Source: Pyrinomonadaceae bacterium (GTDB lineage Bacteria; Acidobacteriota; Blastocatellia; Pyrinomonadales; Pyrinomonadaceae). From it: a stretch of 64,000 bases of DNA. The stretch is from contig JABDKD010000230.1 in NCBI GenBank assembly GCA_013003215.1, positions 1-64,000 of the forward strand. Reading direction: 5' to 3'. The notes below the pieces were generated by a model. That model had not been told where the DNA came from and made no database searches. It saw only the letters and a list, made by a program, of their open reading frames with translations. How positions within the stretch are numbered: position 1 is the stretch's first letter; every line of letters begins with the position of its first letter. The position numbers were made by a program, and so were the translations under genes. Below, one piece after another: positions 1 through 64,000 of this stretch.

Positions 1-2
1 GA

Positions 3-212
3 GCACAGCAGCGCCGAGCTCAGCAGCGGAACAATGACCGCCGCGCACAGCAGCGACGTGCTCAACAGCGGAATAACAACCGCCGAGCACAGCAGCGCCG
101 TGCTCAGCAGCGTAATAACGACCGCCGCGCACAGCAGCGCCGAGCTCAGCAGCGGAACAACGACCGTCGCGCACAGCAGCGCCGAGCACAGCAGAGACGA
201 GACAATCGACGG
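3..212 (+). repeat. 42-bp in-frame tandem repeat, five units
   Basis: Five consecutive 42-bp units begin near 3, 45, 87, 129 and 171. Each encodes two AQQRR-type blocks and an Asn-rich spacer. Units differ mainly at synonymous positions and at the last Asn/Asp, and the fifth is degenerate. The array probably continues upstream of the window. It is coding DNA and will be prone to copy-number change. Confidence 0.85.
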
Positions 213-854
213 CAGGCTGACCGCAGGCGCGACCAGAGGAGACGAACGGACCGTCGTGAGGCGCGCAGGCGCGAATACCGCAGATATAACCGTCAGCAGC
301 AGAGACGCCTCCGTCAGCAGCGGTATAACAACTACCAGCGCCAGTTCAGGGACAGGCAGAACCGTTGGGAAAGGCGGCAAAGGCAGCTCCGGAGACAGAA
401 CCGCCTACGCAGACTGCGGTATCAGCAGCGGTACTACAACAGGCTCCAGCGAGATCGCTTGAGGTTGCAGCAAGGCCGATACTACAATTCGCTCGTCAAC
501 AATTACCGCTATAACCGAGGTGGAAACTATTACTACACGAGTAGTTATGGTGCTTCGATGCTACGGCGGGCCGTGAATGACGGCTACGCTCAGGGCTATG
601 ACGCCGGACAAGCGGACCGCTATGACGAATGGGACTACGATTATCAGAATAGTTACGGCTATCAGGATGCCTCCTACGGTTATAACAACTATTACGTAGG
701 GCTCAGCGAGTATCAGTACTACTTCCGTGAGGGATTCCGGCGCGGATACGAGGACGGGTACTACGGCAGACGTGATTACGGGCGTTACTCAAACGGTCGT
801 AGGAGCCTGCTGGGAAGCATTCTGAAAGGGATTCTTTACATCAGTCTCTACTAG
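3..854 (+). CDS. Arg/Gln-rich repeat protein, 3' part (5' end outside window)
   Basis: The frame starting at base 3 is open from the window edge to the TAG at 852-854, so this is the 3' part of a longer gene. Residues 1-70 of the visible part are five 14-residue units (consensus AQQRRAQQRNNDRR; 42 bp each, about 3-212). A basic R/Q/Y-rich coil follows, then a Tyr/Gly/Asp-rich C-terminal domain with motifs such as GYAQGYDAG and FRRGYEDGYYG. No known enzyme motif or membrane segment is visible. A methionine-initiated frame at 34-462 overlaps it but is a shadow: the repeat period is a multiple of three, so another frame stays open too, and the C-terminal domain continues only in this frame. An intrinsic terminator follows at 878-907. 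Function is unknown; the charge suggests binding to nucleic acid or another polyanion (inference). Confidence 0.75.
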   Translation, partial: AQQRRAQQRNNDRRAQQRRAQQRNNNRRAQQRRAQQRNNDRRAQQRRAQQRNNDRRAQQRRAQQRRDNRRQADRRRDQRRRTDRREARRREYRRYNRQQQRRLRQQRYNNYQRQFRDRQNRWERRQRQLRRQNRLRRLRYQQRYYNRLQRDRLRLQQGRYYNSLVNNYRYNRGGNYYYTSSYGASMLRRAVNDGYAQGYDAGQADRYDEWDYDYQNSYGYQDASYGYNNYYVGLSEYQYYFREGFRRGYEDGYYGRRDYGRYSNGRRSLLGSILKGILYISLY

Positions 855-877
855 ATCAAGTGAAAATTGAGTTAACC

Positions 878-907
878 GGGCGAAGATTTTGTCTTCGCCC
901 CTTTTTT
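878..907 (+). terminator. intrinsic terminator of the Arg/Gln-rich gene
   Basis: Stem GGGCGAAGA / TCTTCGCCC with a 5-nt loop, followed by CTTTTTT. It lies 24 bp after the stop codon. Confidence 0.85.
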
Positions 908-1097
908 GCTTCCGGGTCAATCCAAGAACCGGGCTGCCCGGCTACTAAGCGATAAACGAACGGGGGTCCGGTTGTCTCTCGAAGCCTTTGATTAGAATGC
1001 GGTAAAGCTTTTTGAGCGTGGACTGGAATTCAACCCCTGATCCGCAATCTGTGCCGTAAATCCGTGCGGCGTATTATTAACATTAAGAAAGTAGGTA
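908..1097. other. intergenic stretch, no confident gene
   Basis: Most of the roughly 500-bp gap between the repeat gene and der. A short hairpin (CCGGG CTG CCCGG, 929-941) is visible. No tRNA, riboswitch or recognisable coding frame was seen here. The rest of the gap holds a possible 51-codon gene and a weak promoter, listed separately. Confidence 0.5.
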
Positions 1098-1253
1098 ATG
1101 GCCGCGAAATTCATTTCCGTTAGCTGTCACATGAAAAACGGGGACCGGAGCGCGGCCTACAGAACTCTTAAAATCCTTGAGAAACAGGACACGCCACTAG
1201 CTGCCGATCTGCGAAAAGGACGCTCGGGCAGATTCGTGCTTTCAGTCAACTGA
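1098..1253 (+). CDS. possible small protein, 51 aa
   Basis: ATG at 1098, TGA at 1251-1253. The peptide begins MAAKFISVSCHMKNGD and ends GRSGRFVLSVN. Amino-acid composition is protein-like: a mixed charged/hydrophobic helix in the middle and no low complexity. An AAGAAAG stretch 6 bp upstream of the ATG is a weak ribosome-binding candidate. No family is recognised. It could equally be a chance open frame in a 500-bp gap, so confidence is low. Confidence 0.25.
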   Translation: MAAKFISVSCHMKNGDRSAAYRTLKILEKQDTPLAADLRKGRSGRFVLSVN

Positions 1254-1290
1254 ATCAACTGTTGATTTATTTCGCGCTTCGAGAGATGAT
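1253..1290 (+). promoter_or_regulatory. candidate der promoter with overlapping palindrome
   Basis: TTGATT (1262-1267), 17 bp, GATGAT (1285-1290): each hexamer matches the sigma-70 consensus at four of six positions. The perfect inverted repeat AATCAAC-T-GTTGATT (1253-1267) overlaps the -35 element. Weak evidence, but correctly placed 64 bp upstream of der. Confidence 0.3.
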
Positions 1291-1353
1291 GCGTTTCGCA
1301 CCTGAATCCGTGATTACCACGGACACCGCAGGACGCACATCTTTCGAAGTGTT

Positions 1354-2715
1354 ATGAGTCAGCCTCTTGTCGCAATAATTGGACGTCCCAATGTTGGTAA
1401 ATCCACGCTCTTCAATCGTTTGACGGGGTCGAGGCGGTCTATCGTTGGTGATGAACCGGGGATTACAAGGGATCGCATCTACGGTGAGGTCGAGTGGCGT
1501 GCCGAGACCTTTGATTTGGTGGACACCGGCGGGATAGTCCCGGATGACGAGGCTGTAATTCCGGCGAACATCTTCAAGCAAGCGGATTTCGCGATCTCAC
1601 AGGCCCAGGCGATCGTCTGGGTGGTGGACGCACGTGCCGGCGTTACGCCTCTGGACGAAGAGCTCGCGGTTCACCTGCGATCGGTTGGAAAGCCAGTCTA
1701 CATCGCGGCAAACAAATCAGAATCAAACGAAGTGGAAGATGAGGCTGCCGAATTCTATCGGTTCGGCTTCGAGATGATCGCAGTTTCGGCAGAGCATGGA
1801 ACAAACGTGGGAGATCTACTCGACCTTCTTTTTGAGATTCTGGAGTTCCCGGACGAAGAACCGGAAGATCAGGGACACGCAATCAGGCTAGCAGTCATTG
1901 GCCGCCCCAACGTAGGGAAGTCTTCCATTATCAACCGGATACTGGGAGAGGAGAGAGTAATAGTTTCTCCCATCGCAGGTACTACACGCGACGCAATAGA
2001 CACCGAATTTAAATACGGTGAGCAGGATTTTGTTCTTATCGATACCGCGGGAATCCGCCGCAAGGGCAAAACCACGGAAATGGCTGAAAAGCTGTCCGTG
2101 ATCATGGCGCGGAAAGCGCTGGAGCGGGCAGATGTCGCCGTGCTGGTTGTGGATGCCGAAGAAGGCGTAACCCATTTGGACGCAAGCATTGCCGGATATG
2201 CTCTTGATTCCGGATGCAGTATTATAGCGGCGATAAACAAATGGGATCTGATCGCTGACAAGGACAGCGGTTCGGTGTCTGAGTTTGAACGGGAGTTTCG
2301 GCGAAAGATGAAGTTTCTTGAATGGGCGCCCGTGATCACGACATCGGCCCTAAAGGGCCAGAGGATTGGGAGACTACTTCCGTTAGTTGAAAGGGCAAAT
2401 CAGGCTCGAAATCTTCGCATACGGACCTCGCAGCTCAACAAGTTTTTCGAAGAGACAGTTATGCAGCCGAAAGGCGGAGGTGGTTATGCCCCGGGCAAAG
2501 GGAAAGGATCGCGGTTAAACGTAAAGTTTATTACACAGGCGGGAATCCGCCCTCCAATATTTGTCTTGTTCACCTCGGGCGGCAAGGGCAAAGGGGGACT
2601 TCACTTTTCTTATCTTCGCTATATTGAGAACCAACTGCGTGATACTTTTGATTTTTTTGCTACGCCGATTCGTTTGAAGGAACGAAACAAACGAAACAAA
2701 AGAAAGAGAAAATAA
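1354..2715 (+). CDS. der: ribosome biogenesis GTPase Der (EngA)
   Basis: A 453-aa double GTPase that acts in 50S subunit maturation. Two G domains are visible. The first has the P-loop GRPNVGKS (10-17), DTGG (57-60) and NKSE (120-123). The second has GRPNVGKS (183-190), DTAG (230-233) and NKWD (295-298). The Glu in place of Asp in the first NKxD motif is common in Der. A KH-like domain follows from about residue 350, with a very basic tail (KERNKRNKRKRK). The length is normal for the family. The ATG at 1354 matches the usual N-terminus. The stop is 5 bp before the next gene, so the two are probably cotranscribed. Confidence 0.97.
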   Translation: MSQPLVAIIGRPNVGKSTLFNRLTGSRRSIVGDEPGITRDRIYGEVEWRAETFDLVDTGGIVPDDEAVIPANIFKQADFAISQAQAIVWVVDARAGVTPLDEELAVHLRSVGKPVYIAANKSESNEVEDEAAEFYRFGFEMIAVSAEHGTNVGDLLDLLFEILEFPDEEPEDQGHAIRLAVIGRPNVGKSSIINRILGEERVIVSPIAGTTRDAIDTEFKYGEQDFVLIDTAGIRRKGKTTEMAEKLSVIMARKALERADVAVLVVDAEEGVTHLDASIAGYALDSGCSIIAAINKWDLIADKDSGSVSEFEREFRRKMKFLEWAPVITTSALKGQRIGRLLPLVERANQARNLRIRTSQLNKFFEETVMQPKGGGGYAPGKGKGSRLNVKFITQAGIRPPIFVLFTSGGKGKGGLHFSYLRYIENQLRDTFDFFATPIRLKERNKRNKRKRK

Positions 2716-2720
2716 CGATT

Positions 2721-4211
2721 TTGGCTTCTCCCGTTTTTGATCCGATGGACTACTTAATCCAGATACTTACGATTGCGCTTTCGACGGTTTTTCTTACTTC
2801 CGCGATCGCCAAATTAATTGATTTCAAAGGGGCCGTTGAAGCAGGAGGCGAATTTGGGATTCCGAAAGCGGCCGCTCCGCTCTCGATGGCTTTTTTGATT
2901 GGTGTCGAATTTGCGGTTTCGTTTTGCCTGCTGATTTCGCCCGTTCATTTTGGTGCTGCGTTAGCGGCCGTACTATTACTTCTTTTGTTTAGCATAGCGA
3001 CGGCCAGGTTGGTTATTCAGGGAAGATCACCGGAATGCCGTTGTTTCGGACAGCTGAGTAGTGAACCTGTCGGAAAGTCATCCTTGATTCGAAATGGCGT
3101 CTTCCTGGTGCTGGCGGTTGCGGTCGCTTTGTTGGCCGGGAGTGCGACGCCGATCGGCGGTGACGGTTCACAGCCGGTGTTCCTCATCCTGTTTGCCCTG
3201 GTCGGTCTCTTGATCGCTTCAGTGCTTATTGCGCTTGAACTGCGCGGTCGTTTGGATGGAATGGAAGACAGATTAAAGGGGGTCGAAAAATACACTACAT
3301 TGCTCGAAATGCAGGAATCGGGTGACGAGCCGACTGGAGGACTTCCAATCGGGACATTCGTTGGGGACATAAGCATTGAAAATTCGGCGCATGAACCATT
3401 CGCAATCGGATCGCTTACGAACGAAAAGCTTGCGCTGTTGATGATTTTTGTTGGTCCGGATTGTCTCCCATGTGTAAGCCTTGCTGAGCATATTCCGAAA
3501 TGGGCAGAAGTCCTCAAAGATACGGTGGAGATTGCGCTTATCAGTACCGCGGATGAGGAGACGAATATCGAGAAGTTCGGTTCCGAAATCGCGGAGTACC
3601 TTTATCTACAGCATGGAAGCGAGGTGTCGGACCCACTAAAAGCAAGATGGACCCCGACCGCTTTGCTTGTTGGTCCCGATGGGCGAATCGCGAGCAAACC
3701 GGCTGCGGGTGACACAGCCATCACGACATTGATCACCTCTCTCGTTGACACGGAGAGTATCGAACCTCCTTTGTTTGTCGGTGAGGAACTCGGGACGCTT
3801 TCCGACCGATTTGGCCAAACCATTCCGGAGTTTGAACTCGAAAGGCTCGGTGGTGCCAGGTTCCGGAATAGTGATCTTTTGAAGAAGCCAACCCTCGTGG
3901 TCTTCTGGAGTCTGACATGTCAGTACTGTACCGAGATGCTGACCGAAATGCTGACTTGGCGGCGGGATTCGCCCGAACTTGGACTTGCAATCATTGCCGA
4001 CGGGGACCGGAGGAAACTTGAAGAAACCGGTCTTGGAGGGAGTTTGATCCTGGATGATAACTACAAGGTGTCCGAGACATTCGGTATGTACGGCACCCCT
4101 TCAGCGGTGATCGTGGATGAAAACGGAGTTGTGGTGTCCGAAACGGCGCAGGGAGCCAATGATATCAATCTCTTGTCCCGCGGAGTGTTCAATTCCAAAG
4201 AGAGTGAGTAA
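2721..4211 (+). CDS. MauE/DoxX-type membrane protein fused to two thioredoxin-like domains
   Basis: A 496-aa probable redox protein of the inner membrane. Residues 1-165 form a four-to-five helix MauE/DoxX-type domain with the ECRCFGQL motif typical of MauE. Residues 210-340 are a thioredoxin-like domain with CLPC. Residues 355-490 are a second, TlpA-like domain with CQYC and the cis-Pro region YGTPSAV. The combination suggests electrons pass through the membrane domain to soluble thiol carriers on the outer face, for disulfide handling (inference from family knowledge). The frame opens with TTG at 2721; an in-frame ATG at 2745 gives MDYLIQILT and is an equally plausible start, since neither has a strong Shine-Dalgarno. 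It sits between der and tgt with gaps of 5 bp on each side. Confidence 0.85.
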   Translation: MASPVFDPMDYLIQILTIALSTVFLTSAIAKLIDFKGAVEAGGEFGIPKAAAPLSMAFLIGVEFAVSFCLLISPVHFGAALAAVLLLLLFSIATARLVIQGRSPECRCFGQLSSEPVGKSSLIRNGVFLVLAVAVALLAGSATPIGGDGSQPVFLILFALVGLLIASVLIALELRGRLDGMEDRLKGVEKYTTLLEMQESGDEPTGGLPIGTFVGDISIENSAHEPFAIGSLTNEKLALLMIFVGPDCLPCVSLAEHIPKWAEVLKDTVEIALISTADEETNIEKFGSEIAEYLYLQHGSEVSDPLKARWTPTALLVGPDGRIASKPAAGDTAITTLITSLVDTESIEPPLFVGEELGTLSDRFGQTIPEFELERLGGARFRNSDLLKKPTLVVFWSLTCQYCTEMLTEMLTWRRDSPELGLAIIADGDRRKLEETGLGGSLILDDNYKVSETFGMYGTPSAVIVDENGVVVSETAQGANDINLLSRGVFNSKESE

Positions 4212-4216
4212 TCCTA

Positions 4217-5413
4217 ATGAGTTCATCCCAAAACATTGAATGGGAGATCACTGCCCGCAATGGCGAGGCCCGTGCGGGGCGGCTGCGAACGCGTCGATCG
4301 GTAATCGAAACGCCGGTGTTCATGCCGGTGGGGACGCAGGGTACCGTAAAAGGGATTCGATTCGAAGATCTTGAAACCGATATTGACGCGAGGATCATAC
4401 TTGGAAATACCTATCATCTTTGGATCAGGCCCGGCCCCGAGCTGATCCGAAACGCGGGCGGGCTTCATGAGTTTACCAGCTGGAACCGTTCGATTCTCAC
4501 TGACTCAGGCGGATTCCAGGTCTTTTCACTTAGCGACCTCAGAAAGATGTCGGAGGACGGTGTCGAGTTCAGGTCCCACCTGGACGGAACGAAGATGTTT
4601 ATGTCCCCGGAGATATCGATGGAGATCCAGGCGGCACTTGGTTCCGAGATCGTGATGGTGCTGGACGAATGTCCGCCGGGTGACGCCGGAATTGAGTCCA
4701 CAAGGGAGAGCCTCGAGTTGACGGCGCGGTGGGCAGACCGGTCAAAGGGAAGGTATCTGGAACTTCAGGATTCAGGCAAGGATTCGGGTTTTATTCCGCC
4801 TGAGTCGATTGAGACGGGCGGATTGACCGGGCACCAGGCGCTTTTTGGAATTATTCAGGGCGCGGGACATCTCGACCTGCGTGAAGAGAGTCTCAAGAGA
4901 ACAGTTGAAATTGGTTTCGACGGGTACGCGATCGGCGGGCTAAGCGTTGGGGAGGAAAAGGACGTCATGTATGAGGTCATCGAGCATACCGCTCCCAGAA
5001 TGCCTGCGGACGCTCCACGCTACCTGATGGGCGTTGGTACTCCTGAAGATCTCGTTGAAGCGGTTTACCGAGGCGTTGACATGTTCGATTGCGTGATGCC
5101 GACAAGGAACGGAAGGACCGGCGGGGTATTTACATCAAGCGGCAACCTGAACATCAGGAACGCGGAATTCGCTTCTGACAATGATCCGCTTGATCCCAAC
5201 TGCGGTTGCTCGGTTTGCGGGCGATATTCGCGGGGATATATACGACATATCTACCAGGCAAAAGAAATGCTGGCAGCGACCTTGATTTCGCATCACAATC
5301 TTGCTTTTTTCGCGGATACGATGAAGCGATGCCGTAAGGCAATTTCGGGTAATAAGTATGAGAGTTTCAGGGCTGATTTCCTCTATCGGCGGGGAATCAA
5401 GAAAAGCGAATAG
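4217..5413 (+). CDS. tgt: queuine/preQ1 tRNA-guanine transglycosylase
   Basis: A 398-aa enzyme that exchanges guanine-34 of Asp/Asn/His/Tyr tRNAs for the queuosine precursor. Seen in the protein: TDSGGFQVFSL with Asp96 as base-binding residue, GIIQGAG, YAIGGLSVGE, MGVGTPEDLVEAV, and the nucleophile Asp291 in FDCVMPTRNG. The zinc site is CGCSVC (Cys329, 331, 334) with a His near 360. The length is close to the bacterial norm (about 375), with a short insertion near residues 180-205. The start is the ATG 5 bp after the upstream stop. No other queuosine gene is in the window. Confidence 0.97.
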   Translation: MSSSQNIEWEITARNGEARAGRLRTRRSVIETPVFMPVGTQGTVKGIRFEDLETDIDARIILGNTYHLWIRPGPELIRNAGGLHEFTSWNRSILTDSGGFQVFSLSDLRKMSEDGVEFRSHLDGTKMFMSPEISMEIQAALGSEIVMVLDECPPGDAGIESTRESLELTARWADRSKGRYLELQDSGKDSGFIPPESIETGGLTGHQALFGIIQGAGHLDLREESLKRTVEIGFDGYAIGGLSVGEEKDVMYEVIEHTAPRMPADAPRYLMGVGTPEDLVEAVYRGVDMFDCVMPTRNGRTGGVFTSSGNLNIRNAEFASDNDPLDPNCGCSVCGRYSRGYIRHIYQAKEMLAATLISHHNLAFFADTMKRCRKAISGNKYESFRADFLYRRGIKKSE

Positions 5414-5466
5414 AGTTTGGTGGATGTCGAGGATGCCGTTGCGCCGAGAATACAGCGTTTTCGGGT

Positions 5467-5495
5467 TTCGTGTTTTCCGGTAATTCAACTATAAT
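5467..5495 (+). promoter_or_regulatory. candidate promoter for yajC-secDF
   Basis: A perfect -10 TATAAT (5490-5495) lies 17 bp after a poor -35 (TTCGTG, 5467-5472), about 30 bp upstream of the yajC start. The perfect -10 and its position in the only sizeable gap before yajC support it. Confidence 0.45.
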
Positions 5496-5525
5496 TGCTG
5501 TTTTGCGAATTTTGGGCACTTGTCG

Positions 5526-5834
5526 ATGGATATAAATATATTAATGTTTCAGGGCGGTGGAGCCGGTCTTGTCTGGACCGTTCTTCCGTTTGTTTTGATC
5601 TTCGGGATCTTTTATTTTCTTGTGATTATGCCGCAGCGGAAGCAGCAAGCTCAGCTTAAAGAGATGATCGCTTCCCTCAAGGCCGGCGATGAGGTTGTTA
5701 CAAACGGCGGCGTTATTGGGAAGATCGTCGAGGTAAAGGATTCGAGTTTTATAATCCGTAGCGGGGGCAAATCAAACCTCGAGATCGGCAAGAGCGCGGT
5801 AGTTGGACGAAAGCCCGACGCCGCTGAGAAGTAG
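5526..5834 (+). CDS. yajC: preprotein translocase subunit YajC
   Basis: A small single-span inner-membrane protein of the SecDF-YajC complex. A Gly-rich N-terminus (FQGGGAGL) is followed by one membrane helix (about 12-32), then MPQRKQQAQLKEM and the YajC domain with GDEVVTNGGVIGKI. Total about 102 aa, normal for the family. ATG at 5526 is chosen; an in-frame TTG at 5520 would add two residues. It is followed by secD after 13 bp, the conserved yajC-secD-secF order. Confidence 0.95.
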   Translation: MDINILMFQGGGAGLVWTVLPFVLIFGIFYFLVIMPQRKQQAQLKEMIASLKAGDEVVTNGGVIGKIVEVKDSSFIIRSGGKSNLEIGKSAVVGRKPDAAEK

Positions 5835-5847
5835 GTCGTAGGCAATA

Positions 5848-7524
5848 ATGAAAAACAGTAACCTTTGGATTAGAACCGCGATAATCATCGCGGTATTGGT
5901 TTTCGGGACATACCTCGTTATCGGTCCGCGTGGCTCGATAACTTCAAGAGACTTTACCTGGCAGGGAATCAAAGACAATGTCGGTCAAAACATAAGTCTT
6001 GGTCTTGACCTGCAGGGCGGCGTCCATCTTGTGATGCGTGTAAAAACGGACGCTTACCTCCGTGAACTTACGATCGGAAACCAGGATGCAGCGTTTAATG
6101 CCGCGCAGGAAAAGAAACTTCCGGTCACAAAAAGTTCGTTTGTAGCCGAGGATGGCACATTTAGCTTCACTATCGAGTTTTCAGATGCGAACCAGGTGGA
6201 CGCAATTATTACGGCGGTAAAAGAAAAGGTGGACTTGACCCAATGGAGTGAATCCAAAGGGGCGAGTTCCGTTACCTGGACTTTACCGGGATCCGCTCAG
6301 GCGCTTCTGAAGAGGGAAGCGACTGAACAGGCCCAGCAGATCATCACCAGCCGTATTGACTCGTTGGGTGTTAAGGAGCCGACGATTCAAAGACGGGGAG
6401 CAGACGATTCCGGCGAGATATTGCTTCAAATGCCCGGTGTCGATGACCCCGATCGCGTCAAAGAGATCATTAAGGCTGAGGCAAAGCTTTCGTTAATGAA
6501 AGTTGTCAGTGCGGCAAATCCATCTCCTGTAACGACTTATCCCACGAGGGAAGCTGCTCTTCAATCAATCGGCGGAGCGGAAACGACTAACCGAAAAGTA
6601 GTCGAATATATCGAAAGAGACTCCCAGCCGCTCGCAGAGGGGCAAGAGCCTCCAAAGCAGTGGATCGTGGTTGAATCACCGGCAATCATTGAAGGTAACG
6701 AATTACGTGACGCTCAGGCGGTTACGACAACCGGAAACGCTACCGACTACCAGATCTCTTTCCAGTTAAAGCCGGCGGGCGCGCAGAAGTTTGGGGACTG
6801 GACGGGCCGCAACATCAACAACTACATGGCTGTGGTCCTAAACAAACAGGCGAAATCTGTTGCGTTTATTCGTTCGCAAATATTTGACAGCGGTCAGATC
6901 GACGGCAATTTCACCAAAGAATCCGGAGAAGATCTTGCGCTAACGCTCAAGTCGGGGGCACTTCCTACTGAAGTCGAATACCTGGAAGAGCGAACGGTCG
7001 GCCCGAGCCTTGGATTGGATTCGATTCAGTCAGGTGTCCGTGCCGCTTCCGGAGGTCTGATCTTTGTGATCATCTTCATGCTCTTCTATTACAGGGGGGC
7101 AGGCATTAACGCCGTGATCGCGTTGTTGCTTAACATGCTGCTGACACTCGCCGCGATCGTTGTTCTGAATGCGACCCTGACGCTTCCGGGAATTGCCGGA
7201 CTGATCCTGGGAATCGGTATGGCGGTCGACTCAAACGTTCTTATTTTTGAACGGATGAGGGAAGAGATTAAGGATGGCAAATTGATCGCAAAAGCGGTTG
7301 AACTGGGTTTTGACCGCGCGTTTATAACGATTATCGATACACACGTCACGACCATTATTGCTGCGGTGATCCTTTATCTGTACGGCTCCGGGCCGATTCG
7401 CGGATTTGCCGTGACTCTAATTCTTGGGTTGCTCATCAACCTATTCTCGGCCGTTTATGTTTCGAGGACGATCTTCCTTTGGTTGCTCGAACGCAATCCG
7501 AACATGAAGAAGCTTAGCGTTTAA
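5848..7524 (+). CDS. secD: protein translocase subunit SecD
   Basis: A 558-aa RND-type membrane protein that uses proton motive force to complete export through SecYEG. It has an N-terminal helix, the GLDLQGGVHLVMRV motif of SecD, a large periplasmic domain (about 60-395) and five C-terminal helices with GLILGIGMAVDSNVLIFERM and the DTHVTTIIAA motif. ATG 13 bp after yajC. Length normal. Confidence 0.97.
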   Translation: MKNSNLWIRTAIIIAVLVFGTYLVIGPRGSITSRDFTWQGIKDNVGQNISLGLDLQGGVHLVMRVKTDAYLRELTIGNQDAAFNAAQEKKLPVTKSSFVAEDGTFSFTIEFSDANQVDAIITAVKEKVDLTQWSESKGASSVTWTLPGSAQALLKREATEQAQQIITSRIDSLGVKEPTIQRRGADDSGEILLQMPGVDDPDRVKEIIKAEAKLSLMKVVSAANPSPVTTYPTREAALQSIGGAETTNRKVVEYIERDSQPLAEGQEPPKQWIVVESPAIIEGNELRDAQAVTTTGNATDYQISFQLKPAGAQKFGDWTGRNINNYMAVVLNKQAKSVAFIRSQIFDSGQIDGNFTKESGEDLALTLKSGALPTEVEYLEERTVGPSLGLDSIQSGVRAASGGLIFVIIFMLFYYRGAGINAVIALLLNMLLTLAAIVVLNATLTLPGIAGLILGIGMAVDSNVLIFERMREEIKDGKLIAKAVELGFDRAFITIIDTHVTTIIAAVILYLYGSGPIRGFAVTLILGLLINLFSAVYVSRTIFLWLLERNPNMKKLSV

Positions 7525-7569
7525 TGGATTTATTTACGCGCGGCAAATTCGTGCGGAAGTGTTTACAAA

Positions 7570-8880
7570 ATGTTTGATTTATTTAGCAATATTAATGTCG
7601 ATTGGATGGGGATCAGAAAACCCCTGATCGCGGTTTCGGTTGTCGTATTACTTGCAGGACTTGGGTCCGCGATAGGGCGGCAGTTTACCCCCGGCGGAAC
7701 TGAGGCATTCAACCTCGGTGTTGATTTTCAAGGTGGTTCCGTAATTACTGCGAAGTTTAATGATGGGAAGCCCTCAGCCGATGAACTGCGACTTGCGCTC
7801 AGGAACGTTGGGTTTGGCGACGCCGTTATCCAGGATTCGACCGACAAGACCGATGAAGTGCTGATTAAGGTACCGTTGATCGAAGGGACCGGGGACGCTG
7901 AAAGCGGTGCGAGCGACACCAGAAGCGGAACCGAAGAATCAGGGGCACCAGCAAACGACGAAGCCGAGGAGAAGGCCGCTTCTACTGATGCAAACTCATC
8001 CAATTCAAATACTTCCGATAGCGACTCGAACTCGAATTCCGAATCAAATCAGAATTCTGCTACGAATGCAGCTGCCTCCACCAACTCAAATGCTTCCGGT
8101 GGAACAGAAAACAAGGATAAGACGAAAAGCGCCGCCGACTCGGATAACCAAGTGGAAGCGGGTCGGAAACGAGTAGTTACAGCACTTAAAACATTTGGAA
8201 AGGAAGCACCGCCCAACCAGTCTTTGGAACAGGCAAAAGATGCGAAGTTTAAGATCGTCGGTACGGACTCCGTTGGTCCCGTTGCCGGTGAACAGCTTCG
8301 AAATCAGGCCGTTATTGCAACGTTGCTCGGGATGGTCGGGATTCTGTTGTTTATCGCGTTCAGGTATGACTGGACATACGCCGCAGGCGCGGTGATCGCT
8401 GTATTTCACGATGTTTTGATCACATTGGCATTCTTTACCGCGTTCCAATGGGAAATCAGCCTGACGGTGCTGGCGGCGTTTCTGACTCTTGTCGGATTCT
8501 CTGTAAATGACTCGATCGTAATTTTTGACCGAATCAGGGAAAACCTTACGTTAAGACGCGGTCAGCCGATCTATTCGCTTACAAACGATTCGATCAACCA
8601 AACGATGTCGAGAACAATCGTGACTAACGGGTTGTTCTTCTTGTCGGTGTTGGCGCTCGTACTGTTTGGTGGAGAAGTACTTAGAGGTTTCTCACTGGCC
8701 TTGTTTGTCGGTGCGATTACGGGTACCTATTCGACGATTGCCATTGCAAGCCCGATCGCGATCTGGTGGCAGAGCAAGCTCGGTGAAGCGAGAATGAAGG
8801 AACCCGTCGCAGCCGAAAAGGAACAGAAACTTGCAACTGCGGCGAGAAAATCTGTACGCAGAAGGCCTGCGTCGGATTAG
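7570..8880 (+). CDS. secF: protein translocase subunit SecF with Ser/Asn-rich insertion
   Basis: A 436-aa partner of SecD. The first helix (about 17-35) is followed by FNLGVDFQGGSVI, the SecF signature. Five C-terminal helices (from about 245) contain LVGFSVNDSIVIFDRIREN. Residues 105-197, in the periplasmic loop, are a low-complexity Glu/Ala then Ser/Asn/Asp-rich insertion that makes the protein about 100 residues longer than the usual 300-330. The inserted DNA is full of AAYTC/TCGAAY codon repeats but stays in frame, so it looks like a disordered expansion rather than a frameshift. It follows secD after 45 bp. Confidence 0.96.
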   Translation: MFDLFSNINVDWMGIRKPLIAVSVVVLLAGLGSAIGRQFTPGGTEAFNLGVDFQGGSVITAKFNDGKPSADELRLALRNVGFGDAVIQDSTDKTDEVLIKVPLIEGTGDAESGASDTRSGTEESGAPANDEAEEKAASTDANSSNSNTSDSDSNSNSESNQNSATNAAASTNSNASGGTENKDKTKSAADSDNQVEAGRKRVVTALKTFGKEAPPNQSLEQAKDAKFKIVGTDSVGPVAGEQLRNQAVIATLLGMVGILLFIAFRYDWTYAAGAVIAVFHDVLITLAFFTAFQWEISLTVLAAFLTLVGFSVNDSIVIFDRIRENLTLRRGQPIYSLTNDSINQTMSRTIVTNGLFFLSVLALVLFGGEVLRGFSLALFVGAITGTYSTIAIASPIAIWWQSKLGEARMKEPVAAEKEQKLATAARKSVRRRPASD

Positions 8881-9315
8881 GTTTGAGAAATTGATCTACT
8901 GAAAGGTGAAATGGATTATTTTCGAGCCTCTAATTGCTACGTTTGCTTATGGTTTAAGCAGATATGGGGTTTCTAAATTGTCAGTTCTTTTGACGCCCGC
9001 AGGTAATCTTAAATGTTCAAGAATTACCTTGACTTTCAAAAGATAACTCTTTAGACTTCAAATCGTTGCTGGTCAATAGAATATTTTTCAATAAATCGAT
9101 TCGAATCGGAAAGTGATTCGGATTTGCACGGTATCATTGTATTTGAGATCGGCACGAATCCGTTTACTCCGCGTTTAACAAAGTGGTTCTGATCGAAGTT
9201 TGAAATACACGGTTTGTTTTTTGAATCGGGTATGTCTTCATCACGAACCGATTTTTTAACGCAATTCGGTAGATTACCCTTGACCCAAACGGCACCGGAG
9301 AGGGAGGTAGTTAAG
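8881..9315. other. 435-bp intergenic region upstream of tonB
   Basis: Holds a good sigma-70 promoter (9029-9057, listed separately) and a perfect 12-bp palindrome, CGATTCGAATCG (9097-9108), that could be an operator. A 21-codon frame at 8911-8976 with a GAAAGGTG ribosome-binding-like site is visible but not called. No RNA gene is recognised. The long leader after the promoter (about 250 nt) has no structure I can assign. Confidence 0.4.
9029..9057 (+). promoter_or_regulatory. promoter for the tonB-exbB-exbD operon
   Basis: TTGACT (9029-9034), 17 bp, TAGACT (9052-9057). Five of six matches at -35 with ideal spacing, in the largest gap upstream of tonB. Confidence 0.55.
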
Positions 9316-10125
9316 ATGTTAAATCAGTTGGTTGAATCTAAAGAAAGTCACAACGGTCTCAAAAACACCTTGTTGCTGATTACGCTTGCAGTTGTGGCCG
9401 TAGCATTTATGCTCGGACTCACTTACAGCTTGTTTGCTCAGCAACTCGCTGTTGGAGGGGATGGCCTCGAATTGTCGACGCTTGTAGCGCCGCCAATTCC
9501 GGATGAAGCCCCGCCTCCACCCGAGCCGGAAGAGAACCAGCCTAAGAAACAGGACACCGGGCCCAAAATCGCTACCCGAACGGAAGCGATCGCGCGTATC
9601 GATATGTCGCCGACCGAACCACCGAAGATCAGTACTGAAAAGTTCAAGGGTCGTTCGATTCCGGATGCGCCATTCAAAATTGGTAAAACCAATACTGACG
9701 TTCCCCCGGGAACGCGGACAGGTCCGGTACGAGCGGAGTCAACTGGTGGCGGGTTTGGTGATGCGGTTACTGAAGTAAAACCGACGCCGGCTCCTACTAA
9801 GAAGCCAGTTGCGGCGCCTCCGCCGAAGCCACCCAAGCCGCCCGTACCGAAGCGTATTTCTAAGGGCGTTGTAAACGGTCAGGCGGTAAGTCTTCCGAAG
9901 CCTGCGTATCCTGCAGCGGCGAGAGCTGTAAATGCGAAAGGATCCGTGAGCGTTGCGATCGTAATTTCTAAATCAGGAAGCGTTATGTCGGCTCGAGCCG
10001 TCAGCGGTCATCCTTTGCTCAGGCGCGCTGCTCAATCGGCAGCAAGAAGGGCTCGTTTCAGACCTACATTGCTTTCAGGACAACCAGTAGAAGTTTCAGG
10101 CGTAATCGTCTATAACTTCAATTAA
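9316..10125 (+). CDS. tonB: energy transducer TonB
   Basis: A 269-aa protein that couples the ExbB/ExbD proton channel to outer-membrane receptors. One membrane anchor (about 18-40) is followed by a Pro/Glu-rich periplasmic spacer (IPDEAPPPPEPEE, later PPPKPPKPPVPKR). A C-terminal TonB domain (about 185-269) contains AARAVNAKGSVSVAIV and FRPTLLSGQPVEVSGVI. ATG at 9316 is chosen because AGGGAGGT sits 7 bp upstream; the open frame extends further (to 9214) but has no ribosome-binding site there. exbB and two exbD follow, giving a complete energising set for receptors such as the Oar-like protein at 42051. Confidence 0.95.
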   Translation: MLNQLVESKESHNGLKNTLLLITLAVVAVAFMLGLTYSLFAQQLAVGGDGLELSTLVAPPIPDEAPPPPEPEENQPKKQDTGPKIATRTEAIARIDMSPTEPPKISTEKFKGRSIPDAPFKIGKTNTDVPPGTRTGPVRAESTGGGFGDAVTEVKPTPAPTKKPVAAPPPKPPKPPVPKRISKGVVNGQAVSLPKPAYPAAARAVNAKGSVSVAIVISKSGSVMSARAVSGHPLLRRAAQSAARRARFRPTLLSGQPVEVSGVIVYNFN

Positions 10126-10137
10126 AATTTTCTTTGC

Positions 10138-10187
10138 ATGACTGTGGATGTGACCGAAAACGCTTTCACAGTCATTAATTTTGTTTT
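10138..10187 (+). terminator. hairpin with U-rich tail between tonB and exbB
   Basis: Perfect 9-bp stem ATGACTGTG / CACAGTCAT (10138-10146 and 10167-10175), then TAATTTTGTTTT. It could end tonB transcripts or reduce read-through into exbB. The large loop (20 nt) makes it a modest terminator. Confidence 0.5.
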
Positions 10188-10226
10188 CTGCAATAATAAT
10201 TTTTCGATTTTTTTGGAGGAAAAACA

Positions 10227-10970
10227 ATGACATTTTTAGCTAGCCTTTTGGGCTTTTTCTTGGTATTCGCTGAAGAAGGGGAACCTGCATTCGAGTTCAG
10301 CTTTTACTCAATCGCTTCGGAACTGACCATTCCCGGTTGGGCCGTGATCATCATTTTGCTGCTTCAGTCGATCTTCTTGATCGCTGTTGGTATCGAAAGA
10401 TGGCTGACATATAACAAAGCAAAGCAACAGTCGCGTCAATATGCACCGAAAGTTGCCCAGGCTTTGAAGAACAGCAACATCGATGAGGCGATTAACATCA
10501 GCGACAAGCACAAGGATTCGCACTTGGCGATGGTCGTTTCATCAGGTCTTAAGGAATTCAGTGCTCATCAGGGCAATGACGATATTTCGGCTGACGAAAT
10601 GGAAGCCTCGAAGCGTGCGCTACAAAGAGCGATTGCAGTTAAGACTGCTGAACTCAAGCGTGGACTTTCGGGCTTGGCAACAATTGGTTCGACTGCTCCG
10701 TTTGTAGGGCTGTTCGGAACGGTTGTGGGTATTATTGGTGCTTTTGTACGACTCGCGGCTAACGAATCGGCCGGTATCGGCCTGGTAGGCGGCGCGATCG
10801 CTGAAGCGCTTGTGGCTACAGCGTTTGGTATTGGTGTTGCGGTTCCGGCTGTATGGTTGTTTAACTACTTTGTAAACAAAGTCACGAGCTTCAGCGTTGA
10901 GATGGAAAACTCGGCATCTGAATTGGTTGACTACTTCCTCAAGCAGCGAACAAAGCGTCTTGAAGGATAG
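10227..10970 (+). CDS. exbB: MotA/TolQ/ExbB proton channel protein
   Basis: A 247-aa inner-membrane channel subunit. One helix near 35-57, a cytoplasmic region, then two helices (about 145-175 and 185-215) with the signature GLSGLATIGSTAPFVGLFGT, whose polar residues line the proton path. A strong GGAGG lies 8 bp before the ATG. The adjacent exbD genes show that it works with ExbD and TonB; a TolQ role cannot be excluded from sequence alone. Confidence 0.93.
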   Translation: MTFLASLLGFFLVFAEEGEPAFEFSFYSIASELTIPGWAVIIILLLQSIFLIAVGIERWLTYNKAKQQSRQYAPKVAQALKNSNIDEAINISDKHKDSHLAMVVSSGLKEFSAHQGNDDISADEMEASKRALQRAIAVKTAELKRGLSGLATIGSTAPFVGLFGTVVGIIGAFVRLAANESAGIGLVGGAIAEALVATAFGIGVAVPAVWLFNYFVNKVTSFSVEMENSASELVDYFLKQRTKRLEG

Positions 10971-11001
10971 TTGCCATTACTTTGTTTAAGGAGTTTTTGT
11001 T

Positions 11002-11442
11002 ATGGCTGGAAAAGTTGGCGGAACAGACGAATTTAATTCGGAGATTAACGTAACCCCGATGGTTGACGTGATGCTCGTGTTGCTGATCATCTTTATGATC
11101 GTAACACCGTTGCTTCAATCGGGTGTTTCGGTAAATCTTCCGAAGAATATGATCAGCTCGACTTTGGAACCGGATATTGCGAAAGATACATCTGTGATCG
11201 TCGCGATTCCGGACAACAATCAGTTCTTTATTGGTAAAGAACCCTTTCCACTTGATTCATTGGGCACCAAAATTAGCGCGCTGATGAAGGGGAAGCCGCC
11301 AAACAAAAGAATTGTTTATATCAAAAGCGGAATCGATGTTGACTATGGCACTGTGGTCCAGGCTATAGATCAGATTCGCAAGCAAGATATAGATAAGATT
11401 GGGCTGGTTGCGGATAAAAAGAAAAAGCCCAAGACTGAATAA
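11002..11442 (+). CDS. exbD: ExbD/TolR family protein (first copy)
   Basis: A 146-aa single-span protein. The membrane segment VTPMVDVMLVLLIIFMIV (about 16-34) holds the conserved Asp used in proton transfer. The rest is a periplasmic ExbD domain ending in a basic tail (KKKKPKTE). AAGGAG lies upstream of the ATG. It is 31 bp after exbB and 21 bp before a second exbD. Confidence 0.93.
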   Translation: MAGKVGGTDEFNSEINVTPMVDVMLVLLIIFMIVTPLLQSGVSVNLPKNMISSTLEPDIAKDTSVIVAIPDNNQFFIGKEPFPLDSLGTKISALMKGKPPNKRIVYIKSGIDVDYGTVVQAIDQIRKQDIDKIGLVADKKKKPKTE

Positions 11443-11463
11443 CGGGCCAAAGGAGTAAAGCTA

Positions 11464-11943
11464 ATGGGAATGTCATCAGGTGGTGGCTCTTCTGATGGAG
11501 CCACCCCAAACATCAACGTTACGCCATTGATCGATGTTTTGCTCGTGCTTTTGATCATCTTCATGATCATCTCGCCGATGAAACCGCATCAATTCGAAGC
11601 CAAAGTACCGGCTGAACCGAAAGATGATTTGAATGTTGTCGTCAAGCCGAATCCATTGACGCTTGTCGTCGCAATTGATAAATCAAATCTCGGTTTAAAG
11701 CTTAACAATGACGGGGTTGGAGATGTCTCTGATACTCAGGCTTTGACGGACCGTTTGACTACGATCTTTAAGGATCGGGAGAACAACGGGGTTTTCCGTG
11801 AAGGTACGAACGAAGTTGAAAAAACAGTTTTCGTTAAAGCACCCAAGAGCGTTAAGTATGGCGACGTCGTGAAGGTTATCGACGGGGTCAAAACTGCCGG
11901 GGCACAGCCGATTGGATTGCAGATCGACGATCTGACCGAGTAG
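11464..11943 (+). CDS. exbD: ExbD/TolR family protein (second copy)
   Basis: A 159-aa paralogue of the preceding gene. A short Gly/Ser-rich N-terminus is followed by VTPLIDVLLVLLIIFMII (about 20-38) with the conserved Asp. The periplasmic domain differs from the first copy (longer, with KSVKYGDVVKVIDGVKTAG near the end). AAAGGAG precedes the ATG. Two different ExbD proteins beside one ExbB suggest a heteromeric or receptor-specific complex (inference). Confidence 0.93.
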   Translation: MGMSSGGGSSDGATPNINVTPLIDVLLVLLIIFMIISPMKPHQFEAKVPAEPKDDLNVVVKPNPLTLVVAIDKSNLGLKLNNDGVGDVSDTQALTDRLTTIFKDRENNGVFREGTNEVEKTVFVKAPKSVKYGDVVKVIDGVKTAGAQPIGLQIDDLTE

Positions 11944-11998
11944 GCATGGTATTCGTCCCGCAGCGCGCGGGGCGTGAATTAAGATGGAGTCGAATAAG

Positions 11999-12991
11999 AT
12001 GAAGATCTCTAAATTGGGGATATTTGTATTGGTTTCGCTTGTTGCGGTCCTTGCGAGCAGTTGCTCGTTCTACAACCGCATCATGTCGCGAAAAGCGCTT
12101 GTAGATGGTGCAAAAGCTTATAACGAGCGGAAATTTGCTGAAGCCGAAGAGCTGTTCAGAGAAGCTATTACCTATGATGAGGCGCTGACTTCTTTTGAAG
12201 GAAAGACAGCTCAGCTCTTTTTAGCCAGAACTCTGCACTCTGAGTTCGCCGGAAACCGGAAGGCTACGAAAAAGGCGGAAGAGGCTATTGCCGAGTACAA
12301 GAAGTCTCTGAATGGTTTTATTGGTGATGTGGCTGAGAAGCGAACCGCGCTTGAGGCCGATCCTGAAAACGAAGACGCGAAAAAGCAACTGGCATCCAGC
12401 GAAAAAACGGTGGGGAGCATCGTGAGTGCGGTGGCGAGTTTATATCAAAACCTGTCTCAGGATGATAAGTGGAAGGAGTGGCAAACAACCCAGGCTAAGA
12501 ATGAAAAAATTCCTTCCGAAGCCAGGGCGAATGCGTATATCGCTCTCGCCGCGAAGGATTACAATTGCGCCAACGATATAACGGATGACGACGCGGTCAA
12601 GCAGACCATCGAACAGGATGGCGAGGCTGTCTTCAAATTCTCAAAGCCTGAAAGCGAAGAGGATTTCGAAAAGCTCAAAGGTTGCGTGAAGTCCGGAAGC
12701 GAATATATCGACGCGGCAATTAAGTTGAACGGCGAGAGTGATTCTGCTTGGTCGTATCGAACAAGTATTTTGGTTCAGAAATCGAGGATCGCAGAAATGG
12801 AAGGTGATACTGAAAACCAGGAGAAATTCAAGAAGGAATCGGATGAGGCTAAGAAGAAATTTGAGGCCCTCGCTGAGAAGCGCCGCAAAGCCGAAGAAGA
12901 AGCGGCTCGTAAGGCTGCCGAAGAAAAGGCCAAAGAGGCTGGCGGTAATCCGGACAAGTCAGAGGGCGAAGAAGACGGAGACTCTAAATAA
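11999..12991 (+). CDS. TPR-type lipoprotein
   Basis: About 330 aa. The N-terminus MKISKLGIFVLVSLVAVLAS followed by SC is a lipoprotein signal with the cysteine near residue 22. The motif GAKAYNERKFAEAEELFREA is a tetratricopeptide-like helix pair, and more helical repeats follow. The C-terminus (about 275-330) is a charged coiled coil rich in Lys, Glu and Ala. ATG at 11999 is chosen because GGAG lies 9 bp upstream; an in-frame ATG at 11984 lacks a site. It is the last gene of the tonB-exb group, 55 bp after exbD, and ends before a terminator. A scaffolding role in the envelope is likely, but the partner is unknown. Confidence 0.8.
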   Translation: MKISKLGIFVLVSLVAVLASSCSFYNRIMSRKALVDGAKAYNERKFAEAEELFREAITYDEALTSFEGKTAQLFLARTLHSEFAGNRKATKKAEEAIAEYKKSLNGFIGDVAEKRTALEADPENEDAKKQLASSEKTVGSIVSAVASLYQNLSQDDKWKEWQTTQAKNEKIPSEARANAYIALAAKDYNCANDITDDDAVKQTIEQDGEAVFKFSKPESEEDFEKLKGCVKSGSEYIDAAIKLNGESDSAWSYRTSILVQKSRIAEMEGDTENQEKFKKESDEAKKKFEALAEKRRKAEEEAARKAAEEKAKEAGGNPDKSEGEEDGDSK

Positions 12992-13022
12992 CGGATTCTT
13001 TGACCTGTTGCAGAAAAACTGG

Positions 13023-13056
13023 AGTAACACTTGGCATTCAGGTGTTACTTTTTTTT
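13023..13056 (+). terminator. intrinsic terminator of the tonB-exb operon
   Basis: Stem AGTAACAC / GTGTTACT with an 11-nt loop and a run of eight T. It lies 31 bp after the TPR lipoprotein stop. Confidence 0.88.
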
Positions 13057-13113
13057 GTCTTATTGGGAGGGTAGAAAATAGGTGCTCGGAATTGTTATTC
13101 TATTAGGCCTTAG

Positions 13114-15333
13114 ATGATTCGAATAGAGGACATTATCGAAAAGGTTCAGGAGAACCACCCCAACGCGGATGTCGATTTGATTCGCCGTGCGTATCTCTTT
13201 TCTGCGTTGCATCACAAGGGGCAAACCCGTGCCTCAGGTGAACCTTATCTCGTTCATCCGCTTGCGGTTGCGGATATCATCGCGGAGATGCGTCTGGATG
13301 ACATAAGTGTGTCTACAGGACTTCTGCATGATGTTGTCGAGGACACCCTTGTCGATCTCGATACAATCAAGAAGTACTTCGGGGAGAAGATAACCGCATT
13401 GGTGGACGGTCTGACAAAGATCGCCCATATAAGCAACCTTCCAAAGGAGCAACAACAAGCCGAGAACGTCCGGAAGATGGTGCTCGCGATGATTACGGAT
13501 GTAAGGGTCGTGATCATCAAACTCGCAGATCGTCTTCACAATATGCGGACGATGGAGTTCCTTAAACCGGAGAAGAGGGCCCGCATATCACAGGAGACTC
13601 TGGATATTTACGCTCCAATTGCCCACCGGTTGGGAATGGGTAAGCTCAGGAGCGAACTCGAGGACCTATCGTTTCGAAACCTACACCCACAAGAATACAA
13701 AAGGCTTTCAAAGGTCGTTGAGGCGCGGCGTCCCGAACTCGAAGCGGCACTCGAACGGATCACAGACACGATTCGTGAGAAATTAAACGAAAATGGAGTT
13801 CCGTTTGTTGAGATTCAGAGCAGGGTGAAGAGGCTCTATTCGCTTTGGAAGAAAATAAAGAAACGGAAACTGGCGATCGAAGAGGTTTATGACCTTATCG
13901 CGGCCCGTATCATTACGAATAATGACAAAAAGAACTGCTATCTCACTTTGAGCGTGATTCACGATACGTGGACGCCCGTGCCGGAGAGGTTTAAGGACTG
14001 GATCGGAAGTCCCCGCGATAATCTCTACCAGGCGCTCCATACCTCCGTGGTGGGAAGAGGCGGACAGGCCTTTGAGGTCCAGATAAGGACGCAGGAGATG
14101 CATTACGTTGCGGAGGAGGGCGTTGCAGCGCATTGGCGGTACAAACAGAGCCAGCTCGGCAATGAGGATGATTCAACGATCGAAGAGCTGCGTAAGACCG
14201 TGGAGCTCCTTCTGCTGCCACTTGTAGAGACCACCGAAGAGAATCAAGACTCGGAAGACTTCATTGAATCTCTAAAACTCGACTTATATCCCAAAGATGT
14301 TTATACCTTCACCCCGTTAGGGAAGGTGATCGAGCTTCCGCGCGGTGCGACGCCTATAGATTTCGCGTATTCCATACACTCTGAAGTTGGCGATACCTGT
14401 ACGGGGGCCAAGATCAACGGTAGAATTGTTCCTCTTCGGACCAAGCTTCAGAACGGAAACGTTGTTGAGATTCTGACCACGCCTAACTCGAAACCCTCGA
14501 GGGACTGGCTCGGTCACGTTGCAACCTCTCGTGCACGGACCAGAATCCGGCATTTCATAGCTAAGCAGCAGCGAGCCGATTCAATCGAAATGGGTAAACG
14601 GCTTCTGGAGAAGGAAAGCCGCAAGTTTGGGGTGTCGGCCAAGAAGTTGCTCAACGACGAAAAGGGCTTCAAGAAGGTAGCGAACGAATATGGACTGGGC
14701 CGCGGTGAGGATCTTCTCGCTTCGATCGGTTACGGAAAAACGCTGCCGAGAAATGTGTTGGCCAAGTATCTCGGGCCTGAAAAGTTTAAGAAATTAGACC
14801 CTGAAACGAGAAAAGACACGAGGATTGGGACCGGTATTAAAGCCGTTCGCAAGTTCATGGGCCTTGGTGACGATTCGATCGTTGTAAAGGGCGTAGACAA
14901 CCTTCTCACAACGCGTGCCCGTTGCTGTAACCCATTGAGAGGAGAGGAGATAATTGGTTACATCTCACTCGGCAAGGGAATCGTTGTTCACAATAAGAGG
15001 TGTTCGAACGTCAAACATCTGATGGTAAACAAAGACCGGATTGTCGAAGTTGACTGGGCCCGAAACGAGGACCGTGAGGTTCGTTCCGTAATACTTTTTG
15101 TTACCACTGAAGACAGAACCGGAATGCTGGCCGGAATAACGAACGCGATTTCAGACATCAAGACAAATATCCGTGATGCGAAAGCTCGCGTGTCGAATCG
15201 CGACGAAGGATTGATCGAAGTAACTGTGGAGGTTCACGATAAGAAACATCTTGATAGAGTCATGAATTCCATTAGAAAGGTTCCCGGTGTTCTGGAGGTC
15301 GAAAGAGTTCACACCACCAAATCGAAAAAGTAG
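13114..15333 (+). CDS. rel: bifunctional (p)ppGpp synthetase/hydrolase (Rel/SpoT)
   Basis: A 739-aa stringent-response enzyme that makes and degrades (p)ppGpp. The N-terminal HD hydrolase domain has LLHDVVEDT. The synthetase domain (about 235-350) has RVKRLYSLWKKIKKRK, RFKDWIGSPRDNLYQALHT and EVQIRT. The RFKD motif is of the RxKD type found in bifunctional enzymes, and the hydrolase motif is intact. A TGS domain (from about 390, DVYTFTPLGKVIELPRGATP), a conserved-cysteine region (RARCCNPLRGEEIIGY) and a C-terminal ACT domain follow. The length is normal. It is the only long Rel homologue in the window. Confidence 0.97.
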   Translation: MIRIEDIIEKVQENHPNADVDLIRRAYLFSALHHKGQTRASGEPYLVHPLAVADIIAEMRLDDISVSTGLLHDVVEDTLVDLDTIKKYFGEKITALVDGLTKIAHISNLPKEQQQAENVRKMVLAMITDVRVVIIKLADRLHNMRTMEFLKPEKRARISQETLDIYAPIAHRLGMGKLRSELEDLSFRNLHPQEYKRLSKVVEARRPELEAALERITDTIREKLNENGVPFVEIQSRVKRLYSLWKKIKKRKLAIEEVYDLIAARIITNNDKKNCYLTLSVIHDTWTPVPERFKDWIGSPRDNLYQALHTSVVGRGGQAFEVQIRTQEMHYVAEEGVAAHWRYKQSQLGNEDDSTIEELRKTVELLLLPLVETTEENQDSEDFIESLKLDLYPKDVYTFTPLGKVIELPRGATPIDFAYSIHSEVGDTCTGAKINGRIVPLRTKLQNGNVVEILTTPNSKPSRDWLGHVATSRARTRIRHFIAKQQRADSIEMGKRLLEKESRKFGVSAKKLLNDEKGFKKVANEYGLGRGEDLLASIGYGKTLPRNVLAKYLGPEKFKKLDPETRKDTRIGTGIKAVRKFMGLGDDSIVVKGVDNLLTTRARCCNPLRGEEIIGYISLGKGIVVHNKRCSNVKHLMVNKDRIVEVDWARNEDREVRSVILFVTTEDRTGMLAGITNAISDIKTNIRDAKARVSNRDEGLIEVTVEVHDKKHLDRVMNSIRKVPGVLEVERVHTTKSKK

Positions 15334-15386
15334 CCGGAATCGTGCCGATGGGCGTTTGCTTCTTGCTTTCATTTTCGACCCTTATC

Positions 15387-15395
15387 TGCTAATAT
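15387..15395 (+). promoter_or_regulatory. extended -10 promoter for ridA
   Basis: TGCTAATAT: an extended -10 (TGn then TAATAT) 37 bp upstream of the ridA ATG. No good -35 is seen, as is usual for extended -10 promoters. Confidence 0.4.
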
Positions 15396-15431
15396 TCGCC
15401 TTTTGTTTAGCTTGTTTGGAGCTTTTTTTGG

Positions 15432-15815
15432 ATGAAGAAAATTGTTGCGACGGAAAACGCACCGGGTGCGATTGGTCCCTATTCGCAGGCAGTGATCGCG
15501 AATGGAATGGTGTATTGCTCGGGACAGATCCCGATCGATATTTCCACGGGTGAATTTGTGTCCGAAGACGTGTCAGAGCAGACCGAACAGGTGCTCAAGA
15601 ATCTGGGAGCAGTGCTCGAAGCTTCCGGCTCGGGATTGGAACAGGTGGTTAAGACTACAGTGTTTTTGTCGGATATGGCTGACTTCGCAGAGATGAATGA
15701 AATCTACGCGAAGTTCTTTGACGGCAGTAAGCCGGCAAGGGCCACTGTGCAGGCGGCGGGTTTGCCTAAAGGTGCAAAGGTAGAGATCGAATGCGTCGCG
15801 ATCGTGTCCGGGTAA
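15432..15815 (+). CDS. ridA: RidA family enamine/imine deaminase
   Basis: A 127-aa protein that hydrolyses reactive 2-aminoacrylate-type enamines and imines. Seen: APGAIGPYSQAVIANGMVYC, SGQIPID, and the signature ARATVQAAGLPKGAKVEIEC, whose Arg contacts the substrate carboxylate and whose Glu activates water. The length is typical for the trimeric family. A GGAG site sits upstream of the ATG. It is 98 bp after rel, with its own probable extended -10 promoter, and convergent with rpmB. Confidence 0.95.
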   Translation: MKKIVATENAPGAIGPYSQAVIANGMVYCSGQIPIDISTGEFVSEDVSEQTEQVLKNLGAVLEASGSGLEQVVKTTVFLSDMADFAEMNEIYAKFFDGSKPARATVQAAGLPKGAKVEIECVAIVSG

Positions 15816-15830
15816 GTGCGGACAAAATAA

Positions 15831-15861
15831 TTGCCAAACACCTAAATCAGGCGTCTGGCAA
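15831..15861 (-). terminator. hairpin between convergent ridA and rpmB
   Basis: TTGCCA ... TGGCAA outer stem with an inner imperfect stem ACACCT / AGGCGT. On the minus strand it is followed by TTATTTTG, so it probably ends rpmB transcripts. On the plus strand no T-run follows. Confidence 0.55.
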
Positions 15862-15889
15862 CCATTGACAAGTTCTGTATCTCAAAGTC

Positions 15890-16093
15890 TTATGCAGCGT
15901 GCACGGCTTTTTCGATTTTTCCGGATTTGATACACCGGGTACAAACTTTCTTGCGACCGACGCCACCGTCAGGAAGTTGAATGCGGACGCTTTGAAGATT
16001 CGGGTTGAATCTTCTACGGGTTTTGTTATTAGCATGGGAAACGTTGTTTCCGAACATTGGACCCTTGCCGCAGATATCACATTTTTTAGCCAT
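15890..16093 (-). CDS. rpmB: 50S ribosomal protein L28
   Basis: A 67-aa ribosomal protein. It begins [20 protein letters not shown], includes [17 protein letters not shown], and ends with [14 protein letters not shown]. Two CxxC pairs make this the zinc-binding form of L28. A GGAGG lies 8 bp upstream of the ATG. It is monocistronic with its own promoter. Confidence 0.96.
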
Positions 16094-16156
16094 TGAATTA
16101 TGCCTCCAAAAATTAACGAGGTAAGTATGAGTTGTTCTGTAAACTCAAAAACAAGT

Positions 16157-16185
16157 TTTATAACAAAAACAGAACACATTAGCAA
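16157..16185 (-). promoter_or_regulatory. promoter for rpmB
   Basis: On the minus strand TTGCTA (16185-16180), 17 bp, TATAAA (16162-16157). Good matches and ideal spacing, about 64 bp upstream of the rpmB start. Confidence 0.6.
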
Positions 16186-16227
16186 GCAATAATGCAAGTA
16201 GACAATAATCAAGGAGTAAATTCCAAA

Positions 16228-17496
16228 GTGCGAAATCTTAACAGAAAGTTTGTAGCGGTAGTCCTATTTACCCTCGGGACACTAATACTCGCGGGTTGTC
16301 CCGCAGCCGGGCCGGGTGGTCCGGAGAATGCAGGTGACCAGACTGCGGCTACGGTAAACGGCAAACCCATCATGCTCGAAGAGGTCGAAAGGGCGATCAA
16401 GGCCATGGCCCAAGGGCAGGAAACGAGGCTTTCCCCGATGGAACTCGCACAGGCGCGTCTCCAGGTACTGCAGCAGCTGATCCAGCAAGAGGTCATGTTC
16501 CAAAAGGCTGCGAAAGAAGAAACGATCCCTTCCGACGATGAGGTCAACACGGAGTTGACCAAGTTGAAACGGCAGGCGGGAGGATCGGAAGAGGATTTCG
16601 CGAAGCGTCTCAAAGAAACCGGTCAGACAGAAGAAACGCTGAAGGAAAGTCTCAAAAAGGAGATTGCTACAAGAAAGTTGGTTGAGAAGATTACCGGCAA
16701 CATCAAGCAGCCGACAGATGCTGAAATCCAGGGATTCTATAGCGGGAACAAAGAGTTCTTCGTTAAGAAACGGGGCGTTGAGCTTGCGGCAATCGTTGTC
16801 GACCCGAGGGACAATGGTCAGGGTGATACGACGACCAACGAAGCTGAAGCATCGGCCCGTATTAAAGAGATCGGGCAGCAGCTTCAAAGTGTGGATTTTG
16901 CTACCGTCGCGCGTGAGAAGAGTGAAGATCCGAGCGCAATTCGCGGCGGAGACCTTGGAAACATTTCTGAAGAAGATCTGAAACAGGCCTTCTCGCCGCA
17001 GCTTGCCGCGGGTTTCATGAGCGAGCAGTTTAAGGTAGGTCAGGTCGCGGGGCCTTTTAACATTCAGGGCAAGTACTACATCCTGAAGCTAAAGAACCGT
17101 ATCGAGAAAGATGAATCACTTACGTTGGAGAGCCCGGGCGTCAAGCAGCAGGTAACGGATACGCTTGTGAATAATAGAAAGCAGCTTCTCGCGGCTTCCT
17201 ACCAGGCCATCGCAATGAATGAGGCGAAGGTAATCAATTTCCTTGCTCAGAAAGTTGTAGATAATCCGAACGAATTGAGCGGTGCAAGACCTGTAACTCC
17301 CGAAACGAAAGACGGAGACTCGAATTCGAATACCGAGTCGAAGGCAAACGCTGACTCAAACGCCAATTCGAATTCCGCAGCGAATTCAAACTCGGGAGCA
17401 TCGGACAACTCCGCCAAAGATGCTTCGAACACGGAAAGCTCGGAAGAGAAGTCCGATGAAAAGAAAGACGAGGACACGGACGGGGCAAAGAACTAG
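16228..17496 (+). CDS. SurA-like peptidyl-prolyl isomerase lipoprotein
   Basis: About 422 aa. A lipoprotein signal ends in LILAGC. A SurA-type N-terminal helical domain (ATVNGKPIMLEEVERAI onward) is followed by a parvulin rotamase domain (about 175-300: KKRGVELAAIVVDPRD, SEDPSAIRGGDLGNIS, VGQVAGPFNIQGKYYILKL). The C-terminal 75 residues are disordered, Ser/Asn/Asp/Glu-rich. It probably chaperones outer-membrane proteins in the periplasm. GTG at 16228 is chosen because AAGGAG lies 11 bp upstream; an in-frame ATG at 16192 has no site. A terminator follows directly. Confidence 0.9.
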   Translation: MRNLNRKFVAVVLFTLGTLILAGCPAAGPGGPENAGDQTAATVNGKPIMLEEVERAIKAMAQGQETRLSPMELAQARLQVLQQLIQQEVMFQKAAKEETIPSDDEVNTELTKLKRQAGGSEEDFAKRLKETGQTEETLKESLKKEIATRKLVEKITGNIKQPTDAEIQGFYSGNKEFFVKKRGVELAAIVVDPRDNGQGDTTTNEAEASARIKEIGQQLQSVDFATVAREKSEDPSAIRGGDLGNISEEDLKQAFSPQLAAGFMSEQFKVGQVAGPFNIQGKYYILKLKNRIEKDESLTLESPGVKQQVTDTLVNNRKQLLAASYQAIAMNEAKVINFLAQKVVDNPNELSGARPVTPETKDGDSNSNTESKANADSNANSNSAANSNSGASDNSAKDASNTESSEEKSDEKKDEDTDGAKN

Positions 17497-17520
17497 TTAG
17501 CCTAAAAAATTCTTTTTCGA

Positions 17521-17546
17521 AAGGCGGGTAATACCGCCTTTTTTTT
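17521..17546 (+). terminator. intrinsic terminator, 2 bp before the ABC-F start codon
   Basis: Stem AAGGCGG / CCGCCTT with a 6-nt loop and TTTTTT. It ends the SurA-like gene, but its U-run ends only 2 bp before the ATG of the next gene. Confidence 0.85.
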
Positions 17547-17548
17547 CG

Positions 17549-19462
17549 ATGTTATTCAGACTTACAGATGTTCGAAAATCCTACAGCGGGCACAATGTGC
17601 TCGAGGGAGTTTCGTTTCAGATCAATCCGGGTGAAAAGGTTGGTCTTGTCGGAAGAAACGGGGCCGGCAAGACGACAGTCTTCCGCCTAATAAAAGGCGA
17701 CGAGTCTCCTGATGCAGGGCTTGTGGAAAAAACGAACCGGCTGAAGCTGGGGATGCTTCAGCAGCATGTGGATTTTGAAGAAGACGAATCGGTCCATACC
17801 GCCGCCCTCGGCGCCTTTAAGCTACTCCACGACATCGAAGCCGAAATGCGCGTGCTCGAAGCCCGGATGAGCGAAGATCATTCACCAAATATTTTGGAAC
17901 GGTATTCCGAGCTGCAGCAGCAATTTGAGATCGAGGGTGGATTCGAATATGTTGCGAAGGCCGAGTCGGTCTTGCTGGGCCTGAATTTCGACAAGGCAGA
18001 CTGGGAGCAAAAGACTTCAGAGCTGTCCGGTGGGCAGAAAAACAGACTCGGAATGGTCAAGCTCCTCTTATCCGATGCCGATGTTCTCTTGCTCGATGAG
18101 CCGACAAACCATCTTGATGTCGCAACAGTTGAATGGCTCGAGGAATATCTTTTTGAATATGAAGGTTCCTACGTGATCATCAGTCACGACCGCTATTTTC
18201 TCGACAAGATCTGCAACCGAATCATTGAAATCGATAATGGAAAGGCATTCTCGTATTCAGGGAATTACTCCAAGTACGCCGTCGATTCGCAGATCCGCAA
18301 GGAGCAAATGCGTCGGGAATTCGAGAACCAAAAGGCATTCATTCAGAAGACGGAAGCGTTTATCAGAAAGAATCTTGCGGGCCAAAAGACAAAACAGGCG
18401 AAATCCAGGCGAAACATGCTCGAACGCATGGACCGGGTCGCAGACGTCGGCGAAGAACAAAAGAGTGCCGGATTCGATCTGAAAGGGGTCCAACGAACAG
18501 GCTCGATCGTGCTCTCGGCAAAAAACCTATCGGTCGGGTACCCTGAGAAGCGACTGGCGGGACCCTTTGATTTCTCGCTCTACAGGGGAGATTGCCTTGG
18601 CGTGATAGGTGCCAACGGTACCGGTAAATCTACTCTTCTAAAAACGATACTGGGCCAGATCCGCGAATTGTCGGGTTCGATTCAATGGGGCACGAAAGTG
18701 AATACGGGATACTACTCTCAGGAGCTGGAGGGTCTTAACAAATTAAACGACGTCATCGGTGAATTGCGAACGGTGGCACCGACCGCTGAATCAGGCGAAC
18801 TTCGTTCTTTCTTGGCAGGATTTCTGTTCCTAGGTGAGGACGTATTTAAAAAGGTGGCTGATCTTTCGGGAGGTGAAAAAGGACGACTCGCCCTGGCGAA
18901 ACTCATCTATTCCAAGTCAAATGTCTTGGTCTTAGACGAGCCTACGAATCACTTGGATATTCCCTCCAGAGAGGCTTTGGAGAAGGCCCTCGCTGCCTTT
19001 GACGGCACGATCATAACAGTCAGTCATGACAGGTATTTTCTCGATCGCATCGCAACACAAATATTTGCGTTTGAGGAAGATTGCGAAGTTGAGGTATTCA
19101 ACGGCAACTATACCGAGTATCACAACTGGAAAGAGACCCGCCTCCCATCTTCTGAAACCTCCGTTCCCTTGAAAGAATCAATGCAGGTCGTTGAAACAGT
19201 CTCTTCCGGCAGCCGGCGGGCACAACTATCCAAGAACGAGATCAGAAAACTTCGCGAATCGGCGGATGAACTCGAGGCGACAATTTCCGAACGAGAATCC
19301 GAACTCGCAAAACTCTCGCTACTCATGTCCGATCCCGAAGTCATCGCTGATTCCGACCGCCTCAGCGAAGCCGCAAAGGACTATTCTGCTCTTGAAAAAA
19401 AGATAGCGAATCTCTATTCCGAATGGGAAGAGGTCCTTGGCCGGCTCGGTGAACAGGACTAA
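17549..19462 (+). CDS. ABC-F family ATPase
   Basis: A 637-aa soluble twin-ATPase of the ribosome-associated ABC-F family. First domain: GLVGRNGAGKTT, LSGGQKNRLGM, LLLDEPTNHLD. A charged interdomain linker (about 240-310; RKNLAGQKTKQAKSRR) is the P-site tRNA interaction motif region. Second domain: GVIGANGTGKST, LSGGEKGRLALAK, LVLDEPTNHLDI. There is a C-terminal coiled coil from about 550. There are no membrane helices, so it is not a transporter. Members act in translation quality control or antibiotic resistance; which one cannot be told here. The ATG at 17549 gives the normal ABC-F N-terminus but has no Shine-Dalgarno, only the U-run of the preceding terminator. Confidence 0.93.
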   Translation: MLFRLTDVRKSYSGHNVLEGVSFQINPGEKVGLVGRNGAGKTTVFRLIKGDESPDAGLVEKTNRLKLGMLQQHVDFEEDESVHTAALGAFKLLHDIEAEMRVLEARMSEDHSPNILERYSELQQQFEIEGGFEYVAKAESVLLGLNFDKADWEQKTSELSGGQKNRLGMVKLLLSDADVLLLDEPTNHLDVATVEWLEEYLFEYEGSYVIISHDRYFLDKICNRIIEIDNGKAFSYSGNYSKYAVDSQIRKEQMRREFENQKAFIQKTEAFIRKNLAGQKTKQAKSRRNMLERMDRVADVGEEQKSAGFDLKGVQRTGSIVLSAKNLSVGYPEKRLAGPFDFSLYRGDCLGVIGANGTGKSTLLKTILGQIRELSGSIQWGTKVNTGYYSQELEGLNKLNDVIGELRTVAPTAESGELRSFLAGFLFLGEDVFKKVADLSGGEKGRLALAKLIYSKSNVLVLDEPTNHLDIPSREALEKALAAFDGTIITVSHDRYFLDRIATQIFAFEEDCEVEVFNGNYTEYHNWKETRLPSSETSVPLKESMQVVETVSSGSRRAQLSKNEIRKLRESADELEATISERESELAKLSLLMSDPEVIADSDRLSEAAKDYSALEKKIANLYSEWEEVLGRLGEQD

Positions 19463-19477
19463 CAATCAATACACAGT

Positions 19478-19506
19478 TTGACTGAAGGGGAGTATGTAAC
19501 TAATGT
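19478..19506 (+). promoter_or_regulatory. promoter of the Rrf2-ABC exporter operon
   Basis: TTGACT (19478-19483), 17 bp, TAATGT (19501-19506). The -10 lies inside a long palindrome (19492-19516). Confidence 0.6.
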
Positions 19507-19516
19507 TGTTACATAC
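19492..19516 (+). promoter_or_regulatory. operator palindrome 1 (probable Rrf2 site)
   Basis: Perfect 9-bp arms GTATGTAAC / GTTACATAC with a 7-bp spacer, covering the spacer and -10 of the promoter. Binding here would block RNA polymerase, so autorepression by the adjacent Rrf2 protein is likely (inference). Confidence 0.65.
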
Positions 19517-19520
19517 TTAA

Positions 19521-19541
19521 ATGTAATTTGTTTGATTACAT
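19521..19541 (+). promoter_or_regulatory. operator palindrome 2
   Basis: Perfect 7-bp arms ATGTAAT / ATTACAT with the same 7-bp spacer length as palindrome 1 and a related half-site (TGTAA). Its centre is 27 bp from that of palindrome 1. It ends 3 bp before the start codon. Confidence 0.6.
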
Positions 19542-19544
19542 ACT

Positions 19545-20003
19545 ATGGCGGCAAATTCAAAATTTGCGATCGCGATTCACACCATGGGTGTTCTTGCTTA
19601 CATGGGCGAGAGACATGTTTCGTCCGAGTTAATCGCAACAAGCGTTTCAACAAACCCTGTCGTGATTCGACGAATAATCAGAAAGTTTGTGACCGCAGGG
19701 CTTGTATCCGTTCGGATGGGCACCGGCGGTGGTGCGACACTCCGTAGGCCTGCGACCGAAATCTCCCTGTTTGATATTCACAGTGCGATTGAGGATGACC
19801 GGCTTTTTCAGGTGCCTCATTTGGCGTCGGATCATGAATGCCCCGTAGGTCGCTTCGTACGACCTGTGCTTGCAAAGGTTTTTGGCGGGTTGGAAGTCGA
19901 ACTAAAGTCACATTTGCAGGGGATTTCGCTAAAAGATGTGATGGATGAGGTAGCTTCCGAAATTTCCGCAGAAAAGTGTTCCGCGACAAAGAATGAAGAA
20001 TAG
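19545..20003 (+). CDS. Rrf2 family transcriptional regulator
   Basis: A 152-aa DNA-binding protein. It has an N-terminal winged helix with SSELIATSVSTNPVVIRRII (recognition helix) and the wing VRMGTGGGATLRRP. Only two cysteines are present (about Cys104 in DHECPVGR and one near the C-terminus). The three-cysteine iron-sulfur cluster motif of IscR/NsrR is missing, so it is closer to YwnA-type Rrf2 proteins that sense by thiol or ligand. No Shine-Dalgarno precedes the ATG. Its stop overlaps the ABC exporter start by 11 bp, so both are in one operon and the exporter is the likely target. Confidence 0.9.
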   Translation: MAANSKFAIAIHTMGVLAYMGERHVSSELIATSVSTNPVVIRRIIRKFVTAGLVSVRMGTGGGATLRRPATEISLFDIHSAIEDDRLFQVPHLASDHECPVGRFVRPVLAKVFGGLEVELKSHLQGISLKDVMDEVASEISAEKCSATKNEE

Positions 20004-21801
20004 AAGTAAGAAATCGAAGGCTTTTTCAGTTTGGCGCGAGGCCAGGGAACTGGTTTGGGAACATAGGAACCGGCTAGCCCTTGGCGGTGTGCTGATGTTG
20101 GTTAGCCGCCTTGCCGGCCTCGTACTGCCAGCTTCCTCAAAGTATTTCATCGATGAGATTCTCGTTAAAGAGAGATTCGAGCTTCTAAAGTGGATCGCGT
20201 TGGCGATCGGTGTCGCCACGATCATTCAGGCGATTACCTCTTTTGCGTTGACCCAGATACTTGGTGTCGCCGCACAGTATGCGATCACGAAGATGCGAAA
20301 GCGAGTACAGGCACGGATTGAAAGGCTGCCGGTTTCCTATTTTGACTCGACTCAATCCGGCAAGCTTATCTCGCGAATAATGACGGATGCCGAGGGAATC
20401 AGGAATCTCGTCGGAACCGGACTGGTTCAACTGGCCGGCAGTTCGGTAACGGCGGTTATCTCAATCGCCGTGCTTTTCTGGATCAGTTGGAGACTGACTT
20501 CAGTGACAATAGTCGTGTTGGCAGTGTTCGGTGGTGCACTTGCTTTCGCGTTCACAAAGCTTCGGCCGATTTTTAAGGAAAGACAGGAAATCAATGCGGA
20601 GGTCACCGGACGCCTCGGTGAATCGCTGGGAGGAATTCGCATCGTCAAGTCCTACACAGCCGAGAAACGGGAAGAACTTGTCTTTGCAAGAGGTGCCCAC
20701 CGGCTATTCAGGAACGTCGCAAAATCGATGACAGGGGTGGCGGCAATGACCGGTTTTTCATCCGTCGTTATCGGTTCGATCGGGGTCGTAATGATAATCA
20801 TCGGCGGGGATTCTGTGATGCGGGGAACGATGACACTTGGCGATCTATTCATGTACATTTTCTTTACCGGATTGATGGCGATGCCGATCATTGAGTTTAC
20901 GTCAATATCAACCCAAATAAGTGAGGCTTTTGCAGGGCTTGACCGCATCAGGGAAGTTCTCCGGACCGAAACCGAGGACGAGGAAGACGCCGCCCGTGAA
21001 CCACTACGCGACGTAAATGGTGAAATCGAATTTCGGGATGTCTATTTCGAATACGATGAAGGTGTCCCTGTCTTGAACGGCATCTCTTTCAAATCCGATG
21101 CAGGATCTACGACTGCACTGGTTGGCTCGAGCGGATCCGGTAAATCTACGATTCTGAGCCTGGTTCTCAATTTTATACAGCCAAACTCCGGGCAGGTCTT
21201 GATCGATTCAAAGGATGTGCAATCGATACGGCTGCGTGACTACAGGAAACATCTGGGGGTTGTCCTTCAAGAGAATTTCCTTTTCGACGGTTCGATTGCC
21301 GAGAACATAAGGTTTTCGAATTATTCAGCGACTGACGAGGAGCTTCGTGAGGCCTCGAGGATCGCGTACTGCGACGAGTTCATCGAAAAGTTTGAAAACG
21401 GATACGATACGATCGTCGGTGAAAGGGGAGTAAAGCTGTCAGGCGGACAAAGACAGCGTATTGCGATCGCGAGGGCCCTCTTGGCAGACCCAAAGATCCT
21501 AATTCTGGACGAGGCGACTTCGAGCCTGGATTCAGAAAGCGAACGGATGATCCAGGACGGCCTGAGCATGCTGACGAAAGGACGAACCACCTTTGTGATT
21601 GCCCATCGGCTGTCGACCATTCAAAGTGCTGACAAAATCCTTGTCGTCGAGGACGGAAAAATCGTTGAAAGCGGAAACCACACGGAGCTGCTGGAGATGG
21701 ACGGCCGGTACAAGCAGCTCTACGACAAGCAATATAAGTTTGAACAAAACAAATTCATCAATCCGGGAGAGGATTTCACACCCGATCCCGTTTCTGCATA
21801 G
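19993..21801 (+). CDS. ABC exporter, fused permease and ATPase (MsbA-like)
   Basis: A 602-aa half-transporter that probably works as a homodimer. Six membrane helices lie in residues 25-320. The nucleotide-binding domain (about 345-580) has Walker A LVGSSGSGKST, the Q-loop LGVVLQENFLFDGSI, signature LSGGQRQRIAIARA, Walker B ILILDEATSSLD and H-loop VIAHRLSTI. All catalytic motifs are intact. The substrate is unknown: MsbA-like lipid export and drug export both fit. Its start overlaps the Rrf2 gene, which suggests an inducible exporter. Confidence 0.93.
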   Translation: MKNRSKKSKAFSVWREARELVWEHRNRLALGGVLMLVSRLAGLVLPASSKYFIDEILVKERFELLKWIALAIGVATIIQAITSFALTQILGVAAQYAITKMRKRVQARIERLPVSYFDSTQSGKLISRIMTDAEGIRNLVGTGLVQLAGSSVTAVISIAVLFWISWRLTSVTIVVLAVFGGALAFAFTKLRPIFKERQEINAEVTGRLGESLGGIRIVKSYTAEKREELVFARGAHRLFRNVAKSMTGVAAMTGFSSVVIGSIGVVMIIIGGDSVMRGTMTLGDLFMYIFFTGLMAMPIIEFTSISTQISEAFAGLDRIREVLRTETEDEEDAAREPLRDVNGEIEFRDVYFEYDEGVPVLNGISFKSDAGSTTALVGSSGSGKSTILSLVLNFIQPNSGQVLIDSKDVQSIRLRDYRKHLGVVLQENFLFDGSIAENIRFSNYSATDEELREASRIAYCDEFIEKFENGYDTIVGERGVKLSGGQRQRIAIARALLADPKILILDEATSSLDSESERMIQDGLSMLTKGRTTFVIAHRLSTIQSADKILVVEDGKIVESGNHTELLEMDGRYKQLYDKQYKFEQNKFINPGEDFTPDPVSA

Positions 21802-21830
21802 GCATTTGACTGAGAATTAGTAGGAGAAAT

Positions 21831-22265
21831 ATGGAAAGAACACAGGACTATTCGACACATACACGCTGGCATCCCATCTACCATTTCGTCTTGGCTCCGC
21901 TTATGCTGATCCATCTGATCTATACGATTGTCAGACTGGTTCAGGACCCGGGGTGGGACCGGGCCGAATTCGTGCTTCTCGCCGTTGCCCTCGTCATTAT
22001 TACTTTTCTTGTAAGAATTAATCCTCTAAAGGCCCAGGACAGACTAATCAGGCTTGAGGAACAGCTTCGTATAAGCAAGATACTCCCGCCGGACATTGCC
22101 GAAAAAGGAATGTCGCTGAAGGCATCTCAATACATCGCTCTCAGGTTTGCCCCGGATGAAGAACTCGAGGAGTTGATCACGAAGATCGATTCGGGCGAAT
22201 TAAAAGAAGCTAAAGAGATCAAGCTCGCCATCAAATCCTGGAGAGGTGATTACTTCAGGGTGTAA
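21831..22265 (+). CDS. DUF6526-like small membrane protein
   Basis: A 144-aa protein. It begins MERTQDYSTHTRWHPIYHFV, has two membrane helices (about 17-35 and 47-65), a conserved-looking cytoplasmic stretch (INPLKAQDRLIRLEEQLRI) and a helical C-terminus. The pattern fits DUF6526 as I know it; function unknown. AGGAG lies 6 bp before the ATG, and the gene is 29 bp after the exporter, so it is likely in the same operon. It is convergent with guaB. Confidence 0.75.
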   Translation: MERTQDYSTHTRWHPIYHFVLAPLMLIHLIYTIVRLVQDPGWDRAEFVLLAVALVIITFLVRINPLKAQDRLIRLEEQLRISKILPPDIAEKGMSLKASQYIALRFAPDEELEELITKIDSGELKEAKEIKLAIKSWRGDYFRV

Positions 22266-22283
22266 CCTCCAAAACGGCAGCGC

Positions 22284-23819
<1,536 letters not shown>

Positions 23820-23852
23820 TTATTAATCCTTCCGGGTAGTTTTACAAATAGT

Positions 23853-24764
23853 TTATCGTGCATTCGCAGTATTACTGTTCGATCGACCTGTTGTGTTTGC
23901 GCCCGGAGCTGAACCTGTATTCGCATTAGGAACCGCAGCCGGAGGCCCGCCAATTTCAATTTTGCCGTCCTGCAGTATTTTCTTGATGTTGTCCTTATTG
24001 ATCTCGTATATGAGGCCGTTGTCGCGGTATCCCGGCGGCACGGCCGGAGCAGCAATCTTCCTGCCATTGAGTTCAAGAGAAACCGTATCCGCCAAACCTT
24101 TATAATAATTGAGCTTAACGCTCTCTTCGGCCTCGATTATCCGTTCTCTTACGTCTGTGTTCAGAAGCATCGTTTCACGCTTGCCATCAGCTGTTGAAAC
24201 GATCGCGAGCTCTTCGGCGCTGGTTGTGACCTTGAGCTTGATAGTATCGGTGTCAGGAAGCGGTTCAGATTCTTTGGTATTCGAATTCGCGTTCGTGTTT
24301 GCGTCGGGAGTGCTGTCCGTCTTTACATTCGAGGCTGCCAGACTGTCATTTCCACTCGTGCTCGACTCCATTGACTGGACGTATTTCACTAGAGCATGAA
24401 TACCCCAAGCCATCAGGCCGAGAATGATCACGGCAAAAATAATGGTCGGAAGCATCGAACCTCTTCGTGAATCGTCGGTCAGAACTTCAGGACGATAGTT
24501 CAAGGGATCGCCATCCGCTGATTCCTGAGTCGCGATGATTTTGGCGTAGTCCTGAAGAGCCTCGTGTTCGTCAACGCCAACGTACTTGGCAAAGGACTTT
24601 ACAAACCCTTTATTAAAAATGCCCCCAGGCAGGGTGCTGTAGTCGTCTTCTTCGATCGCCTGGAGATAGAGCGCGGAGATCCGAGTCTGTTCAGCAACCT
24701 CGCTTATAGATATATCCCGTTCTTCGCGGGCTTGCCGCAACTTTTGCCCTAATGAGTCTGCCAT
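23853..24764 (-). CDS. RodZ-like helix-turn-helix membrane protein
   Basis: A 303-aa protein with RodZ architecture. An N-terminal HTH (about 5-70) contains LGQKLRQAREERDISISEVA and IEEDDYSTLPGGIFNKGFVK. A single membrane helix lies near 105-125, then a Ser/Asn/Asp-rich linker (about 135-165), a DUF4115-type periplasmic domain (about 170-265) and an Asn/Ser-rich tail. RodZ couples MreB to the cell-wall elongation machinery; the role here follows from family knowledge. AAGGA is directly adjacent to the ATG. It has its own strong promoter. Confidence 0.85.
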   Translation of the reverse strand: MADSLGQKLRQAREERDISISEVAEQTRISALYLQAIEEDDYSTLPGGIFNKGFVKSFAKYVGVDEHEALQDYAKIIATQESADGDPLNYRPEVLTDDSRRGSMLPTIIFAVIILGLMAWGIHALVKYVQSMESSTSGNDSLAASNVKTDSTPDANTNANSNTKESEPLPDTDTIKLKVTTSAEELAIVSTADGKRETMLLNTDVRERIIEAEESVKLNYYKGLADTVSLELNGRKIAAPAVPPGYRDNGLIYEINKDNIKKILQDGKIEIGGPPAAVPNANTGSAPGANTTGRSNSNTANAR

Positions 24765-24822
24765 TCCTTGTGTTTATTCGTCCCCGTCGAGTACGCCTTC
24801 CAGTACTAATACTTAGCACCAA

Positions 24823-24852
24823 AATATATCGTTGAAACGACAATGGTGTCAA
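24823..24852 (-). promoter_or_regulatory. promoter for the RodZ-like gene
   Basis: On the minus strand a perfect TTGACA (24852-24847), 18 bp, TATATT (24828-24823), about 60 bp upstream of the start. Confidence 0.7.
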
Positions 24853-24906
24853 TCGTTTCGGGCTGATTTGTGCTCCGGCGTTGCTTGCCTATTTTGAGTA
24901 CAGCAT

Positions 24907-24925
24907 GATAAGTTTATCCCTTATC
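24907..24925 (+). promoter_or_regulatory. inverted repeat upstream of the BMC locus
   Basis: Perfect arms GATAAG / CTTATC with a 7-bp spacer, 50 bp upstream of the shell-protein ATG. It could be an operator near the -10 of a weak promoter (TTGCCT about 17 bp upstream of ATAAGT). No regulator gene adjoins it. Confidence 0.35.
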
Positions 24926-24974
24926 TGAGCTGAATAAACAGGACAAATTTTTTACAAAAAGTGAGGAATCTTTA

Positions 24975-25298
24975 ATGACTCTCGAAGCGCTTGGAATGGT
25001 TGAAACTAAGGGTTTTGTCGGTGCCGTTGAGGCGGCTGACGCTATGGTTAAGGCCGCGAATGTTGACCTTATTGGAAAGGAGTATATCGGTGCGGGCTAC
25101 GTGACCATTTTCGTACGTGGTGATGTTGGAGCGGTGAAGGCCGCAACTGATGCCGGTGCGGCCGCGGCTAGAAGAGTCGGTGAACTAATCAGTGTTCACG
25201 TGATTCCGCGGCCCCATAGCGAGGTAGAGGACGTACTTCCCGGAAAGAGCGTGACCAGCGGGAAATCTGTCCGGTCAGGGACGAAGTCCAAGAAATAG
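24975..25298 (+). CDS. bacterial microcompartment hexameric shell protein (BMC-H)
   Basis: A 107-aa shell protein closely resembling PduA/EutM/CcmK types. It begins with [20 protein letters not shown], the canonical BMC first strand and helix. The pore region reads [20 protein letters not shown], where IGAG is the pore loop. [15 protein letters not shown] and [15 protein letters not shown] complete the domain by about residue 88. The last 18 residues are a basic Ser/Gly/Lys tail. A GAGGA site precedes the ATG. Such proteins tile the facets of a protein shell around metabolic enzymes. It is followed after 49 bp by an acylating aldehyde dehydrogenase, the hallmark core enzyme of metabolosomes. 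No BMC-P or BMC-T gene is in the window. Confidence 0.95.
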
Positions 25299-25347
25299 CC
25301 GCTAGTTAGTATTCTGTGTCTGTTTGGTCTTATACGCGGCGGTTCTA

Positions 25348-27030
25348 ATGGCGCACAAGGATTTGATTGCACAACAAACAGCCCGCGACGCGGTCGAAGC
25401 GGCTCATGCCGCATTTCAGTCGTTAAGGGCGTTCGATCAGGAAAAGATCGATTCGATTTGCTCCGGCATGGCGCAAGCCGCACTGCGTGGTGCGGCTCGT
25501 CTCGGCAAACTTGCGAGCGACGAGACCGGATTCGGTAAGGCCGAGGATAAAAAAGAAAAAAACAGGTTTGCGGCTGAAGACGTGTGGAACCATTTCCGCA
25601 ATTTGAAAACCGTCGGCGTTGTCAGCTCAAATGACAGTATCGTTGAAATTGCTTCTCCAAGAGGAGTTGTTGCGGCGGTCATTCCTTCAACAAACCCAAC
25701 TTCAACAGCGATTTTTAAGATAATCATCGCGATCAAGTCGCGGAACAGTATCGTGCTTTCTCCGCATCCAACCGCGCAGAATAGCATCGCCGAAACGGCG
25801 AGGCTGATGAAGGAGGCCGGCATTGGCTTGGGACTCCCGGAAGGCGCCATTCAGTGTCTTACCGAATCGACAATCGAGGGTACCGAAGCGTTAATGAAGC
25901 ACCGGAAGACTGCGGTGATCCTTGCTACGGGCGGAATAGGCCTTGTTCGCGCAGCGTATTCATCGGGTAAACCCGCGTTTGGAGTCGGGCCCGGAAATGT
26001 GCCCGTCTTCGTCGAACGGACTGCAAATGTAAAGAAGGCTGTGTCTGATGTCCTGACGGGCACTTGTTTTGACAATGGCACGATTTGCGCGTCTGAGCAG
26101 GCGGTTGTAGTCGACGCCCCCGTGGAAGCTGAAGTCAGAAAGGAATTTAGTGAACAAGGGGGACATTTTTTGAACGAATCGGATGCCGCCAAGGTGGCTT
26201 CGGTTCTTGTTACCTCTGAAGGGAAGCTTAACGCGGGGATTGTGGGTAAATCTGCGGCGTTTATTGCCGAAAAGGCGGGTGTTTCGATCCCTGAAGGTAC
26301 ACGGTGTTTGTTGGCGGATTGTGCAGGTGTAGGAAGAGACTATCCATGGTCCGTCGAGAAGCTCTCGCCGACGCTCGCCTTTTTTGTAGAAGACGGGGTT
26401 ACGGCCGGCGCTAATCGGTGCGAGGAAATACTAAGATTTGGCGGGATGGGACACACTGCGGGGATGCACACCCAAGACCGTGAAGCTGCGGTCAGATACG
26501 GTGAACAGATGCCTGCATCGCGCGTGATAATCAATTCACCGACCACCCATGGTGCAATTGGATTTTCGACAGATCTGGATCCTTCGATGACGCTTGGATG
26601 TGGATCCTGGGGCGGAAACGTAACCTCGGACAATGTTTCGCCACACCACTTGATGGATATCAAGAGGGTCGCTTTCGAAACGAAACCGGTCGCCGGAGCG
26701 CGGGTGGAAACCCCTGTTGCCAGCTCTTCTCCCGGGCGCGCATCCAGCACGGTGGGCAGGGCGGAAATCGCAGCTCTTGTAGATAGTTTCCTGAGCCAAA
26801 AGCTGGCTTCGGAACCACCTAAGCCACAAGCTTCAATTCCAGCGGTGGTGCATGAGGTCTCGGGAACACCGACCGCCGAAAAAAGTCAGAAGGCCGTTGA
26901 ATTCGTTAGCGAAGCCGATGTGCGGGATGCGATTTCAGGCGGTCAGAAAATCATCATTGATTCTAAAACTATTGTCACTCCCGCCGCCAGAGACCTGGGC
27001 AGAGAAAAGGATGTATTTGTTGAGATCTAA
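25348..27030 (+). CDS. microcompartment acylating aldehyde dehydrogenase (EutE/PduP-like)
   Basis: About 560 aa. It would convert an aldehyde plus CoA and NAD+ to acyl-CoA. Seen: [48 protein letters not shown], and the catalytic Cys247 in [11 protein letters not shown]. The core ends near residue 450, as in EutE. The remaining 110 residues are an extension. A linker is followed by a predicted amphipathic helix, [15 protein letters not shown] (about 470-484), typical of peptides that target cargo into shells. A small final domain ends [20 protein letters not shown] at 25348 is chosen; an in-frame TTG at 25324 is less likely. The aldehyde source (diol, ethanolamine, sugar phosphate) is not encoded nearby. 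Confidence 0.93.
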
Positions 27031-27053
27031 CCCCCGGTCTTTTCGTAGGCAAA

Positions 27054-27575
27054 ATGGCTGAAACTCTTGTTAAAAACCCAACTTGTTCAAAGTGCGGCGA
27101 AGACGCTCGTCCGGAGGCACTGTTTTGCCATGCCTGTGGAGGAGAAATCCAGGATTTGCCGAAAGATGACGACGGAAGTGTGAGCTCGGCCTGGTTTAAG
27201 GGCGATATCGTGGAAACCTCTCCAATTGAAGCTTCCAAAGAGCCGGACGAGAAAATTGAAGAGAAGCCGATTGAAATGCCGGAAGAGCCGGTTCTTGAGG
27301 AGACTGGTCAGAGCCGCGATGAAGAAGAGAAAGGCCGGGTCAAAGTTAAGCGAAAAGAAGATATAGAAACGGAAACTGCCAAAGAGAAACCTTTGAAAAA
27401 GAAGCTGACATCTGCGTCAGATCTTCGAAAACGCCCAAAACCTATCCGAACAAAACGAGTTGAGGTCGTTTGGGAGGAGAATACAAATTCCCCAAACTGG
27501 CTGTTCCTTGTGTTTGGCCTATTCTTTGGCCTTTTGGGACTCGGATTGTTTTTTCTTGCCTTTTACCTGAAGTAA
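27054..27575 (+). CDS. zinc-ribbon protein with C-terminal membrane anchor
   Basis: A 173-aa protein. The N-terminal zinc ribbon is CSKCGEDARPEALFCHACGG (about 11-30, two CxxC pairs). A long charged linker (30-145, Glu-rich then Lys/Arg-rich) leads to one membrane helix at the C-terminus (about 149-172). It starts 23 bp after the aldehyde dehydrogenase, so it is probably cotranscribed with the microcompartment genes. No family function is known. It might tether or sense something at the membrane (inference), or be an unrelated passenger. Confidence 0.8.
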   Translation: MAETLVKNPTCSKCGEDARPEALFCHACGGEIQDLPKDDDGSVSSAWFKGDIVETSPIEASKEPDEKIEEKPIEMPEEPVLEETGQSRDEEEKGRVKVKRKEDIETETAKEKPLKKKLTSASDLRKRPKPIRTKRVEVVWEENTNSPNWLFLVFGLFFGLLGLGLFFLAFYLK

Positions 27576-27781
27576 CCCCCTTCAAATCTGGTAACAATTT
27601 TTAGGACGTCACCGGTTGTGAAATCGGGATGGTTTCGCATGATCAGTACGTTCGCTGTCGATTCGACGCCTTCAGCGTCGCGATATGTTTTGGGGCGGTT
27701 TCCGGAGGTCAGGTCGAAAAGCTGCTGACCCTTGGCTATTGAGATGTCACCTTCGGAGACCGGGGCAGGGGTCGGCGCCAA
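27563..27781 (-). pseudogene. 5'-truncated gene fragment beside a repeat
   Basis: A minus-strand frame of about 72 codons ends in TAA and overlaps the zinc-ribbon gene by 13 bp. The peptide (for example NRPKTYRDAEGVESTANVLI and GDVLKIVTRFEGGYFR) and its codon use look like a real protein C-terminus. It has no credible start: the frame meets a TAG about 10 codons upstream of the first possible initiator (TTG at 27781), inside a 131-bp repeat copy. The most likely reading is the remains of a gene whose 5' part was lost or replaced by the repeat. The family is not recognised. Confidence 0.4.
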
Positions 27782-27783
27782 AA

Positions 27784-27914
27784 TTGTGTTGTTTCGCGCA
27801 TTTCGTGGCTAGAGGGATCTTCGGCGCAGATCCGTTATCATCCGATTTAATCCGCGGCGAAGTTTCCTGCCACTCGGTACCGCAAGCGAGCTCTAATAGC
27901 CAGCGGCAACCGCC
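27784..27914. repeat. 131-bp direct repeat, copy 1
   Basis: Shares a long, nearly identical core with copy 2 (27938-28067; offset 154 bp at the 5' end). It starts TTGTGTTGTTTCG and includes TTTCGTGGCTAGAGGGATCT, the small inverted repeat GATCT-TCGGCGC-AGATC, and TTTAATCCGCGGCGAAGTTT. The 3' part has diverged. It does not code. The beginning resembles the dispersed TTTCGTGTATTTCGTGG-type sequences common in non-coding DNA of several phyla (from memory). Confidence 0.8.
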
Positions 27915-27937
27915 GACGGTTCTGAAGGGGCCTAGAT

Positions 27938-28067
27938 TTGTGTTGTTTCGTGTATTTCGTGGCTAGAGGGATCTTCGGCGCAGATCCGCTATCATCCGAT
28001 TTAATCCGCGGCGAAGTTTCCTGCCGCTCGCTAACGCAAGCGGCTCTGATAGCCATCAGGAACCGCC
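27938..28067. repeat. 131-bp direct repeat, copy 2
   Basis: Second copy, separated by 23 bp from the first. Its 3' part can fold as GCCGCT ... AGCGGC. It ends 22 bp before the VWFA gene on the opposite strand, so it may also shape the 3' end of that transcript. No transposase or target-site duplication is seen. Confidence 0.8.
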
Positions 28068-28089
28068 CTACGAGGGCTAATTGTCTGGC

Positions 28090-29169
28090 TTAGTTGGATT
28101 TACGGATGACGGGCTTGTCAGTCGACTCGGGTTCGGCGACACGGCCGGTTCTGGTGAGAGCGATCCTTCTTTGCTTATTAGGACCTTCCTTCACGACGAC
28201 CCGTATGTTGCGGAAAGTGCCGTCTTTTCTGTCGTTGGTCGGAACATATCCGATCGAGTATTGAGTCCGCAACTCGTTTGCTATATCGACCGCGATACTC
28301 TGAAGCTCGTTCGTTGCTTTTGGAAAATAGACCTTCCCTCCGGTATCTTCGGCGAGTCTTGTCAGGAACTTCTTTGCTTTCTTTTGGGGGCTCTTGCGGA
28401 TGATGCTTCCATCGGAATCCAATTCTTCGACAAATCCGACCACATAGATCTGGACATTCGTTTCGCGCAGCAATTCAAAGAGCTGTTTTTCGTTGTAGAC
28501 ACTGTCTCGATCCTCACCGTCGGTTACAAGGATCAGCGCCCTTCGCTTCGCGTCATTTCGGACCTTCTCGTATTCATTGATTCTATCGGCCGCAAGATAG
28601 ACCGCGTCGATAATTGCCGTCTGACCGCCTTCGATATACAGATTGTCGAGAGCATCCATCAAATCCTGCTTTTCAGAAGTGAAATCCTGCTCGAGCATGA
28701 TCTTGTCCGAACTGACAAATCGGATGATGCTTGTCTCATCATCCGGACGATTTGTCCCGATAATTGTCTTTCCGGCGTCGATAACCTGTTCGAGTTGTTC
28801 TCTGAGCGAACCGGAGTTGTCGATAACGAGCGTATAGTTCGTTGGAACCTCTTCGGTAGAAAAGAATCCTATCGGCTGGAGTACACGGTCTTCATAGACC
28901 TGGAAATCACCCTGTTTTAGGTTTGCGACAGAACGGTTAAACCTGTCCACCACTCGGACATTGAGGTTCACGAGTTCGGTTTCGATAACGATTTCGCCGT
29001 CGCTTTCAATTACCAGCGGTGGCGGTGTTCCCACTGGATCCACCGTTGGTGACGGTTTGGGGGTCGGGCTATCGGTCTGAGCTTCTACAGGAAGAAGGGC
29101 GCTAAATGCGAGCAGGGCGCCCGCGAATAGAGTCAGAAAAATCGTAACGGAAGAACGGTTCACGTGCAT
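28090..29169 (-). CDS. VWFA-related acidobacterial-type secreted protein
   Basis: About 359 aa. A signal peptide ends near PVEAQ, followed by a Pro/Thr-rich linker (SPTPKPSPTVDPVGTPPP). A short beta domain follows (IVIETELVNLNVRVVDRFNR), typical of the VWFA-related acidobacterial family (TIGR03436). The VWA domain has the metal site DNSGS, then TSIIRF and LVTDGEDRDS. The end has QYSIGYVPTNDRKDGTFRNI. ATG at 29169 is chosen (AAAGAGA upstream); the frame extends to a TTG at 29196. Probably a protein-binding envelope factor. It lies 27 bp downstream of a paralogue in the same operon. Confidence 0.9.
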   Translation of the reverse strand: MHVNRSSVTIFLTLFAGALLAFSALLPVEAQTDSPTPKPSPTVDPVGTPPPLVIESDGEIVIETELVNLNVRVVDRFNRSVANLKQGDFQVYEDRVLQPIGFFSTEEVPTNYTLVIDNSGSLREQLEQVIDAGKTIIGTNRPDDETSIIRFVSSDKIMLEQDFTSEKQDLMDALDNLYIEGGQTAIIDAVYLAADRINEYEKVRNDAKRRALILVTDGEDRDSVYNEKQLFELLRETNVQIYVVGFVEELDSDGSIIRKSPQKKAKKFLTRLAEDTGGKVYFPKATNELQSIAVDIANELRTQYSIGYVPTNDRKDGTFRNIRVVVKEGPNKQRRIALTRTGRVAEPESTDKPVIRKSN

Positions 29170-29196
29170 GGCAATTATCTCTTTGGGTGCTAACAA

Positions 29197-30186
29197 TTAT
29201 TTCTTAATTCGAGGCGTGGCGTAGTAGCCGCTTCGATGTCTGACTGTTAGACGCCCCAAACCCGTTACGCGTTTGACCTTAACTTTAACTTTTCTCCAGT
29301 CGCCATTTGGCGAGAAGTCGTCGGGAGTGTAGCCAATCGAGTATTGATGCCTTAATTCAAGCGCAATTCGCTCAAAAATCTCGTCCATTTCGACTTCGGT
29401 TGTCGGGTAAAAGGACTTTCCTCCCGTCACGCTTGAAAGCTCATCGAGAAAAGCTTGTCCCTGCATGCCTTCGAAAGAGGAGGCGTCGTGAAGATCCATA
29501 ATTCCAACGGAGTAGATGACGACATCGGATTCCTTCATCAACCTGCGGACTTCCTTGAAGTTATAACGCGATGCGTTATCCTGCCCGTCGCTGATTATGA
29601 GAAGCGCTTTCTTCTGGTGTGTACCGCGTGTGACTCGTTCCACGCCCAGATAACAAGCATCGTAGAGAGCTGTGTTGTGTTTTGGTTCGACAAGAGTTAG
29701 CCGGTTTAGGACCGCTTCACCGTCCCGGGTCCGGTCCATTAAGAGCTGCGCACGCTTGTTGAATGCGATCAGGTAATACTCATCACGCGGGTGACTCGTA
29801 TAAATAAAACGCTCGAGGGCGTTTCGGGCCTTAGCTATCTTGTCTCCGTTCATCGAACCGGAGACGTCAAAAAGAATACCGATTGAGACAGGAGCATCGG
29901 TATCGCTAAAAAATGTGATTTTCTGCTTTTGTTTTTGGTCCCAGACCGTAAAAGCGTCTTTGTCCAAGCCTGAAACAAAGCGCCCATAGTTATCGGTTAC
30001 CGTTAAGGTCAGCGTTACGAGGTCGGTATCGATAGTGATTTGGCCTGCTTTCTTGTCTCCCTGTTTCGGAGGAGTCGGCGCGGGGTCCTGAGCAAATACT
30101 GTGACAGCTCCAAACGCAACCACGAAGAAAGCAAAAACAAGTCGGCCCAACAAATTGTGCCGACCATACAATTCCTCTAACGTCAT
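29197..30186 (-). CDS. VWFA-related acidobacterial-type secreted protein (upstream paralogue)
   Basis: A 329-aa paralogue of the next gene. The signal peptide ends near VTVFAQ. ITIDTDLVTLTLTVTDNYGR is the family's pre-VWA segment. The VWA metal site is DVSGSMNG, with HNTALYDACYLG and LLIISDGQDNASRY. The C-terminus has QYSIGYTPDDFSPNGDWRKV. A GGAG site lies 7 bp before the ATG. The two copies differ enough to be old duplicates. They are divergent from the secretion operon at 30399. Confidence 0.92.
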   Translation of the reverse strand: MTLEELYGRHNLLGRLVFAFFVVAFGAVTVFAQDPAPTPPKQGDKKAGQITIDTDLVTLTLTVTDNYGRFVSGLDKDAFTVWDQKQKQKITFFSDTDAPVSIGILFDVSGSMNGDKIAKARNALERFIYTSHPRDEYYLIAFNKRAQLLMDRTRDGEAVLNRLTLVEPKHNTALYDACYLGVERVTRGTHQKKALLIISDGQDNASRYNFKEVRRLMKESDVVIYSVGIMDLHDASSFEGMQGQAFLDELSSVTGGKSFYPTTEVEMDEIFERIALELRHQYSIGYTPDDFSPNGDWRKVKVKVKRVTGLGRLTVRHRSGYYATPRIKK

Positions 30187-30213
30187 AATTTCTCCGGATA
30201 GACCTTTCTAACC

Positions 30214-30242
30214 ATCTTAAGAAACCTTCATATCGTATGCAA
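30214..30242 (-). promoter_or_regulatory. promoter for the VWFA gene pair
   Basis: On the minus strand TTGCAT (30242-30237), 17 bp, TAAGAT (30219-30214), 28 bp upstream of the start. Confidence 0.55.
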
Positions 30243-30341
30243 GATTTATTTTTTGATGTGCTAACTCATAAATACGTTGTTCCGTGTAGTTTATTCCTTC
30301 AAAAAACAGTAACGCCCGCAACTTTTTGATTGGGCAAAGCG

Positions 30342-30350
30342 TGATATAAT
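30342..30350 (+). promoter_or_regulatory. extended -10 promoter for the secretion operon
   Basis: TGATATAAT: TGn plus a perfect TATAAT, 49 bp upstream of the gspF-like ATG. No good -35. Confidence 0.55.
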
Positions 30351-30398
30351 CTGTGCAATTAGCTCGGTCCTCGAAAGAAACTCGGAAACATTTAACAA

Positions 30399-31634
30399 AT
30401 GGCAGAATTCCTTTGTCGCCTTGGAACTCCTTCTGGGGAAGTAATCACAAAAATCGTTGAAGCTTCGAATCAGGCAGAAGCAAAGAATCGGCTTGAGGGC
30501 GAGGGTTTCCGCGTGTTTACTGTCTCGACGTCGGAAGGCGGACTCGGGGCCGTGCTCACGGGCGGCACTAGCGGCAGTAAGAATAAGGTAAAGTCTTCTG
30601 ATTTTCTGTTGTTTAACCAACAGCTTTCGGCGTTGCTTCGGGCCGGTATTCCTGTTTTGCAGGCGATCGGGCTTCTAAAGGAAAGGTCAGGCTCCGCTGC
30701 CTTGCGAACCGTGCTGGCGGATGTGGAAGAGAAAATTCGAACGGGTGTACCCCTTTCTGACGCCTTCGAATCACAAAGAACATTTCCGCGAATTTATACA
30801 GCCTCTCTTCATGCAGGTGAGAGAAGCGGTTCGCTTGATGAAGTCCTGGCGAGATATGTTCATTACCTGAAACGCAGCGTCGGTATCTCAAGAAAGCTGA
30901 GAAGCGTCCTCGCCTATCCGGCTTTTCTCCTTTTAGCGGCGACGCTAATGGTCGGATTTCTGGTGCTTTATATCGTTCCGCGGATGTCGAATTTGTTCGA
31001 GGGGTTGAATACCGCCAGCGGATTGCCAACGGTGACTCTTATCGTTCTGACGATATCGACGGCTGTTGCCGGGAATATTTGGTGGATACTTCCGTTGTTG
31101 ATAATCCTGATCGTTTCGCTGTTCCTTTGGCTTCGGACCAATAGCGGGAAGCTGATGCTGCACAAGATCCTTTTGCGCAGCCCGCTCGGGGGCGAACTGA
31201 TCAAACAAATGACGGCGGCACAATTGTCCCGTTCTTTGTCGACGTTGATCTCAGGAGGACTGACTGTTCCTGACTCGTGGGATATATCCTCGCAGGCGAT
31301 CACAAATCTCGAGCTTCGGCGTAGAAGCCAGTCAGTTCTGCCGATGATTCGTGAGGGCCGTTCCTTTACGGAAGCGCTTGAAACAGCGAACTGGATGCCA
31401 GCACTCGGGCTGGACATGATCGGGATTGGTGAAAACTCGGGCAGCCTCAAGGAAATGCTGGACGAGGTCGCGGAGTTTTATGACGCAGAGTCGGAGGTGC
31501 GGCTCGAACAGCTCACGACATTGCTGGAACCGATCATACTTGTATTTATGGCGGCGGTTGTCGTGATAATTTTGCTCGCGATATATTTGCCGATCATTCA
31601 GGCGATTTCATCCGGGCCGTTTGGAGGGAGATAG
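30399..31634 (+). CDS. type II secretion / type IV pilus inner-membrane protein (GspF/PilC)
   Basis: A 411-aa platform protein. It has two homologous GspF domains (about 75-195 and 275-395), each with the pattern FNQQLSALLRAGIPVLQAI / AAQLSRSLSTLISGGLTVPD and a GE(R/N)SG turn. Three membrane helices lie near 170-190, 215-240 and 375-400. It contacts the GspE ATPase and anchors the pseudopilus. It is followed by gspE after 3 bp. Confidence 0.94.
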   Translation: MAEFLCRLGTPSGEVITKIVEASNQAEAKNRLEGEGFRVFTVSTSEGGLGAVLTGGTSGSKNKVKSSDFLLFNQQLSALLRAGIPVLQAIGLLKERSGSAALRTVLADVEEKIRTGVPLSDAFESQRTFPRIYTASLHAGERSGSLDEVLARYVHYLKRSVGISRKLRSVLAYPAFLLLAATLMVGFLVLYIVPRMSNLFEGLNTASGLPTVTLIVLTISTAVAGNIWWILPLLIILIVSLFLWLRTNSGKLMLHKILLRSPLGGELIKQMTAAQLSRSLSTLISGGLTVPDSWDISSQAITNLELRRRSQSVLPMIREGRSFTEALETANWMPALGLDMIGIGENSGSLKEMLDEVAEFYDAESEVRLEQLTTLLEPIILVFMAAVVVIILLAIYLPIIQAISSGPFGGR

Positions 31635-31637
31635 AAA

Positions 31638-33305
31638 ATGGCAAATCAAACAAAAACCGGAAATACGAGCTCTCCAAAAATTGAATTGGGGGAATTCATT
31701 GAGAATGAACCGCCGGAAGTCACTGCCGCAAAGGAAGTTGCGAAGCGCTACAGGCTTCCATACATAGATTTGCTGCCGCCGGATAAGGAGTCGCCGATCG
31801 ATTACGAAGAGCTTGCCTCAATCCCGGTCGACCTGATGCTGCGCAATCAGTTTGTACCGCTCAAGAGGGAAGGCCGCAACCTGCACGCCGCAATGTCGGA
31901 TCCTACAAATCTCGAAGCTCTCGACGAACTCGAAAATGCTCTGAACGTTCGCATCGTGCCGTATGTTTCCACGTCCGGTGCGATCGATGTTGTTTTGAAA
32001 AAAGGTGACGCCACGCAACGGGTAATGCAGGAAGCTGCGTCCACCTTCAAGATCTCGCTTGTAAAGGAAACAGAGAAAGGCGAAGAGGTGTTGGACCTCG
32101 ATCGCTTGGCGACGGATTCGGAGATGTCTCCGATCATAAAACTGGTTGATACAGTCATTTACAACGCGATGGAGTCCAGAGCGTCGGATATCCATATCGA
32201 GACCCGGGAACGGGATGTCCAGGTTAAGTTCCGGATCGACGGAGCACTCTATGCAAAGGTCGACCCGATCGATATCGCATATCACCAAACGTTGATATCC
32301 AGGATCAAGGTAATGAGTGAATTGGATATCGCCGAACGGCGAATCCCCCAGGACGGAAGGTTTCGTGTCCGTTACAAAGGACGGACTGTAGATTTCCGTG
32401 TTTCCATAATGCCGACTGTTTATGGCGAAGATGCTGTTATCCGTATTCTCGATAAGGAGCAGATCTCGGAAGAATTCAAAAACCTGAGTCTTGATGTAGT
32501 CGGGTTCGAAGCCGAGGAGCTTGCCCGGTTCAGGCACTTTATCAAGGAACCCTACGGAATGGTCCTTGTTACCGGTCCGACCGGTTCCGGAAAAACGACG
32601 ACCCTTTACGGTGCTCTGAATGAAATCAGGAACATAGAAGACAAGATCATCACGATCGAAGATCCGGTCGAGTATCAGCTCAACGGAATCGTACAGATTC
32701 CCGTTAACGAGAAGAAAGGACTGACCTTTGCAAGAGGACTTCGTTCAATACTTCGTCACGATCCGGACAAGATAATGGTCGGAGAGATTCGCGACGAAGA
32801 GACAGCAGATATTGCGATCAACTCAGCGCTCACCGGTCACCTCGTTTTCACTACCGTCCACGCCAACAACGTTATCGACGTAATCGGCCGATTTCTGAAT
32901 ATGAAGGTCGATCTTTATAACTTTGTTGCATCTCTTAACTGTGTGCTGGCTCAAAGACTGGTCCGGGTATTGTGCTCGACGTGCAAGCGGCCTTATCAGG
33001 TCACAAAAGAAGAGCTTGAGGAATCAAACCTGGACGTGGATCGATTTGTGGGAGAGACCTTTTTCCAAAATGTTGGTTGCGATGCCTGTAATCACACTGG
33101 TTACAGGGGCAGGACCGCGATCCACGAATTGCTGGATATGTCGGATCGTATCCGCGAAATGATTATTGAAAGGAGGCCTGGGTCAGAAATCAGAAACCGG
33201 GCCGAAAAAGAAGGCCTCAAAAGCCTGCGGGGTTCCGCGCTTGTAAAAGTTTTTGACGGCATCACGACACTTCATGAAATAAACCGTGTAACCTTCGTCG
33301 AGTAA
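31638..33305 (+). CDS. type II secretion / pilus assembly ATPase (GspE/PilB)
   Basis: A 555-aa hexameric ATPase. It has an N-terminal MshEN-like region (to about 150) and RIPQDGRFRVRYKGRTVDFR. Walker A is GPTGSGKTTTLYGAL, the Asp box IITIEDPVEYQLNGI, Walker B GEIRDEETADIA, and the His box THVHANN-like is TTVHANN. The zinc site is CSTCKRPY ... CDACNHTGYRGR. All motifs are intact. A GGAGG-type site overlaps the end of gspF, so translation is likely coupled. Confidence 0.95.
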   Translation: MANQTKTGNTSSPKIELGEFIENEPPEVTAAKEVAKRYRLPYIDLLPPDKESPIDYEELASIPVDLMLRNQFVPLKREGRNLHAAMSDPTNLEALDELENALNVRIVPYVSTSGAIDVVLKKGDATQRVMQEAASTFKISLVKETEKGEEVLDLDRLATDSEMSPIIKLVDTVIYNAMESRASDIHIETRERDVQVKFRIDGALYAKVDPIDIAYHQTLISRIKVMSELDIAERRIPQDGRFRVRYKGRTVDFRVSIMPTVYGEDAVIRILDKEQISEEFKNLSLDVVGFEAEELARFRHFIKEPYGMVLVTGPTGSGKTTTLYGALNEIRNIEDKIITIEDPVEYQLNGIVQIPVNEKKGLTFARGLRSILRHDPDKIMVGEIRDEETADIAINSALTGHLVFTTVHANNVIDVIGRFLNMKVDLYNFVASLNCVLAQRLVRVLCSTCKRPYQVTKEELEESNLDVDRFVGETFFQNVGCDACNHTGYRGRTAIHELLDMSDRIREMIIERRPGSEIRNRAEKEGLKSLRGSALVKVFDGITTLHEINRVTFVE

Positions 33306-33492
33306 CCACCGTTTCGGTTCGTATTTACGGGCTTTTTGGTGCGATTTCCGTATTTGCAATTTTTAGGTCTTAGATACAGAATAAGAGAGTCTTTTTTTGA
33401 TTCCTCTTTTTGAAACTTTGAGTTCCTTCCGGCGTGTACCCATTAGTCGGTTCTTGAATTAGAATTCCATCTACCTTCAACAAACCAAAATT

Positions 33493-36051
33493 ATGAAGAT
33501 CTCAGCCACGTTCCGTTACTTTGTTGCATTGTTAATGCTTGTTTGCCTTCTCGGGCCAACCGCCACTTTGGCTTTCGGGGATGGTAAAAAGTTTTTTAAG
33601 AAAGGCCTCAAACACGAAATTGCTGAGGAATGGGATGAAGCTGTCGAGGACTTTGCGGTTGCCGTCGCCGACAACCCAAAGAATCCCGAGTACAGGCTGC
33701 ACTACATCCGTGCTTTGTTTAATGCATCGCAGATGTTTATGAAGAAGGCCAGGCTTCTTGCGGATGAAAAGGACTTTGCAGGCGCTTATGTAGCGTACCG
33801 GAAGGCCTATGGTTACGATCCCGTTAACGAATTGGCGAAATCTGAAATGGCTCGGATGCTGCGGATGCAAAAAGCCGTGATGGATGGAAAGGATCCGGAC
33901 AAGGTCGATAGCGATGTGAAGCTTGTAAAAACGGGGCTGGACCGACCCGCTGTTCCTGACGATGTTGCTGTTCCGCAAAGGTACGAGAAACTACGGGATG
34001 TGCCGTTTCCATCAGGGGTGGACTTGCAGTTCCTTATTCGTGAACTGGCGAAAGACCTTGATCTGAACGTTCTTTTCGATACCAACTCTTTTAGGTCGCC
34101 GAAGCGGATCAAGATTGAGCTCAAGAATGTAACCGCGGCAAAAGCCCTCGACTATATTTTTCTTCAGGAAGGTCTGTTTTTCGAAAAGGTTGGTCCGCGG
34201 ACGATTATTGTTGCGGCATCCACACGCAGGCAGTTCTTCCAGCAATTGGTTCTCAGGACTTTCTATTTGGCGAACGCCGATCCAAAAGATGTTGCGGCGA
34301 TTATCCAGAAAGCGATTCCGGCGCAGCCCGGAAGAACCCCGACCATAGTGCTTACCGATGAGGACACAAACTCCATAACGATCAGAGATACAGCTGAAAA
34401 CATTAGGCTGATGGAGCAATTGATCAGTTCGCTTGATAAGGACCGCGCCGAGGTCGTGATGGACGTAAAGATCTTCGAGGTATCGAAAACCGATCTTTTG
34501 GAAATCGGTAATCAAGTCGGGGATCAGTCAAGGCTTTCGACGCTTGGAGGCCTGAATCGGGCGGTGATCGGCAGAACGCTGTTTCCTATTTGGGATATAG
34601 GTGTTGCGATCCCTTCATCTTCAATCGCCGCGTTTCAACGCAAAGATACGACTAAGCTGCTCGCTTCTACGCAGATTCATGCGTTTAACAATGAGGATTC
34701 ATCCGCACGGATAGGACAAAGGGTACCTGTACAAACGGCAAGCGTTTCCTCCTTCAACAATAGTACACAGGGCCAGACGAACAACAATATATTCGGCACC
34801 GGTTTCCCGGTGATTAACTATGAGCAGATTGGACTGACGCTAAAGTTTAAACCGATCGTTTTTCCGAACCAGGATGTTCAGGTCGCGATGGAGATCGAGT
34901 CAAAAGATGTCGTGAACCGAAGTAGCCTTACGCCTACTTTCACGGAACGAACTATCAAGGGAACTGCGAGGGTCCAGAACAATAAGACTCTTCTCCTTGC
35001 CAGCGTCGCTCAGGATAACCAGAGCAAAGGCCGCGAGGGAATCCCCTGGTTGGGATGGATACCGGTTCTGGGACGTTTGTTTACCGCGCCGACCCGTGAC
35101 AACAGTCAGGTTGATATTGTGATTGCCGTGACGCCAAGGGTGATCAGGGCTCCTGCCATTCTGCCGGAGGATGTAATAGAGCGACCGACAGGAAGTCTGG
35201 CGGTACCCACAAGCGGAAGTCTGGACGCTTTGTTGATCAGGGAAGAGATTGAACGGCAGCAGGCCCTGGCCAGAAAGCTGCCCTCAAAAGTCGAGATTCA
35301 GCTTCCTGACAGAAAGGCGCCGACCTATGTGAAATCTACCGGGGCCGACAATTCTGCTAAGACGGCGAACCAGAAACCGGATGGCGACGCCTCGGCCAAG
35401 AAGGAAGAAGTTACAAAATCGGATTCGCTTCCCGTTACAAAGACCGATGAAGGGATCATTAAGCCGATCGAATCGACTAACCGTACAATTGATTTGGCTC
35501 GTACCCTGAAGGTTGGAGCATCAGCTGATGAGCAGGTGAACCTAAAAGAGACATCTGCACCGGATAAGGCTGACGAGTCTCCAAAGGAACAGGTGAAATC
35601 AGCGACGCTTCCGATTGCGGATAACGAAGACGCTGAAATGGCCGACTCAACTGGTCCTTCAGCTGCTTTGAGCATCCTGCCAAAAGTTCCCGAGATGGAA
35701 GTCGGAGATTCATTGAAGTTGGCGGTAATCGTTCGTAGCGCTGAGCCCTTTAGATCAGCGGTCCTGGGTTTCAGCTTCGATGAGACCGCAGTCAAGATCA
35801 AATCTGTGAGCTTTGGCGATGTATTCGGGCCGACGTTGGCACATACGGAAGCAACCCCATTCTTCAATCAAAACGGGAAGCTATACGTTTCGCTGTCGTC
35901 TGTAACCGATGTCGCCGCAAACAGTTCCGGTGTACTTGGGTTTATCGAAATTGAAGCGCTCAGGGACGGTTTTCCGCAGCTGGAGTTTGATCCGGAGATA
36001 CTGAACATGCTGACAGCAACAGGCGGCAACTTCCGGGTAACAGTTGAGTAG
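33493..36051 (+). CDS. secretin (GspD-like) with N-terminal TPR and C-terminal cohesin-like domain
   Basis: An 852-aa outer-membrane channel protein. The signal peptide ends near residue 27. TPR-like helices occupy 30-130. Secretin N-domains are at 170-315, with PFPSGVDLQFLIRELAKDL and LANADPKDVAAIIQKAI. The secretin barrel domain (about 320-550) ends with the classic GIPWLGWIPVLGRLF and DIVIAVTPRVIRAP. A disordered Lys/Asp/Ser linker (555-720) leads to a cohesin-like beta domain (about 722-852): EVGDSLKLAVIVRSAEPFRS and SSGVLGFIEIEAL. The linker-plus-cohesin end is unlike the short S-domain of classical GspD. It starts 187 bp after gspE and ends 6 bp before the first pseudopilin. Confidence 0.92.
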   Translation: MKISATFRYFVALLMLVCLLGPTATLAFGDGKKFFKKGLKHEIAEEWDEAVEDFAVAVADNPKNPEYRLHYIRALFNASQMFMKKARLLADEKDFAGAYVAYRKAYGYDPVNELAKSEMARMLRMQKAVMDGKDPDKVDSDVKLVKTGLDRPAVPDDVAVPQRYEKLRDVPFPSGVDLQFLIRELAKDLDLNVLFDTNSFRSPKRIKIELKNVTAAKALDYIFLQEGLFFEKVGPRTIIVAASTRRQFFQQLVLRTFYLANADPKDVAAIIQKAIPAQPGRTPTIVLTDEDTNSITIRDTAENIRLMEQLISSLDKDRAEVVMDVKIFEVSKTDLLEIGNQVGDQSRLSTLGGLNRAVIGRTLFPIWDIGVAIPSSSIAAFQRKDTTKLLASTQIHAFNNEDSSARIGQRVPVQTASVSSFNNSTQGQTNNNIFGTGFPVINYEQIGLTLKFKPIVFPNQDVQVAMEIESKDVVNRSSLTPTFTERTIKGTARVQNNKTLLLASVAQDNQSKGREGIPWLGWIPVLGRLFTAPTRDNSQVDIVIAVTPRVIRAPAILPEDVIERPTGSLAVPTSGSLDALLIREEIERQQALARKLPSKVEIQLPDRKAPTYVKSTGADNSAKTANQKPDGDASAKKEEVTKSDSLPVTKTDEGIIKPIESTNRTIDLARTLKVGASADEQVNLKETSAPDKADESPKEQVKSATLPIADNEDAEMADSTGPSAALSILPKVPEMEVGDSLKLAVIVRSAEPFRSAVLGFSFDETAVKIKSVSFGDVFGPTLAHTEATPFFNQNGKLYVSLSSVTDVAANSSGVLGFIEIEALRDGFPQLEFDPEILNMLTATGGNFRVTVE

Positions 36052-36057
36052 TAAGGA

Positions 36058-36729
36058 ATGAACTTGTTTACGAAAATCCGCTTTGTTTCAAGGCCGGTAT
36101 TCCCGTCCTTTTCGGGTGGATTTTCACTTTTAGAGCTACTGGCGACCCTTACTGTTTTGTCGATTTTGATTTTGGGTACGATTCCACTGGTTCAGAACTC
36201 GATCAAGCGTCAAAAAGAAGTTCGTTTGAGGCAGACGCTCCGGGACTTGCGAAATGCGATCGACGCGTTTCACAGGGATACCGTGGGAGCCTGCAATGTG
36301 GGGGCTGTAAGAAGCGGCAATCCTGCAGGCGGAAGAGGCGGACAGAATATTCCGGCAGATCCCCGAAGCCGGGTAGTGGTCGATGATTGCACCATATTTG
36401 ATACCGAGAATCTGGATCGCTACCCGCCCAGCCTGGACGTCCTCGTTGAGGGAGTACGTGTAAGGTCCAGGGGATTAGCGCCGCAGGCAGTAAGCCGCGG
36501 AGCGTTTGACGACAAGAACGCGACTGAAATAAACGAAGAAAAAGAGATTATCAAGAAGTATCTGCCGCGAGGTATTCCTGTCGATCCGATGACCGGAGAG
36601 GAAAACTGGGAAATTCGTTCTTCTTACCAGGACAAGGACTCGGGAAGCTGGGACGAAGTCAATGTATTTGACGTTCGATCGAGCTCGGAAGGGACGGCGC
36701 TCAACGGCGAGAACTATAGCGACTGGTAG
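36058..36729 (+). CDS. type II secretion pseudopilin (GspG-like), first copy
   Basis: A 223-aa pseudopilin. The prepilin site is GGFSLLELLATLTVLSIL after a 21-residue basic leader, with Glu at position 5 of the mature protein. A hydrophobic helix is followed by a globular domain with QTLRDLRNAIDAFHRDT and IPVDPMTGEENWEI, which matches the GspG family. It is longer than GspG (about 140) through an insertion near residues 80-165. It starts 6 bp after the secretin. The prepilin peptidase must be encoded elsewhere. Confidence 0.9.
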   Translation: MNLFTKIRFVSRPVFPSFSGGFSLLELLATLTVLSILILGTIPLVQNSIKRQKEVRLRQTLRDLRNAIDAFHRDTVGACNVGAVRSGNPAGGRGGQNIPADPRSRVVVDDCTIFDTENLDRYPPSLDVLVEGVRVRSRGLAPQAVSRGAFDDKNATEINEEKEIIKKYLPRGIPVDPMTGEENWEIRSSYQDKDSGSWDEVNVFDVRSSSEGTALNGENYSDW

Positions 36730-36745
36730 GATCGGAAGACGTAAA

Positions 36746-37165
36746 ATGAGATTTATTGAACGGGTAAAAGCTAGGAGAATTGGCGGTATGAAGGGGTTTT
36801 CGCTACTCGAACTCCTCATTGCAATGTTCATCTTGATCATACTGTTATCTGTCGCTCTGCCCATTTACCAGCGAAGCGTTCAGCATGCCAGGGAAACGGT
36901 TCTCAAGGAGAACCTTTTCCAAATGAGGCGTGCGATCGACCAATATACGGCGGATAAGAACGTGGCTCCCCAGACAATTGAAGACCTGGTTGAAGGCGGC
37001 TACCTGAGAGAGGTTCCCGTGGATCCCGTTAATCTCGAAAAACGTGAATGGGATCCGGTTATGGGAGATGACCCAAATTCCAATGAAGGAGAGCAGGGAC
37101 TTGTCGATGTGAAAAGTCTTGCAGAAGGCACCGATACCGATGGGATAGCCTATAGCGAATACTAA
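36746..37165 (+). CDS. type II secretion pseudopilin (GspG-like), second copy
   Basis: About 139 aa, the standard GspG size. The prepilin site is MKGFSLLELLIAMFILIILL. Then LFQMRRAIDQYTADKNVAPQ, EGGYLREVPVDPV and a C-terminal DVKSLAEGTDTDG, close to the last part of the upstream pseudopilin. ATG at 36746 (GGAAG 7 bp upstream) gives a 17-residue leader. An in-frame ATG at 36788 with AGGAG 10 bp upstream would give a 3-residue leader and is a real alternative. It is 2 bp before the PilM-like gene. Confidence 0.9.
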   Translation: MRFIERVKARRIGGMKGFSLLELLIAMFILIILLSVALPIYQRSVQHARETVLKENLFQMRRAIDQYTADKNVAPQTIEDLVEGGYLREVPVDPVNLEKREWDPVMGDDPNSNEGEQGLVDVKSLAEGTDTDGIAYSEY

Positions 37166-37167
37166 TT

Positions 37168-38094
37168 ATGTTTGGAGCACTGTTAAATCCCAATTATCCA
37201 AAGGCGGCGATCGGATTCGGGAGCGGAAATGTATCTGCTGTCTCGCTGAGCAGACAGGGCAGAGGCCGTTTTGGCGTTCGAAGTGCAGCGACGATAGCCG
37301 TAGGAGAAGAGATTCTTTCGCCTTCATTTGACAGCCCGAATGTGCTGGACCATTTTGGATTGCTAGCTGTTTTGGACCGGTTGGTCACGGATGCCGGGTT
37401 AGCTTCGCAGAAGAAGTGGTCCGTAACGCTTCCTTCTGCGTCCACAAGGACATCGATTATTACCTTAGATGACGCACCCGCGTCGCGGAGCGAGTTGGAG
37501 GACGTGCTTGATTGGAAGTGTGAGAATACCTTTGGCGGGTCATCTAGTGAGCTGAGTGTGACGCGGTTCAAGATTTCACCTGCTTCAGATTCAAGGCCGC
37601 GCTACTTTGCCTCGGCGGTTCAATACACCGTGCTTGATGAATACGAGGCGGTATTTGAAGAGCTCGGTTGGCAAGCGGGCTTGATACTCCCGCGGCCGCT
37701 GGGAGAGTCCAACTGGTTCTCGCGTGTTCCGGGGGATTCGTTACTGATAAGCACACAGGAGAACGGTTTCACAGCCCTTCTGATGCGTGACAAAGAACCT
37801 GTTGTTGTCAGGTCCGTGACATGCCAGAGGTCTGAAATCGATGACGAGGTCTATCGCCTGCTTATCTATTATCAGGATAGGTTCGCAACCGGCGGCGAGG
37901 GGCACCTTTCCAAACTTCTCGTTCTTGGCGCAGGAATTGATCGAGAAAGAATTAGCGAAATCACCCGGGAAGCGACCGGGAATGTTTTGCACATCGCCAC
38001 GCCTGAGGACCTCGGATTCGAGATTCCGGCGGGAAATCTTAGTTTTGAGGATCTGGCTGCTCCCGCCGGCCTTGCTTCGCTTGGCTGTGGCTAA
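37168..38094 (+). CDS. PilM/GspL-like actin-fold protein
   Basis: A 308-aa protein without membrane helices. The N-terminus (NPNYPKAAIGFGSGNVSAVSL) and later segments (WSVTLPSASTRTSIITLDD, DSLLISTQENGFTALLMRD, KLLVLGAGIDRERISEI) follow the alternating strand-helix pattern of the PilM / cytoplasmic GspL fold. It would sit on the cytoplasmic side and link the ATPase to the inner-membrane platform. Similarity is recognised from pattern and gene order only. It is the last gene of the secretion operon; no PilN/GspM-like gene follows. Confidence 0.7.
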   Translation: MFGALLNPNYPKAAIGFGSGNVSAVSLSRQGRGRFGVRSAATIAVGEEILSPSFDSPNVLDHFGLLAVLDRLVTDAGLASQKKWSVTLPSASTRTSIITLDDAPASRSELEDVLDWKCENTFGGSSSELSVTRFKISPASDSRPRYFASAVQYTVLDEYEAVFEELGWQAGLILPRPLGESNWFSRVPGDSLLISTQENGFTALLMRDKEPVVVRSVTCQRSEIDDEVYRLLIYYQDRFATGGEGHLSKLLVLGAGIDRERISEITREATGNVLHIATPEDLGFEIPAGNLSFEDLAAPAGLASLGCG

Positions 38095-38137
38095 TCTAAA
38101 TAGTTTCCGGCCGTTTGCTTTTGTTGAGCGAATTCGT

Positions 38138-38180
38138 GCAAAGATATATGCTTTAGGGGAACAAAAACGCATATATTTGC
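38138..38180 (+). promoter_or_regulatory. inverted repeat upstream of the ECF sigma gene
   Basis: GCAAAGATATATGC (38138-38151) and GCATATATTTGC (38169-38180), arms complementary apart from a 2-nt bulge. It brackets the -35 and spacer of the candidate ECF promoter. It could be an operator or an RNA hairpin. Confidence 0.45.
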
Positions 38181-38185
38181 GTAAT
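38156..38185 (+). promoter_or_regulatory. candidate autoregulated ECF promoter
   Basis: GGGGAAC (38156-38162), 17 bp, CGTAAT (38180-38185). This matches the GGAAC / CGT pattern of many ECF sigma factors rather than sigma-70. The transcript would start only a few nt before the ATG at 38196, which has no Shine-Dalgarno, so a near-leaderless message is expected. Confidence 0.4.
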
Positions 38186-38195
38186 TCATATCACC

Positions 38196-38798
38196 ATGTC
38201 ATCAAAATCCATTCCAGCCAAAATCGGCAAGTTGACTGATTTAGAACTGATTTCCGCGTCTCTTAAAGGGCGGGAGGAGAGTTTCGAAGCTCTTGTTCAA
38301 AGATATCAACGGCCAATCGTGGGTTACGTCTATAGAATGCTGAATGATTACGATTCTGCCTTGGATGTTACTCAGGAAGTCTTTATAAAAGTCTACAAAT
38401 CGCTCGATAGGTACAGTTCTGACTACAAGTTTTCGACCTGGCTTTATCGAATCGCTCATAACGCCGCGATCGATCACATCAGGAGACACTCAAAGAAAGA
38501 GCAAAGCCTTGAAACCGAAGGAGATGAGGGAACGTATCAGCTTCAGCTTGAATCTCCCCGTCCGACTCCTGAGGACGACCGGGAAAAGAGCGAGTGGAGA
38601 CGGGAGATAGAAGCTGTTGTAAGGTGTTTGCCTGCCGTCTACAGAGAGTTGATTATTCTTCGTCACGGAAAGGACCTGAGTTACGGGGAGATTGCGGAGA
38701 TTACCGAATTGCCGCTTGGAACTGTAAAAAACAGGTTGTTTAGGGCACGGGAGATGATGCGTGAAATGTTCATCGAACGTGGGTTAAAGGGAATTTAA
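38196..38798 (+). CDS. ECF-type RNA polymerase sigma factor
   Basis: A 200-aa two-domain sigma factor. Region 2 (about 20-95) has FEALVQRYQRPIVGYVYRML, ALDVTQEVFIKVYKSL and FSTWLYRIAHNAAIDHIRR. Region 4 (about 140-195) has LPAVYRELIILRHGKDLSYG and the HTH EIAEITELPLGTVKNRLFRA. It is probably controlled by the zinc-finger protein encoded two genes downstream. The linker (residues 100-135) is acidic and longer than usual. Confidence 0.93.
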   Translation: MSSKSIPAKIGKLTDLELISASLKGREESFEALVQRYQRPIVGYVYRMLNDYDSALDVTQEVFIKVYKSLDRYSSDYKFSTWLYRIAHNAAIDHIRRHSKKEQSLETEGDEGTYQLQLESPRPTPEDDREKSEWRREIEAVVRCLPAVYRELIILRHGKDLSYGEIAEITELPLGTVKNRLFRAREMMREMFIERGLKGI

Positions 38799-38812
38799 TT
38801 AAGGAACAAAAT

Positions 38813-39187
38813 ATGAACGAAATGCAACACCAACCGGGAATGTCTCTTCAAACTCAGGAAGAAAGACAGATGGGCATGTTTCTGCACCTCTCACAATTGG
38901 CAAATGTTGTGCTTCCGCCGGCCGGTATCGTGCTGCCGATTGTGATTTGGCAGATTAAGAAGGAAGAGATGCCCGCTTTGGATGCACACGGAAAGATGGC
39001 TGTGAACTGGCTGATTTCTTCGTTTATCTACATTATTATCAGCCTCCCGCTGATGTTATTGCTGATCGGATTCTTTACAGCGATCGCAGTTGGAATATGC
39101 GGAATGGTTTTCCCGATTATTGCCGCTGTTAAGGCTAACAATGGTGAGTTTTGGGAGTATCCGCTCACGATTAAGTTTCTGAAGTAA
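38813..39187 (+). CDS. DUF4870 family membrane protein
   Basis: A 124-aa protein. The family motif region is FLHLSQLANVVLPPAGIVLP and IWQIKKEEMPALDAHGKMAV, with two to three membrane helices (about 30-48, 63-85, 88-106). Function unknown. TAAGGA precedes the ATG. Its stop overlaps the anti-sigma start (TAATG), so it sits between a sigma factor and its presumed inhibitor with translational coupling. Confidence 0.88.
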   Translation: MNEMQHQPGMSLQTQEERQMGMFLHLSQLANVVLPPAGIVLPIVIWQIKKEEMPALDAHGKMAVNWLISSFIYIIISLPLMLLLIGFFTAIAVGICGMVFPIIAAVKANNGEFWEYPLTIKFLK

Positions 39188-39759
39188 TGGGTTCTGAGTC
39201 TTCAAAATCCAGGGGTTCTTGTAAGCGGGAGATGATCGCCGCGTTTTATGACGGTGATCTTTCTCCGTCTGAAGAACTCATTGCGGAATCTCATATCGCT
39301 AGCTGTCCTTCCTGTGCGAACTATCTCAATTCATTGAAGATGGTCTCGTCCTCTTTGGAGATATTTCTTGATGAAGAGCCGGTTAAATTGCCTGGCGAGT
39401 TTAGCAAAAGAGTCACTGCCGCGGCGGAAAGTGACATGAATGGCCTTCGTAGCGGAAAAGAAAGGTCTCGTGCGGTCCTTGTTGGTGCAGTTCTCTTATT
39501 TGTCGCCGCGGTCGCTGTTTCGGTTCAAGCGGCAGGTGTCGGACCTGAGATTTCGGCACTGCCGGCCGCCGTTCTTGCACTGATCGGGATGCTTGGACAT
39601 TTTATTTATGCCGGAGCTTCCGCTGTATCGGTTGTTTTTGGCGCTGTCTGTTCGAAGTTCCTTTTTGGCTCTTCAGTGGCCATCATTCTTCTCTTCACCA
39701 TTTTGTTTGTTTCCGTCCTAATATTTTCGAAACACATACTGCGTTTTCACCGTTCATAA
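39187..39759 (+). CDS. zinc-finger anti-sigma factor (zf-HC2 type)
   Basis: A 190-aa membrane protein. The N-terminal zinc-binding anti-sigma domain has CKREMIAAFYDGDLSPSEEL and HIASCPSCANYL, the HxxxCxxC motif. A linker leads to three hydrophobic segments (about 95-112, 118-140, 155-183). It probably holds the ECF sigma factor of 38196 at the membrane. The ATG overlaps the DUF4870 stop. Confidence 0.85.
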   Translation: MGSESSKSRGSCKREMIAAFYDGDLSPSEELIAESHIASCPSCANYLNSLKMVSSSLEIFLDEEPVKLPGEFSKRVTAAAESDMNGLRSGKERSRAVLVGAVLLFVAAVAVSVQAAGVGPEISALPAAVLALIGMLGHFIYAGASAVSVVFGAVCSKFLFGSSVAIILLFTILFVSVLIFSKHILRFHRS

Positions 39760-39763
39760 TGCA

Positions 39764-40723
39764 GTGAATTTCGAAGCATTTCTGCCAAATTTTAACACCG
39801 TCTCTTTTGGGACTATCTTTAGGAAGCTCTTGCTCCTAAGTATCTGTCTTTGTTGTATTTCGGGCGTGATTGCCCAGGCAACGGTGGCTGAGAACTCAAA
39901 CGAAACCCTGATAATCGAGAACGCGCCGGATCAGGAAGTGATCTCGTTTGCGAAAAACGTCGTCGTGAAGCAAAACGCACGCGGGGTTCTCGTTTTTGGC
40001 GGCGACGCCATTATTGAAGGTGAAATCTCGGGAGACGTCGCTACAATTGGTGGTTCAATAATCCAAAAACAAGATGCGAAGATCATGGGTGACGTCATTG
40101 TCATCGGTGGATCCTATAAGCCCGAATCCCGGTCCCCGATCCGCGCTCCAGGTAGGGAGACACTTGTGTATGCGGGTTACGAGGAAGAGCTTCGAAGTTA
40201 TGCAAAAAACCCTTCGTTGCTATTGTCTCCGCAGTTTTCTTGGGGATTTCTGATCCAAAGGATCTTTTCACTCATATTTTGGTTTGTACTTGGTTTTCTG
40301 CTCACCTTGGTTTCACCGGGAGCGGTATCAAGAGCCGTAACTCGATACAGGGTCGCACCGGTTAACGTGTTTTTGTTCGGAGCTGCCGGCTTCCTGCTGA
40401 CAACTATAGGTGTGATTACGAGCGTCGCTGTTTTTCCGGGATTTATTAGCGGTCTGTTGAGCTTGATGGCCTTCGTTTCGATTATTCTTGCTTACGTGTT
40501 TGGCCGGGTCGTGATGCAGGTTAGCATCGGGAAGTGGATTTTACGTCTCTTTAATCCTGATTCAAAGCCGTCGGAAACATTTGCGATTCTGATCGGTGCA
40601 TTGTTCTGGACCCTGCTTCTCTCACTTCCGTTCGTATGGGTGATCGCGTTATTCGTGCTCTTCGCGGCAAGTGTCGGACTCGTATTAACCGTTCGAAAGA
40701 ATTCTCACTGGAATCCGGCGTAG
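39764..40723 (+). CDS. bactofilin-like beta domain membrane protein
   Basis: A 319-aa envelope protein. The signal peptide ends near VIAQ. Residues 45-115 are a short beta-helix-like stretch of VxxxGxxxIxGxVxGD type (VLVFGGDAIIEGEISGDVAT, IGGSIIQKQDAKIMGDVIVI), as in bactofilin-type polymer-forming domains. Three to four membrane helices occupy about 150-310. GTG at 39764 is the only credible start, 4 bp after the anti-sigma stop, so it belongs to the sigma operon. Role unknown; it may be the envelope part of the stress module (inference). Confidence 0.7.
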   Translation: MNFEAFLPNFNTVSFGTIFRKLLLLSICLCCISGVIAQATVAENSNETLIIENAPDQEVISFAKNVVVKQNARGVLVFGGDAIIEGEISGDVATIGGSIIQKQDAKIMGDVIVIGGSYKPESRSPIRAPGRETLVYAGYEEELRSYAKNPSLLLSPQFSWGFLIQRIFSLIFWFVLGFLLTLVSPGAVSRAVTRYRVAPVNVFLFGAAGFLLTTIGVITSVAVFPGFISGLLSLMAFVSIILAYVFGRVVMQVSIGKWILRLFNPDSKPSETFAILIGALFWTLLLSLPFVWVIALFVLFAASVGLVLTVRKNSHWNPA

Positions 40724-40810
40724 AATCGTTGAATCCTGTTGTTGAAAGCTTACGAATACCTTACAAATCTTTACAAATAGACGTAAACCAAAGAGATAAA
40801 ATAATCGTCT

Positions 40811-40852
40811 AAGTCGGTGACCATAAGTTTTCACCGATTTTTATTTTAGGAG
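40811..40852 (+). promoter_or_regulatory. terminator-like hairpin directly before the Shine-Dalgarno of the DUF5666 gene
   Basis: A 10-bp stem AAGTCGGTGA / TCACCGATTT (one G-U pair), then TTTATTTT, and immediately AGGAG (40848-40852) 8 bp before the ATG at 40861. It could end the bactofilin-like gene, 90 bp upstream, or act as an attenuator in the leader of the next gene. Confidence 0.6.
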
Positions 40853-40860
40853 CTTTATTA

Positions 40861-42009
40861 ATGCGTAAATACATCGCCATGGCCGCGATTACATTTCTTT
40901 TCTCATTGAGCACCGCTGCTCAGTCTCAATTGCCTGAGATCGGGATTCAGAAAAACCTCGCTCTTGGAGTCGTAACGGAAATCGGAGCGAGCAAGATAGT
41001 TTTGAAAACAAAAGACGGCACAATCAACGCGATTCTGTTGTCAAATACAGTTTACAAAAGGCTGCCGCCGGACAATCTCAAATTGAGTGCTGCAACGCCT
41101 GCCTCGTTCGAGGATATCGCGGTTGGAGACCGGGTGCTGGTTACCGGTGAAGTTTCGGAAGATAAATCCATGATCTCGAGTAACAAGATGTTTCTCGTAA
41201 AAGGCACGGATTTGGAGGCTCAGGCCGAGCAGCAGCGCCAGGAGTGGCGAAGAAGAGGTATCTCAGGGAAGGTGGTGGCGTCGGATTCCGCAGCCGGAAC
41301 AATTTCTGTGAAAATCAGTAGTGTCATCGGTGCGGACACAACTCTGACGTTGACTCCGAAGGAAAACGCGAAGTTTAAACGATATTCGGAGCGTTCTTTC
41401 CGGTATAGCGATGCGGTTGACGGTGTTTTTGCTGATATTGAGAAGGGAGACAACATACAGGCTCTCGGAGACCGTTCAGAGGACGGGACAACATTTGCGG
41501 CGGAGGAAATCGTTACGGGTGCATTCGTAACTGTCGCCGGGAAGGTTAAGTCTATAGACGTTGAAAAGAATGAGGTTACGGTTGAAGATCTCATCACGAA
41601 GAAAGATGTAACGATCGCCGTCGTTGACACATCACTCTTAAAAGAATTTCCGGCCGAGATCGCGCAGCGACTCGCCAGGTTTCAGCAAATGAGTGCGAGC
41701 GGTGCCGCTCCGGTAAGAGGCGGTGGATCGGGACAAGGAAGAGGCGCCGGGCGTGGCGGCCGACGTGGTCCCGGAGATATTAATCAAATGTTGAACCGGT
41801 TTCCGACGATAACAGTTGGGGATCTCAAAGCGGGCGATCTTATTGCCGCATCTAGTTCTAAGCCAAAAGTGCCCGGAAGGGTTACGGCGATAAAGCTGCT
41901 CTCGGGTGTTGGCCCATTTTTGACTGCCAAAGCGAGTAGCGGTGGCGGTTCCAGGCGCGGAGTCGGCGGTTCACTTTCCGTACCGGGCTTGGACGCGTTG
42001 GATTTTTAG
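40861..42009 (+). CDS. DUF5666-type secreted protein with RGG-rich linker
   Basis: A 382-aa exported protein. The signal peptide ends near STAAQ. Several OB-like small beta domains of DUF5666 type follow (ALGVVTEIGASKIVLKTKDG; GISGKVVASDSAAGTISVKI; VAGKVKSIDVEKNEVTVEDL). Between the third and the last domain, residues about 285-305 are Gly/Arg-rich (GGGSGQGRGAGRGGRRGPGD). Function of the domain is unknown. It lies 41 bp upstream of the Oar-like receptor, which has the same kind of RGG stretch, so the two may act together on the cell surface (inference). Confidence 0.8.
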   Translation: MRKYIAMAAITFLFSLSTAAQSQLPEIGIQKNLALGVVTEIGASKIVLKTKDGTINAILLSNTVYKRLPPDNLKLSAATPASFEDIAVGDRVLVTGEVSEDKSMISSNKMFLVKGTDLEAQAEQQRQEWRRRGISGKVVASDSAAGTISVKISSVIGADTTLTLTPKENAKFKRYSERSFRYSDAVDGVFADIEKGDNIQALGDRSEDGTTFAAEEIVTGAFVTVAGKVKSIDVEKNEVTVEDLITKKDVTIAVVDTSLLKEFPAEIAQRLARFQQMSASGAAPVRGGGSGQGRGAGRGGRRGPGDINQMLNRFPTITVGDLKAGDLIAASSSKPKVPGRVTAIKLLSGVGPFLTAKASSGGGSRRGVGGSLSVPGLDALDF

Positions 42010-42050
42010 TAAGCAATATTTTATTTCAGTTAATAGCAGAGGAAATTATA

Positions 42051-45026
42051 ATGAGTTCATTTAAGTCCATTGTAGGTGTCTTAGCACTTACTTTAGTGGC
42101 GACTACAGCGTTGTTGGCGCAAACAGCCGGTTCGATTGACGGGCAGGTAGTGGATAGCCAGGGTGCAGCGGTGATCGGAGCGACCGTTAAAGCTGTAGAC
42201 AAGGCGGGAAAAGAGTTCTCGGCAGTCACAGATCAAAACGGCAGGTACAGAATCCGCGGGTTAGTCGCAGGGACCTACTCGCTCAAGGCGGAGTCTCCCG
42301 GGTTCAGCGTGTTTGAAACGACTGACATCGAGGTCGAAGCGGGCAAGAGTATCGAAATTCCTGTGCTGCTCAGCGTCGCAGGAATCACCGAACAGGTTGA
42401 TGTTGAAGACGAAGGCTCGGTTTCAACTGACAACGCGAACAATGCCAGCGCGTTGATTTTGAAGGAGGAAGACCTTGAAGCCCTTCCTGATGACCCTGAT
42501 GACCTGGAAACGGCACTGCAGGCTTTGGCAGGCGGTGCTGCGGGACCAAATGGGGGACAGATCTATATTGATGGCTTCGAAGGCGGCAATCTCCCTCCCA
42601 AAGAAGCAATTAGAGAAATACGGATCAACAGAAATCCGTTCTCGGCGGAATACGAGAGGCTCGGATTCGGTCGGATCGAGATCCTGACGAAACCAGGTTC
42701 CGACAAATTTCGAGGGCAAGCATACTTTAACTTCAACGATGACGCGTTTAACACGCGAAATCCGTTCTCCGAAAACAAAGCTGACAGCAGACGGATGTTT
42801 TATGGTGGAAACATCAGCGGTCCGTTGGTTAAGGGTAAAGCTTCATATTTCTTGAGTCTCAATAACCGCGATATAAGCAGCGGGCAGATCGTCAATGCTA
42901 CGATTATCGATCCTGCGTTTAATATCGTGCCTTTCCAGCAGGAATTCACAGTTCCGAACAAGAGGTTTTCGATCAGCCCGAGGCTGGATTACCAATTGAA
43001 CGAAAACAACACCCTGGTAGGACGATACGAGTTCGAAAGGAGAACCAGCGAGAATCAGGGCATTGGGGGTTTTACTCTGCCGACCCGCGGTATTTCAAGT
43101 GAAAACACTGAGCACACTTTACAGCTTACGGAAACTGCGATCCTTAATGCGAGGACTGTTAACGAAACGCGATTCCAGTTCCGTAGCGACAGTACAGACC
43201 GGATGGGTGATTCCACCGATCCGGCGATAAATGTTCAAGCCGGATTTGTCGGAGGAGGCGCTACGACCGGATTTAGTTTTGATCGGTCGAAGCGATGGGA
43301 ACTTCAGAACTATACGACTACCGCGCTGGGTAAGGACGCTCAGCACGCGATCAAATTCGGGGTCAGGGTTCGAGGAGCAATCCTGGATGACCGGTCCGAA
43401 TCGAATTACAACGGAACCTATACGTTTTCGGGATTTTTAGATGACAACGGCACTCCGGACCCCGCGGATGATGTTTTTGTGAGTTCAATCGAGCAATACA
43501 GACAGAAACTTCTCGGTAACCCGGATCCGCGTTACAACCCGAATCAATTCAGCATAACCGATGGAAATCCTTTGGCATCAATTAGCCAGTACGACATCGG
43601 ATTGTTCCTTATGGACGACTGGCGCGTCAGTCCCGGGCTTACGCTTGGATTTGGTCTTCGTTATGAGAATCAAACCAACATCAGCGATGGAATGAACTTC
43701 GCTCCGCGGCTGAATTTCGCTTATTCACCAGGGGCCGGCGGAGCCCGTGCTCCCAAAGACGTATTCCGTGGCGGTATCGGGGTCTTTTACTCGAGATTCA
43801 ATCAGAATACGGTCTTAACGGCAGAAAGGCTTGATGGTGTTAGTCAACAGCAGTTTATTCTGAATCAAACGAATGACACGCTTGGTTTGCTTGGACAGCC
43901 GGTGTTTGGGCTAAACGGCGTCGCTAACACGTTGACAGCAGCACAACTCTTAAACGTTGAGCCCGGTTCCAGTACACCTCGAGTAATCGATCCGAATGCC
44001 CGGGCGCCCTACACGATTCAAGGTGCGTTTAGTTATGAGCGGCAGCTGCCGGGCAGATCCACTGTCTCGGTGTATTACGTAGCATCTAAAAACCTGCATC
44101 TTTTGAGATCGAGGAATATAAATGCACCTGTTTGCCCGTCGGGCGCAGTTTGCCCCGTAGATGACGAGATTGCTCTCAATGCATTGAGACCGGATCCTAC
44201 CGCGGGAAATATTTATCAGTTTGAGACCAGCGGCGTTCAAACTTCCCAGCAGATGATCATTAGTTTCCGTACGTTTTTCAGTCAGTCGCTCACGCTTTTC
44301 TCGAACTACAGGCTTGGAAAGACTGAAGGTAATTCTGATGGTGGATTTCCGTCATATAGTTATGATGTGAACTTGGACGAGGGAAGTTCCTCCCGTGATC
44401 GCAGGCACTTCTTTTTCCTTGGGGGCTCGGTAGGGCTTCCCTGGGGTGGAATTAGTCTAAGGCCGTTCGTAATTGCAGGTTCAGGTACTCCCTTTGATAT
44501 AACAGCAGGACAGGATCGAAACGGGGATTCGATATTTAATGATCGCCCAACGTTCGCCGAACTTTCGGATGCTTGCCTCGCGAACGGAATCACAGCTTCG
44601 TGGTGTGATACAGCGGGGAACGATCCTAATGCGATCATTCCGAGAAACTTTGGCAGGGGCCCTTCGTTTTTTACGATCAATCTTGGTATTGACAAGAATT
44701 TTGGTTTTGGCGGAAGCGGGGACACGGCGCAGAGCCAGTCGAGTAATTCAAGCGGTCGCGGCGGCAGAAGAGGCGGTCGACGTGGAGGAAACGTTTTTGG
44801 CGGCGGCAGGCGCGGTTCGAGCCGCGGAGGTGGCAGGAGCCCTTACAACCTAAGCGTTGGTCTGCGGTTCCGGAATCTGCTAAATACAAATAACCAGAAC
44901 GCCCCCGTAGGCACGATCAGCTCCAACCTATTCGGCCAGTCAACAAATACGATAGGCGGATTTGGAAGAGGCGGTTCTTCCGGTGGAAACAGGACAGTCG
45001 AGCTTCGGCTTAGGTTCCGCTGGTAA
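42051..45026 (+). CDS. Oar-like TonB-dependent outer-membrane receptor
   Basis: A 991-aa receptor. The signal peptide ends near ALLAQ. A carboxypeptidase-regulatory-like domain (about 27-115) has GSIDGQVVDSQGAAVIGATV and GRYRIRGLVAGTYSLKAESP. A degenerate plug (about 120-215) has YIDGFEGGNLPPKEAIREIR. A large beta barrel runs to the C-terminus, which ends in VELRLRFRW with a terminal aromatic as in outer-membrane barrels. Residues about 900-933 are Arg/Gly-rich (GRGGRRGGRRGG). Such receptors are greatly expanded in Acidobacteriota. It is energised by TonB/ExbBD, for example the set at 9316. GAGGA precedes the ATG; a terminator follows. Confidence 0.93.
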   Translation: MSSFKSIVGVLALTLVATTALLAQTAGSIDGQVVDSQGAAVIGATVKAVDKAGKEFSAVTDQNGRYRIRGLVAGTYSLKAESPGFSVFETTDIEVEAGKSIEIPVLLSVAGITEQVDVEDEGSVSTDNANNASALILKEEDLEALPDDPDDLETALQALAGGAAGPNGGQIYIDGFEGGNLPPKEAIREIRINRNPFSAEYERLGFGRIEILTKPGSDKFRGQAYFNFNDDAFNTRNPFSENKADSRRMFYGGNISGPLVKGKASYFLSLNNRDISSGQIVNATIIDPAFNIVPFQQEFTVPNKRFSISPRLDYQLNENNTLVGRYEFERRTSENQGIGGFTLPTRGISSENTEHTLQLTETAILNARTVNETRFQFRSDSTDRMGDSTDPAINVQAGFVGGGATTGFSFDRSKRWELQNYTTTALGKDAQHAIKFGVRVRGAILDDRSESNYNGTYTFSGFLDDNGTPDPADDVFVSSIEQYRQKLLGNPDPRYNPNQFSITDGNPLASISQYDIGLFLMDDWRVSPGLTLGFGLRYENQTNISDGMNFAPRLNFAYSPGAGGARAPKDVFRGGIGVFYSRFNQNTVLTAERLDGVSQQQFILNQTNDTLGLLGQPVFGLNGVANTLTAAQLLNVEPGSSTPRVIDPNARAPYTIQGAFSYERQLPGRSTVSVYYVASKNLHLLRSRNINAPVCPSGAVCPVDDEIALNALRPDPTAGNIYQFETSGVQTSQQMIISFRTFFSQSLTLFSNYRLGKTEGNSDGGFPSYSYDVNLDEGSSSRDRRHFFFLGGSVGLPWGGISLRPFVIAGSGTPFDITAGQDRNGDSIFNDRPTFAELSDACLANGITASWCDTAGNDPNAIIPRNFGRGPSFFTINLGIDKNFGFGGSGDTAQSQSSNSSGRGGRRGGRRGGNVFGGGRRGSSRGGGRSPYNLSVGLRFRNLLNTNNQNAPVGTISSNLFGQSTNTIGGFGRGGSSGGNRTVELRLRFRW

Positions 45027-45049
45027 GTCAGCCGGTTTCAAGACTTCTT

Positions 45050-45086
45050 GGGTAGAAACTCACAAGGTTTCTGCCCTTTCTTTTTT
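45050..45086 (+). terminator. intrinsic terminator of the receptor gene
   Basis: Stem GGGTAGAAAC / GTTTCTGCCC (one G-U pair), 7-nt loop, then TTTCTTTTTT. It lies 23 bp after the stop and upstream of the next gene's ATG at 45120. Confidence 0.82.
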
Positions 45087-45119
45087 AAACCGGATCATGA
45101 TTCGATTCGTATCCATTTC

Positions 45120-45839
45120 ATGAAATACGTTTTTTGCATCTGTCTTTGTCTTATCGCTTTGAGTTTCGGAGTTGTTTCCGCGCAGGACGTTCCTCAGAAT
45201 CCCAAGGTTGCATCTGTTCCGGAGACCCTCGCAAAGAAGGCATTTGAGGCCCATGGCGGCGAGAAACTGAAATCCATGTCCACCCTTACTATGTCTGGTT
45301 CTGTTGATGTAACCTCGTCAGCCGCCAACCAGGCTATTCCGGCGAAATTCCTGCAAGTGTTTTCAGGAGAAAAATATCGACTCGAAATTGACGGAGGCTT
45401 TGTTCAGTTCGTGCAGATATTTGATGGTGTGAACACTGTAACCTCTCCCTCAAGAGGGTTTACACTGCCTCCGATCAATCGCGTCGGGCTGATGCTCCTC
45501 CAACGATACGGCGATGAAGGGTTCGAGATAACGGAAACGGAAGAGAAGCAAAAGAATGGATTTCGAATGTCTTCGCCGGAGGGTTATTACACTGATTTCA
45601 TTTTGAACAAGAAGTCGGGAAGAGTTAAAAGTTACAATTCGAGCTATTTCGTTGGGGGCAGGGAAGTTACGACCCTGGTGGAAGTAGATAAGTATTCAGA
45701 TTACGAAGGAATCATAATTCCGACTAAATACGCCCAGAAGTTTGATGTATCAGGCATGACTATATATGCCGTATTTAAGTCGAAAACCGTAGAGGTCAAC
45801 GGCGAGGTTGCAGACGAATTGTTTTTGTCAGGAGAATAA
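45120..45839 (+). CDS. LolA-like secreted protein
   Basis: About 239 aa. The signal peptide (MKYVFCICLCLIALSFGVVS) is followed by AQ. KKAFEAHGGEKLKSMSTLTM is the typical start of the LolA/LppX-like outer-membrane lipoprotein-sorting fold. The rest is a run of beta strands (KFLQVFSGEKYRLEIDGGFV, DFILNKKSGRVKSYN). The open frame extends upstream to 45048, but that part lies inside the preceding terminator; ATG at 45120 gives a clean signal peptide. It probably handles lipids or lipoproteins in the periplasm; the exact role is unknown. Confidence 0.7.
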   Translation: MKYVFCICLCLIALSFGVVSAQDVPQNPKVASVPETLAKKAFEAHGGEKLKSMSTLTMSGSVDVTSSAANQAIPAKFLQVFSGEKYRLEIDGGFVQFVQIFDGVNTVTSPSRGFTLPPINRVGLMLLQRYGDEGFEITETEEKQKNGFRMSSPEGYYTDFILNKKSGRVKSYNSSYFVGGREVTTLVEVDKYSDYEGIIIPTKYAQKFDVSGMTIYAVFKSKTVEVNGEVADELFLSGE

Positions 45840-45867
45840 AAAAGACCGGCACAATGCCGGTCTTTAA
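45838..45867. terminator. bidirectional terminator between the LolA-like gene and frr
   Basis: Perfect 10-bp stem AAAGACCGGC / GCCGGTCTTT with a 5-nt loop. On the minus strand it ends in TTTTTT, so it serves frr well, and it also ends the plus-strand gene. Confidence 0.88.
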
Positions 45868-45889
45868 CCAATGCCAATTCCAAGTGCGG

Positions 45890-46450
45890 CTAAACGGTAA
45901 GAATCTCTTCTTCCTTTTTCTTCGCTAGGTCATCGATCATCCCGACAAACTCATTCGTGAGCTTTTGTACCTCTTCTAGACCGATTCTTTCATTGTCTTC
46001 TGAGATTTCCTTGTCATGCAGGAGCTTCTTTAAGTCGTTGTTTGAATGCTGGCGGACGTTTCGCACTGCGATCCGGTGTTCTTCTGCAATTTCATGAACC
46101 TGCTTTGCCAATTGTTGTCGGCGTTCCTCATTGAGCGGCGGAATTGGTAGGCGAATCAGCTTTCCATCGTTTGAAGGGTTGATGCCGAGGTTTGCGGTAT
46201 TAATCGCCTTTTCGATAGCGTCAATCTGAGTCGCATCCCACGGCTGGACCGTCAATAGCTGGGGTTCCGGGACGCTAACAGAAGCCATTTGATTCAAAGG
46301 CGTCTGCGTGCCGTAATAGTCAACGACAATATTGTCCAGAATTCCGGTACTCGCCCGCCCCGTTCTCACGGCAGCCAGCTTTCTCTTTAAATCATCGACA
46401 ACCGCATTCATTTTCGGTTTAGTTTCGTTAATGATCGAATTCAGTCCCAT
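45890..46450 (-). CDS. frr: ribosome recycling factor
   Basis: A 186-aa factor that splits the post-termination ribosome with EF-G. Seen: VRTGRASTGILDNIVVDYYG, VSVPEPQLLTVQPWD, NPSNDGKLIRLPIPPLNEER and NDLKKLLHDKEISEDNE, all standard. The length is typical (about 185). It is the last gene of the rplM-rpsI-rpsB-tsf-pyrH-frr cluster, 20 bp after pyrH. Confidence 0.97.
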   Translation of the reverse strand: MGLNSIINETKPKMNAVVDDLKRKLAAVRTGRASTGILDNIVVDYYGTQTPLNQMASVSVPEPQLLTVQPWDATQIDAIEKAINTANLGINPSNDGKLIRLPIPPLNEERRQQLAKQVHEIAEEHRIAVRNVRQHSNNDLKKLLHDKEISEDNERIGLEEVQKLTNEFVGMIDDLAKKKEEEILTV

Positions 46451-46470
46451 ATTCCTCCTATTGTCTGACT

Positions 46471-47211
46471 CTACCCTGCGGCCGTCGGTTTCCCGTTGGC
46501 TGTAACGAGGGAACCGATTGAAAGATCGCCCTCAACAGCCTTCATTATATTTCCATTCTTCTTCATATTGAAGACCATGATCGGAAGATTGTTCTCCATG
46601 CAAAGAGAAATCGCAGAAGAATCCATAACCTTCAGGCGTTTTTCTAATACATCCTGATAAGAAATGCGGTCAAACTTTTTGGCGTTCTTGTTTGTCACAG
46701 GGTCGTCGTCATAGATTCCATCGACTTTCGTACCTTTCATGATCACTTCAGCCTTGATCTCCAGTGCTCTTAATGCCGCTGCGGAGTCTGTGGTGAAGTA
46801 CGGATTACCCGTACCAGCGCCAAAGATTACAACTCTGCCTTTCTCAAGGTGTCTCACAGCACGCCTTCGTATAAAAGGTTCCGCCAACTGCGGAATATCA
46901 ATTGCCGAAAGAACCCGCGTATATACACCGCATTTTTCAAGCGCGTCCTGTAGGACAACGGCATTCATTACCGTGGCAAGCATTCCGATATAGTCCGCGC
47001 TGCCCCTGTCCATTTCACCGGCCGATTGTGAAACGCCACGAAAGATATTGCCACCACCCACAACGACAGCGACTTCAACGCCTCTTTCATGAACGGCCTT
47101 GATCTGATCGGCTACGGACCTTGCTACTTGAGTATCAATCCCGTAGCTCTGCTCACCCATAAGAGCCTCACCCGAGAGCTTGAGCAATATCCTTTCATAA
47201 GCTGGTTTCAT
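46471..47211 (-). CDS. pyrH: UMP kinase
   Basis: A 246-aa enzyme that phosphorylates UMP to UDP. Seen: [73 protein letters not shown] and [13 protein letters not shown]. These are the nucleotide and UMP sites of bacterial PyrH. Conserved position after tsf. Confidence 0.97.
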
Positions 47212-47246
47212 AATCGGTTCCTGATAGATCGAAGCAAAATCATTTC

Positions 47247-47912
47247 TTATTGATTTACCATCGACGCAACTTCAGCCGCAAAATCATCCTGTTTCTTCTC
47301 AAGGCCCTCGCCCATCTTGAATCGAGAGAAACGCCTGATAGAAATGTTTTCTTTGATCGAAGCAATCTTTTCAGTAATTAATTCCGCTACTGTCTTGCTC
47401 GGATCCTTTACAAACGGCTGCTCGTTAAGGACGATCTCTTCGTAAAACTTATTCAACCTGCCATCGATGATCTTTTGAAGAACTTCTTCCGGCTTGCTGG
47501 CGTTTTTTTCGTCGTTCTTTAACTGTTCAAGCAATATACCACGTTCTTTTTCGACGTCGCCTTCAGGCACGTCTTCGCGGCGAACGTACTTCGGATCCAC
47601 AGCGGCGATGTGCATAGCAATGTCCTTAACAAGTTGTTGGAATTCATCACCACGGGCAACAAAGTCGCTTTCACAGTTGATCTCTACTAGGACGCCAACC
47701 TTGCCGCCCATATGTACATACGAGCCGACCGCACCTTCAGCCGCAATTCTTCCAGCTTTCTTGCTTGCCGTAGCCATTCCTTTTTTTCGGAGCAACTCAA
47801 TTGCTTTTTCAACCGAACCATCCGCCTCAACAAGTGCGTTCTTACAATCAACCATCCCGGCCCCGGTCTTTTCCCGGAGCTCCTTTACCATACTCGCTGT
47901 TATTTCTGCCAT
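47247..47912 (-). CDS. tsf: elongation factor Ts
   Basis: A 221-aa nucleotide-exchange factor for EF-Tu. It begins with the UBA-like domain [20 protein letters not shown], then [20 protein letters not shown] and [20 protein letters not shown]. This is the short form of EF-Ts with one core subdomain, shorter than the 283-aa E. coli protein. It follows rpsB after an intercistronic terminator-like hairpin. Confidence 0.97.
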
Positions 47913-47937
47913 TTCTTACCTCTAAAAATCTTTTCAC

Positions 47938-47973
47938 AAAAAAACGTAGCCCGCGTTAAACCCAGAGCTACGT
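47938..47973 (-). terminator. hairpin with U-run between rpsB and tsf
   Basis: On the minus strand ACGTAGC ... GCTACGT followed by TTTTTT. It could partly uncouple tsf-pyrH-frr from the ribosomal protein genes. Confidence 0.65.
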
Positions 47974-47997
47974 GTTATCAAACATAAAATTAAAAGA

Positions 47998-49083
47998 TCA
48001 ATTTGCCGAAGCTTCTGTTTTTTCTTTGTCGCCGTCGTCTTTCTTCTTCGTTTCGGCGTCGTCGCTCTTGGCTTCATCAGCCGGCTTAGTTTCCTTAGCC
48101 GGTTTCGATTCTTTAACCGCAGGAGCTTTTTCTTTCTTATCCGCTTCAGCCTTTTCAGCCGAAGCCTCTTCCTTCTTCTCAGAAGCCGGGGCTTTTGCCT
48201 CTTCCGCCTTTTCTGCTTTGGGCTTCGATTCAGCTTTCTCTTCCTTGGGTTTGGCTTCAGCTTCAGCCTTAGCTTCTTCAGCCTTAGCTTCGGGCTTGGC
48301 ATCGGCAAACGGTTCAATCGCTTTTTCCGTCGCAGCCTTTTTGGCGGCTTCATCAGCCTGTTCTTCGGCTGCAGTTTCAGCCATTCCTTCGGTCGCTACG
48401 TTACGACCCTCGAGAATTGCGTCAGCTACTCTTGAAGTAAAAAGCCTAATCGCTCTAAGAGCATCGTCATTACCGGGAATCACGTAATCAACACCTTCCG
48501 GCGTGCAGTTTGTATCCACTACAGCTACGACCGGTATGTTGAGCCTGTTGGCTTCGGCCACTGCGATCTCTTCCTTTCGGACGTCGATTACAAACAACAG
48601 ATCCGGAAGTCCCTGCATGTCCTTAATACCTGCAAGGTTCTTCATGAGCTTGTTGTGCTCGCGATCCAGACCGAGTCGCTCTTTCTTTGTAAGTTTCTCA
48701 GCGCGGCCGTCTTCAGCCATTGCTTCGATGTCCTTCAAGCGTTTGATGGAGTTTTGAACTGTCTTATAGTTCGTCATCAATCCGCCGAGCCAACGGTTGT
48801 GGATGTAGTATTGTTCGCAACGCTGGGATTCTTCGACGATCGCGTCCTGCGCCTGTCGTTTCGTCCCGACAAACAACACTTTCGCATTGGGATTCTCGGA
48901 CAAAAAGTCCTGAATAAATGCCAATGCGTCTCTAAAAAGCTTTTGTGTTTTCTGAAGGTCAATGATGTAGATGCCGTTTCGTTCGCCGAAAATGTAATCT
49001 TTCATTTTCGGGTTCCAACGGCGAACCTGGTGACCAAAGTGAACCCCTGCTTCTAGGAGTTCTTTCATCGTTACTGTAGCCAA
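47998..49083 (-). CDS. rpsB: 30S ribosomal protein S2 with long acidic/basic C-terminal tail
   Basis: About 361 aa. The S2 core (residues 1-250) shows [77 protein letters not shown] and [16 protein letters not shown]. The last 110 residues are a low-complexity Ala/Glu/Lys tail, making the protein much longer than the usual 230-260. The start is TTG at 49083: AGGAG lies 7 bp upstream and translation gives [10 protein letters not shown]. The frame extends further to 49173 without a ribosome-binding site. Confidence 0.96.
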
Positions 49084-49155
49084 ATCAACTCTCCTGTCTT
49101 GGTTTATGTACTCGGCGAGATCGCTTTGAACCAATAAATCCCGCCAATGGAATAA

Positions 49156-49174
49156 GGTGCGCTCAAGGCGCACC
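49156..49174 (-). promoter_or_regulatory. intercistronic hairpin between rpsI and rpsB
   Basis: GGTGCG / CGCACC stem with a 7-nt loop just after the rpsI stop, followed on the minus strand by TTATT. Too weak a U-run for a clear terminator; perhaps RNA processing or attenuation. Confidence 0.4.
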
Positions 49175-49182
49175 AGGTAAAT

Positions 49183-49575
49183 CTAACGTTTCGAAAACTG
49201 GAACCTTGCTCGGGCGCCCTTCTGACCGTACTTCTTGCGTTCTTTCTTACGAGGATCGCGAGTAATCAAACCGGCCTTTTTAAGAACCGGTCTCAGGTCT
49301 GAATTAAACTCCAAGAGAGCACGGGTAATGCCGTGACGAACCGCTCCGGCCTGTCCGGAATTTCCACCACCGCTAACATTCACAAGAATGTCAAAATTCT
49401 CGACCGTCTCCGTCAACGTCAAAGGTTGGCGGATAATCATCTGAAGCGCTTCGTTCGGGAAATAATTCTCGAACTCGCGTCGGTTCACGGTAATTGCTCC
49501 CTTCCCGGGCCTTAGATAAACACGGGCTACTGCGTTCTTTCTGCGCCCGGTTCCGTAATACTGTGTGTCTGCCAT
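49183..49575 (-). CDS. rpsI: 30S ribosomal protein S9
   Basis: A 130-aa protein. It begins [20 protein letters not shown], includes [20 protein letters not shown], and ends [17 protein letters not shown], the conserved basic tail whose terminal Arg reaches the P-site tRNA. It follows rplM after 21 bp, the universal order. Confidence 0.97.
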
Positions 49576-49596
49576 AATGAAATCCCGTAATCAGGA

Positions 49597-50040
49597 CTAA
49601 ATAGTTTCAATCTCAATCGGTTCCGGCTTCTGAGCTCCGTGCGGGTGTTCTGCATCTGCATAAACATTGAGCTTCTTGAACATAGCCTTTCCGAGTTTAG
49701 TTTTGGGCAGCATGCGCTGTACGGCAAGTTCAATCACCTTCTCAGGGTTCTTATCCATCATCCTGCGATAGGATGTGGTCTTGAGCCCGCCGGGATAACC
49801 CGAATGACGGTGATAGGCCTTTTGGTCAGCCTTTGCGCCCTTGATTCTTGCGTGTCTGGCGTTGATTACAACGACGTGGTCGCCGGTGTCCAGGAACGGA
49901 GTCCAGTCGGGTTTATTCTTGCCCATCAGAATCATTGCGATGTCTGTGCAAAGTCTTCCGACTGTCTTGTCCGTGGCGTCGACAACATACCACTTACGCT
50001 TGTCTGCCAGGTCTTTTCCACTTGGGAAATAGGTACTCAT
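49597..50040 (-). CDS. rplM: 50S ribosomal protein L13
   Basis: A 147-aa protein. Seen: [54 protein letters not shown] and [19 protein letters not shown]. Normal length. It is the first gene of the translation cluster, with a strong promoter just upstream. Confidence 0.97.
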
Positions 50041-50062
50041 AACTATTGCTTCTCAAACAAAA

Positions 50063-50076
50063 ATTTTCGCGAAAAT
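50063..50076. promoter_or_regulatory. 14-bp palindrome in the rplM leader
   Basis: Perfect palindrome ATTTTCGCGAAAAT, between the predicted transcription start (about 50081) and the rplM start codon. Candidate operator. Confidence 0.4.
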
Positions 50077-50086
50077 GCGAACGGTT

Positions 50087-50115
50087 AGAATACCGAAACA
50101 GGCATATATCGTCAA
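50087..50115 (-). promoter_or_regulatory. promoter of the rplM-rpsI-rpsB-tsf-pyrH-frr cluster
   Basis: On the minus strand TTGACG (50115-50110), 17 bp, TATTCT (50092-50087). Five of six matches at -35 and ideal spacing. Confidence 0.7.
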
Positions 50116-50129
50116 GGCGCCAAGTGCTT

Positions 50130-50663
50130 TTATTTATTAGTGAATTCGGCGTTTTGGGTCAGCAAAATCCCGATCATCGTCTTGGCATCGCTAATGCCCC
50201 CGTTATGAACCAATTCAAGGGCCTCCTCGGGACTCACGCGAAAATTCTGAATTATTTCGTCCTCGTCTGTGTTTTGTACCGATTTTGTTAAGTCAGACGC
50301 GGCAAAAAGGTGCATTTTCTCGGAGAGGAAGCCCGGAGAAACATAAAATTCTGTAATTTTTGACAGACTGCCCGCGCGATAGCCGGTTTCTTCCTCAACC
50401 TCCCGGGTCGCACAGTCTAATGGAGACTCACCGGGCTCAATAGTGCCGGCGGGAATCTCGATCAGGAAATCACCGGATGCGTGACGGTACTGCCTGATTA
50501 GTTCGAAATCGCCGTTAGAGTGAATCGGAAGTACAACTGCGCTCCCGTTATGATCGATTATCTCACGTATATATCTTCTGCCCTCTTCCTCGATTTCGTG
50601 TTCTGAGATGCTAAAGACACGGCCGTCAAAAACTTTCCTGGAATCTAGTAATTTTGGTTTCAT
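50130..50663 (-). CDS. Nudix hydrolase (ADP-ribose pyrophosphatase-like)
   Basis: About 177 aa. The Nudix box is GTIEPGESPLDCATREVEEE followed by TGY, matching Gx5Ex7REUxEExGU. VLPIHSNGDFELIRQYRH and IEIPAG precede it, and SPGFLSEKMHLFAASDL follows, as in ADP-ribose pyrophosphatases. ATG at 50663 is chosen; the frame extends to a TTG at 50702. It probably cleans up ADP-ribose or a related nucleoside diphosphate. Confidence 0.92.
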   Translation of the reverse strand: MKPKLLDSRKVFDGRVFSISEHEIEEEGRRYIREIIDHNGSAVVLPIHSNGDFELIRQYRHASGDFLIEIPAGTIEPGESPLDCATREVEEETGYRAGSLSKITEFYVSPGFLSEKMHLFAASDLTKSVQNTDEDEIIQNFRVSPEEALELVHNGGISDAKTMIGILLTQNAEFTNK

Positions 50664-50775
50664 CTTACTTTCGGCAACTTCAATCTTCGATATATGTTGC
50701 AATTTGAAATATAAATGATAAAAACAAATGCTTAAACCGAATACTTAGCTGAACGGGTTCCGCGCTTATTTGCTC

Positions 50776-51561
50776 ATGGCCGATTTCGAGTCAAGAATTT
50801 CAAGTTTAGACCTGGGTCTTTTCGAAAAGATCGAGAGTCAGTCCGTAGACGAGGACAAACGTTCGCTCCTGGCGTGCCAGTTTGCAGTCCGTTCGCTGGT
50901 GCCCGGTTATAACTACCTGGAGATCGGTTCGTATCTTGGAGGGAGCATCCAGCCGCATCTGTTGGACGAAAAGTGTTCAACGATTTATTCGATTGATAAG
51001 CGCCCCCTTGTACAACCTGACGAACGGGGAGTTGATTACACATATCTAAACAATTCCACGGAACGAATGCTTGAGTTGTTAAGGGACGTCTCGGAAGATG
51101 GGCTCAAGAAGATAACAACGATCGACGGAGATACCGGCGAAATAGACCCTTCACAAATCAGGGATAATATCCAGCTCTGTTTTATAGACGGCGAACACAC
51201 GGACGAGGCGGCTTTCAGGGACTTTCGATTTTGCCTGGATATTCTCGATGAGAACGGCGCAATCGTTTTTCACGACGCGGTCGTCACTTATAACGGAATT
51301 GCCGATTGTATCGATTATCTTAAAAAGGAAGGAATTCCGTATCGCGGGTACAATCTTCCAGCGATTGTCTTTGTTATCGAGATAGGAGATTTTCCTGTTC
51401 ACAAAAGCCCGCCGGTATTGGATATGCTCTTAAATAACCACGTCGGTTATCTTTTCTCACTGCAGGCCAATGACATGTACCGTGCGTTTGCAAACAAAAG
51501 ACCCTTCCGAATCTATCGGCAGTTGATGGCTAAGTTTAAGGGCCTGAACAAGTTTGACTAG
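50776..51561 (+). CDS. class I SAM-dependent methyltransferase (Methyltransf_24-like)
   Basis: About 261 aa. The SAM-binding motif I is NYLEIGSYLGGS. An acidic end of strand two is YSIDKRP, and motif IV-like LCFIDGEHTDEAAFRDF matches the family with CmcI and rhamnosyl O-methyltransferases. FHDAVVTYNGIADCIDYL follows. The C-terminal part is less typical. The substrate is unknown. ATG at 50776 (a TTG at 50770 is possible). It stands alone, divergent from the Nudix gene and convergent with the glycosylase gene. Confidence 0.8.
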   Translation: MADFESRISSLDLGLFEKIESQSVDEDKRSLLACQFAVRSLVPGYNYLEIGSYLGGSIQPHLLDEKCSTIYSIDKRPLVQPDERGVDYTYLNNSTERMLELLRDVSEDGLKKITTIDGDTGEIDPSQIRDNIQLCFIDGEHTDEAAFRDFRFCLDILDENGAIVFHDAVVTYNGIADCIDYLKKEGIPYRGYNLPAIVFVIEIGDFPVHKSPPVLDMLLNNHVGYLFSLQANDMYRAFANKRPFRIYRQLMAKFKGLNKFD

Positions 51562-51567
51562 AGGAAA

Positions 51568-52515
51568 TTAGTCATTCGAGGATTCAAGAAAATCTCTAAT
51601 CTTCTTCATATCCTCCCAGACCTCTCGTTTCTTTCTCGGATCGCGCAACAGGTAGGCCGGATGGAAAGTTGGCATTACTTTCACACCAAACTTCTCAACG
51701 AAATTACCGCGGAGCTTTGTTATACCCGTCGTGGTTTCAAGCAGATTCTTTGTGGCTGTATTACCGAGCACTACGATCACCTTAGGATTCACGACCTCGA
51801 TCTCCCGTAGGAGAAACGGTTTACACATTGCCGATTCCTCCAGCGTCGGCTGTCTGTTTTGCGGCGGTCGGCAGCGGTTAATGTTTCCAATGAAAACATC
51901 ACTTCTCTCGAAACCGATCGATTCCAGGATCTTGGTAAGGAGTTTTCCGGCCCTGCCCACGAACGGTTCGCCCTTTAGGTCCTCGTCAGCCCCGGGGGCT
52001 TCTCCGATAACCATCAGCTGAGCTTTCGCGCTGCCTACGCTGTTTACCACCTGGGTTCTTTCCTCACATAGTTGGCACCGACTGCAGTCGCTGCCAATCT
52101 CGGCCCGTATTGTTTCCAGACTGTCGTTTTGCAGAGTTGATTCAACGGATTCCATTTCTTCTTCCTGGGCGGGCGGATCGGGTTCTTCTTTTCTGTGTTC
52201 TTGTTTAGGGGCAATTCGCTTACTTTCTGCAGGGACCGTAACATCTGAGAGCTTTGTGCCACCCAATAAGTCACGCTTTCCTCGGGCTGGTGCCATTCTT
52301 GGTGTTTCTTCCGTGTTCGTCTTGAATTTAGAAGACAAGATCTCCGGGATCTCAGAAGCGGGCACGCGTTCATCTATTTTTCCCACTGAGGTGCTGGCTT
52401 CGCGGTGGGGCACCATTGGAACGGCAGCATCAACCTCATGCACACCGAGTTCAGACATGTAAACAAGGTGCTCTCTCAATTCGTCTGCCAATGATTGGTG
52501 ACTATTTTCCGGCAT
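51568..52515 (-). CDS. family 4 uracil-DNA glycosylase with N-terminal extension
   Basis: A 315-aa DNA repair enzyme that removes uracil. The catalytic core (about 130-315) has CSRCQLCEERT, GEAPGADEDLKGEPFVGRAG, NINRCRPPQNRQP, MCKPFLLREI and TFHPAYLLRDP. Four cysteines (two in CSRCQLC, one in NRCRPP, one in AMCKP) fit the iron-sulfur cluster of this family. The first 125 residues are a poorly conserved, charged extension; the usual length is about 200. The start overlaps the coaBC stop by 14 bp, so the two genes are cotranscribed. Confidence 0.93.
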   Translation of the reverse strand: MPENSHQSLADELREHLVYMSELGVHEVDAAVPMVPHREASTSVGKIDERVPASEIPEILSSKFKTNTEETPRMAPARGKRDLLGGTKLSDVTVPAESKRIAPKQEHRKEEPDPPAQEEEMESVESTLQNDSLETIRAEIGSDCSRCQLCEERTQVVNSVGSAKAQLMVIGEAPGADEDLKGEPFVGRAGKLLTKILESIGFERSDVFIGNINRCRPPQNRQPTLEESAMCKPFLLREIEVVNPKVIVVLGNTATKNLLETTTGITKLRGNFVEKFGVKVMPTFHPAYLLRDPRKKREVWEDMKKIRDFLESSND

Positions 52516-53731
52516 CTCTTATCTTCGCGATTCGATCGAGGATCACGTGTGCCAACTCGAGCTTCGACATCTTGGGAAGATTCTCGGCGGCTCCTCCCTT
52601 CTCGATGATAGAGGCGATATTCGTTTCTGAGTTGAATCCAGCGCCGTCTTTTGTGATGTCGTTCGCAATCACCAGATCAAGGTTTTTCTTCTTTAGCTTC
52701 TCAGTGGCGTACTCGACGACGTTCGTGGTTTCGGCAGCAAAACCAGCCACAATCACGCCGTTACGTCTCGTGCTCGAAACCTTGGCCAGAATGTCTTCTG
52801 TTCTTTCCAGTTCCAGCGACATCTCATCGCGGTCCTTCTTTTTTATCTTTGAAGCCGCGGCGCTCTTAGGCCGGTAATCCGCAACCGCCGCCGCGCCTAT
52901 AAACACTGTGGCGTCACTAATTTCTTCAAACACAGCCTCGTGCATTTCCGCCGCCGACAATGCATTTATAATTCTCGGGCCGGTCGGGGGGTCGACGGAC
53001 GTAGAACCGGCTATTACCGTGACTTCGGCTCCTCTTTCAAACGCAGCCCGGGCCAGTGCGAATCCCATTCTTCCGGAGGAGCGGTTGGAAATAAAACGGA
53101 CCGGATCGATCGCTTCTCTTGTCCCGCCGACTGTGATGACGACGCGCTCATTTTCCAGGTCGCGAGCACTGTGACCTGTTCCTTTGAGCATCGCCATCGC
53201 CTGGGCCGCGATATTCTCAACATCTTCTAATTTGCCGGTGCCCACTGTCTTGCATGCCAGTTCACCGGCAATCGGTTCCACAAACCTAACTCCATCGCTT
53301 TTTAAACGGGCTATGTTGCGGGCCGTTGCGGGTTGGTTCCACATTGTCGTGTTCATCGCCGGTGCGACAAGTACCGGGGCAGTCGAAGCGAGATAGGTCG
53401 AAGTAATAAAATCGTCAGCAATCCCGTTCGCAAACTTGGCAAGGGTATTGGCGGTAGCAGGAACAACGAGGAACAAGTCAATCTCCTGCGAGAAGTTTAT
53501 ATGGGCAATCGGGTCCGGGTTTCCGGAATCGTAGTCATCGACAAGCACATAATGGCCAGAAAGCGCCCGAAATGTGAGCGGCTGAATAAACTCTGCGGCA
53601 TGCGTTGTCATTGCGACGCGCACGTCGCAATCGCTCTTTTGAAGCAGCCTTAAGACTTCAATCGCCTTATAAGCCGCAATGCCGCCCGTAACTCCTAGAC
53701 CGACTTTGAACTGGTTCTTTTTTTCTGACAT
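52502..53731 (-). CDS. coaBC: bifunctional phosphopantothenoylcysteine decarboxylase / phosphopantothenate-cysteine ligase
   Basis: A 409-aa coenzyme A biosynthesis enzyme. The N-terminal CoaC flavoprotein has VGLGVTGGIAAYKAIEVLRL, FADDFI-type NGIADDFITS and the PxMNxxMW motif APAMNTTMWNQP. The C-terminal CoaB has VITVGGTREAIDPVRFISNR, SSGRMGFALARAA and KIKKKDRDEM. Both active sites look intact. It is first in a two-gene operon with the uracil-DNA glycosylase. Confidence 0.96.
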   Translation of the reverse strand: MSEKKNQFKVGLGVTGGIAAYKAIEVLRLLQKSDCDVRVAMTTHAAEFIQPLTFRALSGHYVLVDDYDSGNPDPIAHINFSQEIDLFLVVPATANTLAKFANGIADDFITSTYLASTAPVLVAPAMNTTMWNQPATARNIARLKSDGVRFVEPIAGELACKTVGTGKLEDVENIAAQAMAMLKGTGHSARDLENERVVITVGGTREAIDPVRFISNRSSGRMGFALARAAFERGAEVTVIAGSTSVDPPTGPRIINALSAAEMHEAVFEEISDATVFIGAAAVADYRPKSAAASKIKKKDRDEMSLELERTEDILAKVSSTRRNGVIVAGFAAETTNVVEYATEKLKKKNLDLVIANDITKDGAGFNSETNIASIIEKGGAAENLPKMSKLELAHVILDRIAKIRDAGK

Positions 53732-53830
53732 TTTGAAGATGCCCGAAGTCTAACATTTTCGGTTTTAACTGAGAAAGCCCCGGCCCCGTGAGTATGCGCC
53801 GCTCACACTCGCATCGACTGTGATAATATT

Positions 53831-54193
53831 ATGGATGTGACTGATTCGAATAGAGATGCGGCTACACAAAGGGGGTTGTTTGACCCCGCTTCTGACGTCA
53901 AGGCGGAAGATGTCGTTATGTACGCATTGGGGGATTTCCAGGACCGCGGTTTTGAACTTGCCGGCCGTGAACTGGCACTAGACAGGTTGCTCGGGGCACT
54001 AAGCCGTGCATATATGGCATTTGACATCGTTCCTTTGAATGACGAGGCCGTCGCCGGGATCCTTCAACGACTTGAAGCGAAGGTTGAAGAGTTGCCGCAA
54101 TTTGTAGCAAAGCATCCGTTTCGAGTTACCGTTCCCAAGGATCTGGCAGAAAAGAGCCTCAGATATTTTTCTACTTTTAAGGAGAAACGATGA
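53831..54193 (+). CDS. conserved-looking hypothetical protein, 120 aa
   Basis: Mostly helical, with an acidic N-terminal half (DPASDVKAEDVVMYALGDFQ) and a C-terminal half rich in charged helices (LQRLEAKVEELPQFVAKHPF, LAEKSLRYFSTFKEKR). No signal peptide, cysteine or known motif. The stop overlaps the next start as ATGA, so it is translationally coupled to the secreted protein. It is the first gene of a three-gene overlapping cassette. Function unknown. Confidence 0.7.
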   Translation: MDVTDSNRDAATQRGLFDPASDVKAEDVVMYALGDFQDRGFELAGRELALDRLLGALSRAYMAFDIVPLNDEAVAGILQRLEAKVEELPQFVAKHPFRVTVPKDLAEKSLRYFSTFKEKR

Positions 54194-54870
54194 AGGCATT
54201 CAGCATATTCTTATTAGTCGCAATTCTTTGTTCCGCCACGTTTGCTCAGGAAATCAAGATCATTGAGTCCGGCGAATTTCATGGGGAAGAAGTAGTCGCA
54301 AAGGACGGAGAGCTCTGGTATGGCGTATATAAAATGGATACCGGATATATGCTTCTTCCATCAATTCTATCGGTAAGTGCAGTGCACGATCCGATCGTCG
54401 ACTCCAAAGGAGAGCAGTCCGGCAAAGCCGTGGCAGTACCCGGTCTTGGAAAACCGGTTTTTCTGGTTTCGGGAGGACGCTTCAATCAGGCAGGTCCTGT
54501 CAAAACACTTCGGGGTGTAAAAGGCGATCTGCTTTCTGAAAGTTCCTATGAATTTGACCTTGAAAATGCAAAGTACAGACTCTTTGTAGCTTCAGAAACG
54601 AAGTCCGTAGAGCGCTTTATATTGCCGAATTCAAAACTTATTTTATCGAACGGTGTACTTGAGCAAGAGGTATTTTCGGTCAGCGAATGCAACTTCTGCA
54701 TTTGGCAAGTTATTTGGGCCGGCGACTTGGATGGAGATTCGAAGCCGGATTTCTATATGCTCTTAACGGATCATTACAACGTCTCGCGCACCAAGCTCTT
54801 TTTATCAAGCGCGGCCGAGAACGGTAAGTTGGTGAAAGAAGTTGCTGAATTTGTTACCACTGGTTGCTAA
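54190..54870 (+). CDS. secreted hypothetical protein with FG-GAP-like motif
   Basis: A 226-aa exported protein. The signal peptide is MKAFSIFLLVAILCSATFAQ. The body is beta-rich. A motif near residue 180, WAGDLDGDSKPDFYMLL, resembles the calcium-binding FG-GAP/VCBS turn. Two cysteines are close together (SECNFCIW). It overlaps the genes on both sides (ATGA upstream, TAATG downstream). Function unknown. Confidence 0.75.
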   Translation: MKAFSIFLLVAILCSATFAQEIKIIESGEFHGEEVVAKDGELWYGVYKMDTGYMLLPSILSVSAVHDPIVDSKGEQSGKAVAVPGLGKPVFLVSGGRFNQAGPVKTLRGVKGDLLSESSYEFDLENAKYRLFVASETKSVERFILPNSKLILSNGVLEQEVFSVSECNFCIWQVIWAGDLDGDSKPDFYMLLTDHYNVSRTKLFLSSAAENGKLVKEVAEFVTTGC

Positions 54871-55625
54871 TGGAAAACAGAAACATAGATGATCTGAGGG
54901 ACTACATGTCCCGGTACACGGAAGATATCGAAAACACCCTTCGGGAAAATCTGCCGGAAGCGCCTGCGCGTCTCGAGAAAAGGTTTGGGGAGATTGCCGA
55001 AGCGGCCTTATTCGAAAGCAGGACCAGGGTCCGGCCCTATTTGACACTGCTTGCGGCGGAACTGGTTGGCGGGGAACCCGCAGATGTAATACCCGCTGCC
55101 GTGGTGGCCGAGTATGTTGATGCGGCGTCAAACCTGTTTTCGTCCCGCTCATCCGTGGGAATTGCAGTCGCTGTGGCTCTCCTGAATGCTTCGTATCCAC
55201 TCGTATTTGTTAATCATTCCGATTCCCCGGCGAATGGGGTCCGTGCTCATGCCGAAATCGTTGAGTGCGTCAGGGGCGCGGGAATTGTAGGGAGTTTTGA
55301 AGAGCAGGATTCAAGGTCGATCGAGTCGGCTCGGTTGGCCGGCAAAGAAAAGTCAGCTGCGATAGTGCGTCTGGCGCTTAGGATGGGAGCGATACTTTCG
55401 GGCGCGGATTATATTGAACTCGCCGCGCTTTCGCGCTTTGCTGAGCATTTTGGTAACGCCTCAACTCTTAAGAGCGAGTTTGCAATAGCCGGAGGCGATG
55501 CCGATAGCCTTAGGAGCCAACTCGAGATTAAGGTTGAAGATGCAAAAAAGGTTTTGGTAGAAGAATTTTCTGCGAGCAATGCGCGAAGCTGTTTGATCCA
55601 GCTCACCGATTTCCTTGTCTCCTGA
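54870..55625 (+). CDS. polyprenyl-synthetase-like protein lacking the aspartate motifs
   Basis: A 251-aa all-helical protein. RTRVRPYLTLLAAELVGGEP and AAVVAEYVDAASNLF align by pattern with the first conserved block of isoprenyl diphosphate synthases. KEKSAAIVRLALRMGAILSG and LSRFAEHFGNAS align with the later blocks. The two DDxxD metal-binding motifs are absent: SSRSS stands where the first should be (about 91-95) and TLKSEF (about 199-204) at the second. The protein is also shorter than the usual 300. So it is probably catalytically dead, perhaps a regulatory or binding partner. The start overlaps the previous stop (TAATG). Confidence 0.6.
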   Translation: MENRNIDDLRDYMSRYTEDIENTLRENLPEAPARLEKRFGEIAEAALFESRTRVRPYLTLLAAELVGGEPADVIPAAVVAEYVDAASNLFSSRSSVGIAVAVALLNASYPLVFVNHSDSPANGVRAHAEIVECVRGAGIVGSFEEQDSRSIESARLAGKEKSAAIVRLALRMGAILSGADYIELAALSRFAEHFGNASTLKSEFAIAGGDADSLRSQLEIKVEDAKKVLVEEFSASNARSCLIQLTDFLVS

Positions 55626-55633
55626 TCAGAATC

Positions 55634-56290
55634 TTAGAGAAGCTTAGGTTTGGATGTAGCCAGTTCGACGGCAAATTCAACAACGCAAATCGGCATCCCG
55701 TTGGAATTAATGCCGCAGGCAGTTCCGACCAGTCGGAAATCAGGGTTGAGTATGTTTTCACGATGTAGACGTGATGGTACGCCGTCATCGACCAACATCG
55801 AGATCACTACTTGCCGGGCGGTTATGTCCGAATAAGATATGTTTTCTGCGATGGGACCAATTGGATTGGAATACCTCTTAAAGCGGGTCTTTAGTCCGGC
55901 ACCATCTTTACCGGTGTGGCCGATTTCAGGTTCATCAAGAAGATCGTGAAGCTGGCCTCTCGCAATGGCATCTAGCGGTCCTGACCGAACTAATACACGC
56001 GTGTCACCTCGTTTAGCGAGATTCTCAATCGCCTTTCCAAGGATCCCGGCTCCCTCGTTTAACAAAAACGAAGGGCGCCCGGGCAATTCGAGTACGTCGC
56101 CGCGCAGAAGCTTTTGGTAGTGTTCTACATGTTTCCGGTATTTCCAGGGAGCCTTCCTGGCACTGTTGATTTCAACGATGACCTTTTTCTCGAAAGCCGG
56201 CCGCCCGACGTCATGCATTGCTGACGTCGCAAACGTCGGAACAAATGCCACAAGAATAGGAATTACTAGATGCAGGACCCGAAAATGCAT
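55634..56290 (-). CDS. CAP-domain (SCP/PR1-like) secreted protein
   Basis: About 218 aa. The signal peptide is MHFRVLHLVIPILVAFVPTF. The CAP-domain features are KVIVEINSARKAPWKY, GHTGKDGAG, IGPIAENISYSD and SMLVDDGVPSRLHRENILNP, followed by VGTACGINSNGMPICVVEFA. This is the bacterial YkwD-like group. ATG at 56290 is chosen; the frame reaches a TTG at 56314. CAP proteins act outside the cell on lipids or as proteases; the role here is unknown. Confidence 0.85.
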   Translation of the reverse strand: MHFRVLHLVIPILVAFVPTFATSAMHDVGRPAFEKKVIVEINSARKAPWKYRKHVEHYQKLLRGDVLELPGRPSFLLNEGAGILGKAIENLAKRGDTRVLVRSGPLDAIARGQLHDLLDEPEIGHTGKDGAGLKTRFKRYSNPIGPIAENISYSDITARQVVISMLVDDGVPSRLHRENILNPDFRLVGTACGINSNGMPICVVEFAVELATSKPKLL

Positions 56291-56370
56291 TTCGACAAGG
56301 GTATATCCCTGCAATGGTCAAATACAAGCTTTTTTCGCGTGGTGGAAAACTTAATTTCTGAGGATTAATA

Positions 56371-57048
56371 ATGAAAAAATTGGTACTTTTGGTGTCGGTG
56401 TCTATTGCCGTATTTGTTTCCGGCTGCGGATTTTCGGAAACGGCGACTAATTCCAGAGATTCGGGGCAGACTGTTGAAACGGATTCGAATCTTGTTTCCG
56501 TTGAGGAGGCCGCCAAAACTGCGCTCAAGTCAGGTGACACAATGCCGCCATTCGAACTGCCAAATGCAAATGGGCAGGTAATTAGAAGTGATCAACTCTT
56601 AAAAGAGAAGAATCTTGTCCTGGTTTTCTATCGCGGTGGGTGGTGCCCTTACTGCAACACGTATCTAAAAAAGCTGCAGGATAACCTAAGCGAGATCGAT
56701 TCGTCCGGCGGTGCGTTGGTTGCGATTTCAGCTGAGAATCCGGATGATTCGCTCACTACGGCACAAAAGCACGAACTCAGGTTTCATGTGCTCAGTGACC
56801 GGCAGTTGAGCTACGCTCGAAAGTTCAGGCTTGTCTATCAAATTCCGGAAAAAACAGACCAGAGATATAAGGGCAAGGGCATCGATTTAGTGGTGGATAA
56901 CGAGATGGACAAACCCGAGCTTCCGATTTCCGCAACGTATATTGTTAATCAGAAGGGCAAAATCGTGTATGATTTTGTCGAACCGGATTACAAGAAACGG
57001 GCCACTCCCGAGGAAGTGATCGGTCAACTTAAAAAACTAGCAAGTTAA
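56371..57048 (+). CDS. peroxiredoxin-like (AhpC/TSA) lipoprotein
   Basis: A 225-aa envelope protein. The lipoprotein signal has lipobox FVSGC (Cys about 19). The redoxin domain has SGDTMPPFELPNANGQVI and FYRGGWCPYCNTYLKKLQ with a CPYC pair, then VAISAENPDDSL and HVLSDRQLSYARKF. The fold is that of AhpC/TSA-like proteins with a resolving cysteine beside the peroxidatic one. It probably detoxifies peroxides at the outer face of a membrane. GAGGA precedes the ATG. The isoaspartyl peptidase gene follows after 32 bp. Confidence 0.9.
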   Translation: MKKLVLLVSVSIAVFVSGCGFSETATNSRDSGQTVETDSNLVSVEEAAKTALKSGDTMPPFELPNANGQVIRSDQLLKEKNLVLVFYRGGWCPYCNTYLKKLQDNLSEIDSSGGALVAISAENPDDSLTTAQKHELRFHVLSDRQLSYARKFRLVYQIPEKTDQRYKGKGIDLVVDNEMDKPELPISATYIVNQKGKIVYDFVEPDYKKRATPEEVIGQLKKLAS

Positions 57049-57080
57049 TAGGGCTCCACAAGCGCCCAAGACAATTAATT

Positions 57081-58160
57081 ATGAAAAAATCCGCTATAGC
57101 GCTCGTTGTTTACTGTCTACTTATGCCGGTTATCGGCCTTGCGCAAAAAACGGCGCGACCGGGAATCGAACAGTTGCAGTCACCTCAAAACCCAAGGCTC
57201 GGGTTCATGATTCATGGTGGTGCGGGGGTGATCAAAAGGGGCAGCCTGACACCTGAAAGAGAAAAGGCTTATAGAGAAAAGCTCGAAGAGGCGGTGCTTG
57301 CGGGTTATGAAGAGCTCAAAGCCGGAAAAACAAGTCTTGACGCGATTCAGCGGGCAATAATCATAATGGAAGATTCACCGTTGTTTAATGCCGGCAAGGG
57401 GGCGGTGTTTACGGCGGATGGCAAAAATGAGCTCGATGCATCGGTTATGGACGGCAAGACGCAAAACGCGGGCGCCGTGGCTGGTCTTCACAGGGTCAAG
57501 AACCCGATAATCCTTGCTCGAGCGGTGATGGAGAAATCGCCACACGTTATGATGATTGGGGATGGTGCCGAAAAGTTTGCTAGAGAGATGAAAATCAAGC
57601 TGGTGCCGGAGAAGTACTTTTATACCGAGCGGCGTTGGAATTCTTTACAGAGGATTATCAAGCGCGAAAAGGGAAAGAAGGTCGGATCGGTTTCCAGCCT
57701 GAGGGAACTCCCGGAGAATAAGTTTGGGACGGTAGGTGCCGTTGCGCTCGATAAAGAAGGGAACATCGCCGCGGGAACTTCTACCGGCGGAATGACATAT
57801 AAGAAATATGGCAGAGTAGGGGACGTACCGGTTATTGGGGCGGGAACCTACGCAAAGAACGCAACTTGTGCGGTATCCGCGACGGGTTGGGGGGAATACT
57901 TCATTCGGCTGGGCGTTGCGAAAGAAATTTCGTCACTGATGGAGCACAGGGGATTTACGGTTCAAAAAGCGACGGATCAGGTAATCAAGAAGCAGCTCCA
58001 AGACTTGGGTGGAGACGGTGGAGTAATTGCCATCGATAAATACGGAAACATGGGAATATCTTTTAATTCCGAAGGAATGTACCGCGCCTATATCGACAAA
58101 ACAGGTAAACCCGTGGTCGAGATCTATGGCAGCGAAGAGCCTGTGGCGGCTTCTAAATAA
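57081..58160 (+). CDS. iaaA: isoaspartyl peptidase / L-asparaginase, exported
   Basis: A 359-aa N-terminal-nucleophile hydrolase of the plant-type asparaginase family. It has a signal peptide (MKKSAIALVVYCLLMPVIGL), then FMIHGGAGVIKRGSLTPERE, NAGKGAVFTADGKNELDASV and MDGKTQNAGAVAGLHRVKNP. The autocleavage site is KFGTVGAVALD with nucleophile Thr217, then AAGTSTGGMTYKKYGRVGD. It would release aspartate from isoaspartyl dipeptides or asparagine in the periplasm. The 3' end overlaps the convergent zinc-ribbon gene by 8 bp. Confidence 0.94.
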   Translation: MKKSAIALVVYCLLMPVIGLAQKTARPGIEQLQSPQNPRLGFMIHGGAGVIKRGSLTPEREKAYREKLEEAVLAGYEELKAGKTSLDAIQRAIIIMEDSPLFNAGKGAVFTADGKNELDASVMDGKTQNAGAVAGLHRVKNPIILARAVMEKSPHVMMIGDGAEKFAREMKIKLVPEKYFYTERRWNSLQRIIKREKGKKVGSVSSLRELPENKFGTVGAVALDKEGNIAAGTSTGGMTYKKYGRVGDVPVIGAGTYAKNATCAVSATGWGEYFIRLGVAKEISSLMEHRGFTVQKATDQVIKKQLQDLGGDGGVIAIDKYGNMGISFNSEGMYRAYIDKTGKPVVEIYGSEEPVAASK

Positions 58161-58425
58161 ATACGACGGATTGCGAGGAGGGTATTTCAAAGCGCTTCCG
58201 GCAGCGGTTATTACGGCATCCCAGCATATCGTCAATCCGGACCATATAGTCACGCGACTTTTCGTACTGAGCCCTGTCACGTTCATTAAAGCCGCCTCGG
58301 GGCTTTTTCTTTTTAGTGCGTTTCATCCAGCGAACATCATAATCATTACGCTCACCGCAGTGCGGGCAGGCAAAACTAGCCTTCTTCGTTTCTCGTGTTT
58401 CGTCAAAAATGTCTCTTTCGTCCAT
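58153..58425 (-). CDS. small zinc-ribbon protein
   Basis: A 90-aa protein with CPHCGERNDYDVRW and later CRNNRCRKRFEI, i.e. two CxxC-type pairs (the second CxxxxC) separated by a basic stretch (KRTKKKKPRGGFNERDRAQY). Probably a structural zinc site; function unknown. The last gene of a minus-strand operon, 1 bp after the DUF971 gene. Confidence 0.8.
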   Translation of the reverse strand: MDERDIFDETRETKKASFACPHCGERNDYDVRWMKRTKKKKPRGGFNERDRAQYEKSRDYMVRIDDMLGCRNNRCRKRFEIPSSQSVVFI

Positions 58426-58426
58426 A

Positions 58427-58723
58427 CTATTCGTCTGCCCCTAGATCACGTAGAAACTTAAAACTAAAAATCCCCGTTTCGTGACCATCGGAGAAATGAA
58501 AATTCAATGCATATCTGCCGACGATCGAAATATGGGAAAAACTAAGATCATCCGGCACGGACCCCGATTCTAGCATTTTTTCGCCGGTCCACTCATCGAC
58601 GCATCCGGCACACGGGCAACTTCTACGCAACTCGGGCGCGGCATAAGTGGATTCGATACCATCCGACCATTCGATCGAAATTGCCGAGTCACTCTCTTCA
58701 ATTATCTTTGCGGGTTCAATCAT
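58427..58723 (-). CDS. DUF971 family protein
   Basis: A 98-aa protein. The domain signature is SIEWSDGIESTYAAPELRRS then CPCAGCVDEWTGEK and VGRYALNFHFSDGHETGIFS. This is the stand-alone form of the domain found at the N-terminus of gamma-butyrobetaine hydroxylase; such proteins are linked to iron-sulfur or metal handling. Four cysteines or histidines may bind a metal. Its start overlaps the ytxJ stop by 4 bp (ATGA). Confidence 0.92.
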   Translation of the reverse strand: MIEPAKIIEESDSAISIEWSDGIESTYAAPELRRSCPCAGCVDEWTGEKMLESGSVPDDLSFSHISIVGRYALNFHFSDGHETGIFSFKFLRDLGADE

Positions 58724-59043
58724 GACAGGTGCTTAACGATCTCCTTTGGGTCAATATCAAAATGAGACGCGTGGTAAACAACCGAGCCGTTCCTGACTAC
58801 CAGTGCCTGGGGGGACTCATGTTTTATTCCCGTGAGCTGCTCGACTGCGTTTGAAACGTCTCGGGAATGCTGAACCGTTATGAGATTCACAGTGGCGTCA
58901 ACATTTGAAACCTCATTGTAAACGCGCCTGCTTATCGAACACGTTCGGGAATGTTTAAAAACAACTATCGGTCGTTCTTTTGAAGAAGCGATGAGCTCAT
59001 CCAGGCTTTCCGATGAATCCAATTCTCTAAACTTTGCTTTCAT
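58720..59043 (-). CDS. ytxJ: YtxJ-type bacillithiol-system redox protein
   Basis: A 107-aa thioredoxin-fold protein. VFKHSRTCSISRRVYNEV has the single active-site cysteine (about Cys35) of the monothiol YtxJ family, and TGIKHESPQALVVRNGSVVY is the cis-Pro region. The family is thought to remove bacillithiol from proteins. This suggests that the organism makes bacillithiol; no bsh biosynthesis gene is in the window. It overlaps DUF971 and follows the membrane protein gene after 6 bp. Confidence 0.9.
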   Translation of the reverse strand: MKAKFRELDSSESLDELIASSKERPIVVFKHSRTCSISRRVYNEVSNVDATVNLITVQHSRDVSNAVEQLTGIKHESPQALVVRNGSVVYHASHFDIDPKEIVKHLS

Positions 59044-59049
59044 TAATCG

Positions 59050-59745
59050 TTAAACCGAGTCCGCCGCCGGCAAACTGCCCGGGAATATTTTTCTGTACGC
59101 AACTACATGTGCCCCAATTATAATCGGTATTGTGAGATATACCCCCACGCAGAAGAGAAGCAATCCAACGAGTGAAACGATAAATCCTACAGCCCAAAGG
59201 CCGGCTACTCCATTTAGGTTGCCCCATACACCGCGAACGCTCAATTTGATGGACTCCCATCCGCCCAGTTGTTTATCCACGATCAATGGAAATGCAAAAA
59301 GAAGAAGTGTATGGATGCAAACCATGATTATCATCACGATGAAATCCACCAAAAAAACACCGGCCAGAAAAGACACCAGCTCTTCCTGACTCACCCGCTG
59401 CCCCATTACCGCTGCCGCCATAACTGGCAAATAGATCAAGCCGATCACCAACATCGTTGGGATGAACATCACTGCAAACACAAAAAGGCCCGGTTTCCAG
59501 AATGAGAAGCCCTTAAAGAGGCTCTCAAACTTTGGTTCGCGGCCATCGATAACTTCCAGAAAGCAGTACATGATCCCGCAGATCATCGCGCCCGTCAGGA
59601 TATAAAGAGTGGCGCCTCCGATCATTACACCTACCACTGAGATCGCAAACAAAAGCCAGAAATGAGGCTTAATTAACTCCCATGCTTCTTTGTAACACTC
59701 GACGGGTTTAATTACGCCTATTTGGAAGTCAGTATCAACCAGCAT
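59050..59745 (-). CDS. multi-pass membrane protein of unknown function
   Basis: A 231-aa protein. The N-terminus GVIKPVECYKEAWELIKPHF is amphipathic. About six membrane helices follow, with GAMICGIMYCFLEVIDGREP between the second and third. FPLIVDKQLGGWESIKLSVR is a motif seen in many bacterial integral membrane proteins of unknown role (DUF975-like arrangement). It is 21 bp after the phosphorylase gene and 6 bp before ytxJ, so it is in the same operon. Confidence 0.75.
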   Translation of the reverse strand: MLVDTDFQIGVIKPVECYKEAWELIKPHFWLLFAISVVGVMIGGATLYILTGAMICGIMYCFLEVIDGREPKFESLFKGFSFWKPGLFVFAVMFIPTMLVIGLIYLPVMAAAVMGQRVSQEELVSFLAGVFLVDFIVMIIMVCIHTLLLFAFPLIVDKQLGGWESIKLSVRGVWGNLNGVAGLWAVGFIVSLVGLLLFCVGVYLTIPIIIGAHVVAYRKIFPGSLPAADSV

Positions 59746-59766
59746 ATGAGAATTCTGGAACTTGAT

Positions 59767-61965
59767 TTATTTCAGGTAGATTTTGTGCAAGTAGTCCTCG
59801 ACCATTCTATCACTTCCAAAAGAATGCGTGAGCGTGGCAAGCGAATCCTTCATCGAAGCAATCCACCCTGCGGGCAAGCCGTTTTCATCGAGATCGTAGT
59901 ACCGCGGAATTATCTCGTTTTCAAGGACCGAGTAAAGCGATTCCGCATCCAAATCGTCGAGTTCTTCAACCGATAGATTTTCCGGATCTTCTCTCGGCCC
60001 GATCGCAAATCCGTTTTTACCGTTATAGCCCTCTATCCACCAGCCATCCAGAATACTGAAATTGAGACCTCCGTTCATCGCAACTTTTTGGCCGCTGGTT
60101 CCGGATGCTTCGAGAGGCCGTCTGGGTACGTTCATCCAAACATCGACACCCTGAACGAGATGTCTCGCAATCTCCTGATCATAATCCGCAATAAACACGG
60201 CTCGTTTTTGCCAGTTCGAATCGTTGTCGATCCTCAATAAATGCTGGAGAATATTTTTTGCTTTTCGATCCTGTGGATGGGCTTTCCCAGCGAAGACGAA
60301 TTGAACCGGGCGATCCGGGTGATCGACCATCTTGAGCAGGCGATCGAGGTCGGAAATGATCAGGTTCCAGCGTTTGTATGCCGCGATTCTGCGCGCGAAG
60401 CCGATAGTCAGAACATTGGGATCAAAAAGTGTCGAGGTGCGCTTATGTTCGTTGATCGTGTGCTCATCGCCCGTGTGAGATTCCTGAGTTCGTTCTCGAA
60501 TAAACGCTATCAACAACCTTTTCGCAAGGAGATGCGCATTCCAGATTTCTTCGTCCGGAATTGCCCCCACTGCTTCGCTCCAAAGTTTATTCTCACGAAG
60601 TATGGTTTCCCAATCGTCGCCGATATGACGCTGGAAGACCTCCTTGAAGATGGGCGAGATCCACGTCAGAGCGTGGACGCCGTTGGTAATCGAGGTAATG
60701 GGGACGGATTCAACGGGGGTTTCTTCCGGAAACATTTTCCGCCAAAGCTTGCGTGATACCTCACCATGTTTCTTGCTGACCCCGTTTGCGGACCTCGTAA
60801 GGCGGATGGCAAGAGGTGTCATTCCAAACCACTCTTTATCGTCTTCCGGATTTGTGCGTCCAAGGTCTAAGAATGTTTTGCTATCCAACTTTAAGTCATT
60901 GATGAATTCTTCAGAAAGACAACTCAACAGCACATCCGGGTCAAACGTGTCGTTTCCGGCTTCAACCGGCGTATGTGTTGTGAATACACATTTCTCGCTT
61001 ATCGAGGCAATTGCATCCAGAAAACTTGCCTCAGGATTCGAAGCGATATGTTCCCGTGCCAGTTCCAGGGTCAAAAAAGCGGAATGTCCTTCATTCAAGT
61101 GAAAAACTGAGGGTTCGATATTGAGTTTGCGAAGCAGTCGGACTCCGCCGATACCCAAAATCTCCTCCTGGACAATACGAGTTTCCGAGTCGCCCCCGTA
61201 AAGGTGTCCGGTGATATACCGGTCGACGGCATCATTTTCTGAAACATTCGTATCCAGCAGGTAAAGCGAGACACGCCCGACCTTAGCAAGCCAGGCCTGT
61301 GCAAAAACCTCCCGCCCTCGAATCCGCACACCTATCTTTACGCGGTCTCCATCCGCGTTCAAAACCGGCGTCAAAGCCCTCTCGGTATCAAACGAGTCTG
61401 TATACTTTTCTTCCTGCCATCCATCGTGCGTAATGCTTTGGCGAAAATATCCAAACCTGTACATCAGGCCGACAGCGATCAAGGGCAGATTCAGATCGCT
61501 TGCGGATTTCAGGTGATCGCCGGCAAGGATGCCGAGTCCCCCGGAATAGATCGGCAGAGAATTGTGTACACCGTATTCCGCACAGAAATACGCAATTGGC
61601 CGGGACGCGTTTGTCTCGCCAAATTCCTTGCGTTCGGCGAGCATGTAGTTTTCGAACTCAGCCTGAGCCCGATGCAGGCGCTTTAGATACCGGCGATCCG
61701 CAGCCTTTTCCCACAGGCGTCTTTCGGCGACATCGCGCAGGAATAGCCGAGGGTTTTGCTCAGTCCGGTCCCAGAGTCCCGGTTCGATATCTGCGAAAAG
61801 GCGTTCGCATGATTCGTTCCAACTCCAGTAAAAGTTCTGAGAAAGAGTATTGAGAAAAGAAAGTTCTTCCGGTAGGGACCTATCAGGTGAAAAACTCTCG
61901 ATGAGGTTTTCCGATAAGGCCGGGCTTACAGCATTTTGCATAATATCGCCGTCGTTGTTTAGCAT
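59767..61965 (-). CDS. glgP: alpha-glucan (glycogen/maltodextrin) phosphorylase
   Basis: About 732 aa. It releases glucose-1-phosphate from alpha-1,4-glucans. Seen: FLNTLSQNFYWSWNESCERL (DUF3417-type start), RPIAYFCAEYGVHNSLPIYS, GGLGILAGDHLKSASDLNLP, HLNEGHSAFLTLELAREHI, TTHTPVEAGNDTF, and TIGFARRIAAYKRWNLI. GKAHPQDRKAKNILQHL and SGTSGQKVAMNGGLNFSILD (PLP-lysine region) follow. It belongs to the shorter, thermophile-type phosphorylases. The frame opens to 62073, but a promoter at 62009-62036 lies inside that part, so ATG at 61965 or 61941 is the real start. Confidence 0.93.
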   Translation of the reverse strand: MLNNDGDIMQNAVSPALSENLIESFSPDRSLPEELSFLNTLSQNFYWSWNESCERLFADIEPGLWDRTEQNPRLFLRDVAERRLWEKAADRRYLKRLHRAQAEFENYMLAERKEFGETNASRPIAYFCAEYGVHNSLPIYSGGLGILAGDHLKSASDLNLPLIAVGLMYRFGYFRQSITHDGWQEEKYTDSFDTERALTPVLNADGDRVKIGVRIRGREVFAQAWLAKVGRVSLYLLDTNVSENDAVDRYITGHLYGGDSETRIVQEEILGIGGVRLLRKLNIEPSVFHLNEGHSAFLTLELAREHIASNPEASFLDAIASISEKCVFTTHTPVEAGNDTFDPDVLLSCLSEEFINDLKLDSKTFLDLGRTNPEDDKEWFGMTPLAIRLTRSANGVSKKHGEVSRKLWRKMFPEETPVESVPITSITNGVHALTWISPIFKEVFQRHIGDDWETILRENKLWSEAVGAIPDEEIWNAHLLAKRLLIAFIRERTQESHTGDEHTINEHKRTSTLFDPNVLTIGFARRIAAYKRWNLIISDLDRLLKMVDHPDRPVQFVFAGKAHPQDRKAKNILQHLLRIDNDSNWQKRAVFIADYDQEIARHLVQGVDVWMNVPRRPLEASGTSGQKVAMNGGLNFSILDGWWIEGYNGKNGFAIGPREDPENLSVEELDDLDAESLYSVLENEIIPRYYDLDENGLPAGWIASMKDSLATLTHSFGSDRMVEDYLHKIYLK

Positions 61966-62008
61966 CTCTTGTTCAGATTTTCCGGGAGTGGAGGCCCGCT
62001 CACTGCTA

Positions 62009-62036
62009 AAGATAATGCAATATAATTCATCGGCAA
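62009..62036 (-). promoter_or_regulatory. promoter of the phosphorylase operon
   Basis: On the minus strand TTGCCG (62036-62031), 16 bp, TATCTT (62014-62009), about 45 bp upstream of the chosen glgP start. Confidence 0.4.
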
Positions 62037-62108
62037 CAATCAGGCAAATCGGCAAGGTGCCGGTTGGATTCACAAAAAACGCGATCGCGGAGGCCTTTCG
62101 GCAAATCC

Positions 62109-62783
62109 CTAGAACCGTGCCGCCCCACTGTCTGAGTCACTGTATTTCATGAACCTCATGTGAATCGAAACCATTGCTCCAAATAGAGTACCTCCTAAAA
62201 TAACGACCAAAAAGAATGCCGGCCTGAGATTTCCGGATCCCATAACGAAGAGTTGAGCGGCGCCGAAGAACGCCACACCGCCGACAGGAATTATTACCGG
62301 TATGGAAGCCAAAACGCCCCGGCTAAAATGGGTTTTGCTTAAAGACGGAGAAAATATAATCGACTTCCATCGAGGATAGTCCCAGCAAACCAGGTACAGG
62401 CATGCGATTGCCATAAGGAGAGTTATCAGCCACGTACCCTTAAAGCCGACTGAATTCGTGAGCACGGCGATGTTAACAATGATTGGAAAGAACAGTAGTG
62501 CGCCTATGTGAGAAGTTCTGGGGATAAGCATCAGAAGAACAGCGATCAACTGGGACCATCCTATGAAATCGTAGTAAAAGCCGGTTTTGTATAAAGCGTC
62601 AAAATAGTACCCAACCGGATTAGAGACAGGAAGAATCGTAAAAGGTTGATGCAGAATCTTGGGAATGCTGGGTGGAATAAAGCTGAGCCCCAGGAGCACC
62701 CTGACAAAGGCTGTGAACGACTGGAGTAGTTTGGAATTAACTGTTTTGGAATGTAAACGGTCAAGTGAGTTTTCGAGATTCAT
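62109..62783 (-). CDS. DoxX-like membrane protein
   Basis: About 224 aa, five to six membrane helices. It begins MNLENSLDRLHSKTV; FVRVLLGLSFIPPSIPKIL and YKTGFYYDFIGWSQLIAVLL match the DoxX pattern, followed by PRTSHIGALLFFPIIVNIAV. The C-terminal helices are less conserved. DoxX-type proteins take part in membrane redox chemistry. ATG at 62783 is preceded by AAAGGT directly adjacent. The frame extends to 63008, but that part overlaps the divergent mtnA promoter. Confidence 0.8.
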   Translation of the reverse strand: MNLENSLDRLHSKTVNSKLLQSFTAFVRVLLGLSFIPPSIPKILHQPFTILPVSNPVGYYFDALYKTGFYYDFIGWSQLIAVLLMLIPRTSHIGALLFFPIIVNIAVLTNSVGFKGTWLITLLMAIACLYLVCWDYPRWKSIIFSPSLSKTHFSRGVLASIPVIIPVGGVAFFGAAQLFVMGSGNLRPAFFLVVILGGTLFGAMVSIHMRFMKYSDSDSGAARF

Positions 62784-62845
62784 ACCTTTGTAACGTATCG
62801 TTAGCCGGCAAGGTTCTCGCCGGAGGGCCTCGGGCAAGGGACCAA

Positions 62846-62875
62846 TTGGGAAATGAATCGGTAAAACGATATAAT
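62846..62875 (+). promoter_or_regulatory. promoter of mtnA
   Basis: TTGGGA (62846-62851), 18 bp, perfect TATAAT (62870-62875), 44 bp upstream of the mtnA ATG. Confidence 0.65.
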
Positions 62876-62919
62876 TCCAGAGTTTCAAACTACAAATCAA
62901 CAAGGAATAAAAATAACGA

Positions 62920-63969
62920 ATGATCATACCGGTTAAGTGGACGGATGAATGTGTGGAAATGCTCGACCAGCGGCTTTTGCCGACTGAGGAAGTATGGCTC
63001 AAGCTCAAGACCTACAACGATGTTGCGGACGGGATTCGCGACATGGTTATTCGCGGAGCGCCTGCGATTGGAGTTTCGTGCGCATACGGGATAGCGCTCG
63101 GGCTGAAGAATTTCGTGGGAATGAACGTCGAGGACATGGAAGAGGAACTCGACTACATTTGCGAAGTACTCGCAAAGACCCGGCCTACTGCGATCAATCT
63201 CTTTTGGGCTATTGATCGGATGAAGCGGACGTTTGCAAAGGCAAAGGAAGAAGGAAAGAACGTTTCCGAGATAAAGCAGGTCATGATCGACGACGCGAAG
63301 GCGATTCACGAAGAAGACATTGAATCCCAACGGTTGATCGCTCAGTTCGGTGGAGAACTCCTGGAAGACGATTCGAATGTATTGACCCACTGCAACGCCG
63401 GAGCATTGGCTACGGGCGGCGTTTGGGGCACTGCGCTGGGCGTCATCAGGGGAGCCAAGGACCAGGGAAAGAAGGTTACCGTGATTGCTGACGAAACCCG
63501 TCCTTATCTTCAAGGAGCCCGACTCACGGCATGGGAACTACTTCAGGACGATATTCCCGTGACCCTGATCACGGACAACCAAAGCGGTCATCTGATGAAG
63601 AAGGGAATGGTGCAGGCGGTCGTCGTGGGTTCAGACAGAATCGCGGCCAACGGCGATGTTGCCAACAAGATCGGAACCTATATGGTTGCGGTATTGGCCA
63701 AACAGCATGGAATTCCATTTTATGTTGCGGCCCCCATGTCGACCGTTGATATGAACTGCCCGACGGGAGAAGAGATCCCGATCGAGGAACGCGACATTCG
63801 TGAGATAACCCATGTGAAGGATATTCAGCTCGCGCCGGAGGGAATAAGCGTTAACAATTACGCGTTTGATGTGACTCCGAATGAAATGGTAGACGCGATA
63901 ATCACCGAAAAAGGGGTCGCTCGAAAACCTTATGTCGAGAGTTTACGTAAAATGGCTGAAGACAACTAA
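62920..63969 (+). CDS. mtnA: S-methyl-5-thioribose-1-phosphate isomerase
   Basis: A 349-aa enzyme of the methionine salvage pathway and member of the eIF2B-alpha fold family. Seen: IRDMVIRGAPAIGVSCAYGI, RPTAINLFWAIDRM, VLTHCNAGALATGGVWGTAL with the catalytic Cys, VTVIADETRPYLQGARLTAW, VVVGSDRIAANGDVANKIGT with the catalytic Asp, and FYVAAPMSTVDMNCPTGEEI. Length typical. Its other pathway genes are not in the window. AAGGA lies upstream of the ATG. Confidence 0.96.
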   Translation: MIIPVKWTDECVEMLDQRLLPTEEVWLKLKTYNDVADGIRDMVIRGAPAIGVSCAYGIALGLKNFVGMNVEDMEEELDYICEVLAKTRPTAINLFWAIDRMKRTFAKAKEEGKNVSEIKQVMIDDAKAIHEEDIESQRLIAQFGGELLEDDSNVLTHCNAGALATGGVWGTALGVIRGAKDQGKKVTVIADETRPYLQGARLTAWELLQDDIPVTLITDNQSGHLMKKGMVQAVVVGSDRIAANGDVANKIGTYMVAVLAKQHGIPFYVAAPMSTVDMNCPTGEEIPIEERDIREITHVKDIQLAPEGISVNNYAFDVTPNEMVDAIITEKGVARKPYVESLRKMAEDN

Positions 63970-64000
63970 ACCAACAAAGTCTGCGGAAGAGAATTAAGAA

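Follow-up and report, generated by a model that had tools for sequence, protein, structure and literature searches.

A CrtE-like gene at a conserved locus

The stretch of DNA analysed here, hereafter the window, spans 64,000 nucleotides of the genome of a soil Acidobacterium, placed in the Pyrinomonadaceae by comparison with named relatives and available as a fragmented assembly of 274 contigs that is 91.75% complete. It holds a run of three genes on the forward strand (53831-55625). The first (53831-54193) encodes a protein of 120 amino acids with no Pfam match and is kept beside crtE family-wide. The second (54190-54870) encodes a predicted secreted protein of 226 amino acids with an FG-GAP-like GDLDGDxKxDFYM end and no significant family match. 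The third (54870-55625), the subject of this study, is an open reading frame for 251 amino acids that runs from an ATG at 54870 to a TGA at 55625 with no internal stop codon, in keeping with the intact frame reported in a preliminary description of the locus. The first two genes overlap by ATGA, the TAA stop of the second overlaps the ATG of the third (TAATG), and no Shine-Dalgarno sequence belonging to the third gene is visible. By these overlaps the run looks translationally coupled, as had been proposed. Elsewhere in the window, a ribosomal protein S2 gene (47998-49173) encodes a long Ala/Glu/Lys-rich C-terminal tail.

By its place beside coaBC and UDG and by its grouping in trees, the 251-residue protein belongs with the CrtE orthologues of Pyrinomonadaceae. 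By synteny its gene is orthologous to a CrtE-like gene that occurs intact in Pyrinomonadaceae, normally with a phytoene synthase gene (crtB) after it. The order in the family is UDG and coaBC, the conserved 120-residue gene, crtE, usually crtB, and then an asparaginase-like gene, preceded in some genomes by a peroxiredoxin-like one. Between the 120-residue gene and crtE, several genomes encode members of a family of predicted secreted proteins that end in an FG-GAP-like GDLDGDGKxDFYM sequence and match no Pfam entry; G001 has two copies. Members of cluster 34 were considered as alternative genes beside crtE in G004 and G022 and were rejected as antisense shadows of crtB. The intact orthologues display DDLPCMDNxxERR and SDDLIDxEED motifs and, at the fifth position ahead of the first of these, a small residue, which is the pattern of CrtE-type geranylgeranyl diphosphate synthases (GGPPS).

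The likeness to polyprenyl synthetases noted in the preliminary description is borne out by NCBIfam matches (f2_encap_cargo4, 3e-12; CrtE, 5e-9) and by a phmmer match to a solved structure, the Sinapis GGPPS 2j1o (E 1.6e-11), although the Pfam match to PF00348 (2.9e-4, 20.6 bits) lies under the gathering cut-off of 27 bits. A PHROGs search with the protein gave no matches. An AlphaFold2 model built from the protein and 13 orthologues reached a mean pLDDT of 88.5 and a pTM of 0.87, and its best Foldseek matches in the PDB were plant and cyanobacterial GGPP synthases and CrtE (E ~1e-8, TM 0.8). The small subunits of mint and snapdragon were matched as well; an unrelated fold, which would have overturned the earlier assignment, was not what the prediction returned. 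Homology and the modelled all-helical isoprenoid synthase fold thus place the protein in the trans-IPPS (polyprenyl synthetase) fold family.

The sites of catalysis have been erased from this scaffold. SSRSS (aa 91-95, 55140-55154) and TLKSEF (aa 199-204, 55464-55481), which had been proposed to stand at the two Asp-rich motifs, indeed align to DDLPCMD and to the SDDLID of QLSDDLID in the orthologues. After the first, some 20 residues are deleted, the RR and H of the loop among them, and the second combines substitution with a deletion of about 15 residues. The IPP-binding GGKRLRP has become SRTRVRP (aa 50-56, 55017-55037), in which GGK is gone and the IPP-binding Lys of GGKR is replaced (K53>T; GGKR to SRTR). 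The former GGQxxD loop now reads VGSFEEQD (aa 140-147, 55287-55310), in a part of the model where confidence is low, and the Q/T positions are also gone. The protein therefore has neither the DDxxxxD of the first motif, the DDxxD of the second nor the GGKR Lys of a catalytic CrtE; the pocket residues have not been kept, and the entire catalytic face is gone. Compared with the Pyrinomonadaceae CrtE/GGPP synthases (type II, DDLPCMD), with which it shares the locus, at most about 51% identity and the predicted fold, it lacks both Asp-rich motifs, GGK, GGQxxD and an adjacent crtB, and from its sequence catalysis would not be expected.

Selective loss and shared retention in five genomes

A gene of the CrtE group was found in about 35 of the 119 family genomes searched, and it is clearly eroded in five: the window genome (G000), G005, G001, where erosion is partial, G019 and G068. 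None of these copies contains a stop codon. G003 was left unscored, as its contig ends at coaBC. The preliminary description had suggested examining whether orthologues share the loss of both motifs while keeping the pocket residues; the eroded state, partial in G001, recurs in five genomes, and the pocket residues are not kept.

The comparison covered residues shared by at least 20 of the 21 intact orthologues: 15 that we take to be catalytic from the homologous positions of the human and E. coli FPPS, and 47 outside the motif regions. The window copy has lost 13 of the 15 and only 10 of the 47, keeping 37 (Fisher p 9e-6). The same bias appears in G005 (13/15 vs 5/47), G019 (14/15 vs 15/47), G068 (12/15 vs 11/47) and G001 (6/15 vs 2/47), with p values from 9e-8 to ~2e-3 for these four copies. 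Retention at the non-catalytic sites is also correlated between copies. For the window copy and G068 the correlation has p 1.5e-6, and 1e-4 when stratified for lability, that is, when sites were shuffled only with others that are about equally variable in distant intact orthologues. After stratification, p<0.05 was obtained in 8 of 10 copy pairs; on the strict 47-site set alone, with few losses remaining, the pairwise tests are weak.

Reading frames were preserved through this divergence. Neutral drift simulated to match the excess branch length yields ~3-10 stop codons per eroded copy, against none observed, and stop-free outcomes made up at most 0.3% of simulations (0-0.25%) for four copies and 3.5% for G001, rising to 0-17% when half the excess was assumed. 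All alignment gaps of the eroded copies comprise whole codons and leave the frame open. Branch lengths of eroded crtE are 2.4-6 times those of the flanking genes, compared with ~1.1 times in most intact copies, which indicates that constraint has been relaxed and is not absent. Together, the selective catalytic loss, the correlated retention, the lack of stops and the whole-codon indels favour a protein maintained in a non-catalytic capacity, so the role proposed in the preliminary description, over decay, is supported, although it is not proven.

What has been kept suggests what such a capacity could be. In the eroded copies retention is poor around either motif, in the QxxD loop and in the KT half of helix G. 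It is better in helices E and F, in the C-terminal helix, and in the later half of helix G together with the beginning of helix H. One retained block, with residues kept in all five copies, covers helices E and F (LLNASYPLVF ... AHAEIVEC; aa 104-133, 55179-55268), assigned by analogy as the counterpart of the helices that make up most of the dimer interface in FPPS (PMC4356374). Another runs from the end of helix G to helix H (the AIVRLALRMGAILSGADYIELAALSRFAE region; aa 164-192, 55359-55445). Among the residues that the five copies share without change are N106, Y109, H127, E129, E132, C133, R167 and R171, numbered for the window protein from the alignment, which may be one residue off the raw translation. 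Retention of helices E and F leads us to propose a dimerising non-catalytic subunit, a modest inference since these helices hold 11 of the 39 residues kept in all five copies, a modest enrichment. The most divergent eroded copy, with its structure predicted from eroded rows only, still matched GGPPS at a moderate pLDDT of 69.8.

The strongest competing explanation is slow decay, in which crtE became redundant once crtB was lost or replaced by a C50-type carotenoid operon and the relics have not yet been disrupted. Its appeal lies in the fast rates of the eroded copies and in their distribution: in genus g1 and G019, those genomes that have the C50-type operon and no crtE-linked crtB show an eroded crtE in all three readable cases, the fourth (G003) lying off a contig end. 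In G026, of the same genus as G068, crtE is cleanly deleted while the locus, crtB and the neighbours are kept (L199:5700-7974, contig C17); such relatives count against an essential role. Yet decay fits poorly with five copies free of stops and frameshifts despite large excess divergence, with losses concentrated on catalytic residues while retention elsewhere is correlated between copies, and with erosion in G001 and G068, where crtB of the old type persists. We regard it as unlikely.

It is quite improbable that the protein is still an enzyme, using the old cavity for an altered, a metal-independent or some other reaction: the modelled helical fold is kept and the cavity-lining helices G and H are partly conserved, but the catalytic-face residues are gone, no alternative conserved polar set occupies the pocket, and the segments around both motifs differ between the eroded copies. 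An assembly or binning error, or homology created by a frameshift, might be suspected in so fragmented an assembly, but is hardly credible given that the locus and gene order are those of relatives, the homology is in frame over the whole length, and the eroded state recurs in independent assemblies. The best overall explanation is that the protein is a pseudoenzyme derived from CrtE, to which we assign a probability of roughly two in three, and its gene is probably maintained for a non-catalytic function.

Origin of the eroded state

In a tree built from the flanking genes and the two canonical synthases, the window genome is sister to a trio whose crtE is intact (99.9/100), and a grouping of all eroded copies as one clade is rejected (AU p 6e-5). 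The species tree, for its part, is rejected by the crtE alignment (AU p 0.002), which itself resolves little, and the crtB tree lacks resolution at depth. Four eroded copies cluster in the crtE tree; we did not accept a single origin from this grouping, since the flanking genes reject it strongly and long-branch attraction is likely. Repeated inactivation of crtE is the simpler reading of the flanking genes, although the intact trio may instead have regained crtE-crtB. That CrtE was inactivated several times independently within one family, and that every such event left a non-catalytic subunit which was retained and conserved over the same surface, as a bacterial counterpart of the plant GGPPS small subunits, is a speculative extension that we hold to be somewhat doubtful.

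Relatives in other systems and a possible partner

PDSS2/Dlp1, an inactive trans-prenyl synthase homologue, is the non-catalytic subunit of eukaryotic long-chain synthases; it differs from the window protein in clade and pathway, and the two are likened by description only. HexA and HepS belong to families of their own, and the window protein has no match to a HexA/HepS-like family, being crtE-derived instead. These small subunits of long-chain synthases nevertheless provide the idea of a non-catalytic partner in bacteria (PMC7839719). Plant type I GGPPS small subunits lack both Asp-rich motifs and alter the catalytic subunit (PMC9863795; PMC7839719). The plant GPPS/GGPPS small subunit type I (GPPS.SSU; PDB 3oab_B, 3qkc) has, like the window protein, a GGPPS-derived fold devoid of both motifs and is one of its Foldseek matches, whereas the window protein is bacterial and arose from the local crtE. 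Members of the plant class carry two CxxxC motifs (PMC9863795) and form a heteromer with a catalytic subunit whose activity they change. The window protein has no CxxxC and its heteromer would be putative, so it is not classed as a plant-type small subunit. Within the trans-prenyl synthase fold family, we class it as a pseudoenzyme descended from CrtE. The literature searched, of limited coverage, contained no report of bacterial crtE pseudoenzymes.

The window genome has a single phytoene synthase, encoded away from the window locus in a C50-type operon (L168:9218-13795, contig C168). Its companions there are a CrtI-type desaturase (CrtI/D), a UbiA-family prenyltransferase, which is a UbiA-type elongase encoded on the other strand, and a fusion protein that joins a CruF-like domain to isopentenyl-diphosphate isomerase. 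From its gene content, this is a layout expected of a C50 carotenoid pathway. In this genome no catalytic synthase recognisable as GGPPS-type was found, the other prenyl synthases found being FPPS-type (Tyr at -5; contig C179) and long-chain (contig C124). The source of GGPP is thus in doubt, which makes a partner role attractive. The protein may still dimerise via helices E and F and could act as a non-catalytic subunit or adaptor for a second enzyme of prenyl-diphosphate synthesis; the FPPS-type synthase of the genome is the most plausible candidate. Prenyl diphosphate supply would then be modulated or channelled to the separately encoded phytoene synthase, as with plant GGPPS small subunits. 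This specific partner model, built by analogy, is tentative.

Four g9 genomes have the C50-type operon and crtE was not found in them; together with G026, which has crtB without crtE, they indicate that a partner is not obligatory in general. Because of the g9 genomes we also rejected the idea that the C50-type operon cannot do without a dedicated GGPPS or partner. A change of the FPPS-type chain-length residue in the eroded lineages was likewise ruled out, as Tyr stands at -5 in every readable genome, eroded or not, G003, G011 and G022 being left out because the stretch was unreadable.

In plants and other eukaryotes, prenyl synthase subunits without catalytic activity govern how carbon is divided among carotenoids, quinones and further terpenoids. 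A crtE-derived bacterial subunit, possibly formed more than once, would, if true, offer a tractable system for the change from enzyme to regulator, and the finding raises the question of how GGPP is supplied in genomes with a C50-type operon and no recognisable GGPP synthase. The same operon as in the window genome occurs in G005 and G019, and similar genes in G003, G076, G077, G090, G091 and G095. On contig C12 of G076 (L096), an intact, divergently oriented crtE adjoins the C50-type operon, so that both systems are linked in one genome.
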